From an uncultured Pseudomonadota bacterium (lineage in GTDB: Bacteria > Pseudomonadota > Gammaproteobacteria > Methylococcales > Methylomonadaceae), in NCBI GenBank assembly GCA_903848935.1, contig CAINHO010000026.1, positions 1 through 64,000 of the forward strand: 64,000 nt of DNA, written 5' to 3'. Below, in pieces: positions 1 to 64,000 of this stretch. The notes below the pieces were generated by a model that searched no databases, was not told the origin of the DNA, and was given only the letters and a program-made list of their open reading frames with translations. The first letter of the stretch is position 1. Each line of letters begins with the position of its first letter. The position numbers and the translations under genes are program-made.

Positions 1-276
1 AATGGTGTGCCAGTTGGTTCGACAACATTAACACTCGATGCTAAAGGTAATTGGTCAACTGTATTGCCCGTCGCGCAAACACCTTGCGATATTATTTTGC
101 AATTTGATGGTCAAAAAGCAGCACGAACGGTTGCTGGTTGTGTCAAACCCGTTGCAATGAATACTGCGCCGGTTATCGTTGCAAATAGCGGCGCAGTCAA
201 TCTTCCCGTTAGATTTACCGGTGGAGAAAGCGAAGGCAATGAACGTGAACACGAAGGTCGAGGCGAGCGTGATTAA
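1..276 (+). CDS. C-terminal fragment of a hypothetical protein, truncated at the window start
   Basis: Frame open from base 1 (NGVPVGSTTLTLDAKGNWSTVLP...) to TAA at 274-276. Confidence 0.5.
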   Translation, partial: NGVPVGSTTLTLDAKGNWSTVLPVAQTPCDIILQFDGQKAARTVAGCVKPVAMNTAPVIVANSGAVNLPVRFTGGESEGNEREHEGRGERD

Positions 277-278
277 GC

Positions 279-2801
<2,523 letters not shown>

Positions 2802-2830
2802 TCACTTTTTTAATTTTATACACACTTTTT

Positions 2831-3727
2831 ATGAAAACTTATCCTACGCTTGAAAATTTTGTCGGCAACACGCCATTAGTCCGTTTGCAACGTTTGCCGC
2901 ATCATCCGAGCAACACAGTTTTACTTAAACTCGAAGGTAATAATCCCGCTGGTTCAGTCAAAGATAAACCTGCATTGAGCATGATTACTCGCGCTGAAGA
3001 ACGCGGCGAAATCAAATCTGGCGACCGTTTAATTGAAGCCACCAGTGGCAATACGGGCATTGCATTGGCAATGGCGGCGGCGATTAAGGGTTATAAAATG
3101 ACGCTGATTATGCCCGACAATATGACTGCCGAGCGCGTTGCGGCTATGCAAGCGTATGGTGCAGAAATTATTTTAACGCCTGCTGCGGGTAGCATGGAGG
3201 CAGCAATTGATTTGGCGAGAGAAATGGAAGCGGCTGGCAAGGGAAAAATTCTCGACCAATTTTCAAATCCCGATAATCCACGCGCTCATTACGAAACCAC
3301 CGGCGTGGAAATTTGGCGCGACACACACGGCGAAGTTACGCATTTCGTCAGCGCGATGGGAACGACTGGAACAATTATGGGAACATCAAAATATCTCACC
3401 GAACAAAATCCAGATATTCAAATCATCGGTGTACAACCCGAAGGTGATTCTAAAATTGCCGGAATTCGTCGTTGGCCACTGGAGTATTTGCCAAAAATTT
3501 ATGACCCAAAACGTGTGAATCGCATTATCGAAGTCGAACAACTCGCTGCTGAAAATATGACACGCCGTTTAGCCAAAGAAGAAGGCGTTTTTGCGGGTGT
3601 ATCGTCAGGCGGCGCGGTGTGGGCGGCGTTGAAATTAGCAAATGAAGTTGAAAATGCAACAATCGTAACAATCATTTGCGATCGTGGGGATCGTTATTTA
3701 TCTACCGGATTGTTTAATGCGCCGTAA
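2831..3727 (+). CDS. cysM: Cysteine synthase B (PLP-dependent); start placed at ATG 2831
   Basis: NTPLVRLQRL, EGNNPAGSVKDKPA, EATSGNTGIALA, GTTGTIMG. Confidence 0.93.
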   Translation: MKTYPTLENFVGNTPLVRLQRLPHHPSNTVLLKLEGNNPAGSVKDKPALSMITRAEERGEIKSGDRLIEATSGNTGIALAMAAAIKGYKMTLIMPDNMTAERVAAMQAYGAEIILTPAAGSMEAAIDLAREMEAAGKGKILDQFSNPDNPRAHYETTGVEIWRDTHGEVTHFVSAMGTTGTIMGTSKYLTEQNPDIQIIGVQPEGDSKIAGIRRWPLEYLPKIYDPKRVNRIIEVEQLAAENMTRRLAKEEGVFAGVSSGGAVWAALKLANEVENATIVTIICDRGDRYLSTGLFNAP

Positions 3728-6605
3728 AGTCACAAAATTAAGGTCGTTAAAAGCTCGATCATTGGCGCGACGAGTGATTGAACAAATCGCTAAATTGAAT
3801 GGAGAAAATAAAAAGCATTATTCCTTTGTTCAATTTAGTGACGATAATTTTCGCCGGATGGCAAACAGCTCGCCGATGATGATTTGGATTACAAATGCCG
3901 TAGGCGAACCTGTGTTTGTGAATCAATCGTGGCGTGATTTTACCGGTCTTAATTCAACTCAAGCGATGACGAATAAAGATTGGATCAGTGCGATTTATCC
4001 ACACGACAGAAAAAGTGCTTTTACCGAATACTATCGGGACAATGAAAGTCATGACGTGATTACCACCGAATATCGTTTACGGAATGCGGACGGAGATTGG
4101 AGTTGGATTTTAGATAAAGGTACGCCGCTTTATGATGAAAATTGCGTGTTTGCGGGTTATATCGGTTCAGCTATCGATATTACCGAACGTCGTCACGCCC
4201 AAAAACTCTTGCGCGACAAAGAGCGTGTCTTGTCCGAATCACAGCGTATCGCACACATTGGCAGTTGGTCGATGGAGCTAACGACCGATTACATTGAATG
4301 GTCGGATGAAATGTATCGGATTTTTGATATTTCACCACAATCCTTTAAGCACACATTAAAAGAATTTCTCGCATTGATTCATCTCGATGATCATGCCGTA
4401 ATGATGACGTGGATTCGTGAGAGTACGGCAGGAAAACCACAAGGCGAATTGGATTATCGCATCGTCCTCAAAAATGGCGATATTCGTTTTATTCGCGGGG
4501 GCGGCGGCTTGCAATACAACGATATGAATAAACCGTTACGCTTAGTCGGCAGCGCACAAGACATTACGGAACGTAAGCAAGCCGAAAAAGTGCTGCATCA
4601 AATGAAAGCTATGATTGATACCTCGTTGGATGGTTTTTTGATTGTCGATATGACCGGTAAAATTCTGCAAGCCAATGAAGCCTATGCCAAGATGAGTGGT
4701 TATTCACAAGCTGAATTGATGAATATACAAATCGTCCAGTTGACGGTTGCCCAAGATGCGGCAAAAATTCAAGCGAAGATTAAAAAAATTATGGCGCAAG
4801 GTCATAGCCTATTTGAAACACGCCACCGCCATAAAGATGGACATGAAATAGATATTGAAGTTTCGGCGGCTTTTTTGCCTGAATTTCAACAATTTTGTGC
4901 TTTCTTTCGAGACATCACGGAACGTAAACGTATTGAATTAGATTTAAACATTGCGGCAACCGCCTTTCAATCACAAGACGCAATGGTGATTACCGACATC
5001 GATAGCGTTATTTTGAGAATCAATAAAGCCTTCACCTTATCGACCGGCTACAGCGAAGCCGAGGCGATTGGACAAAAAATAAGTATTCTCAAATCTGGAC
5101 GACATGACGATAATTTTTACAAGGAAATGTGGGAGCGCATTGAAAATTTTGGCGGGTGGCAAGGCGAAATTTGGGATCGTCGTAAAGATGGTGAAATTTA
5201 TCCGAAATGGTTGTCCATTACCGCTGTAAAAGGACACGATGGTATTACCACGCATTATATTGGCACGCATATCGACATCACCGAACGCAAAGCCACTGAA
5301 TATCAAATCAAACAATTGGCGTTTTACGATCCGCTCACCCAATTGCCGAATCGTCGTTTGTTGCAAGAACGATTAAAACACAGCATCAACGTTGAACGCC
5401 GTGATGGCAAACAGATGGCGTTATTGATGCTCGATTTGGATCGATTCAAAGCTGTCAACGATACATTGGGACATTTGGCAGGTGATGAATTATTGCAACA
5501 AGTCGCGGCACGCATTACGGGAAGATTACGCGATGTCGATATGGTGGCACGATTGGGCGGTGACGAATTTGTGGTGTTGCTAGAAAATATCACCCACGCT
5601 GATGATGCGGCTCGCATAGCCGAAGAAATCATTGCTACATTAACGAAACCATTTTGCCTAACGCAAAGCGATGACGTCAGAATTGGTGCCAGCATTGGCA
5701 TTAGTTTGTATCCGCAACATGGTGACACGCCTGAATTATTGATGGATCACGCAGATACCGCACTTTATCAAGCGAAAGACGCAGGACGCGGTTGTTTTGC
5801 ATATTTTTCCGAAGCCCTGACGCTGGCGGCGCGTGAACGTATTGCCTTAGAAACACGGTTACGCCTTGCCATTGAACAACACGAATTGCGCGTTTTTTAC
5901 CAGCCGCAAATCGATATTATCAGCGGTCAAATTATCGGGGCGGAAGCCTTGGTACGGTGGCATGATTCGGAAAAAGGGTTGATTCTGCCGTTTCAATTTA
6001 TTCCGCTCGCAGAAGAAACCGGCTTGATTGTGGCAATGGGCGAATGGGTGTTGCACGAAACGTGTCGGCAAGGTCGTGTCTGGTTAGATGCCGGTTTGCC
6101 GGCGATCACGTTGGCAGTCAATATATCTGCACACCAATTTCGTCGTAGCGATATTTGTGCGGTGGTCGAAACGTTATTAAATGAAACAGGTTTTCCCGCT
6201 CATCAACTCGAATTAGAAATCACTGAAAGTGGCTTGATGGGCAATCAACATAAAGCTACCGAAATTCTGAGCTGTCTTCGCAGTCATGGGATTCGGCTGG
6301 CGATTGATGATTTTGGTACCGGTTATTCGTCACTCGCCTTTTTAAAACACTTCCCGTTAGATGTGTTGAAAATTGATCAAAGTTTTATTGAGGATATTCC
6401 GTTTCATCAAGACGATATGGAAATTGCCGCGTCGATTATCGCGATGGGGCATATTTTGGGATTTAAAGTATTAGCGGAAGGCGTGGAAACACCGGCACAA
6501 CTGGCGTTTTTACAAGAGAAAGGTTGCGATATTTATCAAGGTTACATTCATAGCGAACCGTTACCAGCACTTGAATTTGCTAAATTATTGCGAAATTCAC
6601 GTTAA
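3717..6605 (+). CDS. Multi-PAS GGDEF-EAL protein (diguanylate cyclase/phosphodiesterase)
   Basis: Several PAS/PAC units (repeated DITERK/DITERR linkers), ARLGGDEFVVLL, GAEALVRWHD and EITES / DDFGTGYSSL motifs; ATG 3717 overlaps the cysM stop. Confidence 0.93.
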   Translation: MRRKVTKLRSLKARSLARRVIEQIAKLNGENKKHYSFVQFSDDNFRRMANSSPMMIWITNAVGEPVFVNQSWRDFTGLNSTQAMTNKDWISAIYPHDRKSAFTEYYRDNESHDVITTEYRLRNADGDWSWILDKGTPLYDENCVFAGYIGSAIDITERRHAQKLLRDKERVLSESQRIAHIGSWSMELTTDYIEWSDEMYRIFDISPQSFKHTLKEFLALIHLDDHAVMMTWIRESTAGKPQGELDYRIVLKNGDIRFIRGGGGLQYNDMNKPLRLVGSAQDITERKQAEKVLHQMKAMIDTSLDGFLIVDMTGKILQANEAYAKMSGYSQAELMNIQIVQLTVAQDAAKIQAKIKKIMAQGHSLFETRHRHKDGHEIDIEVSAAFLPEFQQFCAFFRDITERKRIELDLNIAATAFQSQDAMVITDIDSVILRINKAFTLSTGYSEAEAIGQKISILKSGRHDDNFYKEMWERIENFGGWQGEIWDRRKDGEIYPKWLSITAVKGHDGITTHYIGTHIDITERKATEYQIKQLAFYDPLTQLPNRRLLQERLKHSINVERRDGKQMALLMLDLDRFKAVNDTLGHLAGDELLQQVAARITGRLRDVDMVARLGGDEFVVLLENITHADDAARIAEEIIATLTKPFCLTQSDDVRIGASIGISLYPQHGDTPELLMDHADTALYQAKDAGRGCFAYFSEALTLAARERIALETRLRLAIEQHELRVFYQPQIDIISGQIIGAEALVRWHDSEKGLILPFQFIPLAEETGLIVAMGEWVLHETCRQGRVWLDAGLPAITLAVNISAHQFRRSDICAVVETLLNETGFPAHQLELEITESGLMGNQHKATEILSCLRSHGIRLAIDDFGTGYSSLAFLKHFPLDVLKIDQSFIEDIPFHQDDMEIAASIIAMGHILGFKVLAEGVETPAQLAFLQEKGCDIYQGYIHSEPLPALEFAKLLRNSR

Positions 6606-6610
6606 AAAAA

Positions 6611-6635
6611 CCGACGTTCAACGAATGAACGTCGG
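6611..6635 (-). terminator. Intrinsic terminator for the FKBP gene
   Basis: Perfect 10-bp stem ccgacgttca/tgaacgtcgg, loop acgaa, A-tract 6604-6610 (T-tract on the minus strand). Confidence 0.8.
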
Positions 6636-6648
6636 CAAAAGGAGGGTG

Positions 6649-7119
6649 TTATTTTATTTTCAACAATTCCACGTCAAAAATTAACGCCGCATTCGCTTGA
6701 ATATCACGACCTGCACCGCGTGTGCCATAAGCCAAATCCGATGGAATATAAAAACGATATTTTGCGCCTTCCGTCATCAATTGCACACCTTCTGTCCAAC
6801 CGGCAATCACGCCTTTCAACGGAAAACCTGCGGGTTCGCCACGCTTATATGAACTGTCGAACTCTTTGCCATCTAACGTCGTACCGGCATAATGAACCGT
6901 GACGAAATCCGATGCTGCCGGATGTTTTGTGCCAGTACCTGGCGTTAAAACTTCATATTGCAAACCACTTGCGGTGGTGGTGATATTCGCTTTTTTGGCA
7001 TTTTCAGCTAAAAAAGTTGCGCCAGCAGTTTTGTTGTCTTCCGCTGTTCCGGCTTGTGCAGATGATGCCATCGTTAATCCTAAAAAAATGATTTTAAAAA
7101 ATGAAAAAAGTTTGTTCAC
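6649..7119 (-). CDS. FKBP-type peptidyl-prolyl cis-trans isomerase, exported
   Basis: Signal peptide; VTVHYAGTTLDGKEFDSSYKRGEPAGFPL, IPSDLAYG. Confidence 0.9.
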   Translation of the reverse strand: MNKLFSFFKIIFLGLTMASSAQAGTAEDNKTAGATFLAENAKKANITTTASGLQYEVLTPGTGTKHPAASDFVTVHYAGTTLDGKEFDSSYKRGEPAGFPLKGVIAGWTEGVQLMTEGAKYRFYIPSDLAYGTRGAGRDIQANAALIFDVELLKIK

Positions 7120-7211
7120 AGAATTGAATTCCTAAGTTAATAAAAAATAACGTGGCAAAGGATACTTGATTTGAGCATTTTCGCAAAAAGTTTGACCGGA
7201 TTACCCAATGC

Positions 7212-8060
7212 CTATAACGCGAAAACAAGCGGGCAAGAATCTGCCATAGGTTTAATCGATGTCACTTGTTTAGTAGGCGTGGCAGTTCTTATTTTTAGAC
7301 GAGTAATCGCTGAAACGAGAGCCATAGACCTTTGACCAAAGTCTGATTTATGTTTCATCAACTGAAGCGCGTCGTCGTACTTCCGAGCGTTAATATATTC
7401 CGCCACCTTGCCCGCTTCTAGGTGAAATAGCGTGTGTGCGTGAATACATTCGTAATGATTTTGTTCGTGACGAATATACAAATGTGCCAGATCACTGTGT
7501 AGCCACCGTCCCAAAATGCAGTGATTGTTTTTAGAAATGTTCGCTACATTGAGGCGTTCTTTATTGGAAATAGCGATGCGTAATTGTGTTTTCCAGTGCG
7601 AGTGACTCGCTACTAAATAAAGATGCCCATCAATGAGCGGATCAAACGTGCCAGGAAAAATTGTTGAAAGGAGTGCGGCGGATGAACGACTAAAATTTGA
7701 TGAATGATTTAATAGCCGTTGAGCAGTTTCATAGTCATGCACATTGATGAGTTTCGCTACCTTACCTGCTTCTATATGAAACTCAGCATGTTTTTTCACA
7801 TAAACGTGGTAACGCGGTAGATGACCGGCATACGGTCGAACGAAGTCGCTGTGCAACCACTTTCCCAATTCACACTCGTCGTCTTTAGAAATAGAAGCGG
7901 CATCAAGCTCTTCCTCATTGGCAATCGCCGCACGAAATCTCGCCATCCAACTATGATGGCTTTTGACTAAACAAAGATGCGAGCTATTCATTGAATCCGC
8001 AATCGATGTAAATTGTTCAGTAAAAATCGCTGAAATCAGCATATTGTCTCTATTTTTCAT
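7212..8060 (-). CDS. Stand-alone protein with two tandem CZB (chemoreceptor zinc-binding) domains
   Basis: Two copies of the H-x-x-W ... C-x-x-G-x-W-L ... H-x-x-F-H pattern (HHSW/CELGKWL/HAEFH and HSHW/CILGRWL/HTLFH). Confidence 0.75.
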   Translation of the reverse strand: MKNRDNMLISAIFTEQFTSIADSMNSSHLCLVKSHHSWMARFRAAIANEEELDAASISKDDECELGKWLHSDFVRPYAGHLPRYHVYVKKHAEFHIEAGKVAKLINVHDYETAQRLLNHSSNFSRSSAALLSTIFPGTFDPLIDGHLYLVASHSHWKTQLRIAISNKERLNVANISKNNHCILGRWLHSDLAHLYIRHEQNHYECIHAHTLFHLEAGKVAEYINARKYDDALQLMKHKSDFGQRSMALVSAITRLKIRTATPTKQVTSIKPMADSCPLVFAL

Positions 8061-8074
8061 GACTTAAGACTCCT

Positions 8075-8137
8075 CGCAGCGGATCACGTTGCGATATTTG
8101 AATCAGCGTGGATTGCCTATATCGCTAATCACACGCC
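8075..8137 (-). promoter_or_regulatory. Structured 5' leader of the tandem-CZB gene (two hairpins)
   Basis: Hairpins 8075-8093 and 8105-8137, homologous to 8676-8744 with compensatory changes. Confidence 0.5.
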
Positions 8138-8151
8138 GTTACGCATTACTT

Positions 8152-8661
8152 TTACGCACTGATGGGAAATCGAAAGCTCAATTGTGATGTAACTAAGCCG
8201 ATTCTTCGTGCAGATTTGAGAGTGACGGTGGTTTTAGGTGGTTCACTGATTTCTTTTTTTAGACATATAAATGCGGTCGCAGCGGCATTGTAGGCGTGAT
8301 CGAATCGTGATGTGCAGTCAAATAACTGCCTAGCGTCTTCATACCTTCGTGAGTTGATGAGTTCAGCAATTTTTCCAGCTTCAATGTGAAAGGCGGCGTG
8401 TTTTTTTACACAATCGTGATAACTCGAATGAGGCGTGTAGCGTAAATGGGCGTGTTCAATATGCAACCATTCACCTAAACCACAACAATTGTCTTTGGAA
8501 ATGGTGGCGGTATCGAGTATTTGGTTATTTGTCATAGCGAAACGTAATTGTGTTGTCCAGTAGACGTGCGTCATGACTAGACAATGATGACTGTCGTTTA
8601 CGGATTCTTCAAATGGACGGGTAGAAATAGCCGAAATCGGCATATTTTGTTGATTATTCAT
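8152..8661 (-). CDS. Stand-alone single CZB-domain protein
   Basis: HVYW ... CGLGEWL ... HAAFHIEAG; paralogous to 7212-8060. Confidence 0.72.
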   Translation of the reverse strand: MNNQQNMPISAISTRPFEESVNDSHHCLVMTHVYWTTQLRFAMTNNQILDTATISKDNCCGLGEWLHIEHAHLRYTPHSSYHDCVKKHAAFHIEAGKIAELINSRRYEDARQLFDCTSRFDHAYNAAATAFICLKKEISEPPKTTVTLKSARRIGLVTSQLSFRFPISA

Positions 8662-8675
8662 TACTTAAAACCCCT

Positions 8676-8744
8676 CGCGGCGGATCACGTCGCGGCATAG
8701 TTTATAGGATTAGCACGGGATTTCTTGTGTGCTGATCCCGCGCC
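8676..8744 (-). promoter_or_regulatory. Structured 5' leader of the single-CZB gene (two hairpins)
   Basis: Hairpins 8676-8694 and 8712-8744, homologous to 8075-8137. Confidence 0.5.
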
Positions 8745-8857
8745 GTTAATCAAACATTTTTAACATTTTTTACAGCCTCATTGGATTGCGTCAGTGATAC
8801 CTTCACATACCGCAATAAATTAAAATTAAAAAATTTAATTCCGTTAGCATTTAGATT

Positions 8858-8899
8858 GTTACACCGTGATTTCAAAGTTGTTACGCTTTGATTTCAAAG
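8858..8899. repeat. Two 20-bp direct repeats with 22-bp period
   Basis: gttacaccgtgatttcaaag (8858-8877) and gttacgctttgatttcaaag (8880-8899), 3 mismatches. Confidence 0.6.
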
Positions 8900-9094
8900 T
8901 GAATATAACTGAAAAAAAGGTAATGTCAAAATTTTGAGCGGCGAATAATGATAAAAAATGAACCCGTCAAAAAATACTCGATAGATACATAATGAACGTG
9001 CCACAATGGCAACCTAGTTGATTTGGCTTTAATTCAATTGACACACAAAACGGCTAGACTTTCGCCATCATTCTTACTTTCTTTTGGAGTTGTT

Positions 9095-11776
9095 ATGGGT
9101 CCGCATTATTTAAATCGTTTTTTTACACCAACATCCGTGGCTATCGTTGGTGCGTCTGAACGCCCTGAAAGCGTGGGTTATCGGTTATTACTCAATATGC
9201 AAGAAGCTGAATTCAAAGGCGGTTTGTATCCCGTCAACAATAAACGTGAAGAAATTTTAGGGCTAAAAGCCTACCCCGATTTAAATTCTGTTCCTGAAGA
9301 TTTAGATTTGGTGGTTATTTCAACTCCCGCGCAAACGGTGCCGGGTGTGATGCGTCAATGTGGTGAAAAAGGTGTGAATTCCGTCATTATTATCACCGCT
9401 GGGTTTGGTGAATTAGGCGACGAAGGTAAACGTTTACAGCAAGAAGTGTTAGATGTTGCCCATCGTTACGGCATTCGTATTATTGGGCCAAATTGTTTGG
9501 GCGTGGCACGTCCAAGTGGATTTTTAAACGCCACTTTTGGCGACGGTACAATTAAAGACGGCAATTTGGCGTTACTTTCACAATCAGGCGCAGTTTGTAC
9601 GGCGATTTTAGATTGGGCAAAATCGCAAGATATTGGTTTTTCAACTGTCGTTTCAATGGGTGGCGCGGCAGATATTGATTTTGGCGAAGTGTTAGATTAT
9701 TTGGCTACAGACACCAAAACCACAGGTATTTTAATGTATGTTGAAGGTATCCGTGACGCACGCCGATTCTTAAGCGGTTTAAAAGCAGCGGCACGTTTAA
9801 AACCTGTGATTTTAATTAAATCGGGTCGTCATGAAGCGGGCATTAAAGCCGCTATGTCACATACGGGTGCAATGGTCGGTGGTGACAGTGTATTTGATGC
9901 TGCAATTGAACGCGCAGGTGTCGTTCGTGCGTACAGCATTTCTGAATTATTTTCAGCCGCTCGCGTATTGGCAAATAATTACGAAGTTAAAAAAGACCGT
10001 TTAGCCATTATCACCAACGCTGGTGGCCCAGGTGTAATGAGTACCGATCGTGCCGAAGATGTCGGTATCCAAATGGCAGAACTCAGTGATGCCAGTTTAC
10101 ACGCGCTCAACGAAGTTTTACCAGTGCATTGGTCACACGCAAATCCTGTTGATATTTTGGGTGATGCAAGTTCGGAACGTTATAAACAATCGCTCGAAGT
10201 GTGTTTAAACGATGACAACATCGACGGTGTGTTGGTTATTTTAACGCCTCAAGCCATGACTAATCCGACTGAAGTCGCACAATTCATTATCGAAGGCGCG
10301 AAACACAGCAAAAAACCCGTTTTAGCCGCATGGACAGGTGGTGCAAAAGTAGAAGAAGGACGTGCCTTATTTGCTAACAGCAATGTTGCCCATTTCAACA
10401 CGCCCGAAGTTGCGGTGGATGCGTTTGGCTTTTTAGCGAATTACGCGCAAAACCAAATTTTACTCAAACAAATTCCATCGCCATCCGATGAACGCGCTAC
10501 GCCAGATGTTGCTGGCGCACGTTTGATTATTGAGCGTGTACTGGCTGAAGGACGTGATGTTTTGACGGCTCAAGAAGCTAAGGCAATTCTCGCTGCATTC
10601 AACATTCCAGTTAATCAAACGATTAAAGTCACCAGCGCAAAAGACGCGATGATTGCCTCAGAAACATTACGTTTTCCTGTGGTGTTAAAAATAAATATGC
10701 CTGAATTTAGCCACAAATCTGACATCGGCGGTGTGCGTTTAAATATCAACAGCGTTGAAGACATTTCGCGGAATTTCTCTGAAATGGAACACGCGATTAA
10801 AAGTAAATATCCCGAAATCAAAGAAGTCGGCATGACCGTTGAGGCCATGTTTAAATCGGACAGCGGACGCGAATTGATGATTGGCGTAGTGCGTGATCCC
10901 GTTTTTGGCCCTGCGATTAGCTTTGGGTTGGGCGGCACAATGGTTGAAATTCTCAAAGATAACGCCGTTGCATTGCCACCATTAAATGCGTACATGGTTG
11001 AACAAATGATTGCGAAAACCAAAGCCGCGAAATATCTCAAAGCGTTCCGCAATATGCCAGAAGCCAATAAACAAGCGTTAGTTGACGTGTTATTGAATAT
11101 TTCTGAAATGGTCAGCGAATTGCCCGAAATTTTAGAACTCGACATTAACCCCTTGATTGTCGATGCACATGGCGCAATTGCAGTGGATGCTCGAATCAAA
11201 GCGCAAACGTCTCATCAAATTAGCCGTTACGCACACATGGCGATTCATCCATATCCGCACGAATTGTCACAACATTATTTAGCGGCAAATGGCACAAATG
11301 TCACAATTCGCCCAATTCGCCCCGAAGATGCCAAAATGGAAACAGATTTTGTTAGTCGCTTATCTGAAAAAACAAAATACTTCCGTTATCACCAAGCATT
11401 GCAAGAACTTACACCCGAAATGTTGGTACGTTTCACTCAAATTGATTACGATAAAGAGATGGCGTTTGTCGCTGTAACGGATGATCCAAGTTTACCAAAT
11501 GAATTAGGCGTAGGACGTTACAGCGTCAATCCTGACGGGCATTCGGTAGAATTTGCGATTGTGGTAGCGGATGATTGTCAGCGTTTGGGTATTGGCTCAA
11601 AATTGATGAAAACACTGATGCAAACTGCAAAATCAAAAGGAATGTTGACCTTTGAAGCCGAAGTTTTAAGCTCAAACGAGCCAACGTTAGAAATGGTGAA
11701 AAAACTCGGTTTTAGCGTCGAAACAATCGCTGGAACGACTGAGTTAGTGCGCGTAATTAAAGATTTACGCCAATAA
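9095..11776 (+). CDS. Acyl-CoA synthetase (NDP-forming) fused to a GNAT acetyltransferase, Pat/PatZ-like
   Basis: VAIVGASERPESVGYRLLLNM, AMSHTGAMVGGD, ATP-grasp region, C-terminal GNAT (RPIRPEDAKMETDFVSRLS...); ATG 9095 preceded by ggag. Confidence 0.88.
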   Translation: MGPHYLNRFFTPTSVAIVGASERPESVGYRLLLNMQEAEFKGGLYPVNNKREEILGLKAYPDLNSVPEDLDLVVISTPAQTVPGVMRQCGEKGVNSVIIITAGFGELGDEGKRLQQEVLDVAHRYGIRIIGPNCLGVARPSGFLNATFGDGTIKDGNLALLSQSGAVCTAILDWAKSQDIGFSTVVSMGGAADIDFGEVLDYLATDTKTTGILMYVEGIRDARRFLSGLKAAARLKPVILIKSGRHEAGIKAAMSHTGAMVGGDSVFDAAIERAGVVRAYSISELFSAARVLANNYEVKKDRLAIITNAGGPGVMSTDRAEDVGIQMAELSDASLHALNEVLPVHWSHANPVDILGDASSERYKQSLEVCLNDDNIDGVLVILTPQAMTNPTEVAQFIIEGAKHSKKPVLAAWTGGAKVEEGRALFANSNVAHFNTPEVAVDAFGFLANYAQNQILLKQIPSPSDERATPDVAGARLIIERVLAEGRDVLTAQEAKAILAAFNIPVNQTIKVTSAKDAMIASETLRFPVVLKINMPEFSHKSDIGGVRLNINSVEDISRNFSEMEHAIKSKYPEIKEVGMTVEAMFKSDSGRELMIGVVRDPVFGPAISFGLGGTMVEILKDNAVALPPLNAYMVEQMIAKTKAAKYLKAFRNMPEANKQALVDVLLNISEMVSELPEILELDINPLIVDAHGAIAVDARIKAQTSHQISRYAHMAIHPYPHELSQHYLAANGTNVTIRPIRPEDAKMETDFVSRLSEKTKYFRYHQALQELTPEMLVRFTQIDYDKEMAFVAVTDDPSLPNELGVGRYSVNPDGHSVEFAIVVADDCQRLGIGSKLMKTLMQTAKSKGMLTFEAEVLSSNEPTLEMVKKLGFSVETIAGTTELVRVIKDLRQ

Positions 11777-11792
11777 TTGGAGAGAATTTTTT

Positions 11793-13571
11793 ATGCAACA
11801 ATTTATAAGACAACTCGCGCAAGAAAACGATTTTCAATCGACGTGCTTATTGAAAATTTTGCGGGCAATTCAAGCGCGATATTTTCATATTCCAAAAGCG
11901 GCAATTGAACAACTTGCGCCGATATTGAATATTCCACGCACCCAAATTCAAAACGTGATTGCGTTTTACAGCTTTTTTCATTTTGAACCGCGCGGAAAAT
12001 ATGACATTTTAATCAGTAGTTCGATTACCGATTTAATGGTTGGACAAAAAGAACTTATCGCTTATTTCGCTGAAAAATTGGGCGTTAAAATTGGCGAAGT
12101 TCGTGCAGATGGCGTGGTGAGTTTAAACAATACGTCTTGCACGGGAATGTGTGACCAATCGTTAGCGGGACTTGTGAACGGTTACGCCATTACGAAATTA
12201 ACGAAAGCTCGCATCGATGAAATTGTCGAAAATGTGAATAAACAACTGCCATTAGAACAATGGTCACGCGACTTTTTCAAGGTTGAAGACAACATTATCA
12301 AATCGGGTTTGTTGCTGAATCAAAAACCGATTCAAGGCGAAGCCTTAAAAGCCGCATTGGAACGCGGTTTAAAAGAAACGTGGGAAGAAATTAGTGTTTC
12401 TGGGTTGCGTGGACGTGGTGGTGCAGGGTTTGAAACAGCGATGAAATGGCACTATGCCAGCGAAGAAGATGCTGAACAACGCTATGTTATTTGCAATGCT
12501 GACGAAGGCGAACCAGGAACATTTAAAGATCGCGTGTTATTAAATTCTTACGCGCATTCGGTGTTTGAAGGTATGACGGTGACGGCGGCATTTGTCGGTG
12601 CAACGCAAGGATTTATATATTTGCGGGGCGAGTATTTACATCTTTACGACAAACTAGAAGCCATTTTAGAAGATCGGCGGAAGGCGAATTTACTCGGCAA
12701 AAACATTCTGCAACACGGTTTTGATTTCGACATTGAGATTTGTCTTGGTGCAGGCGCGTACATTTGTGGCGAAGAATCCGCGTTAATTGAATCGCTCGAA
12801 GGCAAAGTAGGTATTCCGCGTAATCGCCCGCCATATCCAGTAACCAGCGGATATTTAGGCAAGCCAACAGTTGTAAAAAATGTTGAAACCTATTTTGCCG
12901 CCGCCAACATCGCCATTCACGGCGGCGAATGGTTTGCCGCTTTCGGCACAGCAAAATCGAAAGGTACAAAAATTCTCAGTATCAGCGGCGATTGTGTGAA
13001 AGCGGGAATTTATGAATATCCATTCGGCACAACGATTCAAACAGTTTTGGACGATTGTGGCGCGACGGACGTTTTAGGCGTGCAAGTCGGCGGGCCTTCA
13101 GGAACATTTATTGCGAACAACGAATTTGGGCGTAAATTAGCGTTTGAAGATTTAGCGACAGGCGGCTCGTTTATTGTGTTCAACAACAGCCGAAACATTT
13201 TGGACATGGTTCACAATTTCAGCCATTTCTTCGCGCATGAAAGTTGTGGATTCTGTACGCCGTGCCGCGTCGGAACATCGTTGCTGAAAAAACAAGTCGA
13301 TAAAATCGTCGAAGGTCACGGTTCAGCAGGCGACATTGTGGCGTTGGAAGAATTGTGTCAGTTGATTAAAAATTACAGCCATTGCGGACTCGGTCAAACC
13401 GCCGCTAATCCCGTGTTGACAACGCTCGAACGTTATCCTGAACTGTATCAAAACATGCTGAAAAAAATCAGTTATGAACCTGGTTTTGATTTAGACAAAT
13501 CTTTAGAAACCGCACGACGCTTGGCGAATCGTGACGACGCAGCGGCGCATTTGGCGCAAGTGGAGGAATAG
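11793..13571 (+). CDS. hoxF: NAD-reducing hydrogenase diaphorase subunit HoxF (NuoE-like plus NuoF-like)
   Basis: NuoE-like N-terminus; GLRGRGGAGFETAMKW, CNADEGEPGTFKDR, GAGAYICGEESALIESLEGK, ESCGFCTPCRVGT. Confidence 0.88.
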   Translation: MQQFIRQLAQENDFQSTCLLKILRAIQARYFHIPKAAIEQLAPILNIPRTQIQNVIAFYSFFHFEPRGKYDILISSSITDLMVGQKELIAYFAEKLGVKIGEVRADGVVSLNNTSCTGMCDQSLAGLVNGYAITKLTKARIDEIVENVNKQLPLEQWSRDFFKVEDNIIKSGLLLNQKPIQGEALKAALERGLKETWEEISVSGLRGRGGAGFETAMKWHYASEEDAEQRYVICNADEGEPGTFKDRVLLNSYAHSVFEGMTVTAAFVGATQGFIYLRGEYLHLYDKLEAILEDRRKANLLGKNILQHGFDFDIEICLGAGAYICGEESALIESLEGKVGIPRNRPPYPVTSGYLGKPTVVKNVETYFAAANIAIHGGEWFAAFGTAKSKGTKILSISGDCVKAGIYEYPFGTTIQTVLDDCGATDVLGVQVGGPSGTFIANNEFGRKLAFEDLATGGSFIVFNNSRNILDMVHNFSHFFAHESCGFCTPCRVGTSLLKKQVDKIVEGHGSAGDIVALEELCQLIKNYSHCGLGQTAANPVLTTLERYPELYQNMLKKISYEPGFDLDKSLETARRLANRDDAAAHLAQVEE

Positions 13572-13573
13572 TT

Positions 13574-14296
13574 ATGAATAATAAATCCATTGTGATTGAC
13601 GGTAAAAATGTGCCGTTTGAAGACGGGCAAACCATTATGCAAGCGGCGACAGCGGCAGGCATTTACATTCCACATTTGTGCCATAACCCAGATTTTACGC
13701 CGCATGGCAGTTGCAAATTGTGTACGGTGAAAGTCAACGGGCGGAATTGTTCGGCGTGTACTTTTCCTGCGTCGGAAGGTCAAAATATCACCAACGTCAC
13801 GAAAGAATTGAACGACGACCGCGAAAAAATCACGCAAATGCTTTTCGTCGAAGGCAACCATTTCTGTCCATCGTGCGAAAAAACAGGCAATTGCAACTTG
13901 CAAGCGGTCGCCTATCATTTGGGCATGACGGACAATCATTTTCCGCATTTCTTTGAAAACCGCGAAGTCGATGCCTCGCATCCTGACGTGATGATTGACC
14001 ACAACCGTTGTATTTTCTGCACGCTTTGTGTTCGTGCAAGTCAGCAAGAAGATGGCAAAAATGTATTTGCAATCAGTGGTCGTGGTATTGAAAAACGTCT
14101 AATCGTCAATTCTGAAAGTGGTTTGCTCAAAGATTCTGACTTAGACGTGAATGATTGTGCAGCGCATATTTGCCCGACAGGCGCGATTTTAATTAAACGA
14201 ACTGGCTATAAAGTGCCAATTGGACAACGGATTTTTGACCACGCACACATTGACACCGTGACGTTAGCAAACGAAGGAGCTAGCCATGACGAATAA
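13574..14296 (+). CDS. hoxU: NAD-reducing hydrogenase diaphorase subunit HoxU
   Basis: IPHLCHNPDFTPHGSCKLCTVKVNGRNCSACTFPA, HFCPSCEKTGNCNLQ, NRCIFCTLCVRAS; lies between HoxF and HoxY. Confidence 0.88.
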   Translation: MNNKSIVIDGKNVPFEDGQTIMQAATAAGIYIPHLCHNPDFTPHGSCKLCTVKVNGRNCSACTFPASEGQNITNVTKELNDDREKITQMLFVEGNHFCPSCEKTGNCNLQAVAYHLGMTDNHFPHFFENREVDASHPDVMIDHNRCIFCTLCVRASQQEDGKNVFAISGRGIEKRLIVNSESGLLKDSDLDVNDCAAHICPTGAILIKRTGYKVPIGQRIFDHAHIDTVTLANEGASHDE

Positions 14297-14831
14297 GAAA
14301 GTAAAAGTTGCGACCGTATCGTTGGCGGGTTGTTTTGGTTGTCACATGTCGTTTTTGGATTTGGATGAACGCTTGGTGGAGTTGGTGGAACACGTTGAAT
14401 TTGACCGTTCGCCGCTGACCGATATTGAGCATTGCAGCAGCGATTGTGACATCGGTTTGATTGAAGGTGGTGTGTGTAATTCTGAAAACGTTCACGTTTT
14501 GCGCGAGTTCCGTAAGAATTGCAAAATCCTCGTGGCGGTTGGGGCGTGTGCGATTAACGGCGGTTTACCAGCAATGCGAAATCACATTAGTTTGGAAGAT
14601 TGTTTAAACGAAGCCTATCGTGATGGTATTGGCGTTGAGAATGCACAGATTCCGAATGACGTGGAATTACCGTTGCTGCTTGACAAAGTGCATCCACTTC
14701 ATGAAGTAGTGAAAATCGATTATTTCTTGCCAGGTTGTCCGCCGTCAGCGGACGTGTTTTGGAAGTTTTTGACGGATTTACTCGCGGGACGCGAGCCGTC
14801 TTTGAATTATGAATTAGTGCATTTTGATTAA
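14286..14831 (+). CDS. hoxY: NAD-reducing [NiFe] hydrogenase small subunit HoxY
   Basis: SLAGCFGCHMSFLDLDERL, VGACAINGGLPAMRN, FLPGCPPSADVFW. Confidence 0.88.
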   Translation: MTNKKVKVATVSLAGCFGCHMSFLDLDERLVELVEHVEFDRSPLTDIEHCSSDCDIGLIEGGVCNSENVHVLREFRKNCKILVAVGACAINGGLPAMRNHISLEDCLNEAYRDGIGVENAQIPNDVELPLLLDKVHPLHEVVKIDYFLPGCPPSADVFWKFLTDLLAGREPSLNYELVHFD

Positions 14832-14850
14832 AGTTTAACGGTAAAAAAAA

Positions 14851-14880
14851 GCCCCAATTGCATTTCGTCAATCGGGGCTT
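14851..14880. terminator. Intrinsic terminator between convergent hoxY and the ntrY-like gene
   Basis: agccccaattg / caatcggggct stem with one mismatch, flanked by A- and T-rich tracts. Confidence 0.75.
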
Positions 14881-14886
14881 TTGATT

Positions 14887-17028
14887 TTACAACGCAGGTA
14901 ATTGAATAATAAACCCCGCCCCCACTTTGCGACTGGTATCAACCCAAATCGCGCCACCGTGTTCTTCAATAATTTTTTTCACAATCGCCAAACCTAAGCC
15001 CGTTCCTTTCATTTTTGTGGTGACGTAAGGCTCGAAAATCTGTTCAATTTGTTCGTCTTTAATTCCCACACCATCATCATGCAAGGCGATTTCAATAAAG
15101 TCGATGTTGTTTTTTTGTACGCGATGAACATCAATATCAATCTGACCTTGACCATCAATAGCTTCCAGCGCATTTTTAATTAGATTGTGAATCACCTGTC
15201 GAATACTGACGGGATCACCATGAATCATCAGCGCGTTATTTTCATAACTTGCGTTAAATTTCACGCCAGATTTCAATACATACAACGACAAAACCTCTTG
15301 AATCAACGCTGACAAATCAATATCCACAGTTTGTTTTTTAGACGGTTTCGCATATTCTGAAAAATCATCGACCATTTCTTTCATCGCTTCAACTTGCTGC
15401 ACAATCGTGCGCGTCGAACGTTGCAACATATCGGCATCAGCAGATTCCAATTTGTCGGCGAGTTTGTGCTGCAAGCGTTCGGCTGAAAGTTGAATCGGTG
15501 TAAGTGGATTTTTAATTTCATGTGCCAAACGTCGCGCAACTTCACCCCACGCGGCATTTTTCTGAGCTTGAATTAAATCGGTCACATCGTCGAAAACTAC
15601 GACCGCGCCCACTTTACGCCCATCTTGCGAAAACAACGGTGTACCTCGACACAATAATTCTTGCCGTCCGTTTGAACCCAAAAAAACTAAACGTTGTTGC
15701 CAAATATCGTCTGCTTGTTCTAAAAAACGTTGTATCGCTTTTAACGGTTCAGCCAATTCGGGGTAATCGTCTGCGAGTTTTAACAAGGTCTCACCGACAA
15801 ATTGCGGCGCAGAAACATGAAAAATTTTGAACGCGGCTTGATTGGCGGTGCGAATTTTATGATTAGCATCGAAACTCATCACGCCAGCGGTTAAATTTGC
15901 CAAAATCGTTTCCAAATACGCGCGTTGATTTTCAACTTCAAAACTCGCCATGCGAGTTTCTTGGCTGGCTCGCGCAATGCGCTGCGTCATTTCGTTAAAC
16001 GATTCCACTAAAAAACCCAAATCATCTTGCGCCATCACAGGTAATTGCTGGTCGTATTTTCCCGATGCCACGGCTTGCGTGCCTTTCACGAGTTCTTTCA
16101 CGGGTGCAACAATCGTGCGAATACTGACAAACGCAATCCAAATCGCTGCCAACAAACTCATCAAAAGTACCAACGACAAGGCGAGTGAAAAAGTCATTTT
16201 GAGCGAATCACGCAAAAAATTCATTTCTTGATAGCGGACAAAAGCGAATTCAACCGAATCAGCCAAATCCGCAATTCGAACCGGCACGGGATATAACGCC
16301 TGTAAATAATGTGGGTCTTTGGATTTCACTTTCAAAATGATGCGAATCATCAACGCATCATCTCGAACTGGCGCAAGTGCAGAAAATTCACCATTTTGAC
16401 GTACGGACAACCACGTTTGTTCATCCGGCGAACTCGGTAAAATATCGCTTGGATTCGCGCTACTTGAGGCGACAATGCCGTTTTGACGTGAAAAAAGTGT
16501 CATTTCTGCCGCGCCAGAAAGTACCCGAAAATTTTCCATTTCAAGTGCGGCTTGAGATTCGGGAAGTTCTGAAATTTTTTCGACGAGTTGTTGCGTTTGT
16601 GCCTTGTTCCAACGAATACGCTGGTCTAACGAGGATTGACTGAGTTCGAGCGCGTCTTCCATCGCTCTGTCCATTTCGACATTAAACCAACTGTCGATAC
16701 CTTGATGCAGAAATTGCATCGAGAAATAAAAAACGATTCCTGCCGGTGCTAATGAAAGTACGACAAACAATGAAACCATGCGAATTGTGAGACGGGAACC
16801 GGCTTCGCGGCGTTTGAGTTGGCGCGTGAGTGAATATAAATTCGCGCCCACTAACCCCAACAACGCCACCGTCCCCACGCCGTTCACCAACAAAAGCCAC
16901 GAATACATTGCGCTGAGTTGCGATGATTCTTGTGTCGCGCTGCTCATCAATTGTAACGACAGTAAAATCAAGCCACATAAAACGGCAATCGATAAACCGG
17001 CAGGGAGTTTGATTTTTGGAAAGCGCAT
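14887..17028 (-). CDS. NtrY-like membrane sensor histidine kinase (HAMP-PAS-HisKA-HATPase)
   Basis: Multiple N-terminal TMs, HAMP, PAS, RRLAHEIKNPLTPIQLSAERL H-box, N/G boxes (NLIKNALEAI, DDGVGI, GTGLGLAIVKKIIEEHGG). Confidence 0.88.
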   Translation of the reverse strand: MRFPKIKLPAGLSIAVLCGLILLSLQLMSSATQESSQLSAMYSWLLLVNGVGTVALLGLVGANLYSLTRQLKRREAGSRLTIRMVSLFVVLSLAPAGIVFYFSMQFLHQGIDSWFNVEMDRAMEDALELSQSSLDQRIRWNKAQTQQLVEKISELPESQAALEMENFRVLSGAAEMTLFSRQNGIVASSSANPSDILPSSPDEQTWLSVRQNGEFSALAPVRDDALMIRIILKVKSKDPHYLQALYPVPVRIADLADSVEFAFVRYQEMNFLRDSLKMTFSLALSLVLLMSLLAAIWIAFVSIRTIVAPVKELVKGTQAVASGKYDQQLPVMAQDDLGFLVESFNEMTQRIARASQETRMASFEVENQRAYLETILANLTAGVMSFDANHKIRTANQAAFKIFHVSAPQFVGETLLKLADDYPELAEPLKAIQRFLEQADDIWQQRLVFLGSNGRQELLCRGTPLFSQDGRKVGAVVVFDDVTDLIQAQKNAAWGEVARRLAHEIKNPLTPIQLSAERLQHKLADKLESADADMLQRSTRTIVQQVEAMKEMVDDFSEYAKPSKKQTVDIDLSALIQEVLSLYVLKSGVKFNASYENNALMIHGDPVSIRQVIHNLIKNALEAIDGQGQIDIDVHRVQKNNIDFIEIALHDDGVGIKDEQIEQIFEPYVTTKMKGTGLGLAIVKKIIEEHGGAIWVDTSRKVGAGFIIQLPAL

Positions 17029-17031
17029 GAA

Positions 17032-20000
17032 TTACACCAGCCCCAATGAACAAATCACGCTCGGTTCACGCATTTCGTCATCATTATTTTTCTGCACAAT
17101 CCGCGACAGTTTACCTTCCTCACGCAAATGCAAAACCAAATCCACTAAGTTCACGTCATTTGTGCCGATTTTTAATTGACGCGATAAACTTTCGCGTGCC
17201 GCTTCGTGTAACGGATAGTGATAAATTTCATCAATCGCTTTTTTCAAATCGACATCGAGAAAAATATCGCCTGCGTAAAATTCGCAATAGGTTTTTAAAC
17301 GGTGATAGGTTTGATAACGTGCGCTCGTTTTTCTGCCTAACTGTCCGCCAACGTGTAAATCCATTTCGTGAATCGTTTCCATACTTTGCAAAATCAAATC
17401 ATGATGCGCGTCATCACGTTTTGTAATAGGCGTAGAAATCGAACACGCCGCCGCATTTAAAATGGCAAATTGAGATTGCGTCACAATTTCGCCATCATTG
17501 TTCAACCACGTTAAAACGTCGTTATCATTGCTGGTTTTTTCGTAGACAATCACGCCTGTTTTTTGTTTTTCAGCGGCGGCTTTACTGCTATAAACCACAT
17601 AGGGCAAATTCGGAATCAGCGTTTTTAAACTTGGATTCACATGGGTTGCCTCGTTCCAAATCTGTTGCGCGAATGACGGTAAATCAATGTCTTCGTTTTC
17701 TTGTTCGTCCAAAATGCCATTTTTTTCGCTGTACAAATCGTGAATATTCACAGGGTCGCCATCAAAAAATTGTTCGTCCGAACCCACGACTTCGGCATTT
17801 TGTTCAATCCGTTGCATCAAGCGGGTACGAAGTTGGATGATTTTTTCAATGCCATCTTCGGGTAAAAACGAATAACACAAAATCGTTTCGGCTTGTTGCC
17901 CAATTCGATCAACCCGTCCGGCGCGTTGAATCAAGCGAATAATCGCCCACGGCAAATCGTAATTCACCACAATATGTGCATCCTGCAAATTCTGCCCTTC
18001 GCTTAACACATCGGTCGTGATTAAAATTCGTAATTCGTCTTCGGGTTTAATTTTGTGTTGATTACTTTTTGGACTAAAACGACAGGCGACTTCGGTTGGA
18101 TTTTTGTTTTTACCCGTGACACACGCCAATTCCGTCACACCCATTTTTTTAAAATAACGTTCCAAATAGTCCGCCGTGTCGGCGAATTGGGTAAAAATCA
18201 AAATCTTTTCGTCCGAATGCGTGACAGTCAGCAATTCGCGCAACGCTTGTAATTTGCGGTCATTTTCAGGAAGCCATTGCGGTACTTTTTGCAAAATCTG
18301 ATTCAAGGCTTCGCTGTCGGTGGTCAATTTCAGATTTAGATTTTCATTAAACAAATCGCTCCGCAACCAATCAAATTTTTTGGCTTGCGTGGTTTTGATT
18401 TGCTCATAAATCAATGCGGCATCGGCTTCGTATTTTTCGAGGTTGGAATGAAAGGTAATCTCAAAATCACCGCTTTCTAAATCGATTTCGTCAGTAATAA
18501 AACTGTCGAGCAACGCACTTTCTTGTTGCCCAATGGGAATCTCAAGCCCATTTTTCAGCGCGTAACTAAACAGCGTGTTTCGCATAATGTGACGGTAAAT
18601 CGACAATAAAAACGCTTCGCCGCCACTTTCTAAACGTTTGAATAAATTGGTTCGCGCAAAGCCTTTAAGACGTTTTCCCGCTCGTGTTAAATTTTCAATC
18701 ACACCTTGTTCGACAACAGTTGGTGGCGTTTTTAAATTTGCATTCAAATCATCGAGTAATCCATAACGCGGCAAATTTAAACGGTCGATAATTTCAACAA
18801 TCGTTTCAGAATACAGTTGCGCGTAAGGGTCATTTTTATCGTGTTCGTCAAACGGATATTCGGCTTTTTTTGTCACGCGATCAGGGAAATAATTGCGCGT
18901 GCCGTTCGAAAATTCGAGGTAATAACGCTGTTTTTCGTCGTCAAAAATTGAATAATGTTTTTTGATAAAACCGCGTGTGCGTCGTACCAAAAATAGCCGC
19001 ATCAATTCGCGCCAATCGTCAGAATGAATGCTTTTATTAAATGCCGCTAATGAACGTGGTGACTTTTGAAAACGCGCTATAAATTCGTGTTGTCCACCCA
19101 TTTCTCGAATATAACGCTCAGGTGAAATGCCTAAATCTTCCTCATCATCCAAAAACAACGCCAGTTGCCCCGACAAATCCGCGTAAGACTTGTTATAAGG
19201 CGTTGCCGAAAGTAACACGACTTTGCTGTTGTTGCGGTGAATGTAATCGGCGATGGCTTTGTAGGTTTTGCCATCGCGGTTGCGAAGATTATGGCTTTCG
19301 TCAATCACAACTAAACGATAACGGCGCAGGTCGGATAATTCTTTAATGGCGCGACTTTGCGACAACACTTTAACGCGACTGATACCGTAACGATGGGCGT
19401 AGTCTTCCCACATTTTGGTTAAGTTTTTCGGGCATAAAATCAGCGTTTCAAACCCAAAATCATCATCAAATAATTTTATTATCGCGGTGGCAGTCATCGT
19501 TTTACCCAAACCCACTACGTCGCCGATTAACACACCGTTTCGTTTATTCAAATAATGCGCGGCAATCAAAACGGCTTCGGCTTGAAATTTCAACAATTCT
19601 TTTTGAAACACTTTCGGAATTTTAAACTCGCTCAACCCGTCGCGGACTTCGCTCGATAAGTGATACGCGATTTTTAAATAAATGTAATACGGCAATTTTG
19701 GCGTTGCCCAACTTTCGTCAATGATGTCGATTAAGTCTTGGCTAATGTCGAAACAAAAACGCTGATTCCAACGCGCTTTAAACCACTCGACCAATTTATT
19801 CGCCGCGTCTTTGTCGGGAATATCGACGTTTAATTCGCCTTGTGCGCTCAAACCTGAAAGCGTCAAATTGCTGCTGCCTAAATAACTTAAAATTGGGCTA
19901 AATTTGTCGTGTCGATGAATCAAATAGAGTTTTGCGTGCAATGGATACGCTACGAATAATTTGATTTTGAGTTTATCTGTGCGTAATTGGTTGGCGAGTT

Positions 20001-20178
20001 GATTGAGCGTCATTTCGTCGGCATTGCTCGGATAACCGATGGTAAGTTGGGTTCGGAATTCTTCGGCAAGTTGGCGTTTCAAACCGTGGGCGGTTTGATT
20101 ATCCATCGAAGGCGGTTGATTTTTGACATAACGCTGTCGAATTAACTGTTGCGGCGTGGGCTGCATTCCAATAATCAA
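17032..20178 (-). CDS. PLD-like nuclease domain plus SNF2-family helicase; annotated TTG start is probably an artefact of an upstream frameshift
   Basis: HAKLYLIHRHDKF...GSSNLT (HKD-like), GDVVGLGKTMTATAI, DESHNLRN, LLSATPYN, RAGRVDRIGQ. Confidence 0.85.
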   Translation of the reverse strand: MIIGMQPTPQQLIRQRYVKNQPPSMDNQTAHGLKRQLAEEFRTQLTIGYPSNADEMTLNQLANQLRTDKLKIKLFVAYPLHAKLYLIHRHDKFSPILSYLGSSNLTLSGLSAQGELNVDIPDKDAANKLVEWFKARWNQRFCFDISQDLIDIIDESWATPKLPYYIYLKIAYHLSSEVRDGLSEFKIPKVFQKELLKFQAEAVLIAAHYLNKRNGVLIGDVVGLGKTMTATAIIKLFDDDFGFETLILCPKNLTKMWEDYAHRYGISRVKVLSQSRAIKELSDLRRYRLVVIDESHNLRNRDGKTYKAIADYIHRNNSKVVLLSATPYNKSYADLSGQLALFLDDEEDLGISPERYIREMGGQHEFIARFQKSPRSLAAFNKSIHSDDWRELMRLFLVRRTRGFIKKHYSIFDDEKQRYYLEFSNGTRNYFPDRVTKKAEYPFDEHDKNDPYAQLYSETIVEIIDRLNLPRYGLLDDLNANLKTPPTVVEQGVIENLTRAGKRLKGFARTNLFKRLESGGEAFLLSIYRHIMRNTLFSYALKNGLEIPIGQQESALLDSFITDEIDLESGDFEITFHSNLEKYEADAALIYEQIKTTQAKKFDWLRSDLFNENLNLKLTTDSEALNQILQKVPQWLPENDRKLQALRELLTVTHSDEKILIFTQFADTADYLERYFKKMGVTELACVTGKNKNPTEVACRFSPKSNQHKIKPEDELRILITTDVLSEGQNLQDAHIVVNYDLPWAIIRLIQRAGRVDRIGQQAETILCYSFLPEDGIEKIIQLRTRLMQRIEQNAEVVGSDEQFFDGDPVNIHDLYSEKNGILDEQENEDIDLPSFAQQIWNEATHVNPSLKTLIPNLPYVVYSSKAAAEKQKTGVIVYEKTSNDNDVLTWLNNDGEIVTQSQFAILNAAACSISTPITKRDDAHHDLILQSMETIHEMDLHVGGQLGRKTSARYQTYHRLKTYCEFYAGDIFLDVDLKKAIDEIYHYPLHEAARESLSRQLKIGTNDVNLVDLVLHLREEGKLSRIVQKNNDDEMREPSVICSLGLV

Positions 20179-20348
20179 GCGACATTGCGCGTCATCACCG
20201 CCTGCAAAATTATCAACGAACCACTAAAAGAATTCCAACCACGCAAATTAAAATAACCTACACACAAATCGGCTTTGTACGCAGTTTCAAAGGCGTTTTT
20301 GAGTTCATCACCGAGTACGTTTTCGATGTTGTCGTAGATTGTTGGCAT
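20175..20348 (-). pseudogene. Out-of-frame N-terminal segment of the PLD-helicase
   Basis: ATG 2 nt after the HEPN stop encodes MPTIYDNIENVLGDELKNAFETAYKADLCVGYFNLRGW; the frame ends at TGA 20175-20177, and the continuation WFVDNFAGGDDAQCRLIIGMQ lies in the frame of the large ORF. Confidence 0.65.
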
Positions 20349-20350
20349 GA

Positions 20351-20809
20351 TTACAAATAACCCGCAACAAAGATTTTTATACCTTCAAAAACTGTCAGCA
20401 AATCTCGCGCTAATTGATACGCCTGATTTAAAACGCTCGCCTGCAATGCCAAATCGTCGGGATAATCATGCGAAAACGCATTCCGTACTTCGCGCAACAA
20501 CAACCATTCATCCGCCGATTGAATCGCGCCAATTTTTTCAAGTCGATTTAATTTGTCGATAAAGGCTTTTAATTCTCCCTGTTCTTTTGTTAATTCCAAA
20601 ACCACTGGAAATAATTTTGCGCCCATTGCGTCTTGTAATTTACCAAAACGGGTTGAAAATTGGTCTAAAACGGCAATTTCTAAGTCTGTCAAATTGTCCA
20701 AAGTCGTGGCTGATAATGGAAAATGCGCGTGTAATTCGGTCATTGCCCAATTCAATCGATCGGCGTGTCGGTCACAAATTTTTAAAATTTCGATAATCGG
20801 TTGATTCAC
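20351..20809 (-). CDS. HEPN-domain protein, HepT-like putative toxin
   Basis: RNAFSHDY matches the RX4HXY HepT-type HEPN motif; overlaps an MNT gene by 4 nt. Confidence 0.7.
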   Translation of the reverse strand: MNQPIIEILKICDRHADRLNWAMTELHAHFPLSATTLDNLTDLEIAVLDQFSTRFGKLQDAMGAKLFPVVLELTKEQGELKAFIDKLNRLEKIGAIQSADEWLLLREVRNAFSHDYPDDLALQASVLNQAYQLARDLLTVFEGIKIFVAGYL

Positions 20810-21111
20810 TGTAATTGGATTCCTGTTTCTTTGGCGATTTGATAAATGGGTAACGCTTTAGCATTTGTCAGACGTAAAACTACATCGATTTTTTGTTCAC
20901 CTAACGTCGAATGCAACGCGCGTAAAAAATATAATTTTGCTAACGCTAATGCTGCCATTTCTTGATTTTCAGGTTCAATATAAAGGTCGATGTCACCGCC
21001 TCGTTTATCCTCATTAACCCGCGAACCAAATAACCAAACTTGCGTTGATTCACCAAAATAACGGTGAGCATTTTGGCAAATTGTTTGTTGTTGAAATGCT
21101 GTTAAGCGCAT
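20806..21111 (-). CDS. Minimal nucleotidyltransferase (MNT), MntA-like putative antitoxin
   Basis: VWLFGSRVNEDKRGGDIDLYIE nucleotidyltransferase motif. Confidence 0.82.
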   Translation of the reverse strand: MRLTAFQQQTICQNAHRYFGESTQVWLFGSRVNEDKRGGDIDLYIEPENQEMAALALAKLYFLRALHSTLGEQKIDVVLRLTNAKALPIYQIAKETGIQLQ

Positions 21112-21189
21112 AACGCCAACTTCCTAAACTCACCCATCGCCGCCGCTTTCACGTCTTGCCTTTGTCGATAAAACCTTTTTTCAAAAAAA

Positions 21190-21681
21190 CTACAAATCCA
21201 ACGCCGACAAGCTCAAATAATCGTCAGGACGCGGCGTTTTAAATTTCCAATGAAACAGCCGCTCTCTTTCGGTAATCGCCAAATCGTTGATGCTCGCTAA
21301 ACGGCGTTGCATCAAACCTTGAGCGTTAAATTCCCAATTTTCGTTACCATACGAACGAAACCATTGCCCGTTTAAATCATGCCATTCGTAGGCAAATCGC
21401 ACCGCAATGTGATTTTCATGGAACGCCCACAATTCTTTGACTAAACGATAATCCAATTCACGCGCCCATTTGCGTTGCAAAAACATAGTGATTTCGTCGC
21501 GTCCTTGCAAAAATTCGGCACGATTTCGCCACACGCTGTCCACGCTGTAAGCCAATGCTATTTTTTCAGGGTCTTGTAAATTCCACGCATTTTCAGCGGC
21601 GCGAACTTTTTGCGCCGCCGTTTCAGCAGTGAACGGTGGAAAAGGTGGACGCGCTTCTTCTTGAATAATCATTGAATTCAC
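21190..21681 (-). CDS. DUF1348 / NTF2-like family protein
   Basis: [48 protein letters not shown]. Confidence 0.8.
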
Positions 21682-21683
21682 CG

Positions 21684-23456
21684 TTATTTTTTATATTTCG
21701 CCAAAATATCTTTTGCTAATGCTAACAACATTTCACGTTTCACAAATGCCGCGTAACCCGCAACGCCTAAAAACATACCGTATAACAATTTACCCAAAAC
21801 AGAATCATCATTCGCATTTTCAGCCGCTAATTCCGCAGCCACTTTGGCTTTTTCAACATCTTCCATTTTGGGTGCGACGGTTTGAACCGCGACTTTTGCA
21901 GGTGTTGTCGGTGCCGTTAAATCTGGCAAACCTAAACTGCGCCATTCATCGTAATCTTGCCAAATCGGATAACCGCCTTTTTTCCAGTATTCTTTAGTGA
22001 AATACGGCGCGAGGCTCATGCCGTGTGATTTTGGAATCCCTTTGTCGTCCACGAAGCCGTCATAAACCACCAAACTAATATCACCGCCTTCGCCCACGCC
22101 ATTCGTGGTAAATGCTTTTTCAACATGGTCGTGGAACATCCAAATGCCTTGACCAAAACTATTCAAACCATCGTCTTTGCCGTTGAGTTCTAAATCCAAA
22201 CGTTGGGCGGGAACCATGCCGTGAACGTCGCGTTGAATATAAGAACCGATGCCATTATCTACGCCGTCATAATGTGTCACGGTGGGTTTGTGTCCGTGAA
22301 TATGCAACGCTAACGATTCGGTGTGACCGTTAATCACGCGCAATTTCACTTTTTCGTCTTCCTTCATGTGAATCAGCGATTCGCGCAAGGTGTACGGAAA
22401 TGAACGCCCGTTGAGCATGAAATAATCGTCCGTCGCATCGGTCGTGTCGTATTCCATATTCATGTGTTTGGCGATTAAGCGTGGATCATTCGCCGAACGC
22501 GCCACGACTTCATGCAATTCTTTATCGACTGATTGATAATGCAAATCGTATTCGCGGCTGTATTTTTCTAACACAGCGACCGAGGGATGACGCACCTGCC
22601 CTGCCCCAACATTTAACACTTGCGGAAAGTTATTCGGACGATTTTCTTCAACGATGAACATCCCTTGCAGTCCCATTGGAATGTGGGTGTGCGGCTGAAC
22701 GTGGCAGTGATAATACATCGTGCCTGGCTGGCGGGGCTTGATGACATAGGTTTTACTTTCACCTGGCATCGTGTCCATGTTGCTGGTTTGTCCCACGCCA
22801 TCATTTCCGTGATCCATACTATCCATAAACGGATGATCAACCCCGTGTAAATGAATCGAATGCGGCAAATAATGGGTGTTTTCCAACACAATCCAAACCA
22901 CGTCATCTTGTTCCACACGAATCGTCGGCGACGGCACGCGCAATAACGGATTCGCAATGGATTCGTAAAGATTCAACGTAGACATATCGCGGGTTTTAGG
23001 CGCATAAACCCAAAACGTTGGCTGTAAACCTGGCGCAATATCGAAAGTTGTAATCGGGCTTTTTACATCGGGCGAATGTCCGTTCAATTCTACAACTTCT
23101 AATTTGATAACAATTTTGTCAGGGTCACCATCGCCATCCATGTCATCGGTCATGGTAATCGCATCAGCGGCGAGTTGTGTATTCATCAACGTTTCCATCG
23201 ACACGCCGTTGGTGCCTTTTACAAAAGCGGCAATATCGAATGGATTATCAGGTGTACAAAGTTTCGAGGCTTGAATTTTCACGCCATCAATGACTTGTTC
23301 TTTGCGCCAATTTGGATCCATAAAATCGGAGCAGACTTCTTCCACTTTACCCATCGGCACTTTTGCAGAAGGTGGCAAATCGGTGGCTGCGTGGCTTAAT
23401 GTGGTCACGAATAAAAGTGAACTGCTGCTCAATAAAGTAAAAATGGTTTTACGCAT
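21684..23456 (-). CDS. Multicopper oxidase with signal peptide and C-terminal hydrophobic segment
   Basis: [43 protein letters not shown]-terminal [20 protein letters not shown]. Confidence 0.85.
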
Positions 23457-23526
23457 GAAAATGACCTCTAAACAATGACACGACAAAAGAAATGATGCGG
23501 CATTTTAACTGAATCCGTTTAATAAT

Positions 23527-24672
23527 TCATTGTTGCCGACGCGGTAAATAAAAGGTGACGACAAATGCCATCGTTAAAAATAATCCGCCCAAACTTAACA
23601 TGGCGACAATCGGATTTATCTGTTGTGCAGCGGCGAAACTGTAACTTCCTACCGCGAATAACATGGCTACATTTTGAAAAAATCCTTGTAATGCAATTGC
23701 GCGTCCACTGCCAATAGTTTTGTTGCCCGTGTCTTGCAATGCCGCGTTGATTGGCACAATAAACATCCCGCCCATTGTGCCAATCAATAATAAAACGCCT
23801 CGCGCCGCCCAAATCGTGTCAATAAAACTCAACGCAATAATCAACAACGCCATGCCATAAGCGGCGAATCGGGCGCGGTGCAAATGTTCCAATGGAATCA
23901 AACGTGGCACAATCGCTGAACCGATAATAATGCCGATGGCTAAAAATAATGTAAGTTGCGCGATTTCGGTCGCGCTGTGTAAATCTAAAACGAGCGGCGA
24001 CCAGGCAACTAAAATAACGCGCAAAGTCGCGGCACTTGCCCAAAATAACGAGCCGCCAAGAATGACGAATCGGGCGCGGGGCGAAATAAAAAATTGGGAC
24101 ATTTGTGAAACAAAGCTGCATCGTGGCGCAATGTTTTTAGCTTTGGAATTCAGAAGTGTGGCGATACACGCGGACAACAAAAATAGCCCAATTGTGCCGA
24201 TTAACGCGCCTTGAATTGAAGCGTCAGCGACTTTCGCGCCAATCACCATGCCGAGAAGAATGGCTAAAATTGTCGAACCTTCAATCCAACTATTGGCTTT
24301 CACAAGTGCGTCGTGCTTGACCAATTCGGGCAAAATTCCGTATTTCGCGGGGCTATAAATTGCCGCGCCACTGCCTACAACCGCATAAGCAATCAATGGT
24401 TCAACATTCAAAAGCAATAAACCTGCACCACACGCTTTTAATAAATTCGCCGCAATTAAAACGCGGGCTTTCGGGTAATTATCGGCGAGCGTTCCCACCC
24501 ACGGAGCAAGAATAACAAACGCGATTAAAAATGAACTTTGCAGCGCGGGAATATACCAACTAGCGGGATTTGCCGTGTGCATGACGAGCGCGATAACGGT
24601 AAACAAAATCGCGTTATCCGCAAAAGCAGAAAAGAATTGTGCGACTAAAAGAGCGATAAAAGATTTGTTCAT
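23527..24672 (-). CDS. LplT-like lysophospholipid transporter (MFS)
   Basis: FSAFADNAILFTVIALVM, YSPAKYGILPEL. Confidence 0.85.
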   Translation of the reverse strand: MNKSFIALLVAQFFSAFADNAILFTVIALVMHTANPASWYIPALQSSFLIAFVILAPWVGTLADNYPKARVLIAANLLKACGAGLLLLNVEPLIAYAVVGSGAAIYSPAKYGILPELVKHDALVKANSWIEGSTILAILLGMVIGAKVADASIQGALIGTIGLFLLSACIATLLNSKAKNIAPRCSFVSQMSQFFISPRARFVILGGSLFWASAATLRVILVAWSPLVLDLHSATEIAQLTLFLAIGIIIGSAIVPRLIPLEHLHRARFAAYGMALLIIALSFIDTIWAARGVLLLIGTMGGMFIVPINAALQDTGNKTIGSGRAIALQGFFQNVAMLFAVGSYSFAAAQQINPIVAMLSLGGLFLTMAFVVTFYLPRRQQ

Positions 24673-25166
24673 TTCATTTTCAACGCTAAACCTGCGCTGC
24701 AAAAATAAACCTGTTCGCAATGTCGCGCCATTAACTGCGCGGCTTTGCCGGACAAATCGACAAATTGTCGCGCTAATTTATTTTCAGGAATAATACTCAA
24801 ACCAACTTCGTTATGAACCAACACCAAATCTATCGGCAAAGTCATAACCGCTTCTAATTCGTCCAAAATAATTTTCTCCGAAAAATCGTGAAATAGCATA
24901 TTGTTTAACCACATTGTCACGCATTCGATTAACACTGGACGATTTGAATCACGCAACGTTTCCAGTAATTTCACAGGTTCTTCAATCGTTTCAAACGCAT
25001 TTTGACGTTGCTGTTTATGAATTGAAACGCGCGTCTGCATTTCCTCGTCAAAACATTCGTTAGTCGCCAAATAATACGGTTTCACGCTATTTGAAAATTC
25101 CAAAATGGCGGTTTCCGCCAAACGCGATTTACCGCTTTTTACACCACCAATAAATAATGTTTTCAT
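24669..25166 (-). CDS. cobU: Adenosylcobinamide kinase / adenosylcobinamide-phosphate guanylyltransferase
   Basis: FIGGVKSGKSRLAE P-loop, ECVTMWLNNML, LVHNEVGLSIIPE. Confidence 0.85.
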   Translation of the reverse strand: MKTLFIGGVKSGKSRLAETAILEFSNSVKPYYLATNECFDEEMQTRVSIHKQQRQNAFETIEEPVKLLETLRDSNRPVLIECVTMWLNNMLFHDFSEKIILDELEAVMTLPIDLVLVHNEVGLSIIPENKLARQFVDLSGKAAQLMARHCEQVYFCSAGLALKMK

Positions 25167-25933
25167 TTTAAAAAATCTGTCAAAGCATTTAAAAACGCTT
25201 CGGGTTGTTGAACATGAATCCAATGTTCTGCATCAGGAATCACTTGAATTTGCGCGAACGGGAATAACATTTCGGTGCTATTTTCTTTGAGATAACGCGA
25301 ATTGCCGCCTGCTAAAAATAACGTTCGTCCGACAAATTGCGGCACGTTTTCGACATTTGGAAAAAGCAAAATGTTGTCCGCGTTGCGTTGAAAAATATCC
25401 AAATCAATCCGCCATTCATAACCGTCCGCTTTCAATACCAAGTTTTGCAACAAAAATTGCCGATAACTCAGTTCAGGAATAAGGTCGGCAAGCCATAATT
25501 CAGCTTGTTTGCGATTGGCTAATTCGGCGAGTGGTAAATTTTTCAAGGCGTTAATCAGTGGTTCAAAACTGTGTTTATAATTCATCGGTGCAATATCGAC
25601 GACGATAAGGTTTTTCACCAAATTCGGATAATTCAATGCGAACCACATCGCTGTTTTGCCACCCATGCTGTGACCAATAAGTGTGACGTTTTGCAATTCA
25701 TTTTGCGTGATGAAAAGCAAAACATCCGCCGCCATCATTTCATAATTCATAATTTCAGAATGTGGCGATGCGCCATGATTTCGCGCATCTAAAACGTACA
25801 CACAAAAATCCGCCGCTAATTTCTCTGCGATTTGCCGCCAGTTTCGTGACGAAGCAAAAAAGCCGTGCAAAATGATGAGCGGCGGATTTTGTATTTCCCC
25901 AAATTGTTCAAAAGCTAATTCAACCGCTTGCAT
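25163..25933 (-). CDS. Alpha/beta hydrolase (YbfF-like esterase)
   Basis: LHGFFASSRNWRQIA, DARNHGASPHS, LIGHSMGGKTAMW. Confidence 0.85.
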   Translation of the reverse strand: MQAVELAFEQFGEIQNPPLIILHGFFASSRNWRQIAEKLAADFCVYVLDARNHGASPHSEIMNYEMMAADVLLFITQNELQNVTLIGHSMGGKTAMWFALNYPNLVKNLIVVDIAPMNYKHSFEPLINALKNLPLAELANRKQAELWLADLIPELSYRQFLLQNLVLKADGYEWRIDLDIFQRNADNILLFPNVENVPQFVGRTLFLAGGNSRYLKENSTEMLFPFAQIQVIPDAEHWIHVQQPEAFLNALTDFLK

Positions 25934-25950
25934 TATCGATTTACCTATTT

Positions 25951-26760
25951 TTAGATAGCGTCAATTACGTCTCGTGTTATGCCAAGAAACCTAATACCAA
26001 CCAGTTCATTAAGTGTTTCAACACTATTCGGTTCATCAGATTCAATCGTGCGTTTCATCATAATTTCAAAAGACACGTTAATCTCACTGCCATTCGGCAT
26101 GATAATTTTGCAATTTTCGTAAATGGTATTCGGTGTCAAAAAATAAGAAAATTCCTCATCATGATTCAACAGTGAGCAACCGGCTAAACTGACATCGTAT
26201 AACTCTAAACATATCAAGTTGATTGCATTTTTTTTGCGTGAAAAGTTGTACTTTATTCTGTTGATAGCAGCGGCATAGTGTTGTCTGTACTCATCGGTTG
26301 CATCACTTTTAGGTATGGGTAATACAATTTCACAAAAACTAGACTTCGCAACGGGGATTTTTTTACGACTATATTTGCGCCGATTGTGCCAATTTAACGA
26401 ACTTGGGATATACATCTGGAAAGCATGATTACCCTTGTACGTTATTTTTTTAATGGATCCGCCATTGAAAGCGGCTTGCACGTCACGAAATACCGTACTG
26501 AATTCAACGCGCGGAACCATCAGCATTTTCTTATTTAACTGTTCCAACGTGCTGCCATTTAGAACGGGCGGCACATCTCGAACTTGTCTCAGAATGAGCG
26601 TGCTGTTTTCGAGATTGATGTCAACAATCATCACAAACAGGCTTTCGCCTTTTCCTAGGTCGGCACTGAATACGCATTTATGCTCGAAAAGTATGGATAA
26701 CTTTTCAATTACCATTTCTCGCTTATCAAATACTAAAGGATCGTCGTTATTCATACGCAA
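25951..26760 (-). CDS. YcgR-like PilZ-domain protein (putative c-di-GMP effector)
   Basis: RKYSR (RxxxR) and DVSLAG (D/NxSxxG) PilZ motifs after a YcgR-N-like region. Confidence 0.68.
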   Translation of the reverse strand: MRMNNDDPLVFDKREMVIEKLSILFEHKCVFSADLGKGESLFVMIVDINLENSTLILRQVRDVPPVLNGSTLEQLNKKMLMVPRVEFSTVFRDVQAAFNGGSIKKITYKGNHAFQMYIPSSLNWHNRRKYSRKKIPVAKSSFCEIVLPIPKSDATDEYRQHYAAAINRIKYNFSRKKNAINLICLELYDVSLAGCSLLNHDEEFSYFLTPNTIYENCKIIMPNGSEINVSFEIMMKRTIESDEPNSVETLNELVGIRFLGITRDVIDAI

Positions 26761-26766
26761 ACAGAG

Positions 26767-27504
26767 TTACACAAAAAAGCTAAATATGCCGCCTAACAAG
26801 CCACCGATTACGCCGCCCCAAACTACGAGCCAACCTAAATGCTCTTGGATAATAGCTTGCACCATTTCTTTAACGAGTTGTGGTGTGAGTTCATTCAAAC
26901 GTTTATCAATCACGGTTTCGATTTTACCGACCAAATCCGCGCTGATTTTTTGAGCATTCAAACCTTTTTGCAATGCCGTTTTGAATTCGCTGGAATCGAC
27001 CATTTCGACTAGCGTGACTTTAACTTTTTCGACAAATGGTTCTTTGAGCGGCACTAATGCTTCCACGCCGCCCATCATCATTAACATGCCACCAAACGAC
27101 GATTCCAAAATCACCATCACCAGGCTGTCATAAATTTTGTCGTAATCGACCGCATTTAAAAGCGGTTCTAAATTTAAGATTTTTTCGCCACCTTGTTCTT
27201 CGGTTTCGATGAATTGTTCAATATTTTGTGCGGTGAAAAATTGCGACATCATCAATGTTTTAATCGCACCTTTGAATTCTTCAAACCGTTCGGGAATTAC
27301 GCCCGAACCGCGCAAATACGGCACTTTTTCAAACAGCATATACACTGCGAGCCAATTGGTAATCGCGCCCGAAAGTGCGAAAAATCCTACCGAGGTAATG
27401 AACCCCGAGCCGCTAATCAATCCTAAAAATGTCACACCTGATGCCGCTGCGTTGGTTGAATAATTTTTGTCATGAACCACTTTGTTTATTAAATTTTTAT
27501 ACAT
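26767..27504 (-). CDS. DUF445-family membrane protein
   Basis: ALSGAITNWLAVYMLFEKVPYLRGSGVIPERF and C-terminal TM. Confidence 0.8.
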   Translation of the reverse strand: MYKNLINKVVHDKNYSTNAAASGVTFLGLISGSGFITSVGFFALSGAITNWLAVYMLFEKVPYLRGSGVIPERFEEFKGAIKTLMMSQFFTAQNIEQFIETEEQGGEKILNLEPLLNAVDYDKIYDSLVMVILESSFGGMLMMMGGVEALVPLKEPFVEKVKVTLVEMVDSSEFKTALQKGLNAQKISADLVGKIETVIDKRLNELTPQLVKEMVQAIIQEHLGWLVVWGGVIGGLLGGIFSFFV

Positions 27505-27598
27505 TACCTTTTAATCCTGTTCTTAATTTGTGGATGAAATAACTGAGCGATGCGAAGCAGATAACGAGTCAGAGACGGCGGTTTTTTGCAGCGAAAAT

Positions 27599-28438
27599 TC
27601 ATGCTTCACTTAAAATTTTTTCCACATCAGCATCATAAAACCGATACGTTTCATTACAAAACTCACATGTCACAGCAATAATTTCCTGTTCATTCAAAAT
27701 GGCATGCAATTCTTCTTCGCCCATTGCTTGTAACGTTTTTTCAATGCGTTCGCGCGAACAAGAACATTCAAATGCCACGTCTTCTGCATCAAAAAGTCGA
27801 ATATCTTCTTCATTAAACAAGCGATACAGCAACTCATGACAATCTAATTCAAACATTTCTTTCGCAGTCACGGTGCTGGCTAAAATTTCAATCATATCCC
27901 AATCATTTGGCTGACCTTCTTGTGACGGCAACTCTTGCAACAGCAAACCAGCGGCGTGATTGTCATCGGCAAATAGCCACAAGCGCGTTTTCAATTGTTC
28001 GGATTGTTCAAAATACATTTGCAACGCAGCAGCTAAATTTTCGCCTTGCAACGGCACAATCCCTTGATACGGTTTGCCATTTTCGGCTTCAATCGTTAAT
28101 ACCAAACGCCCTTCACCAAATAATTCTGTGAGCGAATCACCAACAACGGGGGCGTGACATTTCACCACGCCGCGAATTTTACGTTGATTCGTAGCTTGTG
28201 CGACGAGCGTTGAAATCGCACCATCGCTTTGCGCTTGCATAATCATCGCGCCGTCGAATTTCACCGTCGTGGATAACATCGACACACAAGCAAGAGCTTG
28301 TCCCAATTGATGTACCGCGATTTCAGGTTGCTGTTGATGCTGTTTCGCGGCTTGCCAACTATCCGTCAAATTTACCCACACACCGCGAATTCCGTGCTGT
28401 TCAAATAAAAAACGTCTTAATTTATCTTGTTCTTGCAT
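27599..28438 (-). CDS. hslO: Hsp33 redox-regulated chaperonin
   Basis: C-terminal CSC ... CEFC zinc-switch motif. Confidence 0.93.
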   Translation of the reverse strand: MQEQDKLRRFLFEQHGIRGVWVNLTDSWQAAKQHQQQPEIAVHQLGQALACVSMLSTTVKFDGAMIMQAQSDGAISTLVAQATNQRKIRGVVKCHAPVVGDSLTELFGEGRLVLTIEAENGKPYQGIVPLQGENLAAALQMYFEQSEQLKTRLWLFADDNHAAGLLLQELPSQEGQPNDWDMIEILASTVTAKEMFELDCHELLYRLFNEEDIRLFDAEDVAFECSCSRERIEKTLQAMGEEELHAILNEQEIIAVTCEFCNETYRFYDADVEKILSEA

Positions 28439-28456
28439 TGATTTAACCTTAAAAAA

Positions 28457-29914
28457 TTATTTACGCCAAAACTCAGGCACAAACAGAATGACAATTGAAA
28501 AAATTTGTACTCGTCCGAGCAACATCGCAAACGTACAAACGGCTGTTTGAAAATCGCTTAATACACCGTAATTACTCGCGGGGCCAACTAAATTCAAACC
28601 AGGGCCAGCGTTATTGAAGCAAGCCACAATTGCTGAAAATGATGTTAAAAAATCCAAGCCGCTAAATAACAACGTAAAAATTAACGCCACAATGCACATG
28701 AAATATAAAAAAATGAATCCTGTGACTGATGTGACGATTTTATCGTCAATCATGTTGCTACCGATTTTCAACGGTTTGAAAGCGTAAGGATGAATAAATT
28801 TGAACATTTCTAAACGCGCTTGTTTCATTAAAATAATCGTGCGAATCATCCGAATACCGCCGCCCGTCGAACCTGTTGAAACAGTAATACTGCTCAAAAA
28901 CAACATCAACATCGGGACGAAAATGGGCCACTGATTAAAATCTTGAGTCATAAAACCGGAAGTCGTTGCCACGGTGACTAAATTAAATGTCGCGTGGCGC
29001 AAGCACGTTAAAAAGTCGGGATACGTTTCGTTATGCCATAAGACGCTCGCCGCTAAAATACAACTCGTTCCAAGTACCAGCAACACGCCGCGCACTTCAA
29101 TATCTTTGCGATACGGTGAAAATGAACCTCTTTTCAGAGCCAAAAAATGCGTGGCAAAATTCATCGCTGCAATGACTTGAAACACCGTTAGTACCATTTC
29201 AATTTGCAATGAATTGAAAAAACCAATGCTGTTATCGTGTGTCGAAAATCCGCCTAAACTCATCGCCGCGAACGCATGACACACAGCATCAAACCAATTC
29301 ATACCCGCCAATTTCAATGACAAAATGCACGCAACAGTAATCACGCCATACGCTAACCACAATGATTTTGCGACCTGAGCGACGCGCGGTGACATATCGG
29401 ATTCTTTCACCGAACCTGGCGATTCGGATTTGAATAATTGCATACCGCCAACGCCTAAAATCGGTAATACCGCCACGGCAAAAACAATGATGCCAATACC
29501 ACCAAACCATGTTAATTCATGTCGCCACAGATTCACGGACATCGGCAAATTGTCTATACCGCTAAAGGTAGTTGCGCCTGTCGTGGTCAGTGCAGAAATG
29601 ACTTCAAAATACGCATCTACAAACTTTAGGTCAGAAAATTGCAGCATCAACGGTAAGGTGCAGAACATAGATGCCACTGACCAGCACAACGTCACTAATA
29701 AAAAACCGCCTTGCTTCGATACTTTTTTCGGCGCATTTTTAGTGACGAAAAACATCAAAAAACCGATAAGTAACGAGATTACCGTCCCTTCATAAAACGC
29801 TGTTGTCGCCCCGTCATTGCTGAAAAAGGACGTTGCCAAACACGTCGCCATTAAACAGCTAAAGCCCATAATGACGACACCTAAAATGTGTGCAATGGTG
29901 AAAATTGAACTCAT
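28457..29914 (-). CDS. trkH: TrkH-type potassium uptake protein
   Basis: Selectivity-filter-like segments (ALTTTGATTFSG, STGSTGGGIRMIR, NNAGPGLN); adjacent to trkA. Confidence 0.93.
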   Translation of the reverse strand: MSSIFTIAHILGVVIMGFSCLMATCLATSFFSNDGATTAFYEGTVISLLIGFLMFFVTKNAPKKVSKQGGFLLVTLCWSVASMFCTLPLMLQFSDLKFVDAYFEVISALTTTGATTFSGIDNLPMSVNLWRHELTWFGGIGIIVFAVAVLPILGVGGMQLFKSESPGSVKESDMSPRVAQVAKSLWLAYGVITVACILSLKLAGMNWFDAVCHAFAAMSLGGFSTHDNSIGFFNSLQIEMVLTVFQVIAAMNFATHFLALKRGSFSPYRKDIEVRGVLLVLGTSCILAASVLWHNETYPDFLTCLRHATFNLVTVATTSGFMTQDFNQWPIFVPMLMLFLSSITVSTGSTGGGIRMIRTIILMKQARLEMFKFIHPYAFKPLKIGSNMIDDKIVTSVTGFIFLYFMCIVALIFTLLFSGLDFLTSFSAIVACFNNAGPGLNLVGPASNYGVLSDFQTAVCTFAMLLGRVQIFSIVILFVPEFWRK

Positions 29915-29923
29915 TATGTGACC

Positions 29924-31291
29924 TTAGCTGTTAATCGGTTGAAAAGATGCCTCAATGTACGGAATCAATTTTTTATCCATCGCAAACATAATGACATGAT
30001 CGTCTTCTTTGAAAACTGTGTCGTGATGCAGGGCAATCACTTCGTTATTCCGAATCAATGCGCCAATGACAATGCCCTGCGGGAATTTAATCGAATCAAC
30101 ACGCTTGCCAACCACCGAATCGTCCCGTCCGTTATGATGTGCCACGGCTTCAATCGCTTCCGCCGTCCCACCGCAAAGCGAACTCACTTGCGCGACATCC
30201 CCTTTACGAACGTGTTTTAAAATGCTGCCTAAGGTTTCTTGATTCGGTAAAACGACGGCATCGATATTCGTGCCGGTCAATAATTTGAGATACGAATTAT
30301 GATTAAGTAAACAAATGGTTTTGCGTGCGCCCAAACTTTTTGCTAATGACGCAGAAATAATATTCACGCCGTCATTTTCAGTAATTGCACAAAACAAATC
30401 GGTGTCTTCAATCGATTCGTCTATCAATAATTTTTCGTCAGCACAATCACCGAGCAGCACGACGCATTTATCTAAATCATTGGCGATTTTTTTAGCACGG
30501 CGTGGATCTTTTTCGATAATTTTAACTTGGTGTTTACCTTCTAATGCTAACGCTAAACGTTTACCGACGTGTCCACCGCCCGCGATTATGATGCGCTTAA
30601 TCGGAGCTTCTAATTTGCCAAGTTCTTCAAGCACGCGCCGCACTTCTTGGCGGGGCGCGACAAAGAATACTTCATCGTCGGTTTCAATCGTTGCTTCGCC
30701 ATTCACGCATAACGGTTCACCGTGTCGGAAAATAGCGACGACGCGCGTTTTGCCACTGACTAAACGCTCTTTGAGTATTTTGATTTTTTTGCCGGTCAAA
30801 TCGCCATTGGCTACGACTTTCACCGAAAATAAACGTACTAGCCCGTTGGCGAATTCAGAAACCTGTAACACGCCCGGAAACTCAATAAGGTTACGAATCG
30901 AATTCATCACAATTTGTTCGGGGCTAATTACAATATCGACTGGAATGCCTTTGGGACTAAACAAACTCGGGTGTTTTAGATAATCAATAGCGCGAACGCG
31001 AGCAATGGTTTTGGGTTTAGTGTAGAGCGCGTTAATAATTAAACACGCTAACATATTGGTTTCATCACGATCAGTCACAGCGATTACCATGTCCATCGTA
31101 CTGATTCCCGCTTGTTCTAATACGCTGGGGTGTGCGGCATTTCCGGCAACAGTGGCAATATCGAAACGCTCTTTTAAGGCTTCCAGTAAATCGGTTCTAA
31201 AATCCACCACTACAATGTCGTTTTCTTCGCTAGCCAAGGCTTCAGCAACCGATGCACCGGTAACGCCAGCCCCTAAAATTAGTATTCTCAT
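29924..31291 (-). CDS. trkA: Trk potassium transporter NAD-binding subunit
   Basis: Two Rossmann folds (ILILGAGVTGASVAEAL; IIIAGGGHVGKRLALAL). Confidence 0.95.
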   Translation of the reverse strand: MRILILGAGVTGASVAEALASEENDIVVVDFRTDLLEALKERFDIATVAGNAAHPSVLEQAGISTMDMVIAVTDRDETNMLACLIINALYTKPKTIARVRAIDYLKHPSLFSPKGIPVDIVISPEQIVMNSIRNLIEFPGVLQVSEFANGLVRLFSVKVVANGDLTGKKIKILKERLVSGKTRVVAIFRHGEPLCVNGEATIETDDEVFFVAPRQEVRRVLEELGKLEAPIKRIIIAGGGHVGKRLALALEGKHQVKIIEKDPRRAKKIANDLDKCVVLLGDCADEKLLIDESIEDTDLFCAITENDGVNIISASLAKSLGARKTICLLNHNSYLKLLTGTNIDAVVLPNQETLGSILKHVRKGDVAQVSSLCGGTAEAIEAVAHHNGRDDSVVGKRVDSIKFPQGIVIGALIRNNEVIALHHDTVFKEDDHVIMFAMDKKLIPYIEASFQPINS

Positions 31292-31441
31292 GAGTAAATC
31301 GCGGTAGGAAAGTATTGAAGGCGCGGATTTTACCTAAGTTTGGGATTCTCTTCACAGCTAATTGCCGTAGTTTGTTTGTGGCGTTTGGTAGCCATTGCGC
31401 CTAAATGCTATGATTAACCAACTTCAATGAATGTGGTCATC

Positions 31442-33802
31442 ATGGCAGAAAAAAGAAAAAGCACCGGTTCGCGTTACGAACAATCGCCACCGCGTCAACG
31501 TAGAAACAAAAAAAAATCCTTTTCATTTCCTTGGATTAGCAGCCTATTTCTGGTTGCTTTAGGCGTGGGTGGTTTTTTATTGTTCGGTTATCTGGGCGTA
31601 TTGGATTACAACGTTCGCAAACAATTCGAGGGCAAACGCTGGGCAATTCCAGCACGAGTTTATGCAAGTCCGGTTGAACTTTACGCCGGTTACAACATGA
31701 ATGCGGTGCAATTTGAAGCATTGCTGAAAACGCTTTATTACCGCCAAGATACGAATCTAACTGCCGAAGGGACTTACGTTAAAAAAGGTTCACAAATTAC
31801 TGTCAAAACGCACCCGTTTAATTTTTGGGACGCACCTCAAGAAAGTAGTTTAGTTCGTTTAACATTCACCGAATCGACTGTTGGTGGAATCGTTGATTTG
31901 AACAAACAAGGTACAGAAATCGCGTTATTACGAATGGATCCAGCGCAAATCGGCAGTTTATATCCGCGCATTAAAGAAGATCGCGTGCTGATTAAATTAC
32001 AAGAAGCACCACCCGCGCTGATTAACGCTTTGCTCGCGTCCGAAGACCGCGATTTTTATCATCATTTTGGGTTGTCATTCCGTGGCATTGCACGAGCGAT
32101 GTTGATGAATTTTCGCGCTGGAGCAATGGTGCAAGGTGGCAGCACGATTACGCAGCAATTGGTGAAAAATTTTTACCTCAGTTCCGAGCGTAGTTTGACG
32201 CGCAAAATTAACGAAGCATTGATGGCGTTAATTTTGGAATATCGCTACAGCAAAAATGAGATTTTAGAAGCCTATTTAAACGAAATTTATTTAGGTCAAA
32301 ATGGCAATAGTTCGGTGCATGGTTTTGGTTTAGCGAGTGAGTTTTACTTTAACAGCACGCTCAAAGATTTGCCATTGCAGCAAGTCGTTTCCTTAGTTGC
32401 GCTCGTTCGAGGCCCGTCATATTACGATCCACGTCGGTCAGCAGATAGAGCAATGCAACGACGCAATTTAATTCTTGATGAAATGGCTACGGCTCAAACC
32501 ATTACGGCAAAACAAGCGACGGATGCTAAAGCAAAACCGTTGGGCGTGATTGCAAACGTGAACCGTTCGGCGAATCGTTATCCGTATTTTATGGATTTAG
32601 TGAAGCGGCAACTCAGTCAGGAATATCGCGAGGAAGATTTAACCTCGGAAGGCTTGAGTATTTTCACCACGTTGGATACACGGGTTCAAGATACGTTAGA
32701 AGACACGGTTAAAACGCAACTCGTCCAACTCGAAAAACTACCGAAATCAACGGATAACTTAGAAGCGGCTGCAGTCGTGACACGTCGTGACAGTGGTGAG
32801 ATTGCGGCATTGACGAGTGGACGTGAAGTGGTTTCAGCGGGTTTCAATCGGGCATTAGATGCGGTGCGTCCAATTGGTTCGTTGATTAAACCTGTAATTT
32901 ATTTGACCGCGTTAAATAATCCACAAAAATACACCATTACGACGACCGTGAGTGACAGTGAAATTGTCGTACCGAATAAAGGCAGTGAACCGTGGATTCC
33001 AAAAAATTATGACCATCGTGAACACGGCAATGTTAGTTTGCATCAAGCCTTGGCGCATTCGTATAACTTGGCAACTGTGCGAGTTGGCATGGATGTGGGC
33101 GTGGATAACGTCATTGAAACGTTGCGAAACATGGGCGTAACCCGCGAAGTCGAATCGTTTCCGTCATTTTTACTCGGTTCAGCACAACTCACGCCGTTAG
33201 ATGTGACACAAATGTACCAAACATTGGCGGGTGATGGATTTTTAAGTCGCTTAAAAGCCATTCGTGCTGTGGTTTCAGCGAAAGGTGAACGCTTGCAAAG
33301 TTATCCGTTTATCGTCAAGCAAGCCATTGATCCAGCGGTGACGTACATTGTGAACACGATGTTGCAAGAAGTCATGACCGAAGGCACGGGGCATAAGGCT
33401 TACGACGTTTTTCCGAAAAGTTACGGTTTAGTCGGTAAAACAGGCACGACGAACGATGCAAAAGACAGTTGGTTTGCGGGTTATTCGGGCGATTATTTGT
33501 CGGTGGTTTGGGTAGGACGTGATGACAATAAACCAATGGGATTAACGGGTGCGACAGGTGCATTGCCAGTTTGGTTGGCGATAATGAAACAAATTTCGAC
33601 ACAACCCGTGAATTTAATTGCACCCGATAATATCAAAATGGCAACATTTAGTAATTGTTCTGGTTCGCGCCATTATCCTTATATTTCGGGTTCTGAACCG
33701 CGTGCGAAATCATGTGATAGCGTTGAAAGTAGTAGCGGTTATTTTGTTCCCGAAACGAACAACGATGCTGCACCCGTTGATGAATTACCCGAAAATTTTT
33801 AG
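31442..33802 (+). CDS. mrcB: Penicillin-binding protein 1B
   Basis: Glycosyltransferase EDRDFYHHFGLSFRGIARA, GGSTITQQLVKN; transpeptidase SLIKP, GKTGTTND. Confidence 0.93.
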   Translation: MAEKRKSTGSRYEQSPPRQRRNKKKSFSFPWISSLFLVALGVGGFLLFGYLGVLDYNVRKQFEGKRWAIPARVYASPVELYAGYNMNAVQFEALLKTLYYRQDTNLTAEGTYVKKGSQITVKTHPFNFWDAPQESSLVRLTFTESTVGGIVDLNKQGTEIALLRMDPAQIGSLYPRIKEDRVLIKLQEAPPALINALLASEDRDFYHHFGLSFRGIARAMLMNFRAGAMVQGGSTITQQLVKNFYLSSERSLTRKINEALMALILEYRYSKNEILEAYLNEIYLGQNGNSSVHGFGLASEFYFNSTLKDLPLQQVVSLVALVRGPSYYDPRRSADRAMQRRNLILDEMATAQTITAKQATDAKAKPLGVIANVNRSANRYPYFMDLVKRQLSQEYREEDLTSEGLSIFTTLDTRVQDTLEDTVKTQLVQLEKLPKSTDNLEAAAVVTRRDSGEIAALTSGREVVSAGFNRALDAVRPIGSLIKPVIYLTALNNPQKYTITTTVSDSEIVVPNKGSEPWIPKNYDHREHGNVSLHQALAHSYNLATVRVGMDVGVDNVIETLRNMGVTREVESFPSFLLGSAQLTPLDVTQMYQTLAGDGFLSRLKAIRAVVSAKGERLQSYPFIVKQAIDPAVTYIVNTMLQEVMTEGTGHKAYDVFPKSYGLVGKTGTTNDAKDSWFAGYSGDYLSVVWVGRDDNKPMGLTGATGALPVWLAIMKQISTQPVNLIAPDNIKMATFSNCSGSRHYPYISGSEPRAKSCDSVESSSGYFVPETNNDAAPVDELPENF

Positions 33803-33839
33803 TTTTTATTTGTTTCAATCCACACCCAACCTCATCCAT

Positions 33840-33976
33840 CAAGTGATACCCGCCGACGGATAGAGGTCGGTGGATTGTTCCTCCTCGTGAACGAGGAGGT
33901 TACCGAAAAGAATAACGATGCTAACGCACCGTTGTCAAATTTAAGAATCTCCCTAAAGGGGATGTTTCAAACCAGC
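33840..33976 (+). mobile_element. Possible relic of an IS200/IS605-type right end / omega-RNA-like structured element, no transposase
   Basis: Hairpins ccgccgac/gtcggtgg (33850-33873) and cctcctcg/cgaggagg (33880-33899), ending in gtcaaatttaagaatctccctaaaggggatgtttcaa. Confidence 0.4.
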
Positions 33977-33986
33977 AAGGAACAAG

Positions 33987-34610
33987 ATGAAAAAAACACG
34001 TTGGTTCATCGCCGCGTTATTGAGTGTGAATAGTTTGATTGCCGCCGCTGAAGATGTGCCAGTGAAGCAGTTGAAAGCGTTTTTAAATTCGGCGAAATCG
34101 ATTACGGCAAATTTTAAACAGGTGTTGATTAACGAAGCGGGCGATCCGCTGCAAACCAGTCACGGCTTATTTTATTTGCAACGTCCAGGTAAATTTCGGT
34201 GGGATTATACAAAACCGTTTCAACAGCAAATTATTTCCACGTCGGGAAAAGTATGGTTTTACGACACCGATTTGGAACAAGTGACCGTTAAAAAACTGGA
34301 TGAATCGGTGGGTTCAACACCAGCATTATTGTTAAGTGGCGACGTGCCGCTCGAAGATAATTACAACATTGAGCAGCAAGGTTCAGACGGTTCGATGAAT
34401 TGGGTGAAACTCGTCCCGAAAAGCCAAGACAGCACGTTTAAATATGTATTGATTGGGTTAGAAAAAGGCGTATTGAGCGGAATGCAGTTGAACGATAATT
34501 TCGGACAATTGACGCGCATTTATTTTTCAAATTTGAAAGTGAATCAGCCGGTCGAAGCGAATTTATTTGAATTTATTGCGCCAAAAGGTGTTGATGTCTT
34601 TTCAGAATGA
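33987..34610 (+). CDS. lolA: Outer-membrane lipoprotein carrier protein
   Basis: Signal peptide; SITANFKQVLINEAGDPLQTSHGLFYLQRPGKFRWDYTKPF. Confidence 0.93.
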   Translation: MKKTRWFIAALLSVNSLIAAAEDVPVKQLKAFLNSAKSITANFKQVLINEAGDPLQTSHGLFYLQRPGKFRWDYTKPFQQQIISTSGKVWFYDTDLEQVTVKKLDESVGSTPALLLSGDVPLEDNYNIEQQGSDGSMNWVKLVPKSQDSTFKYVLIGLEKGVLSGMQLNDNFGQLTRIYFSNLKVNQPVEANLFEFIAPKGVDVFSE

Positions 34611-34723
34611 AGCGGATTGAAAATGTGTTGTTTTTTATCGACAAGCTGCAATATATTTTCAGTTACTTGCTTTAATCATTGATAAATAACGAAATATATA
34701 CCTTTCTAAAATGGCGTTAAAAC

Positions 34724-34752
34724 TTGTAAGGAAATAGTTTTGCTGGTATTAT
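34724..34752 (+). promoter_or_regulatory. Putative sigma70 promoter for the outer-membrane protein gene
   Basis: TTGTAA-N17-TATTAT. Confidence 0.4.
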
Positions 34753-34831
34753 CGCCGCCGTGAAATGAGTTTTGTTGTATAAAAACAAATTTTAAACTTT
34801 TAACCCAAAACGATTTATTGAGGATGACACC

Positions 34832-35788
34832 ATGACTTCAAAAGCAAAATTAGCTTTAGGCGTAACGACTGCATTAGTTGCATTTGCAGCAGCAACAGTG
34901 GCTCCAGAAGCGGCTGCTCACGCAGGCAAAAAAGTACATAAACATATTAAAAAAGTAACACCAACTTACCAAACCACCGAAACACATACTTCATCGTTCT
35001 CACATTCAAACAGCAGCAACGCGAAAGTTGATGCTTTAGAATCACAATTGCAAGCGATGCAATCTGAAATTCGTAGTTTGAGAGCGGCTTCAGGTCGTCC
35101 AACGATTGATCCAGACACTGCAAAAGTTCAAGAGTTGGATCAATGGATGCAATCGACAAAAGAACACAAAGAACATCACAAAGGTGGTAAAGACAACATG
35201 GTGTTCTTCCGTGGTGGTTATGGCTATAACCTTGATAAACGTGGAGGCACATTAGATCCAACAGCTGCAAATGGCGTTGGTGCATTGAATGGTTCTATCA
35301 GTAATCGTGATTCTTGGTACTTTGGGGCTGGTTTTGACTTTGGCATCAATGACAACTTATTCGGTATGATGCAAGGCACTGAAGTTTTAGCGGAATTGAT
35401 GTTCGATTACAAACAATTAGGCGAAAGAAAAGCTAACGGTATTACTCCAGCAGTAGGTAAAATTGCAGGTATTCCAGGTGTCAATACCCAAACAGCAACA
35501 GTTAACGCATTGTCATTAGCCGCTTCACCAAAAATCAAATTCCTAAAAGGTCACGATTTCCGTCCTTGGTTAATTCCAGCTGGTTTTGAATTAACCATTA
35601 TCAGCCCACCATCTGACGCGATTACCGTATTAAATCCAGGCATGATGTTCGGTGCGGGTGCGGATTATAAAATCTGGAAAGATGTTTATGCAGGTGCAGA
35701 CGTTCGTTGGCATCAAGCATTTGATAATCTTGACGGTGTAAATACCAACGGCGTAACTGCGGGTGGTTATTTAGGTTTAGGTTTCTAA
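34832..35788 (+). CDS. Putative outer-membrane beta-barrel protein with His/Ser-rich N-terminal and coiled-coil segment
   Basis: Signal peptide, coiled coil ALESQLQAMQSEIRSLR, glycine/aromatic strand pattern ending GGYLGLGF. Confidence 0.6.
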   Translation: MTSKAKLALGVTTALVAFAAATVAPEAAAHAGKKVHKHIKKVTPTYQTTETHTSSFSHSNSSNAKVDALESQLQAMQSEIRSLRAASGRPTIDPDTAKVQELDQWMQSTKEHKEHHKGGKDNMVFFRGGYGYNLDKRGGTLDPTAANGVGALNGSISNRDSWYFGAGFDFGINDNLFGMMQGTEVLAELMFDYKQLGERKANGITPAVGKIAGIPGVNTQTATVNALSLAASPKIKFLKGHDFRPWLIPAGFELTIISPPSDAITVLNPGMMFGAGADYKIWKDVYAGADVRWHQAFDNLDGVNTNGVTAGGYLGLGF

Positions 35789-35820
35789 GTTGTTGTAAAA
35801 AACAAACTTGAAATGAAAAA

Positions 35821-35838
35821 AGGAGCTGAAAAGCTCCT
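35821..35838 (+). terminator. Intrinsic terminator
   Basis: aggagct-gaaa-agctcct followed by T-tract. Confidence 0.85.
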
Positions 35839-35975
35839 TTTTTTGTGCCTGAAATTTCGCACAAGTCATTAAAATTTCACATAACTTTATTAAGCTAAAG
35901 ACATTGTTTATTTCTGCAACAAACTGCCGATAAACCCAACGTTACTTTTATTTTAACTTTTACGGAATTGCGGTC

Positions 35976-36170
35976 ATGAATTTTGAAACTTTTTTGAATG
36001 CGTTTGATATTTCTATCGATGACGAACATTGCGCGAGTTTAACGCCGTCTTTTTGTCCTGAAATTATTGCGTTGTTGAATTCACAACGTCGCCAAACAAA
36101 ACGCACTTTGCCACGATCAATCCACGAATCGGATTACGGTTTTGATGAACACGCTTACGGTTTGGCTTAA
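35976..36170 (+). CDS. Small hypothetical protein (64 aa)
   Basis: ORF in an otherwise unexplained gap. Confidence 0.4.
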   Translation: MNFETFLNAFDISIDDEHCASLTPSFCPEIIALLNSQRRQTKRTLPRSIHESDYGFDEHAYGLA

Positions 36171-36262
36171 TGTTGAATTTTTGCCGATATTTTTTCACAC
36201 AAAACCCGCTTTAGCCTTTATCATATCGATTCATTTTTTTAGCATTTTAAAGGTCTTACAAT

Positions 36263-36745
36263 ATGCAAGTTAGTAACAATACCGCCGTTTCTATCCATTA
36301 CACACTCACCAAAGATGACGGCGAAGTTATCGATAGTTCAATTGGTCACGAACCACTCGCTTATTTACACGGCACAGGCAGCATCATTTCTGGTTTAGAA
36401 AAAGCCTTAAACGATAAAAAAGTGGGCGACAAATTCACCGTCAACATTCCTGCATCGGATGCTTACGGACTTATTTTTGAAGACCGCGTTCAAGTAATTT
36501 CGCGCGAAATGTTTGAAGGCATCGACAAAATTGAAGTCGGAATGCAATTTCACGCTGACGTAAGTGAAGGTCCTGGCATTGTGACGGTTATTTCTATCGA
36601 TGGTGAAAACATTACGATTGACGGCAATCACCCTTTAGCGGGAATGCCGTTAAATTTTGACATCGAAGTGATTGAAGTACGTCCTGCGACTGAAGAAGAA
36701 ATTGAACATGGTCACATTCACGGTGCTGGCGGACATCACCATTAG
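36263..36745 (+). CDS. slyD: SlyD-like FKBP-type peptidyl-prolyl isomerase
   Basis: YTLTKDDGEVIDSS, PLAYLHGTGSIISGLEKAL, NHPLAGMPLNFDIEV, His-rich C-terminus. Confidence 0.9.
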   Translation: MQVSNNTAVSIHYTLTKDDGEVIDSSIGHEPLAYLHGTGSIISGLEKALNDKKVGDKFTVNIPASDAYGLIFEDRVQVISREMFEGIDKIEVGMQFHADVSEGPGIVTVISIDGENITIDGNHPLAGMPLNFDIEVIEVRPATEEEIEHGHIHGAGGHHH

Positions 36746-36772
36746 TCGTTTCGATTTTCAGGAGTAACGTTT

Positions 36773-37555
36773 ATGGCTTTTATGCAAGGCAAACGAGTTT
36801 TGATTGTCGGGTTAATTAGCAATCGCTCGATTGCGTGGGGAATCGCACAAGCAATGCGTCGTGAAGGTGCAGAACTCGCGTTCACTTATCAAAATGAAAA
36901 GTTGCAAGAGCGCGTGGTAAAAATGGCGGCAGAATGTGGTTCGTCAATCGCCATTGAATGTGACGTGAGTAGCGACGACCAAATCGATAATGTTTTTGCG
37001 GAACTCGGCAAAAAGTGGGACGGTTTAGATTGCATCGTGCATTCAGTCGCTTTTGCGCCGCGTGAAGCGTTAGACGGTGATTATGTTGAAGCGACGACAC
37101 GGGATAATTTCCGAATCGCGCATGATGTCAGCTCTTACAGTTTTACGGCATTGGCGAAAGCAGGACGTTCAATGATGGCGGGACGTAATGGTTCATTGTT
37201 GACATTGAGTTATTTGGGTGCAGAACGGGCAATTCCAAATTACAACGTGATGGGTGTGGCGAAAGCGAGTTTAGAAGCGAACGTTCGTTATATGGCAGCG
37301 GCATTAGGTGCAGAAGGTACGCGGGTTAATGCGATTTCTGCGGGGCCAATTAGAACCTTGGCAGCTTCGGGGATTAACGATTTCAAAGCGATGTTGAGTA
37401 AAGCTGCCGATGCGTCACCCTTGAAAAAAAATGTCACCATTGAAGAAGTCGGCAATGCAGCAGCGTTTTTATGTTCCGATTTAGCATCGGGGATTACAGG
37501 CGAACTGACTTATGTGGATTGCGGCTATAACATCATGGGTTTAGCAGCGGTTTAA
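36773..37555 (+). CDS. fabI: Enoyl-ACP reductase (NADH)
   Basis: [64 protein letters not shown]. Confidence 0.95.
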
Positions 37556-37568
37556 TAACGTGTTCATT

Positions 37569-37600
37569 GTTCCCATGTGCGAGCATGGGAACATTTTTTT
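37569..37600 (+). terminator. Intrinsic terminator after fabI
   Basis: gttcccatg-tgcgag-catgggaac followed by T-tract. Confidence 0.88.
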
Positions 37601-37610
37601 TGCCTAAATT

Positions 37611-38120
37611 TTAAAGCCCATCGATAACCGCCTGCAATTCACTTGCCGACAATTCCCCAGCGTGCCTATAAATGACTAATTCGTCACGATTCACGACGAC
37701 GGTGTAAGGAATTGCGCTGACCATATTCCCTAATTGTTTTGCTAAATTAAATCCCGCCCAATCGCCCGAAATCAGTATCGGATAATTCACCGCTGTTTTT
37801 TGCTGAAAGGTTTTGACGGCTTCAATGTCATCAAGTGCGATGCCGACAAATTGCACTTTTTCACCATATTGAGTTTGTAAAGTCATAAACGCGGGAATTT
37901 CTTTTAAACATGACGGACACCACGTTGCCCAAAAATTCAGTACCAAAATTTTGCCTTGCCATTCGTTTGAAGAATGCGGCGTGCCGTTTAAATCGGGGAA
38001 TGAAAATGTTGGCAAAGGCATCGGTTGTTGTTCAGCTTGCCATTGGTCAAACATCCGAACGCCTATGCCAGCCGTCAATGCCAACAAAGCAATAATAAAA
38101 ATAATCTGTAAAGTTTTCAT
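37611..38120 (-). CDS. TlpA-family thioredoxin-like protein
   Basis: N-terminal membrane anchor, LNFWATWCPSCLKEIP. Confidence 0.88.
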   Translation of the reverse strand: MKTLQIIFIIALLALTAGIGVRMFDQWQAEQQPMPLPTFSFPDLNGTPHSSNEWQGKILVLNFWATWCPSCLKEIPAFMTLQTQYGEKVQFVGIALDDIEAVKTFQQKTAVNYPILISGDWAGFNLAKQLGNMVSAIPYTVVVNRDELVIYRHAGELSASELQAVIDGL

Positions 38121-38122
38121 TT

Positions 38123-40678
38123 TTAGGCGAGTTGTTTGAAGCGATAAATCAATTCCAACGCTTGTTTTGGCGTTAAATCGTCAGCGCGAATATCTTTGAG
38201 TAATTCCATCACGGGATTTTCAGCTTGTGAAACAAACAAATCAATTTGATCATTGCCACGTTTAATTTGTTGTTCAGCGTAGGCGTGCATTTCGAGTTCA
38301 CGCAATTTTGTTTTGGCATTTTCAATCACCACACGCGGTACACCTGCTAATGCCGCGACTTGCAGCCCATAACTCTGATTTGCCGCGCCATCTTTGACCG
38401 CGTGCAGAAAAATAATCGTGTCGCCGTGTTCAATGGCTTCTAAATGCACGTTATGAATGTTGCGATGTTCATCTGCTAACGAAGTCAGCTCAAAATAATG
38501 TGTCGCAAACAGTGTGAAGGCTTTGGTTTCTTTGGCTAAATGTTCGGCACACGCCCACGCCAACGAAAGCCCATCAAACGTACTCGTGCCGCGTCCAATT
38601 TCGTCAATTAGAATCAAACTTTTCGAGGTGGCATTATGTAGAATGTTTGCGGCTTCGGACATTTCAACCATAAACGTGGAACGTCCACTGCTCAAATCAT
38701 CCGACGCGCCAATGCGAGTGAAAATTTTATCAATATCACCGCAAACAAAATTTTTCGCTGGCACGAAACAACCGATATGTGCCAGCAAAACCATCAACGC
38801 CGTTTGGCGCATAAACGTAGATTTTCCGCCTGCATTCGGGCCTGTAATCATCAACATTCGACGTTGTATCGACATCGCTAAATCATTCGGCACAAACGGC
38901 GTACTTGAAACGTGTTCAACCACCAAATGCCGACCTGCTTCAATGTGAATGCCCGTTTTTTCAGTCAAGGTCGGTTGTGACAAATTCAGCTTTTCAGCAC
39001 GTTCAGCAAAACAACTCAAAACATCCAATTCCGCCAATGCACTCGCGCAACGTTGTAATTCGGGAACCGACAAACCAATAATTTCCAACAATTGCTCATA
39101 CAAAAACTTTTCAAATGTTAACGATTTTTCGCGTGCGCTTAACACTTTGTCTTCAAACGATTTCAACTCGTCGGTGATGTAACGTTCCGCGCCTTTTAAG
39201 GTTTGTTTACGACGATAATGCGCGGGAATTTTTGCAGCGTGTAAATGCGAAATCTCAATGTAATAACCGTGAATGCGGTTGTAACTGACTTTGAGCGTGT
39301 TAATACCCGTCGAAACTCGTTCACGCTGTTCCATGTCGATTAAAAACTGGTCTGCGTTTTGGCTCAAATCACGCAGTTCGTCGAGTTCCGCGTTATAACC
39401 ACCTGCAATTACGCCACCGTCACGAATCAAGACTGGCGGATTATCAAAAATCGCTCGATGTAATAATTCAGCTGTATCGGGTTGGACGTTGATTTGTTTG
39501 TTTAAAAATTGAATTTGAGGATTATCGTGTGTCGCCAAAAGACGTTGCAATTGCGGCAACGCGGTCAAACTGTCGCGCAAGGTAATCAAATCGCGGGGTC
39601 GCGCTGATTTCATAGCAACCCGCGAACTAATCCGCTCAATGTCGCCGATTTGGCGCAATTGACTCTGCACGTTTTGATATTCACGCGAATGCAACAAACT
39701 CGAAACGCAGGCATAACGGTGTTTTAGCACGGATTGATTTCGCAAAGGACGATTCAACCATCGACGTAAACACCGACTACCCATCGCGGTAATCGTGCTG
39801 TCGAGTACACCGAAAAGGGTGTATTTCATTTCGCCCGACGGGTGCGAATCGAGTTCTAAGTTTCGCCGACTGGCGGCATCGAGCAAAATACAGTCATCGT
39901 TACTTTCAACTCGAATCCCTTGAATATGTGGCAATGCGGCTTGCTGTGTGTCTTTAACGTATTGCAACAAGGCTCCCGCAGCGGCAATTGCGGTCGTGAG
40001 TTCATCACAACCGTAACCTTTTAAATCGGTGGCTTTGAATTGCGAAAGTAAGCGTTCACGCGCACTTGAAACTTCAAAATGCCACGCAGGACGACGACAT
40101 AATCCGTTGCGTTGTTTCAATGTGTGCGACAACGCGAAATCGTCGCCGAATAATAATTCAGCAGGATTTAACCGCGCTATTTCGTTAATGAGCGCGTCTT
40201 CGGAATCGACTTGTTGCAACACAAAACGTCCGCTGGTGACATCTAAACTGGCAATGCCGTATTGTCCTTTTAACCACGACACCGCGACGAGTAAATTATC
40301 TTGTCGCTCTTCAAGTAAGGCTTCATCTGTGACGGTGGCGGGCGTAACGATGCGAACTACTTTACGTTCAACAGGCCCTTTGCTGGTTGCGGGGTCGCCA
40401 ATTTGTTCGCATAACGCGACTGATTCACCTGCTCGCAAAATTTTAGCAATGTAATTCTCAGCCGCATGATGTGGAATGCCCGCCATTGGAATCGGTTCGC
40501 CATTGGAACTGCCGCGACTGGTGAGTGTGATATTTAAAAGTTGGGCGGCTTTTTTTGCGTCGTCATAAAACAACTCGTAAAAATCGCCCATTCGATAAAA
40601 AACCAACGTGTCGGGATGTTGTGCTTTGATGCGGAAATACTGTTGCATCATGGGTGTGTGGGTTGTTTCGAGGCTCAT
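38123..40678 (-). CDS. mutS: DNA mismatch repair protein MutS
   Basis: [42 protein letters not shown]. Confidence 0.97.
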
Positions 40679-40842
40679 AAAATGGCGTGTTAAATTATTT
40701 CAAATGGTGAGCATTTTCGCTTTTTTTTACATTTATTGCGACAACGCTCAAGAAATCATTTCGCCACAAAATTATTTTCAAATAAATTTATGTTTGGGTC
40801 GCCAAACTGAATTGGCTTTTGTTTTACAGTCCACGCTAATTT

Positions 40843-43431
40843 TTACAACTCTTCCCAATCGTCAGAAAAGGTTTTTGCTGCCGTATCTTTTTTTAATTTC
40901 ATAATTGCTTCGACCACTGCGCTTGATAACTGGATAAAATCCCCATCGTTATCATTGATCATTTTGTTAGCTTCCTCGTACTTGCGTGCGTTAATTATGT
41001 GAGCAATTGCGCCTGTAGCTTTATGAAATTCAGTATGACGAGCAACACACGTTTTATAACTATCAAAATGCGCCACTTTCGGCTGTGTATCTTCATGATA
41101 TAGCCACTTCCCAAAATCACAGCAGTCATCCCTTGAAATAGTTGTCGCATCGAGTGTTTCTTCATTTTTAATTGCAGAGCGAAGTTTCACTTTCCAAGCA
41201 GCATGTTTTTTCAACGCACCATCTAAGTCAATATTGATAGATTCTGTTGTTTGTGGCACAGGTGTTACCGCTGTTTGTACAGCAGGTTTTGTTTTCACCG
41301 CAGGTGTAACACTTTTTGATTGTTGATACGCATCCATTTTGAAATTTTTCATCACAACCAATAAATGTCGCGCTTGATCTTCAAGCGATTCAGCAGCCGC
41401 AGCGGCTTGTTCAACTAACGCAGCGTTTTGTTGTATCACATCATCCATTTCACCAATTGCGTGATTCACCTGTTGAATGCCAGCGTTTTGTTCGTAAGAG
41501 GCTGAAGTAATTTGTGTAATCGTTGTCGTTACGTCTTGAGTCGAGTTCACAATTTCTTCCATTGTTTTACCCGCACGCGCGACTAAATTTGTACCATCTT
41601 CGACTTTATCAACTGAATCACTAATCAAACTTTTAATTTCACCTGCCGCGCTTGCCGCACGTTGCGCTAAATTTCTCACTTCACTTGCCACGACCGCAAA
41701 ACCACGACCTTGTTCACCCGCTCTCGCCGCTTCAACTGCAGCGTTTAACGCCAAAATATTCGTTTGGAATGCAATCCCATCAATAACAGCAATAATATCG
41801 ACGATTTTTCGTGACGATTCGTTAATATCTTTCATTGTTGAAACAACTTGATTCACAACATCAACACCTTTGCGTGCAATATCTGACGATGACAACGCTA
41901 TTTCATTCGCATATTTTGCATTTTCGCTGTTGGTTTGAACGGTTGAAGTAAGTTCTTGCATACTCGCAGCTGTTTCTTCCAAACTTGCCGCTTGTCGCTC
42001 GGTGCGAGCGGATAAATCATTATTTCCTTCCGCAATTTCTTGAGATGCAGTGCTAATTGTGTCGGCGGAATCTTTTATGTCTTGCAACAAGGTTTTTAAA
42101 TTTTCAACTATGCCATTCATCGCATCTTTAGCCACGCCAAATGTACCAGGATAATCTTTGATGATTTCTTGCGTTAAATCACCTTGCGCTAAGGCACTTG
42201 CAATGCGTAACACGTCGTTAAAGCCAACTTCACTGGTTTCAACTAATTTATTTAAATGCGTCAACATATCCTTGAACATGAATTCAAAAGCATCGGTATT
42301 CGCACGTTTTGAAAAATCACCTTGCGAACTCGCGGTAACAATTATTTCAATTTCGTTGTTAATTTTTAATAACGCTGTTTTTACTGCATCAATCGCTGTG
42401 GTAATTTTGCCTTTTTCTTGTGGTAAACGGCTTATATCGCGCGAAAAGTCACCTTTTGCATATTGCGTGACGACATCAACAATTTCCATTTTGACGGTAA
42501 TATGCGACTGTACCAAGTGGTTAATATCATTCGCCATTTTCGCATAAGTGCCTTTGAATTTATTAGCCGCCATTTTGTGATTGATAAAACCTTGATCGTG
42601 TTTTTCGGAAATTAAACTTTGCTCAGTAACAAAACCGTTAATCGTTTCTTGTAGATTTTTTAATGAATAAAGCAAACTGCTGTTATCGCGCGATTGCAAT
42701 GTAATCACGCTTGAAAAATTCCCGTCAGAAATTTGGCTAACGTGTTTTACCGCGTCGTTAATTTCACCCCCTAATTGACGCACAATTGAACGTGAAAAAC
42801 TAAAACCAATCCAAGTGCTTGCGACAAAACCTAGCGAAACTAAAAAAATCATCAAAATTACATTGTTGTTATAATTTTCGTCTGATTCCATCATAGTTTT
42901 TTTCGCAAACTCTTCTTTTAAAACGTTTAATCTTTCTAGTTTACCATCAATTTCTTTACCTTTCGGCTCTTGTAATTTTCGTAAAGCGATAAATTCAGGC
43001 GTTTGTGAAGTTAAATTTTGGTCAAAAATCATCGCCGCCATTTGCAGCGTTAGATGTTTCCATTCATCGTTCACCTGTTCAATTTCATGAACGAGTTTTT
43101 TTCCTTCTTCTGTGTAAAATAATTCACCGCCTTTTTTAATATTGTCTTCATAAGTCTGAATGCTATCTGTAAGCTGTTTAGCATATTTTTGTTTCTCCTC
43201 AACCGTTGGTGCAATCAATACATCGCGCCAACGGCGACCCGCATCAAGGCGATTAGCTTGTGCTTGTTTGACATAAGAAATTCCGAGCAAATCTTTGCTG
43301 TAGAGTTGATCGATGTAATTATCAATGCTACTCATGCTCATAATGCCGACGACTGAAATACTTAAGCCAATTAGTGACACGGCAATGAAGCTACCGACTA
43401 ATTTTGTGCCGAGTTTCATATTTTCGAACAT
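40843..43431 (-). CDS. Methyl-accepting chemotaxis protein with C-terminal CZB domain
   Basis: Signalling hairpin [48 protein letters not shown]-terminal HAAW ... CCDFGKWL ... HTEFH. Confidence 0.93.
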
Positions 43432-43540
43432 TCTATTTTCCTAAAATTTTTTATTCATTTGGTAATCTGACAGCAAGCACATCGCAATCTGATAAATCAT
43501 TGCCTTATTCGTCTTGGAAATAATCGTTCATCGTAAAAAA

Positions 43541-43570
43541 ACCGCTCTTCAGCACAGTCCGAAGAGTGGT
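43541..43570 (-). terminator. Intrinsic terminator after dxs
   Basis: accgctcttc/gaagagtggt stem flanked by A7 and T7. Confidence 0.85.
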
Positions 43571-43586
43571 TTTTTTGCATTACAAA

Positions 43587-45446
43587 TTACGCGCAAAACG
43601 CTTCAACACTCGCCAAAATTCCTTGCGTGTCTAAACCACATTGCGTCAAACATTCTTCGCGCGTACCTTGTTCAACAAAATAATCAGGCAATCCTAAATT
43701 CAAAACGGGCATCAAAATTTTGTTTGTTTGCAGAAAACGATTCACTGCTTCACCCGCGCCGCCCGCTAAAACATTTTCTTCGAGCGTAACAAAAACATCG
43801 TGGGTTTTCGCCAATTCTAGAATTAACGCTTCGTCGATGGGTTTTACAAAACGCATATTGACCACCGTGGCGGCGAGTTGTTTACCGACGTACAATGCAG
43901 GAATTACCATGCTTCCCCACGCTAAAAACGCAATTCGGCTGCCCGTGTGACGAATTTCAGCTTTGCCAATTTCTAACGTTGTTAATGCGTTATCAATTGC
44001 CACACCCGCTCCTTTTCCGCGTGGATAACGCACGGCAACCGTTCCAGTATGTAAAAATCCCGTCGTGAGCATTTGGCGGCATTCGTTTTCATCAGCGGGA
44101 GCCATAACAATCATATTCGGAATGCAGCGCAAATAACTGTAATCGAAACTGCCTGCATGCGTTGGTCCATCAGGGCCTACTAATCCAGCGCGATCTAAGG
44201 CAAAAAGCACATCTAAATTTTGCAATGCTACGTCGTGAATCAATTGGTCGTAAGCGCGTTGTAAAAAGGTTGAATAAATCGCCACCACAGGTTTCGCGCC
44301 TTCGCATGCTTGACCTGCCGCCAACGTTACAGCGTGTTGTTCAGCAATCGCCACGTCAAAATAACGGTCAGGGAATTGTTCCGAAAATTTCACCAGTCCC
44401 GAACCTTCACGCATCGCAGGCGTAATGCCGAGCAAACGTGAATCTTGCGCCGCCATATCGCACAACCATTGACCAAAAACTTCGGTGTATGTTGGATGCG
44501 GTGACGGCGCAGATTTTGGCAAATGGTCTAACGTGTGGTCAAACGCTGGCACGCCGTGATAAGCGAGCGGGTCTTTTTCGGCAGGCGCGTAGCCTTTGCC
44601 TTTTTTGGTGACGATATGTAAAAAACGCGGGCCGTTAATGTGTTTCAAATTTTCTAAAGTTGAAACGAGCATCTCAATATCATGTCCATCAATCGGACCG
44701 ATGTAATTAAATCCGAGTTCTTCAAACAACGTTCCAGGAATCACCATGCCTTTGATATGTTCTTCAGTGCGTCGTGCTAATTCCCAAACCGTTGGCATTT
44801 TACTCAACACTTTTTTACTTTCTTCGCGCATCGAGGAATAGAGACGGCTCGACAAAATTTTGGTCAAATAATTACTCATCGCCCCGACAGGCGGCGAAAT
44901 CGACATATCGTTATCGTTTAAAATCACCAACAAATTCGCATCAATAGCCCCCGCATGATTCATTGCTTCATACGCCATACCGCCTGTAATGCTGCCGTCG
45001 CCGATAATCGCCACCATTTGTTTATTTTCGCCTTTCAAGCGAGACGCAATCGCCATTCCCAACGCTGCGCTAATTGAGGTGCTGGAATGTCCTACACCAA
45101 AAGCGTCATATTCACTTTCATCACGATTCGGAAACGCCGACACGCCATCTTTCGCACGAATACTCGTCATGCGATCTTTGCGCCCCGTCAGAATTTTATG
45201 TGGATAGGCTTGATGTCCTACATCCCACACTAATTTGTCGCTCGGCGTATCAAATACATAATGTAACGCCACCGTTAATTCAACCGTTCCTAACCCTGCC
45301 GAAAAATGTCCGCCAGATACGCTAACGGATTTTGTTAAAAATTCGCGCACTTCTTTGCAAAGTAGTTTGAGTTGATCTTTTTCGAGTTTGCGAACATCTG
45401 TGGGCGAATTGATTTTGTCGAGCAAAGGGTAGCTTGTGTAGGTCAT
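43587..45446 (-). CDS. dxs: 1-deoxy-D-xylulose-5-phosphate synthase
   Basis: [54 protein letters not shown]. Confidence 0.95.
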
Positions 45447-45495
45447 GATGCTGTGAATTCCTTGAGTGCGGGGCGTAAAAGTGTGATGAATGGAT

Positions 45496-46392
45496 TTAAT
45501 GGTCGCGTTGAATAATATAAAGCGAAAGTTCGCGTAATAAATTAGCTTCGTCACCAAAATCAGCGAGATTTTCTAAGGCTTTTTCGTGTAAATGTTGGGC
45601 TTTTTCTTTGGCACCCGCTAAACCGAGTAGCGCAGGATAAGTCGGTTTATGGTTATCTTTGTCTTTTCCTTGAGTTTTTCCAAGCGTTTCGGTATCGCTT
45701 TCTTCGTCTAAAATATCGTCTTTCACTTGGAACGATAAGCCGATACATTTTGCATAATTATCGAGTTTTTTGGCGGCTTCAGAATTTACATTTTCACCTG
45801 CTAATGTCGCTAAAACTACACTGGCACGAATTAACGCACCCGTTTTGTGAATGTGCATATTTTCGAGTTCGGGCAACGTGAGCATTTTTCCGACGGATTC
45901 TAAATCAATCGCTTGCCCGCCCACCATGCCTTGTGAACCGCTCGCTTTAGCAAGACAAGTAATCATATCGAGGCGTTTTTCTGCGCTCGCGGTAATGGTT
46001 GAATCATGCGCGAGTAATTCAAACGCGAAGGCTTGCAAACCATCACCCGCCAAAATCGCCGTCGCTTCATCAAAAGCAACGTGACAGGTGGGTTTTCCGC
46101 GCCGCAAATCGTCATCGTCCATCGCCGGTAAATCGTCATGAATCAGTGAATAAACATGAATACATTCGACTGCACACGCAATTGCATCAAGTGCGTCGGG
46201 CGAAATTCCTAAAACGTGTCCCGTCGCATAAGTCAGCATCGGGCGCATTCGTTTTCCACCGTTCAAAACACTGTAACGCATGGATTCATGTAAGCGTAAT
46301 GGCAAAACATGGTCACTCGGTAAACGCTGTGACAACGCGCTTTCGACACGCGCTTGGCAAGTAGTGAGATAGGTTTTTAAATCCTGATTCAT
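45496..46392 (-). CDS. ispA: (2E,6E)-farnesyl diphosphate synthase
   Basis: [35 protein letters not shown]. Confidence 0.95.
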
Positions 46393-46558
46393 GAAAAACT
46401 CCGAAAGTTTGAACGCCATTTATCAACAGAATGGCGGCTATAAAAGATGGTTCATTATATAGGATTTTAGTTGGCGCGTGGATTGAGCGTTAAGGTTCAA
46501 CACAAAAACAGGGTAAAATTTGATTCCTCAAATTAAAATTTTCACTTATTGGACCACG

Positions 46559-47617
46559 ATGAAACTATTTTCAAAATGTTTAGCAATTGTAACCTGTGCC
46601 ATTTTGATAACGGTATCATCTTATTCGCAAGCGGATTCTGTGCAATTACTCAATGTGGGTCATGGTGAACGATTATTGATTTTAGCACCACACCCCGACG
46701 ATGAATCGCTTAGTGCTGCGGGTTTAGCGCATCGCGTGATGGCGGAAGGTGGAAGTGTTCGCTCGGTAGTTGTAACTGCTGGTGATGCTTATGTGGAAGC
46801 ATTGCAACATGATTTAGGTAGACAGCATTTAAAACCTACTGATTTTTTGAAATACGGCGAAGAGCGACTTGAAGAATCACGACGAGCGGCAAGAGTATTA
46901 GGCAGCGGTTTGATTAAACTAGATTTGTTGGGATATTCCGATGGTTCAATTTACGCCATGTTGGTTTCACATTGGAACAGTTCAAATCCCGACAAATCAG
47001 AATTTACTGGCTTTAGTCACATTCCTTACATCGAAGCGGAAGATAAAGGACAAGCGCAAGATGGCAAAGCACTTCGTCACAAATTAGTTAAGATACTCGA
47101 AGAAATGAAGCCTACATTGATTGCGTTTCCTGATGTTATGGAAAATGATTCAGATCACGCAGGATTAGGAATGTTCACTTTATTAGCAATTAACGATTGG
47201 CTTGAACAACCAAATAGCGAAACTTTTTCACCACAATTACTGGCTTATTTAATTCATTGGCAACACGATTGGCCATCGGGTTCCGACGCGAAGAAACCAC
47301 TTGATTTGAGTAATCAGCCGCTCTTTTTACCCAATGATTTACCGCTTCGTGGACATACTCGAACGTGTTTTAATTTGAATGTGTTGGAGCGCAATTTAAA
47401 ACACAATATCTTGGAACAATATCAAACACAACAACGTGCAATGGGTGCGTTTTTGATGGCATTCGTTCGCAGCAACGAGTGTTTTACAGTATTAAATGCA
47501 AGCGATAGCAAAGGCATTAAAAATGTGGTCAAACATTGGCAACACGCCAGAAAAAATTTTGATTCACGTCCAATTAGCAGACAGAACCTACTTTTAAATG
47601 AAAAACGAACCCAATAA
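46559..47617 (+). CDS. Exported PIG-L/LmbE-family deacetylase
   Basis: Signal peptide; LILAPHPDDESLSAAGLAHR. Confidence 0.8.
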   Translation: MKLFSKCLAIVTCAILITVSSYSQADSVQLLNVGHGERLLILAPHPDDESLSAAGLAHRVMAEGGSVRSVVVTAGDAYVEALQHDLGRQHLKPTDFLKYGEERLEESRRAARVLGSGLIKLDLLGYSDGSIYAMLVSHWNSSNPDKSEFTGFSHIPYIEAEDKGQAQDGKALRHKLVKILEEMKPTLIAFPDVMENDSDHAGLGMFTLLAINDWLEQPNSETFSPQLLAYLIHWQHDWPSGSDAKKPLDLSNQPLFLPNDLPLRGHTRTCFNLNVLERNLKHNILEQYQTQQRAMGAFLMAFVRSNECFTVLNASDSKGIKNVVKHWQHARKNFDSRPISRQNLLLNEKRTQ

Positions 47618-48554
47618 CCAACTCCCCACCAAAGTCGAATTGGTCGAAATCACCGAAGAAAATCACGACCAACGCTTGGATAATTTTTTAATTACGCGCT
47701 TAAAAGGCGTGCCAAAAAGTCGAATTTATCGCATCGTCCGAAAAGGTGAAGTGCGCGTTAATAAAGGGCGCGTCGAAGTCAATTACCGTTTAGTCACCGG
47801 TGACATTGTGCGAATTCCACCCGTCAGAATTGCCGAGCGGAGCGAAGAAGTTTTCGTGCCGACGAATTTAAAAGAGGCGTTGCAACACAGCATTTTGTAC
47901 GAAGATGACGGCTTTTTGATTGTGAATAAACCAGCGGGTTTCGCAGTTCACGGCGGTACGGGCGTGACTTCGGGAATTATCGAAGGCTTACGTTTATTGC
48001 GTCCCGAAGCGCATTTTTTAGAACTCGTGCATCGTCTCGACAAAGACACGTCGGGCTGTTTAATTATCGCCAAAAAACGCAGTGCATTACGCGCATTTCA
48101 CGCCATTTTTCGAGACAATCAAATCCACAAAACCTACACCGCGTTACTTGCGGGACAATGGAAAAAGAAAAAATTAGTCGTCAACGCGCCCCTGTTGAAA
48201 AATATCGCGAAAGGCGGCGAACGCATGGTAACAATTAACGCAGCAGGCAAAGAAGCCGAAACTGTTTTCACGCGCTTAACACTGTTTGAAAATGCGACGC
48301 TCGTGGAAGCCGCGCCGAAAACGGGGCGTACCCATCAAATCCGCGTTCACGCTGTTCATTTAGGACACCCAATTATTGGCGATGAACGTTATGGACGTGA
48401 TGACATCAATTTAACGTTTAAACACAAAGGTTATAAACGGATGTTTTTGCACGCGACTACGTTGACATTTACGCATCCAACAACGGGCGAAAAGATGAAA
48501 GTCATTGCACCTTTACCGCCACAACTTGAACAGTTATTGAGTAATGAAAAATAG
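47598..48554 (+). CDS. rluC: RluC-type 23S rRNA pseudouridine synthase
   Basis: S4-like N-terminus, LVHRLDKDTSGCLIIAKK, GRTHQIRVHAVHLGHPIIGDERYG. Confidence 0.88.
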   Translation: MKNEPNNQLPTKVELVEITEENHDQRLDNFLITRLKGVPKSRIYRIVRKGEVRVNKGRVEVNYRLVTGDIVRIPPVRIAERSEEVFVPTNLKEALQHSILYEDDGFLIVNKPAGFAVHGGTGVTSGIIEGLRLLRPEAHFLELVHRLDKDTSGCLIIAKKRSALRAFHAIFRDNQIHKTYTALLAGQWKKKKLVVNAPLLKNIAKGGERMVTINAAGKEAETVFTRLTLFENATLVEAAPKTGRTHQIRVHAVHLGHPIIGDERYGRDDINLTFKHKGYKRMFLHATTLTFTHPTTGEKMKVIAPLPPQLEQLLSNEK

Positions 48555-48589
48555 CTGAACAAAGCTGCCAACAAATTGGAGATTACCAA

Positions 48590-49249
48590 ATGTTTTTAGA
48601 AAACCTTTCAAAATTTTTTAAAGAAAACGGTTTATTTTTGATGCAAATAACCGCTATTGTGCTTCCTTTTGTTTTTTTCACGGTCTACTTTTCAAACGTT
48701 GAAACCGACGATACCTTTGACGTTTCTAGCATTAGTAAAGTTGAAATGAATGCAGCAACTGGCAACGCTCAAAAAGTAGATGCGCCAAAAGATGACAAAA
48801 AAGAAGAAAACCAATCTGCCGGTTCGAGTTCAACATTTGAAGTCGATGAAGTCAGTCAAGAAATGCTCAATAAAAGCGCGGGAAATCCCAAAGAAATGCT
48901 GTCTGGAAATAGTCCCTGCACAAGTTTTGAAGATGTGCGAACCGTCGCAAAATACACGGGAACGATTTCAAAGGCTAAAAATATAGAACGCTTTAAAAGA
49001 CCCTTACCTGCGATGATTACTGAAACGGAATATGCGTGTGTTGATGCCAGCGGTGCAAAAAAAACTAAAGCCACGACGATGGGCGTGGCTGTGGATTCAG
49101 ACACAAATACGTTGCGCTGCATTCAATCAAATTCGGATGAAACGATGGACAGTGAAGCGCGTTTTAAACACGTTTTAAAGATGATGACGCATCATTGTGG
49201 TTTTAAATTATCGGAACATCATGCAATTTCAACAGGCAAACAACCTTAA
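48590..49249 (+). CDS. Hypothetical membrane-anchored protein
   Basis: One N-terminal TM followed by a Ser/Lys/Glu-rich region with several Cys. Confidence 0.6.
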   Translation: MFLENLSKFFKENGLFLMQITAIVLPFVFFTVYFSNVETDDTFDVSSISKVEMNAATGNAQKVDAPKDDKKEENQSAGSSSTFEVDEVSQEMLNKSAGNPKEMLSGNSPCTSFEDVRTVAKYTGTISKAKNIERFKRPLPAMITETEYACVDASGAKKTKATTMGVAVDSDTNTLRCIQSNSDETMDSEARFKHVLKMMTHHCGFKLSEHHAISTGKQP

Positions 49250-49269
49250 TCACTGAAACACGGATACAC

Positions 49270-49920
49270 ATGAAAAACGGCTTTGATTTACTCATTTTTG
49301 ACTGGGACGGCACGCTTATCGATTCTATTGATTGGATTGCGCGTTGTTTGCAAGCTGCCGCGAATGACACGCGCCACGAAACACCGGATTATCAAGCTGC
49401 TAAAAACGTGATTGGTTTGAGCATCGAACGGGCGATTGAAGCGTTATATTCCGATGCCAATGCGGATGAGATTTTAGAATTAGTGGCACGTTATGAAACG
49501 GCTTATTTTTCAAAACAGATTAGCCGTGACGATTTGTTTTTGGGCGTTTATGAAATGCTCGACTCATTAAAAAATGCCGGTTTTAAATTGGCAATTGCGA
49601 CTGGTAAAACTCGTGAAGGGTTAGACGAAGCCATGAGTGCGACGAATACGCGAGATTTATTTTGCATCACGCGCTGTGCCGACGAAACCGAATCGAAACC
49701 GCATCCGTTAATGTTGCATGAAATTATGGCGCACACCCAAATTTCACCAGAACGGACGTTAATGGTGGGCGATTCAACGCATGATTTACAAATGGCGTTG
49801 AATGCTGGCATTGCCTCGATTGGTGTAGCAAGTGGCGCACACGATTCGGAACAATTAAAAAACTGTCAGCCGTTGTATTGTTTTTTGCAAATAACAGAAT
49901 TGTTACCCTATTTGATTTGA
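49270..49920 (+). CDS. HAD-superfamily hydrolase (phosphoglycolate phosphatase-like)
   Basis: LIFDWDGTLIDSIDW, KLAIATGKTREGL, MVGDSTHDLQMALNAG. Confidence 0.88.
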   Translation: MKNGFDLLIFDWDGTLIDSIDWIARCLQAAANDTRHETPDYQAAKNVIGLSIERAIEALYSDANADEILELVARYETAYFSKQISRDDLFLGVYEMLDSLKNAGFKLAIATGKTREGLDEAMSATNTRDLFCITRCADETESKPHPLMLHEIMAHTQISPERTLMVGDSTHDLQMALNAGIASIGVASGAHDSEQLKNCQPLYCFLQITELLPYLI

Positions 49921-49929
49921 GAAAAATTT

Positions 49930-50867
49930 ATGAAATTAACGACTATTTTTATCACCGCCACTTTAGCGACAACGTCTGCCTTTGCGGCTGAAAAAACCAC
50001 GTTGCGAATCGGCGTGCAAACTTCTGGCACATTGGATTGGGAACTTTCTGTTTTACCGGAATCGCCCGATTTTCAAATTCAAGTTCAACCTGTAGCCACC
50101 GCTGAATCGGCTAAAATTGCTTTGCAATCGGGCGCGGTCGATATGATTGTGTCGGATTTTTTGTGGGTTTCACAAACTCGCAATACCGGTGCAGAATTTA
50201 CGTTTTACCCTTATTCCAACACGTCGGGCGCGTTGGTTGTACCGGCAAATAGCGCGATTCATGAAGTCAAAGATTTAGCGGGGAAACGATTGGGAATTGC
50301 CGGTGGCGAATTGGATAAAAATTGGTTGTTGTTGCAAGCGGTGGGCAAAAAACAAAAGGTTGATTTGAATGCGACCGTTGAAAAAATCTTCGGTGCGCCG
50401 CCGTTAATCAATGAACAACTTAAAAATCAGCGTGTCGATGCGGTGTTGACGCATTGGCATTTTGCCGCGCAATTGGAAGCGCAAGGTTATCGACAATTGC
50501 TCGACGGTAAAACCTTGCAACGAGATTTAGGGATTGCTGAAAACGTGCCGACGTTGGGTTATGTGTTCAAACAATCGTGGGCGGACAATCACAAATCGGT
50601 ATTAAAAGCCTTTTTTGCCGCCACGTCACAAGCAAAAAATAGGTTGTGTGACGATGCTACGTTGTGGCAAAAAACGACGGCAAAAATGGAATTCTCTACG
50701 ACGATTTTGCAGCAACGTTATTGCGACGGTCGGGTGAATGCGTGGACAACTGCGAATCAACAAGCCGCGCAAGAGCTTTACAGTGTATTGATTGCTTTGA
50801 ATCCGAAAGTCGGAAGTTCGGCAAATTTAGCGGCAGGAACTTTTTGGGAAACGGAGACGAATTCGTT

Positions 50868-50871
<4 letters not shown>
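49930..50871 (+). CDS. ABC transporter periplasmic substrate-binding protein (NMT1/SsuA-like)
   Basis: Signal peptide; LRIGVQTSGTLDWEL, VKDLAGKRLGIAGGELDKNWLLLQ. Confidence 0.8.
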
Positions 50872-54878
<4,007 letters not shown>

Positions 54879-54902
54879 CGGTTACTCCGTTAAATGTGAA
54901 AA

Positions 54903-55847
54903 TTATAAACCGACTTTTTGAGTAAAAGTCGCAGTACAGTTATTATTTTTGGTTTTTGTATCGAGAATCAATGACGTTGTAGCACCAGAGCAATCGCCAC
55001 TCCATCCTGTAAATTCATAACCTGTTAAAGGTTGAGCTACCAATGAAATGGCTGTTCCAAATGGTTTTTTCAATGTGCAACTTGTGCTACTTGCACTACA
55101 AGTAAATGAACGCGGTGTACTAGTCACTCTTCCATTGCCATTTACCGTTACTCGTGTCCACGAATTGATGCTATCCACGACATCGCTAGTATAGACCGCA
55201 TCAATAATGACTTTTTTCATGCAAAAACTGAAACCACAGTCGTAAATCTCACTATAGGGAACTGGAGTGGGTGATGCACTACTGCCACCATAGTTATTTG
55301 GCACAGAAATAGTGTTGTAGCTGCCAATTTTATTTACGACTTCTAAACCGCTGATAACTGACCCAAATACTGCGTAGCCAGGATTTGATGAACCACTAAA
55401 ATCAAAACTAGATGAATTGTCAGTTAGATTGAAAAAGAATTGCGAGGTTGCAGAATTTGGATCCGCCGCTCGCGCCATTGCAATCGTGCCGACTGAATTG
55501 TGCAAACCATTGCTTGCTTCATTAACGATAGACGCACTCGTTGTTTTTTGTTTCATGGTGGGTGCATCAAATCCACCACCTTGGATAATCTTAATGAATG
55601 TTTTCGTGCTATCTTTGGGATCTGCAACGCTATAAACCCGGTGGAAGAACGTATTTTTATAAAAACTACTATTAACGTAATTCAAAAAATTTTGTGCGCT
55701 AAAAGGAGCTTTATCCCAGTCCAATTGAATGGTAATTGTGCCGACGCTGGTTTCCATTTCAACAATCGATGGTTGTGTAATGGTCGTCGCATAAGCTGAC
55801 GTAATACTTGCCGACGCAAGCAATAATGAAGAAATCAATGTACGCAT
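54903..55847 (-). CDS. Exported cyclophilin-type peptidyl-prolyl isomerase with C-terminal bacterial-repeat (GWSGDC) domain
   Basis: Signal peptide; METSVGTITIQLDWDKAPFSAQNFLNYV, FFHRV, GTIAMARAADPNSATSQFFFN; C-terminal GYEFTGWSGDCSGATTS. Confidence 0.85.
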   Translation of the reverse strand: MRTLISSLLLASASITSAYATTITQPSIVEMETSVGTITIQLDWDKAPFSAQNFLNYVNSSFYKNTFFHRVYSVADPKDSTKTFIKIIQGGGFDAPTMKQKTTSASIVNEASNGLHNSVGTIAMARAADPNSATSQFFFNLTDNSSSFDFSGSSNPGYAVFGSVISGLEVVNKIGSYNTISVPNNYGGSSASPTPVPYSEIYDCGFSFCMKKVIIDAVYTSDVVDSINSWTRVTVNGNGRVTSTPRSFTCSASSTSCTLKKPFGTAISLVAQPLTGYEFTGWSGDCSGATTSLILDTKTKNNNCTATFTQKVGL

Positions 55848-55873
55848 TTTTAATACTCCTACGAATTTTAAGA

Positions 55874-57538
55874 TTAAGACAGTTTTTTATATTTCAAACG
55901 ACGCGGTGAATCCGCATCAGTTCCTAAACGACGATGGCGATCAGCTTCATAATCAGCATAATTACCTTCAAACCAAACGACTTGGCTATCACCTTCAAAC
56001 GCTAAAATATGGGTCGCAATTCTATCTAAAAACCAGCGATCATGCGAGATGACCACTGCACAACCTGGAAAATTTAACACCGCATCTTCCAATGCTCGCA
56101 AGGTTTCCACGTCCAAATCATTGGTTGGTTCATCGAGTAACAACACGTTGCCACCCGTTTTCAATAATTTCGCCAAATGCACCCGATTACGTTCACCACC
56201 CGACAAATCGCCAATGAATTTTTGTTGGTCGCCGCCTTTGAAATTGAAACGTCCCAAATATGCCCGCGACGGTGTTTGATATGTACCGACCGTAATCGTA
56301 TCTAAGCCTTCCGATACTTCTTCAAACACAGTTTTTTTCGCGTCCATATCGTCGCGCAACTGGTCAACGTAAGCAAGTTTAACAGTTTCACCAATTTTTA
56401 ACTCACCCGAATCAGGTTGTTCAAAACCCGCCATAATTCGGAACAACGTAGTTTTACCCGCGCCATTTGCACCGATAATTCCAACAATCCCGCCTGGTGG
56501 TAATTTGAAACTCAAATCGCTGAATAACAATTTGTCACCAAACGATTTAGAAATACCGTTTGCTTCAATAACCACGTCACCTAAACGCTGACCTGGTGGA
56601 ATGTAGATTTCTTGGGTTTCGTTCCTTTTTTGCACATCGCTCGATGACAATTCATCAAATCGTGCCAAACGGGCTTTGCTTTTCGCATGACGACCTTTCG
56701 TGCCAGAACGCACCCATTCCAATTCTTCTTTCATGGCTTTTTGACGCGCTGATTCTTGTTTTTCTTCTAACAATAAACGTGCGCCTTTTTGTTCGAGCCA
56801 ACTTGAATAATTACCTTCCCACGGAATACCTGAGCCACGATCTAATTCTAAAATCCAACCTGCAACGTTATCTAAGAAATAACGATCATGCGTCACAGCA
56901 ACGACTGTTCCTGAATAATCATGTAAAAAGCGTTCGAGCCATGCGACCGATTCTGCGTCTAAATGGTTGGTTGGTTCATCGAGCAACAACATATCGGGAT
57001 TTGAAAGTAACAATTGGCATAACGCAACACGACGTTTTTCACCACCCGATAATTTTGTCACATCCGCATCCCATTCGGGCAAGCGTAACGCATCGGCAGC
57101 GACTTCCAATTTGCGGTCTAAATTGTGACCGTCACAAGCGTTAATGATGTCTTCCAAACGGGCTTGATCAGCGGCGAGTTTGTCGAAATCCGCATCGGGT
57201 TCGGCGTAATCTAAATAAACCTGATCCAGTTGTGCCAATGCTTCTTTGATTTCAATAACGGCTTCTTCGATATTGCCCCGCACAGTTTTTGTCGGATCAA
57301 GTTGTGGCTCTTGCGATAAATAACCAATTTTAATCCCTTTGAGCGGAATGGCTTCGCCTTCGATGTCGGTATCTAAACCCGCCATAATTTTGAGTAATGT
57401 CGATTTACCTGAACCGTTTAAACCCAAAACGCCGATTTTTGCGCCAGGGAAAAACGACAGCCAAATGTCTTTGAGAATGTATTTTTTAGGCGGGACGATT
57501 TTTCCGACCCGATTCATTGAATAAATATATTGAGCCAT
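55874..57538 (-). CDS. ettA: Energy-dependent translational throttle protein EttA (ABC-F)
   Basis: [19 protein letters not shown], two Walker A ([18 protein letters not shown]) and [16 protein letters not shown]. Confidence 0.95.
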
Positions 57539-57673
57539 AATTTTTAAAGATTCAAAGTTAAAAGTTCGAGTGAAAGTATAACAAATTTCGTTCAATTCGA
57601 CGCTTATGATAAAACTAAACTGTAGTTAGATAGTCAAATCGATTTAATTTCAAGTAACCCAAGGTGAAATCTA

Positions 57674-60600
57674 ATGAACTATAAAAAGAAATTCTTATTT
57701 TTGATCATTCGTTTATTGATGATTGGGTTCACGTCCAATTATGTGATGGCAACTCCGTTTACGTTTACGCCAGTGGATGTCACGGGAAAATTATTGGAAT
57801 TTAAAAATCCAGTACGAATAGCGGGGGTGGGTATAAACGATGGGAATGGTTCTGCGTCAGTTGGCGCGAAATATAAATACACCAATGTCACCACTGTAAA
57901 CGGTGTTCAAGTGGACGCGATTGTGGAGATTACAGGTAAAACATCTAACGCCACGGTCACAACTTTTGATCAACCCAATCCAAATGGTGCGGCGTACACA
58001 ACCACGTTTGGTCTTACTGTCCCCGAAGCCACATTATTTGCACCAGAAATTACCGTTATTGGGACGGGATATGTTGATTTCACGATTTCTTTTCAAGGGA
58101 TTGCAGGGAATCCGTTAACACTCGAAAACTTTTACAACAATTCTATCGACATTGATGGCCCTGAATTTGTGGAATACGGCGGATTTCAATCGTATCAAAT
58201 GTGTTCGTCACATTGCACAACAACAAATAATCCAACGGGTGCATACGTCAACACTACGGATTTAATCGCCACAACGGGGGCAGGTGGTAATGGTACTCAA
58301 AAACGGTTTACGCAAAAAACAAATAACAATACTTACAACGGGCTAGTTCTTAATGATGCTGGGCGTGTTCAAACAGTTTTTGACTCGGTTACTAATTTGA
58401 AAATCACTATGGGACAAACCAACGGTTCAGGCGTGCGTCTTTATGGCTCTGTTTTCGTCAATCAACAATATGTGGTGAATCCGCCCGCTATCGTTTTAGC
58501 TCCCACGGTGAATCCTTTAACCACAACCAATACAAAACCAAGTATTACTGGATCGGTCGGCGGACCTGTCACCACAGCAAATACGTCAATCGGCAGTCCG
58601 GTCACTGGTACACAAACATTTTCAGTTGCGGTAAATAACGTAACGTACAACAAACCTAATTCAAATTTAACGTTTAGTGCGGACGGTTTGACGTGGATGT
58701 TGAAAATTCCGACAGCTTTGACCGCTGGCGTAACATACGAAGTCACCGCGATACGAGATGGTTTGAGCGATCAAACAAGCAACGAATTAGTCATTGTGCC
58801 GATTTGTATCGCGCCAGCCATTCTGAATGCTGACGGAACTATCTGCGTCACGCCAACCGTTAATACAGTTACGCTTTGTCACAGTGATGACGGGCAAAGT
58901 TATACCAAAATCCTAATCAATAACACTGGTGCGAATGGTCACGAATCGCACCCTTATGATGTTTTAGCAGATGCAAATGGCGCGTGTCCAACGCCAGTTC
59001 CAGTGACTTGTATATTACCTGCTGTGCGTGATTCCTCCACAAATACTTGTGTTACGCCAGCTCCCAACACTTGTCCAACGTTAGAAAATCTCAGCGCAAC
59101 AATTCCAAGTTATGCGCTTTCTGACAATGGCAACAAAGTTACGATTTGCCACAATACGTCTAGCGCAACCAATCCATTTAATCTTATTACCATCAGCATC
59201 AACGCACTTTCGCCACATTTGAATAATCACGGCGATTTTTTCACGAAATCTGGCGTATGTCCGACGGATGCTGTGCCATGTCCACCCGTAATTTGTACCT
59301 TTCCACAAATTATCAACGCCGTTGGTGATGGCTGCGTATTGCTCAATCCGCCCACCGTTGACAGTCAAACTACCACGAATACTATGCCAACGATTACTGG
59401 CACAGTGGGCAGCGTTGGATTAAGTGCGGGCGAACCGTTTTCAGTTGCCGTGAATAACGTAACGTACAACAAAGGCAATGCGAATTTAGCGATTACCAGC
59501 ACAAACTGGATGCTGAACATCTCAACACCGTTAGCTGTCGGTACTTATAACGTTGATGCGTTACGCAACAACACGTTACCCGACAACACCAGTGGCGAAT
59601 TGGTCATTAAATTAAGTTGCACCGCACCACAACAACTTAATTTTGCGGGTGATTATTGTATTTCTGCGCCTACCGTTTTTTCTCAAAGTGTCGCCGATAC
59701 CACGCCAACCATTATGGGAACAATTGGCAGCGGTTCACTCGGTGCACCTGCGTTAGGCGCAAATGAAGCATTTAAAATGGTGGTGAATAGCGTTATTTAC
59801 AACAAAGGCGACGCGGCATTAAGTATTAACGGCGCAACATGGACATTAACTATTCCCGACGGCAACGCCTTGATTGCCAGCACTTCATATCCTGTCACAG
59901 CAACTCGTGACGGAACATTGAGCGGCAGCGGAACGGTAACAATTACGGGCTTGCCAACAGTCGAATCACAATCCACCACCAATAAAACGCCCGTGATTAA
60001 AGGCACAGTCGGCGATACACCATTGAATACAACCGACACGTTTACTGTGACAGTAAATGCTAAAACTTACAGCAAAACGGACAGCAGTTTGGTCATTAAC
60101 GGTTTGAACTGGACATTAACGATTCCCGCTGCCAATAAAATTCCCGCTGGAACATACAACGTGGAAGCAGTACATAACGGCACATTAAAAGATAATACGA
60201 CGGGAGAATTGATTATTAACGCCCTTAGTCCGCCGAGTGTTAATGCCAAAGAAACGTTCGATACCACCCCGACGATTACAGGCAAAATTGGTGATGTAGC
60301 GTTGGCAACTGGCGAAGTATTTACGGTAAATCTGAACAATCAAATATACACCGCTGGCGATAGTCATTTAATTGTAACGACATTGGATTGGACATTGACG
60401 ATTCCAAAAGGCAAAGAAATTGCGGCGGGAACGTATAACGTTGAAGCGGCACGCGACGATTTGAAAGACACCACGACAAACGAATTAAAAATTAAACCAT
60501 GTCCATTGCCGAGCGTCGTGAATGAAACCGCTGACACTTGCTCCATTCCTGTACCGACGGTTGTCGCACAAACTATCACAAGCAGCGTGCCAGTTTCGCC

Positions 60601-62464
60601 AGTGATTACCGGAACGGTTGGCGATGTTGTGCTTGGCACGCCAGAAACTTTTTCTGTGACAGTGGAAACAACACCGCCGCAAATTTACAACAAAGGCGAT
60701 AATGCGTTAGTGATTAACGCGCTGAATTGGACGTTGACGATTCCAGCGGCAAAAGCCATTTCAGCGGGAACGTATGAAGTCGAAGCGGCTCGCAACACAA
60801 CGGCAAAAGATATTACACACAATGAACTCGTCATTAACTTGGTTTGCGAAATAGGTCAAACGAACATAAACAATACTTGCGTTTCAAACACATTATTGCC
60901 AACTGTGAATTTTCTTTCTACAGACGACACCACTCCGACTTTAACGGGAACGGTTGGTAATGCAGTATTAAGTGCAACAGAAGATTTTACGGTCGAAGTG
61001 AATGGCGTGATTTATGACAAATCACAAATCATTTTTAGTGGCGCGATATGGAAAATCACGATTCCATTAGCAAATGCGTTATCGGTTGGAAATTATGATG
61101 TAGTTGCCGCACGCAATACGACTTTAAAAGATACTACCCGTGGCGAATTGACGATTATTGAATGTATTGAAACGAAAAAAATAAACGCCGACGGTGATTG
61201 TGTTGCTCAAAGTGTCGTGCCGACGGTCAATGCGTTGAATGCGCCAATAACCGCTTCTTCAATAACCGTCACAGGCACCGTTGGCGATTCGGTATTGGCG
61301 AATAATGACGTATTTACCGTAAAAGTAAGCAACGCAGCACACAGTAAAATCGCTGGTAATTTAACGGTCACTGGCGTGAATTGGGCATTTGCATTGACGG
61401 AGCGTTATGAAGGAACGTATGACGTTGATGCGGTAAGAAACGGGCAAGCGGATTTGACCAGTGGTGAATTAGTGATTACCGACAATATCGACATTTGCAA
61501 CGCTGGTAAAAGTCAATCCATTAAGCACAGCGAATGGGACGGTAGCAAAGAAAGTAAAACATATTATTTAGGCAAATGTGCGTTACCAGAATGCAGTGCC
61601 GAAATTACCACCGAATGCACGCCCGCATTGCCTAAAAGTCCTAAAGAACTTGCTCAAGCGTTACCAAATGAACCACTTTCCGTAACGAATCAATACGTTC
61701 CTGTTTACGAGTTGGTTTATTGTGATGATGGCGGTGTAAAAAGCAGCAGTCCAGCAACTAATGTCACCATTAAACGGGCGCGAATTGTGAATGCGTCAAC
61801 AGAAAATGGCACGATTGATTTAACGGGTATGCCAACAAAAGTGAAGTATGGCATTAAAGCACCTGGAATGGGTACGATGGATATTAACAATGCTACGATT
61901 AACGAAGGTAAAGCAACGGGTGCAACGCTCACAGGCGTAACGCTTAACAATGTTTATATTGATACGGTCAACGATTATATCGATGCAAACGGAAATCTTG
62001 TCGCAGGTAATACGACTTTCATCAAAGTGATGGGTGGCAAAACAAAACCGACGACCCTTAAAGAAGATGGCACGATTACAGACGGTACAATTATCAGTGG
62101 AATGATTACAGCAGGACAAGATTCAGCTGGTAATCCCGTGCGCGGTAGTATTACCACCGGACTTTATAATGCCGATATTAACAATGCCGATTCCGTTCTC
62201 ACCGAAGGTAGAAGAACCCAAGGAACGATTGTAAATGCTACTATTGAAGACGCGCAAACGACTACGGTAAATGGCGTAACCGTGGTTGATGCTGGCACAA
62301 TTACCAGCGGTCAAATGGATCTTGTGGCTGCTACAGCTTCCACGTTCGGTACGGTAATTAACGCCACGCTTTCTGGTACAGAAATCTCGAACACGAATCA
62401 CTGTTTTTCAAGCGGCACCGTTGGCACACATGGGCAATTGAACTGGAAAGAAGTCGTTAAATAA
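57674..62464 (+). CDS. Large secreted multi-repeat protein (putative adhesin/surface protein)
   Basis: Signal peptide; eight divergent Ig-like repeats; two CHS/CHN-type motifs; C-terminal T/G/N-rich beta-helix-like segment. Confidence 0.8.
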   Translation: MNYKKKFLFLIIRLLMIGFTSNYVMATPFTFTPVDVTGKLLEFKNPVRIAGVGINDGNGSASVGAKYKYTNVTTVNGVQVDAIVEITGKTSNATVTTFDQPNPNGAAYTTTFGLTVPEATLFAPEITVIGTGYVDFTISFQGIAGNPLTLENFYNNSIDIDGPEFVEYGGFQSYQMCSSHCTTTNNPTGAYVNTTDLIATTGAGGNGTQKRFTQKTNNNTYNGLVLNDAGRVQTVFDSVTNLKITMGQTNGSGVRLYGSVFVNQQYVVNPPAIVLAPTVNPLTTTNTKPSITGSVGGPVTTANTSIGSPVTGTQTFSVAVNNVTYNKPNSNLTFSADGLTWMLKIPTALTAGVTYEVTAIRDGLSDQTSNELVIVPICIAPAILNADGTICVTPTVNTVTLCHSDDGQSYTKILINNTGANGHESHPYDVLADANGACPTPVPVTCILPAVRDSSTNTCVTPAPNTCPTLENLSATIPSYALSDNGNKVTICHNTSSATNPFNLITISINALSPHLNNHGDFFTKSGVCPTDAVPCPPVICTFPQIINAVGDGCVLLNPPTVDSQTTTNTMPTITGTVGSVGLSAGEPFSVAVNNVTYNKGNANLAITSTNWMLNISTPLAVGTYNVDALRNNTLPDNTSGELVIKLSCTAPQQLNFAGDYCISAPTVFSQSVADTTPTIMGTIGSGSLGAPALGANEAFKMVVNSVIYNKGDAALSINGATWTLTIPDGNALIASTSYPVTATRDGTLSGSGTVTITGLPTVESQSTTNKTPVIKGTVGDTPLNTTDTFTVTVNAKTYSKTDSSLVINGLNWTLTIPAANKIPAGTYNVEAVHNGTLKDNTTGELIINALSPPSVNAKETFDTTPTITGKIGDVALATGEVFTVNLNNQIYTAGDSHLIVTTLDWTLTIPKGKEIAAGTYNVEAARDDLKDTTTNELKIKPCPLPSVVNETADTCSIPVPTVVAQTITSSVPVSPVITGTVGDVVLGTPETFSVTVETTPPQIYNKGDNALVINALNWTLTIPAAKAISAGTYEVEAARNTTAKDITHNELVINLVCEIGQTNINNTCVSNTLLPTVNFLSTDDTTPTLTGTVGNAVLSATEDFTVEVNGVIYDKSQIIFSGAIWKITIPLANALSVGNYDVVAARNTTLKDTTRGELTIIECIETKKINADGDCVAQSVVPTVNALNAPITASSITVTGTVGDSVLANNDVFTVKVSNAAHSKIAGNLTVTGVNWAFALTERYEGTYDVDAVRNGQADLTSGELVITDNIDICNAGKSQSIKHSEWDGSKESKTYYLGKCALPECSAEITTECTPALPKSPKELAQALPNEPLSVTNQYVPVYELVYCDDGGVKSSSPATNVTIKRARIVNASTENGTIDLTGMPTKVKYGIKAPGMGTMDINNATINEGKATGATLTGVTLNNVYIDTVNDYIDANGNLVAGNTTFIKVMGGKTKPTTLKEDGTITDGTIISGMITAGQDSAGNPVRGSITTGLYNADINNADSVLTEGRRTQGTIVNATIEDAQTTTVNGVTVVDAGTITSGQMDLVAATASTFGTVINATLSGTEISNTNHCFSSGTVGTHGQLNWKEVVK
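58500..61480 (+). repeat. Eight divergent tandem Ig-like repeats (PTV..T...P.ITGTVG....F.V.VN...Y.K....L.W.L.IP....AGTYNV.A.R.....D.T..EL.I)
   Basis: Repeat starts near 58502, 59351, 59669, 59953, 60232, 60555, 60898 and 61219. Confidence 0.85.
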
Positions 62465-62480
62465 GCGTTTCAAAACCTTG

Positions 62481-62512
62481 AAGGCGGGTGGTTAATATCA
62501 CCTGCCTTTTTA
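62481..62512 (+). terminator. Intrinsic terminator
   Basis: aaggcgggtg/cacctgcctt stem (one G-T) followed by T-tract. Confidence 0.8.
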
Positions 62513-62515
62513 CTC

Positions 62516-63646
62516 TCAAACTTCTTCGCTAAGTAACGCTATTCGTTGCCGTTCAATTTCTCGAACGTAATAGGAAATCGTCGATTCAACGGCTTGCGTC
62601 ATGTTAGTAAATTCAACCCCAATAATTTCGTTAAAGCCGACGATGTGGTGACTTTCAACGCGATGCTGCAACATGATTTTAAAAGAAACCTTAATTTCAT
62701 CACCATCTGGCATGTGAATCGTGCAGTTTTTATAAACTGTGCTTGGTGATAAAAAATATGAAAACTCGTGGTCATGATTCAATATCGAACAACCCGACGA
62801 ACTAATGTCGCGTAAATTTAATTGCATGACATTAGCTGAGACAAAATCTGGAATGATGGCACTAATAGAATGCCGTTGCGATTTCAATTTTTCGTATATT
62901 TTATTGGTTGCTAGCGCGTAAGCCTGTTTATAAGCTGCTGGTGAGTTTTTTTTGGGTGCAGCAAGTTCAATTTTGCAATAACACAATGTTCTGACAGAGG
63001 TTATTGTATTGATACGGAAAGATTCGCGACGATTATTCGGTTGTATCATCGGCGCGTCTGGAAGGTCGCTCGAAATAGAATTTAGCGGCTTTAACACTGC
63101 AATGATCGATTCACAATCTAGCTCATCTGCCAATTCCATCGCAATTTGCGTGTAAATCACATTGTTTTGTTCATCTATGACTACAACCGCTTGCACCATC
63201 AAACCCGCTAACGCGCCATCGATAATTTGCACGCCATAATCAACCGCAAATGTACTGCGAAAAGTGGATAACGTTTCCATCGCATGCAAGCCTTGAGCAG
63301 CACAAAATTGGCGTTGAGAAAATGGTAAATCTGCTGAAATCGTTAACAAGATGGTATTTTCTAAATCGACTTTTTCGTGATTCAATTTTCGCGTCCATGC
63401 TACACAACTCGGTACGTCCAAACTGGGCAGAATGTTTAAAATTTTACGTTTGCCTGTGTATGTTGCCAGCGTCACATTTTTCAATTCGTTGTTAGTCAAA
63501 CAAAAATCGGGAGCTTGACCACCAACAGCGGGCAATGAACCATTTGTTTGCATCGTTAAGTGTAATTTTTCATTCCAATAATCGACACTGGAAATCGGGG
63601 TAGAACTGAGAAGGTCATCCACAACATAACTCCTTAATAAAAACAT
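62516..63646 (-). CDS. Tpx-type peroxiredoxin fused to a C-terminal PilZ-like domain
   Basis: GQAPDFCLTNNELKNVTLATYTGKRKILNILPSLDVPSCVAWTRKLN, ISADLPFSQRQFC, LSTFRS (Tpx); RESFR and DISSSG (PilZ); PilZ part closely resembles 25951-26760. Confidence 0.82.
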   Translation of the reverse strand: MFLLRSYVVDDLLSSTPISSVDYWNEKLHLTMQTNGSLPAVGGQAPDFCLTNNELKNVTLATYTGKRKILNILPSLDVPSCVAWTRKLNHEKVDLENTILLTISADLPFSQRQFCAAQGLHAMETLSTFRSTFAVDYGVQIIDGALAGLMVQAVVVIDEQNNVIYTQIAMELADELDCESIIAVLKPLNSISSDLPDAPMIQPNNRRESFRINTITSVRTLCYCKIELAAPKKNSPAAYKQAYALATNKIYEKLKSQRHSISAIIPDFVSANVMQLNLRDISSSGCSILNHDHEFSYFLSPSTVYKNCTIHMPDGDEIKVSFKIMLQHRVESHHIVGFNEIIGVEFTNMTQAVESTISYYVREIERQRIALLSEEV

Positions 63647-63785
63647 TTTATAAATCAGCTGGTCATGTGCTGAATACTGCCAGATTTTCGATATTTATGC
63701 ACCAATGCACTTTCGTAATATCGCTATAATAGCGACTTTAATCGCTTGTTCAATCATGATTTTATACAAAATCGAAAGGATTTTT

Positions 63786-64000
63786 ATGTGTGGTAATGAA
63801 TTTAAATTAACATCTGTGGCAATGCTTTTAGCAAGTTCGCTACTGACTATTTCAACCGTATCGAACGCGGAAACCATTTCAGAAACCCCGAAATTTTGGC
63901 TAGATTCTGGCAAAAAAAGCATTGCCGATTCTGAAAAACTCAAACCCAACGAAAATAATGCCAAAAATGTAATTTTGTTTGTCGGTGACGGCATGGGAAT
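63786..64000 (+). CDS. Alkaline phosphatase, 5' part only (runs off the window)
   Basis: Manual translation MCGNEFKLTSVAMLLASSLLTISTVSNAETISETPKFWLDSGKKSI...NAKNVILFVGDGMG; signal peptide plus the alkaline phosphatase metal-site start NVILFVGDGMG. Confidence 0.78.
   Translation, partial: MCGNEFKLTSVAMLLASSLLTISTVSNAETISETPKFWLDSGKKSIADSEKLKPNENNAKNVILFVGDGMG

Follow-up and report, generated by a model that had tools for sequence, protein, structure and literature searches.

A gene in the window (the whole 64,000-nucleotide stretch of DNA that was analysed), which comes from a genus of methane-oxidising bacteria, encodes a thiol peroxidase (Tpx)-like domain followed by a PilZ domain. Two residues that the enzyme needs have been lost from the Tpx domain, so the product is probably a signalling protein and not a peroxidase. 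On the balance of the sequence evidence, we favour the reading that this protein is a c-di-GMP effector in which the Tpx fold serves as a structural or signal-relay module without peroxidase chemistry (Tpx*-PilZ).

One reading frame joins Tpx and PilZ

An earlier interpretation made from the letters alone (the sequence-only reading) had placed Tpx and PilZ in a single polypeptide. Profile matches and an uninterrupted shared frame bear this out: the open reading frame at 62516-63646 on the minus strand comprises 376 codons, with no stop between the two domains. Because Tpx and PilZ also lie in one frame in four other genomes, an assembly error is ruled out; an assembly chimera was dismissed on the same recurrence, five genomes in total. 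The open frame stands as first read, but its likely start differs. A GTG at 63622, with an AAGGAG ribosome-binding site 7 nt upstream and coinciding with the N-termini of the orthologues, is the most likely start, giving a predicted product of 368 aa (Table 1). Residue numbers of the window protein follow the 376-aa, ATG-started frame. Near the gene, we found no promoter signal above chance.

Table 1 Features of the gene and its predicted product in the window
Feature	Position	Strand	Remarks
Tpx*-PilZ gene	62516..63622	-	368 aa from likely GTG start (AAGGAG and orthologue N-termini); ATG-started ORF 62516-63646 = 376 aa
Residues 16-31 (..SSVDYWNEKLHLTM)	63554..63601	-	Resemble the start of CZB helix 1 (HSHWKTQLRIAI)
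Tpx-like domain, residues 32-186	63089..63553	-	Pro74, Val78 (Thr lost), Cys81 (CP), Cys115 (CR), Gln152 (Arg lost)
Linker, residues 187-203	63038..63088	-	Low confidence in AF2 model, disordered
PilZ domain, residues 204-372	62531..63037	-	Helical insert (about residues 237-258) separating both motifs
RESFR, RxxxR c-di-GMP motif, residues 207-211	63014..63028	-	Kept in 8/8 fusions
DISSSG, DxSxxG c-di-GMP motif, residues 280-285	62792..62809	-	Kept in 8/8 fusions

The fused Tpx domain lacks two catalytic residues

Tpx is an atypical 2-Cys peroxiredoxin, and the N-terminal part of the window protein belongs to the Tpx family, as had been proposed. NCBIfam NF001808 matched residues 32-186 with 169.6 bits (cut-off 123), Pfam Redoxin matched with E=1.4e-21, and the best match in the PDB was E. 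coli Tpx (1qxh, E=1.7e-41). We built an AF2 model from a 57-row alignment (mean pLDDT 84.9; both domains mostly 85-98), in which Foldseek aligned the Tpx domain to E. coli Tpx 3hvv with a TM of 0.90 of the target. The pTM of this model was low (0.55), so that the placement of the two domains relative to each other is not fixed by it.

Peroxiredoxins have been described as strictly keeping the motif P-x3-[T/S]-x2-C plus one Arg (PMC5719442), and the Thr and Arg contribute to activating the peroxidatic Cys (CP) (PMC5022050). No paper giving rate constants for peroxiredoxin Thr or Arg mutants was found in the literature searched. In the window protein, the motif reads PSLDVPSC instead of PxxxTxxC, with the invariant Thr replaced by Val78, and the position of the invariant Arg is occupied by Gln152. 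Both substitutions had been overlooked when the protein was first read as a peroxidase. They extend to the whole family of fusions described below: the catalytic Thr is absent from all eight (Val in six, Ala or Ile in the others), as is the catalytic Arg (Gln, Glu or Pro instead), whereas Pro, Thr, CP, the resolving Cys (CR) and Arg are all intact in each of the 43 distinct standalone Tpx sequences compared, which argues against peroxide reduction by the window protein. Among the 41 columns that are invariant in these standalone sequences, three (Thr78, Ala92 and Arg152) were kept by none of the fusions. The Cys residues identified by the sequence-only reading are indeed present, as Cys81 (CP) and Cys115 (CR). 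CP is kept in seven of the eight fusions and absent from one. CR is kept in three fusions, which make up the clade of the window protein and have both Cys (3/3), and is missing from the other five.

The ratio dN/dS of the fused Tpx domain was 0.11-0.19 in the window clade and 0.15-0.29 in the clade of longer fusions, and that of standalone Tpx was 0.05-0.13; over both domains of the fusions it was 0.11-0.34, with dS close to saturation in several of the pairs and a window clade (n=3) that is too small for site-by-site selection tests. Loss of the Thr and Arg together with constraint on the remainder is what a pseudo-enzyme retained by selection would show. Judging from these ratios, the fused Tpx domain is under purifying selection as such a pseudo-enzyme and is not in decay.

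A divergent PilZ domain keeps both c-di-GMP motifs

The PilZ domain of the window protein is, by its sequence, a divergent one with a long insert between its motifs. A profile search for both domains placed Tpx above its cut-off, but Pfam PilZ (cut-off 22.5) scored 20.5 bits on the whole protein and 22.9 bits on the C-terminal fragment scanned alone. The nearest PDB profile matches of this half were to YcgR (E 0.015-0.1), and no fold match for it was among the Foldseek matches listed, which are filled by Tpx. The c-di-GMP motifs RESFR and DISSSG are exactly as first read, starting at residues 207 and 280. PilZ identity among the fusions is 47-72% in the pairs compared; both motifs are nonetheless found in all eight. 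PilZN (YcgR_N) was absent from the fusions and present in the non-fused PilZ proteins scanned from the genus. The PilZ half has three Cys residues (C222, C224 and C308, including a CYC motif) that do not vary among the eight fusions, and it is possible that they form a second redox or metal site.

Related fusions in the genus carry CZB domains

We compared 18 genomes of the genus, the window's own genome (G000) among them, and found eight PilZ-bearing Tpx fusions in five (G000, G001, G006, G007 and G010). Seven of these are additional to the window protein: two in its own genome and five in the four others, with G001 contributing two. The two in G000 are a tandem pair on contig C24 (516 and 539 aa, 8 bp apart), and the same genome holds an intact standalone Tpx (contig C45) and further PilZ proteins. 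The window protein forms a clade of short fusions with one orthologue each from G001 and G007 (66-71% identity overall). Four other fusions have approximately 140 extra N-terminal residues that constitute a CZB domain (33-41 bits; cut-off 29.4), giving the architecture CZB-Tpx*-PilZ, and the zinc-motif His and Cys are visible in the CZB sequences of these long paralogues. CZB is a zinc/oxidant sensor in chemoreceptors and c-di-GMP enzymes (PMC8262984, PMC13370339). The sequence-only reading described the window protein correctly as a fusion but saw it alone, and this wider family lay beyond its view. The window protein gave no domain match to CZB; its residues 16-31 are possibly a remnant of the second CZB of the long form, although the resemblance is weak for this protein. 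In the G010 fusion, CZB is a separate open reading frame that ends just upstream of the Tpx-PilZ start. A ninth protein, G010b (L047:6210-7493, on contig C26 of G010), is a CZB-Tpx without PilZ that keeps the Arg and both Cys and has Glu in place of the Thr. Its gene lies directly upstream of those for a PAS-like signalling protein and a response-regulator-like protein.

Outside the genus, profile searches of several hundred genomes returned only PilZ-less Tpx matches at the thresholds used. The sets, which overlapped, were drawn from the family (151 genomes at E 1e-30), the class (369 at 1e-66 and 124 at 1e-12) and the phylum (399 at 1e-62); divergent fusions falling short of these limits, or lying in genomes not drawn, may escape. 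One contig search for the fusion yielded one locus, that of the G001 orthologue. The phylogenetic spread of the architecture in the sets searched is thus eight fusions in 5/18 genomes, all in the genus of the window.

The fusion arose within the genus

In a tree of Tpx domains (44 rows), the fused domains formed one group inside the genus (93/76; in 90% of bootstraps), and in a tree of PilZ domains (36 rows) they again formed one group (100/99*). The inner groups of fusions were identical in the two trees. The simplest reading is that one fusion event was followed by duplications, and these sequences indicate that its two parts, Tpx and an insert-bearing YcgR-type PilZ, both came from the genus itself. 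When the long forms were aligned to a tandem-CZB protein encoded in the window (7212-8060), the alignment did not stop at the end of the first CZB but reached helix 1 of the second one, which suggests that the second CZB of a tandem-CZB-type protein may have been the point at which Tpx was attached. The window copy may later have lost the first CZB.

The window contains several genes for related domains. Two neighbouring CZB-only genes lie on the minus strand (7212-8060 and 8152-8661), one with two CZB in tandem, and of the proteins compared, the tandem-CZB one is most closely related to the CZB part of the long fusions. A chemoreceptor with CZB at its C-terminus (40843-43431, minus strand) and a 269-aa YcgR-like protein with the PilZ subtype of the fusion (25951-26760, minus strand) are also encoded, and CZB matches in the window genome number ten in all.

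Genomic neighbourhood

The window gene is solitary and, like its orthologue in G001, is oriented divergently from an alkaline phosphatase gene; the gene of a 1596-aa repeat protein (57674-62464, plus strand) converges with it. Similar repeats occur in a bacterial Ig-like protein encoded near the G007 orthologue, and a Pfam search of the 1596-aa protein gave no match at 0.001. The G007 orthologue itself lies approximately 90 bp behind a type IV minor pilin cluster (GspH/FimT, PilV-like, PilW and PilX-like). The long forms in G000 and G001 (L039:5352-8530 and L045:6265-7824) follow an apparent F-type (N-ATPase-like) ATP synthase operon, assigned by reading without a profile, and in G001 the long form and the last gene of this operon share 4 bp. 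We counted 22 GGDEF matches in the window genome and found FliG in all 18 genomes, so that c-di-GMP signalling and flagella are available.

Proposed mechanism and alternatives

We propose that the window protein is a YcgR-type PilZ protein whose N-terminal part would have been replaced by a Tpx domain stripped of peroxidase chemistry. The PilZ domain would bind c-di-GMP and carry the output, possibly to the flagellar motor, the type IV pilus or another target. Known Tpx is a dimer, and the Tpx fold may serve for dimerisation, docking or signal relay. Zinc/oxidant input to the long paralogues would come from their CZB domain. The window copy, without CZB, would respond mainly to c-di-GMP, plus at most to a Cys81-Cys115 thiol switch; such a slow redox switch is possible in this protein. 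Counting against the pseudo-enzyme reading, the Cys pair is intact throughout the window clade, which could mean a working disulfide. In a redox-gated c-di-GMP effector, oxidants (HOCl, peroxynitrite, organic peroxides or high H2O2) would still drive Cys81 and Cys115 to form this disulfide, and PilZ binding or output would change through the local unfolding that is known to accompany Tpx oxidation. The pair has persisted despite 66-71% overall identity, three invariant Cys lie in the fused PilZ itself, and the paralogues bear the CZB sensor (PMC8262984, PMC13370339). However, the Thr and Arg that activate CP are gone, so that only a slow reaction with H2O2 is expected; five of the eight fusions are missing CR and one is missing CP, and two Cys retained by three related sequences are not, alone, significant. 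We therefore regard redox gating of the window protein as rather unlikely. Our view of a broader proposal is doubtful but a shade more open: that CZB-Tpx*-PilZ and Tpx*-PilZ may make up a new c-di-GMP effector family whose pseudo-peroxiredoxin passes a zinc/oxidant signal on to PilZ, with redox state gating the reading of c-di-GMP.

An active peroxidase under c-di-GMP gating, as originally proposed, could appeal to the NF001808 match, which exceeds the NCBIfam equivalog cut-off, and to the presence of both Cys. We consider it very unlikely, because the catalytic Thr and Arg are gone from every fusion, in contrast to 43/43 standalone Tpx, and CR is gone too from the five outside the window clade; moreover, the genome already has an intact standalone Tpx with both residues retained (G000:C45:11918-12394). 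Weak PilZ scores (20.5 bits on the whole protein; E 0.015-0.1 for the YcgR profiles) and the helical insert separating the two motifs would fit an adaptor that acts by protein-protein contact only, its PilZ motifs kept and its c-di-GMP affinity lost. This is improbable given that RxxxR and DxSxxG occur in 8/8 fusions although PilZ identity is so low. Least credible of all is a decaying chimeric gene without function. It would account for the restriction to one genus and 5/18 genomes and for the lost catalytic residues, but there are eight genes with open frames and retained fold-determining residues, and we dismissed decay on dN/dS, which is 0.11-0.34 in both domains. The c-di-GMP effector with a non-catalytic Tpx fold remains our preferred reading.

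Comparison with known systems

We found no paper on a Tpx-PilZ protein in the literature searched, many subscription journals being outside its scope, and a survey of 10,140 CZB sequences counted seven architectures, none with PilZ or redoxin (PMC8262984). To the extent tested, this makes the architecture new, in agreement with the initial impression that it was undescribed; its parts are already known. A peroxiredoxin that lacks its two activating residues and yet is under selection offers a testable case of enzyme-fold recruitment into signalling, with the intact standalone Tpx of the same genome as a built-in control. The redox input known for c-di-GMP signalling acts mainly on the making and breaking of c-di-GMP, as in the CZB-GGDEF protein DgcZ. 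The fusion puts oxidant-related domains on a predicted c-di-GMP reader, PilZ, and not on a maker or breaker.

With E. coli Tpx (1qxh/3hvv), the fusion has in common the fold, the domain length and the positions of CP and CR (the two being 48% identical when aligned by structure), but it has Val and Gln for the catalytic Thr and Arg, plus a C-terminal PilZ. The YcgR/PilZN-PilZ flagellar brakes of the genus share its PilZ subtype, helical insert and both c-di-GMP motifs, whereas the fusion carries the altered Tpx domain in place of the N-terminal PilZN. Like DgcZ (CZB-GGDEF), TlpD (MCP-CZB), CZB-EAL, CheW-CZB and CZB-only proteins, the long paralogues have CZB and a c-di-GMP link; unlike them, they have as output domain PilZ, which reads c-di-GMP, and a Tpx fold lies between it and CZB. 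The window copy is without CZB.
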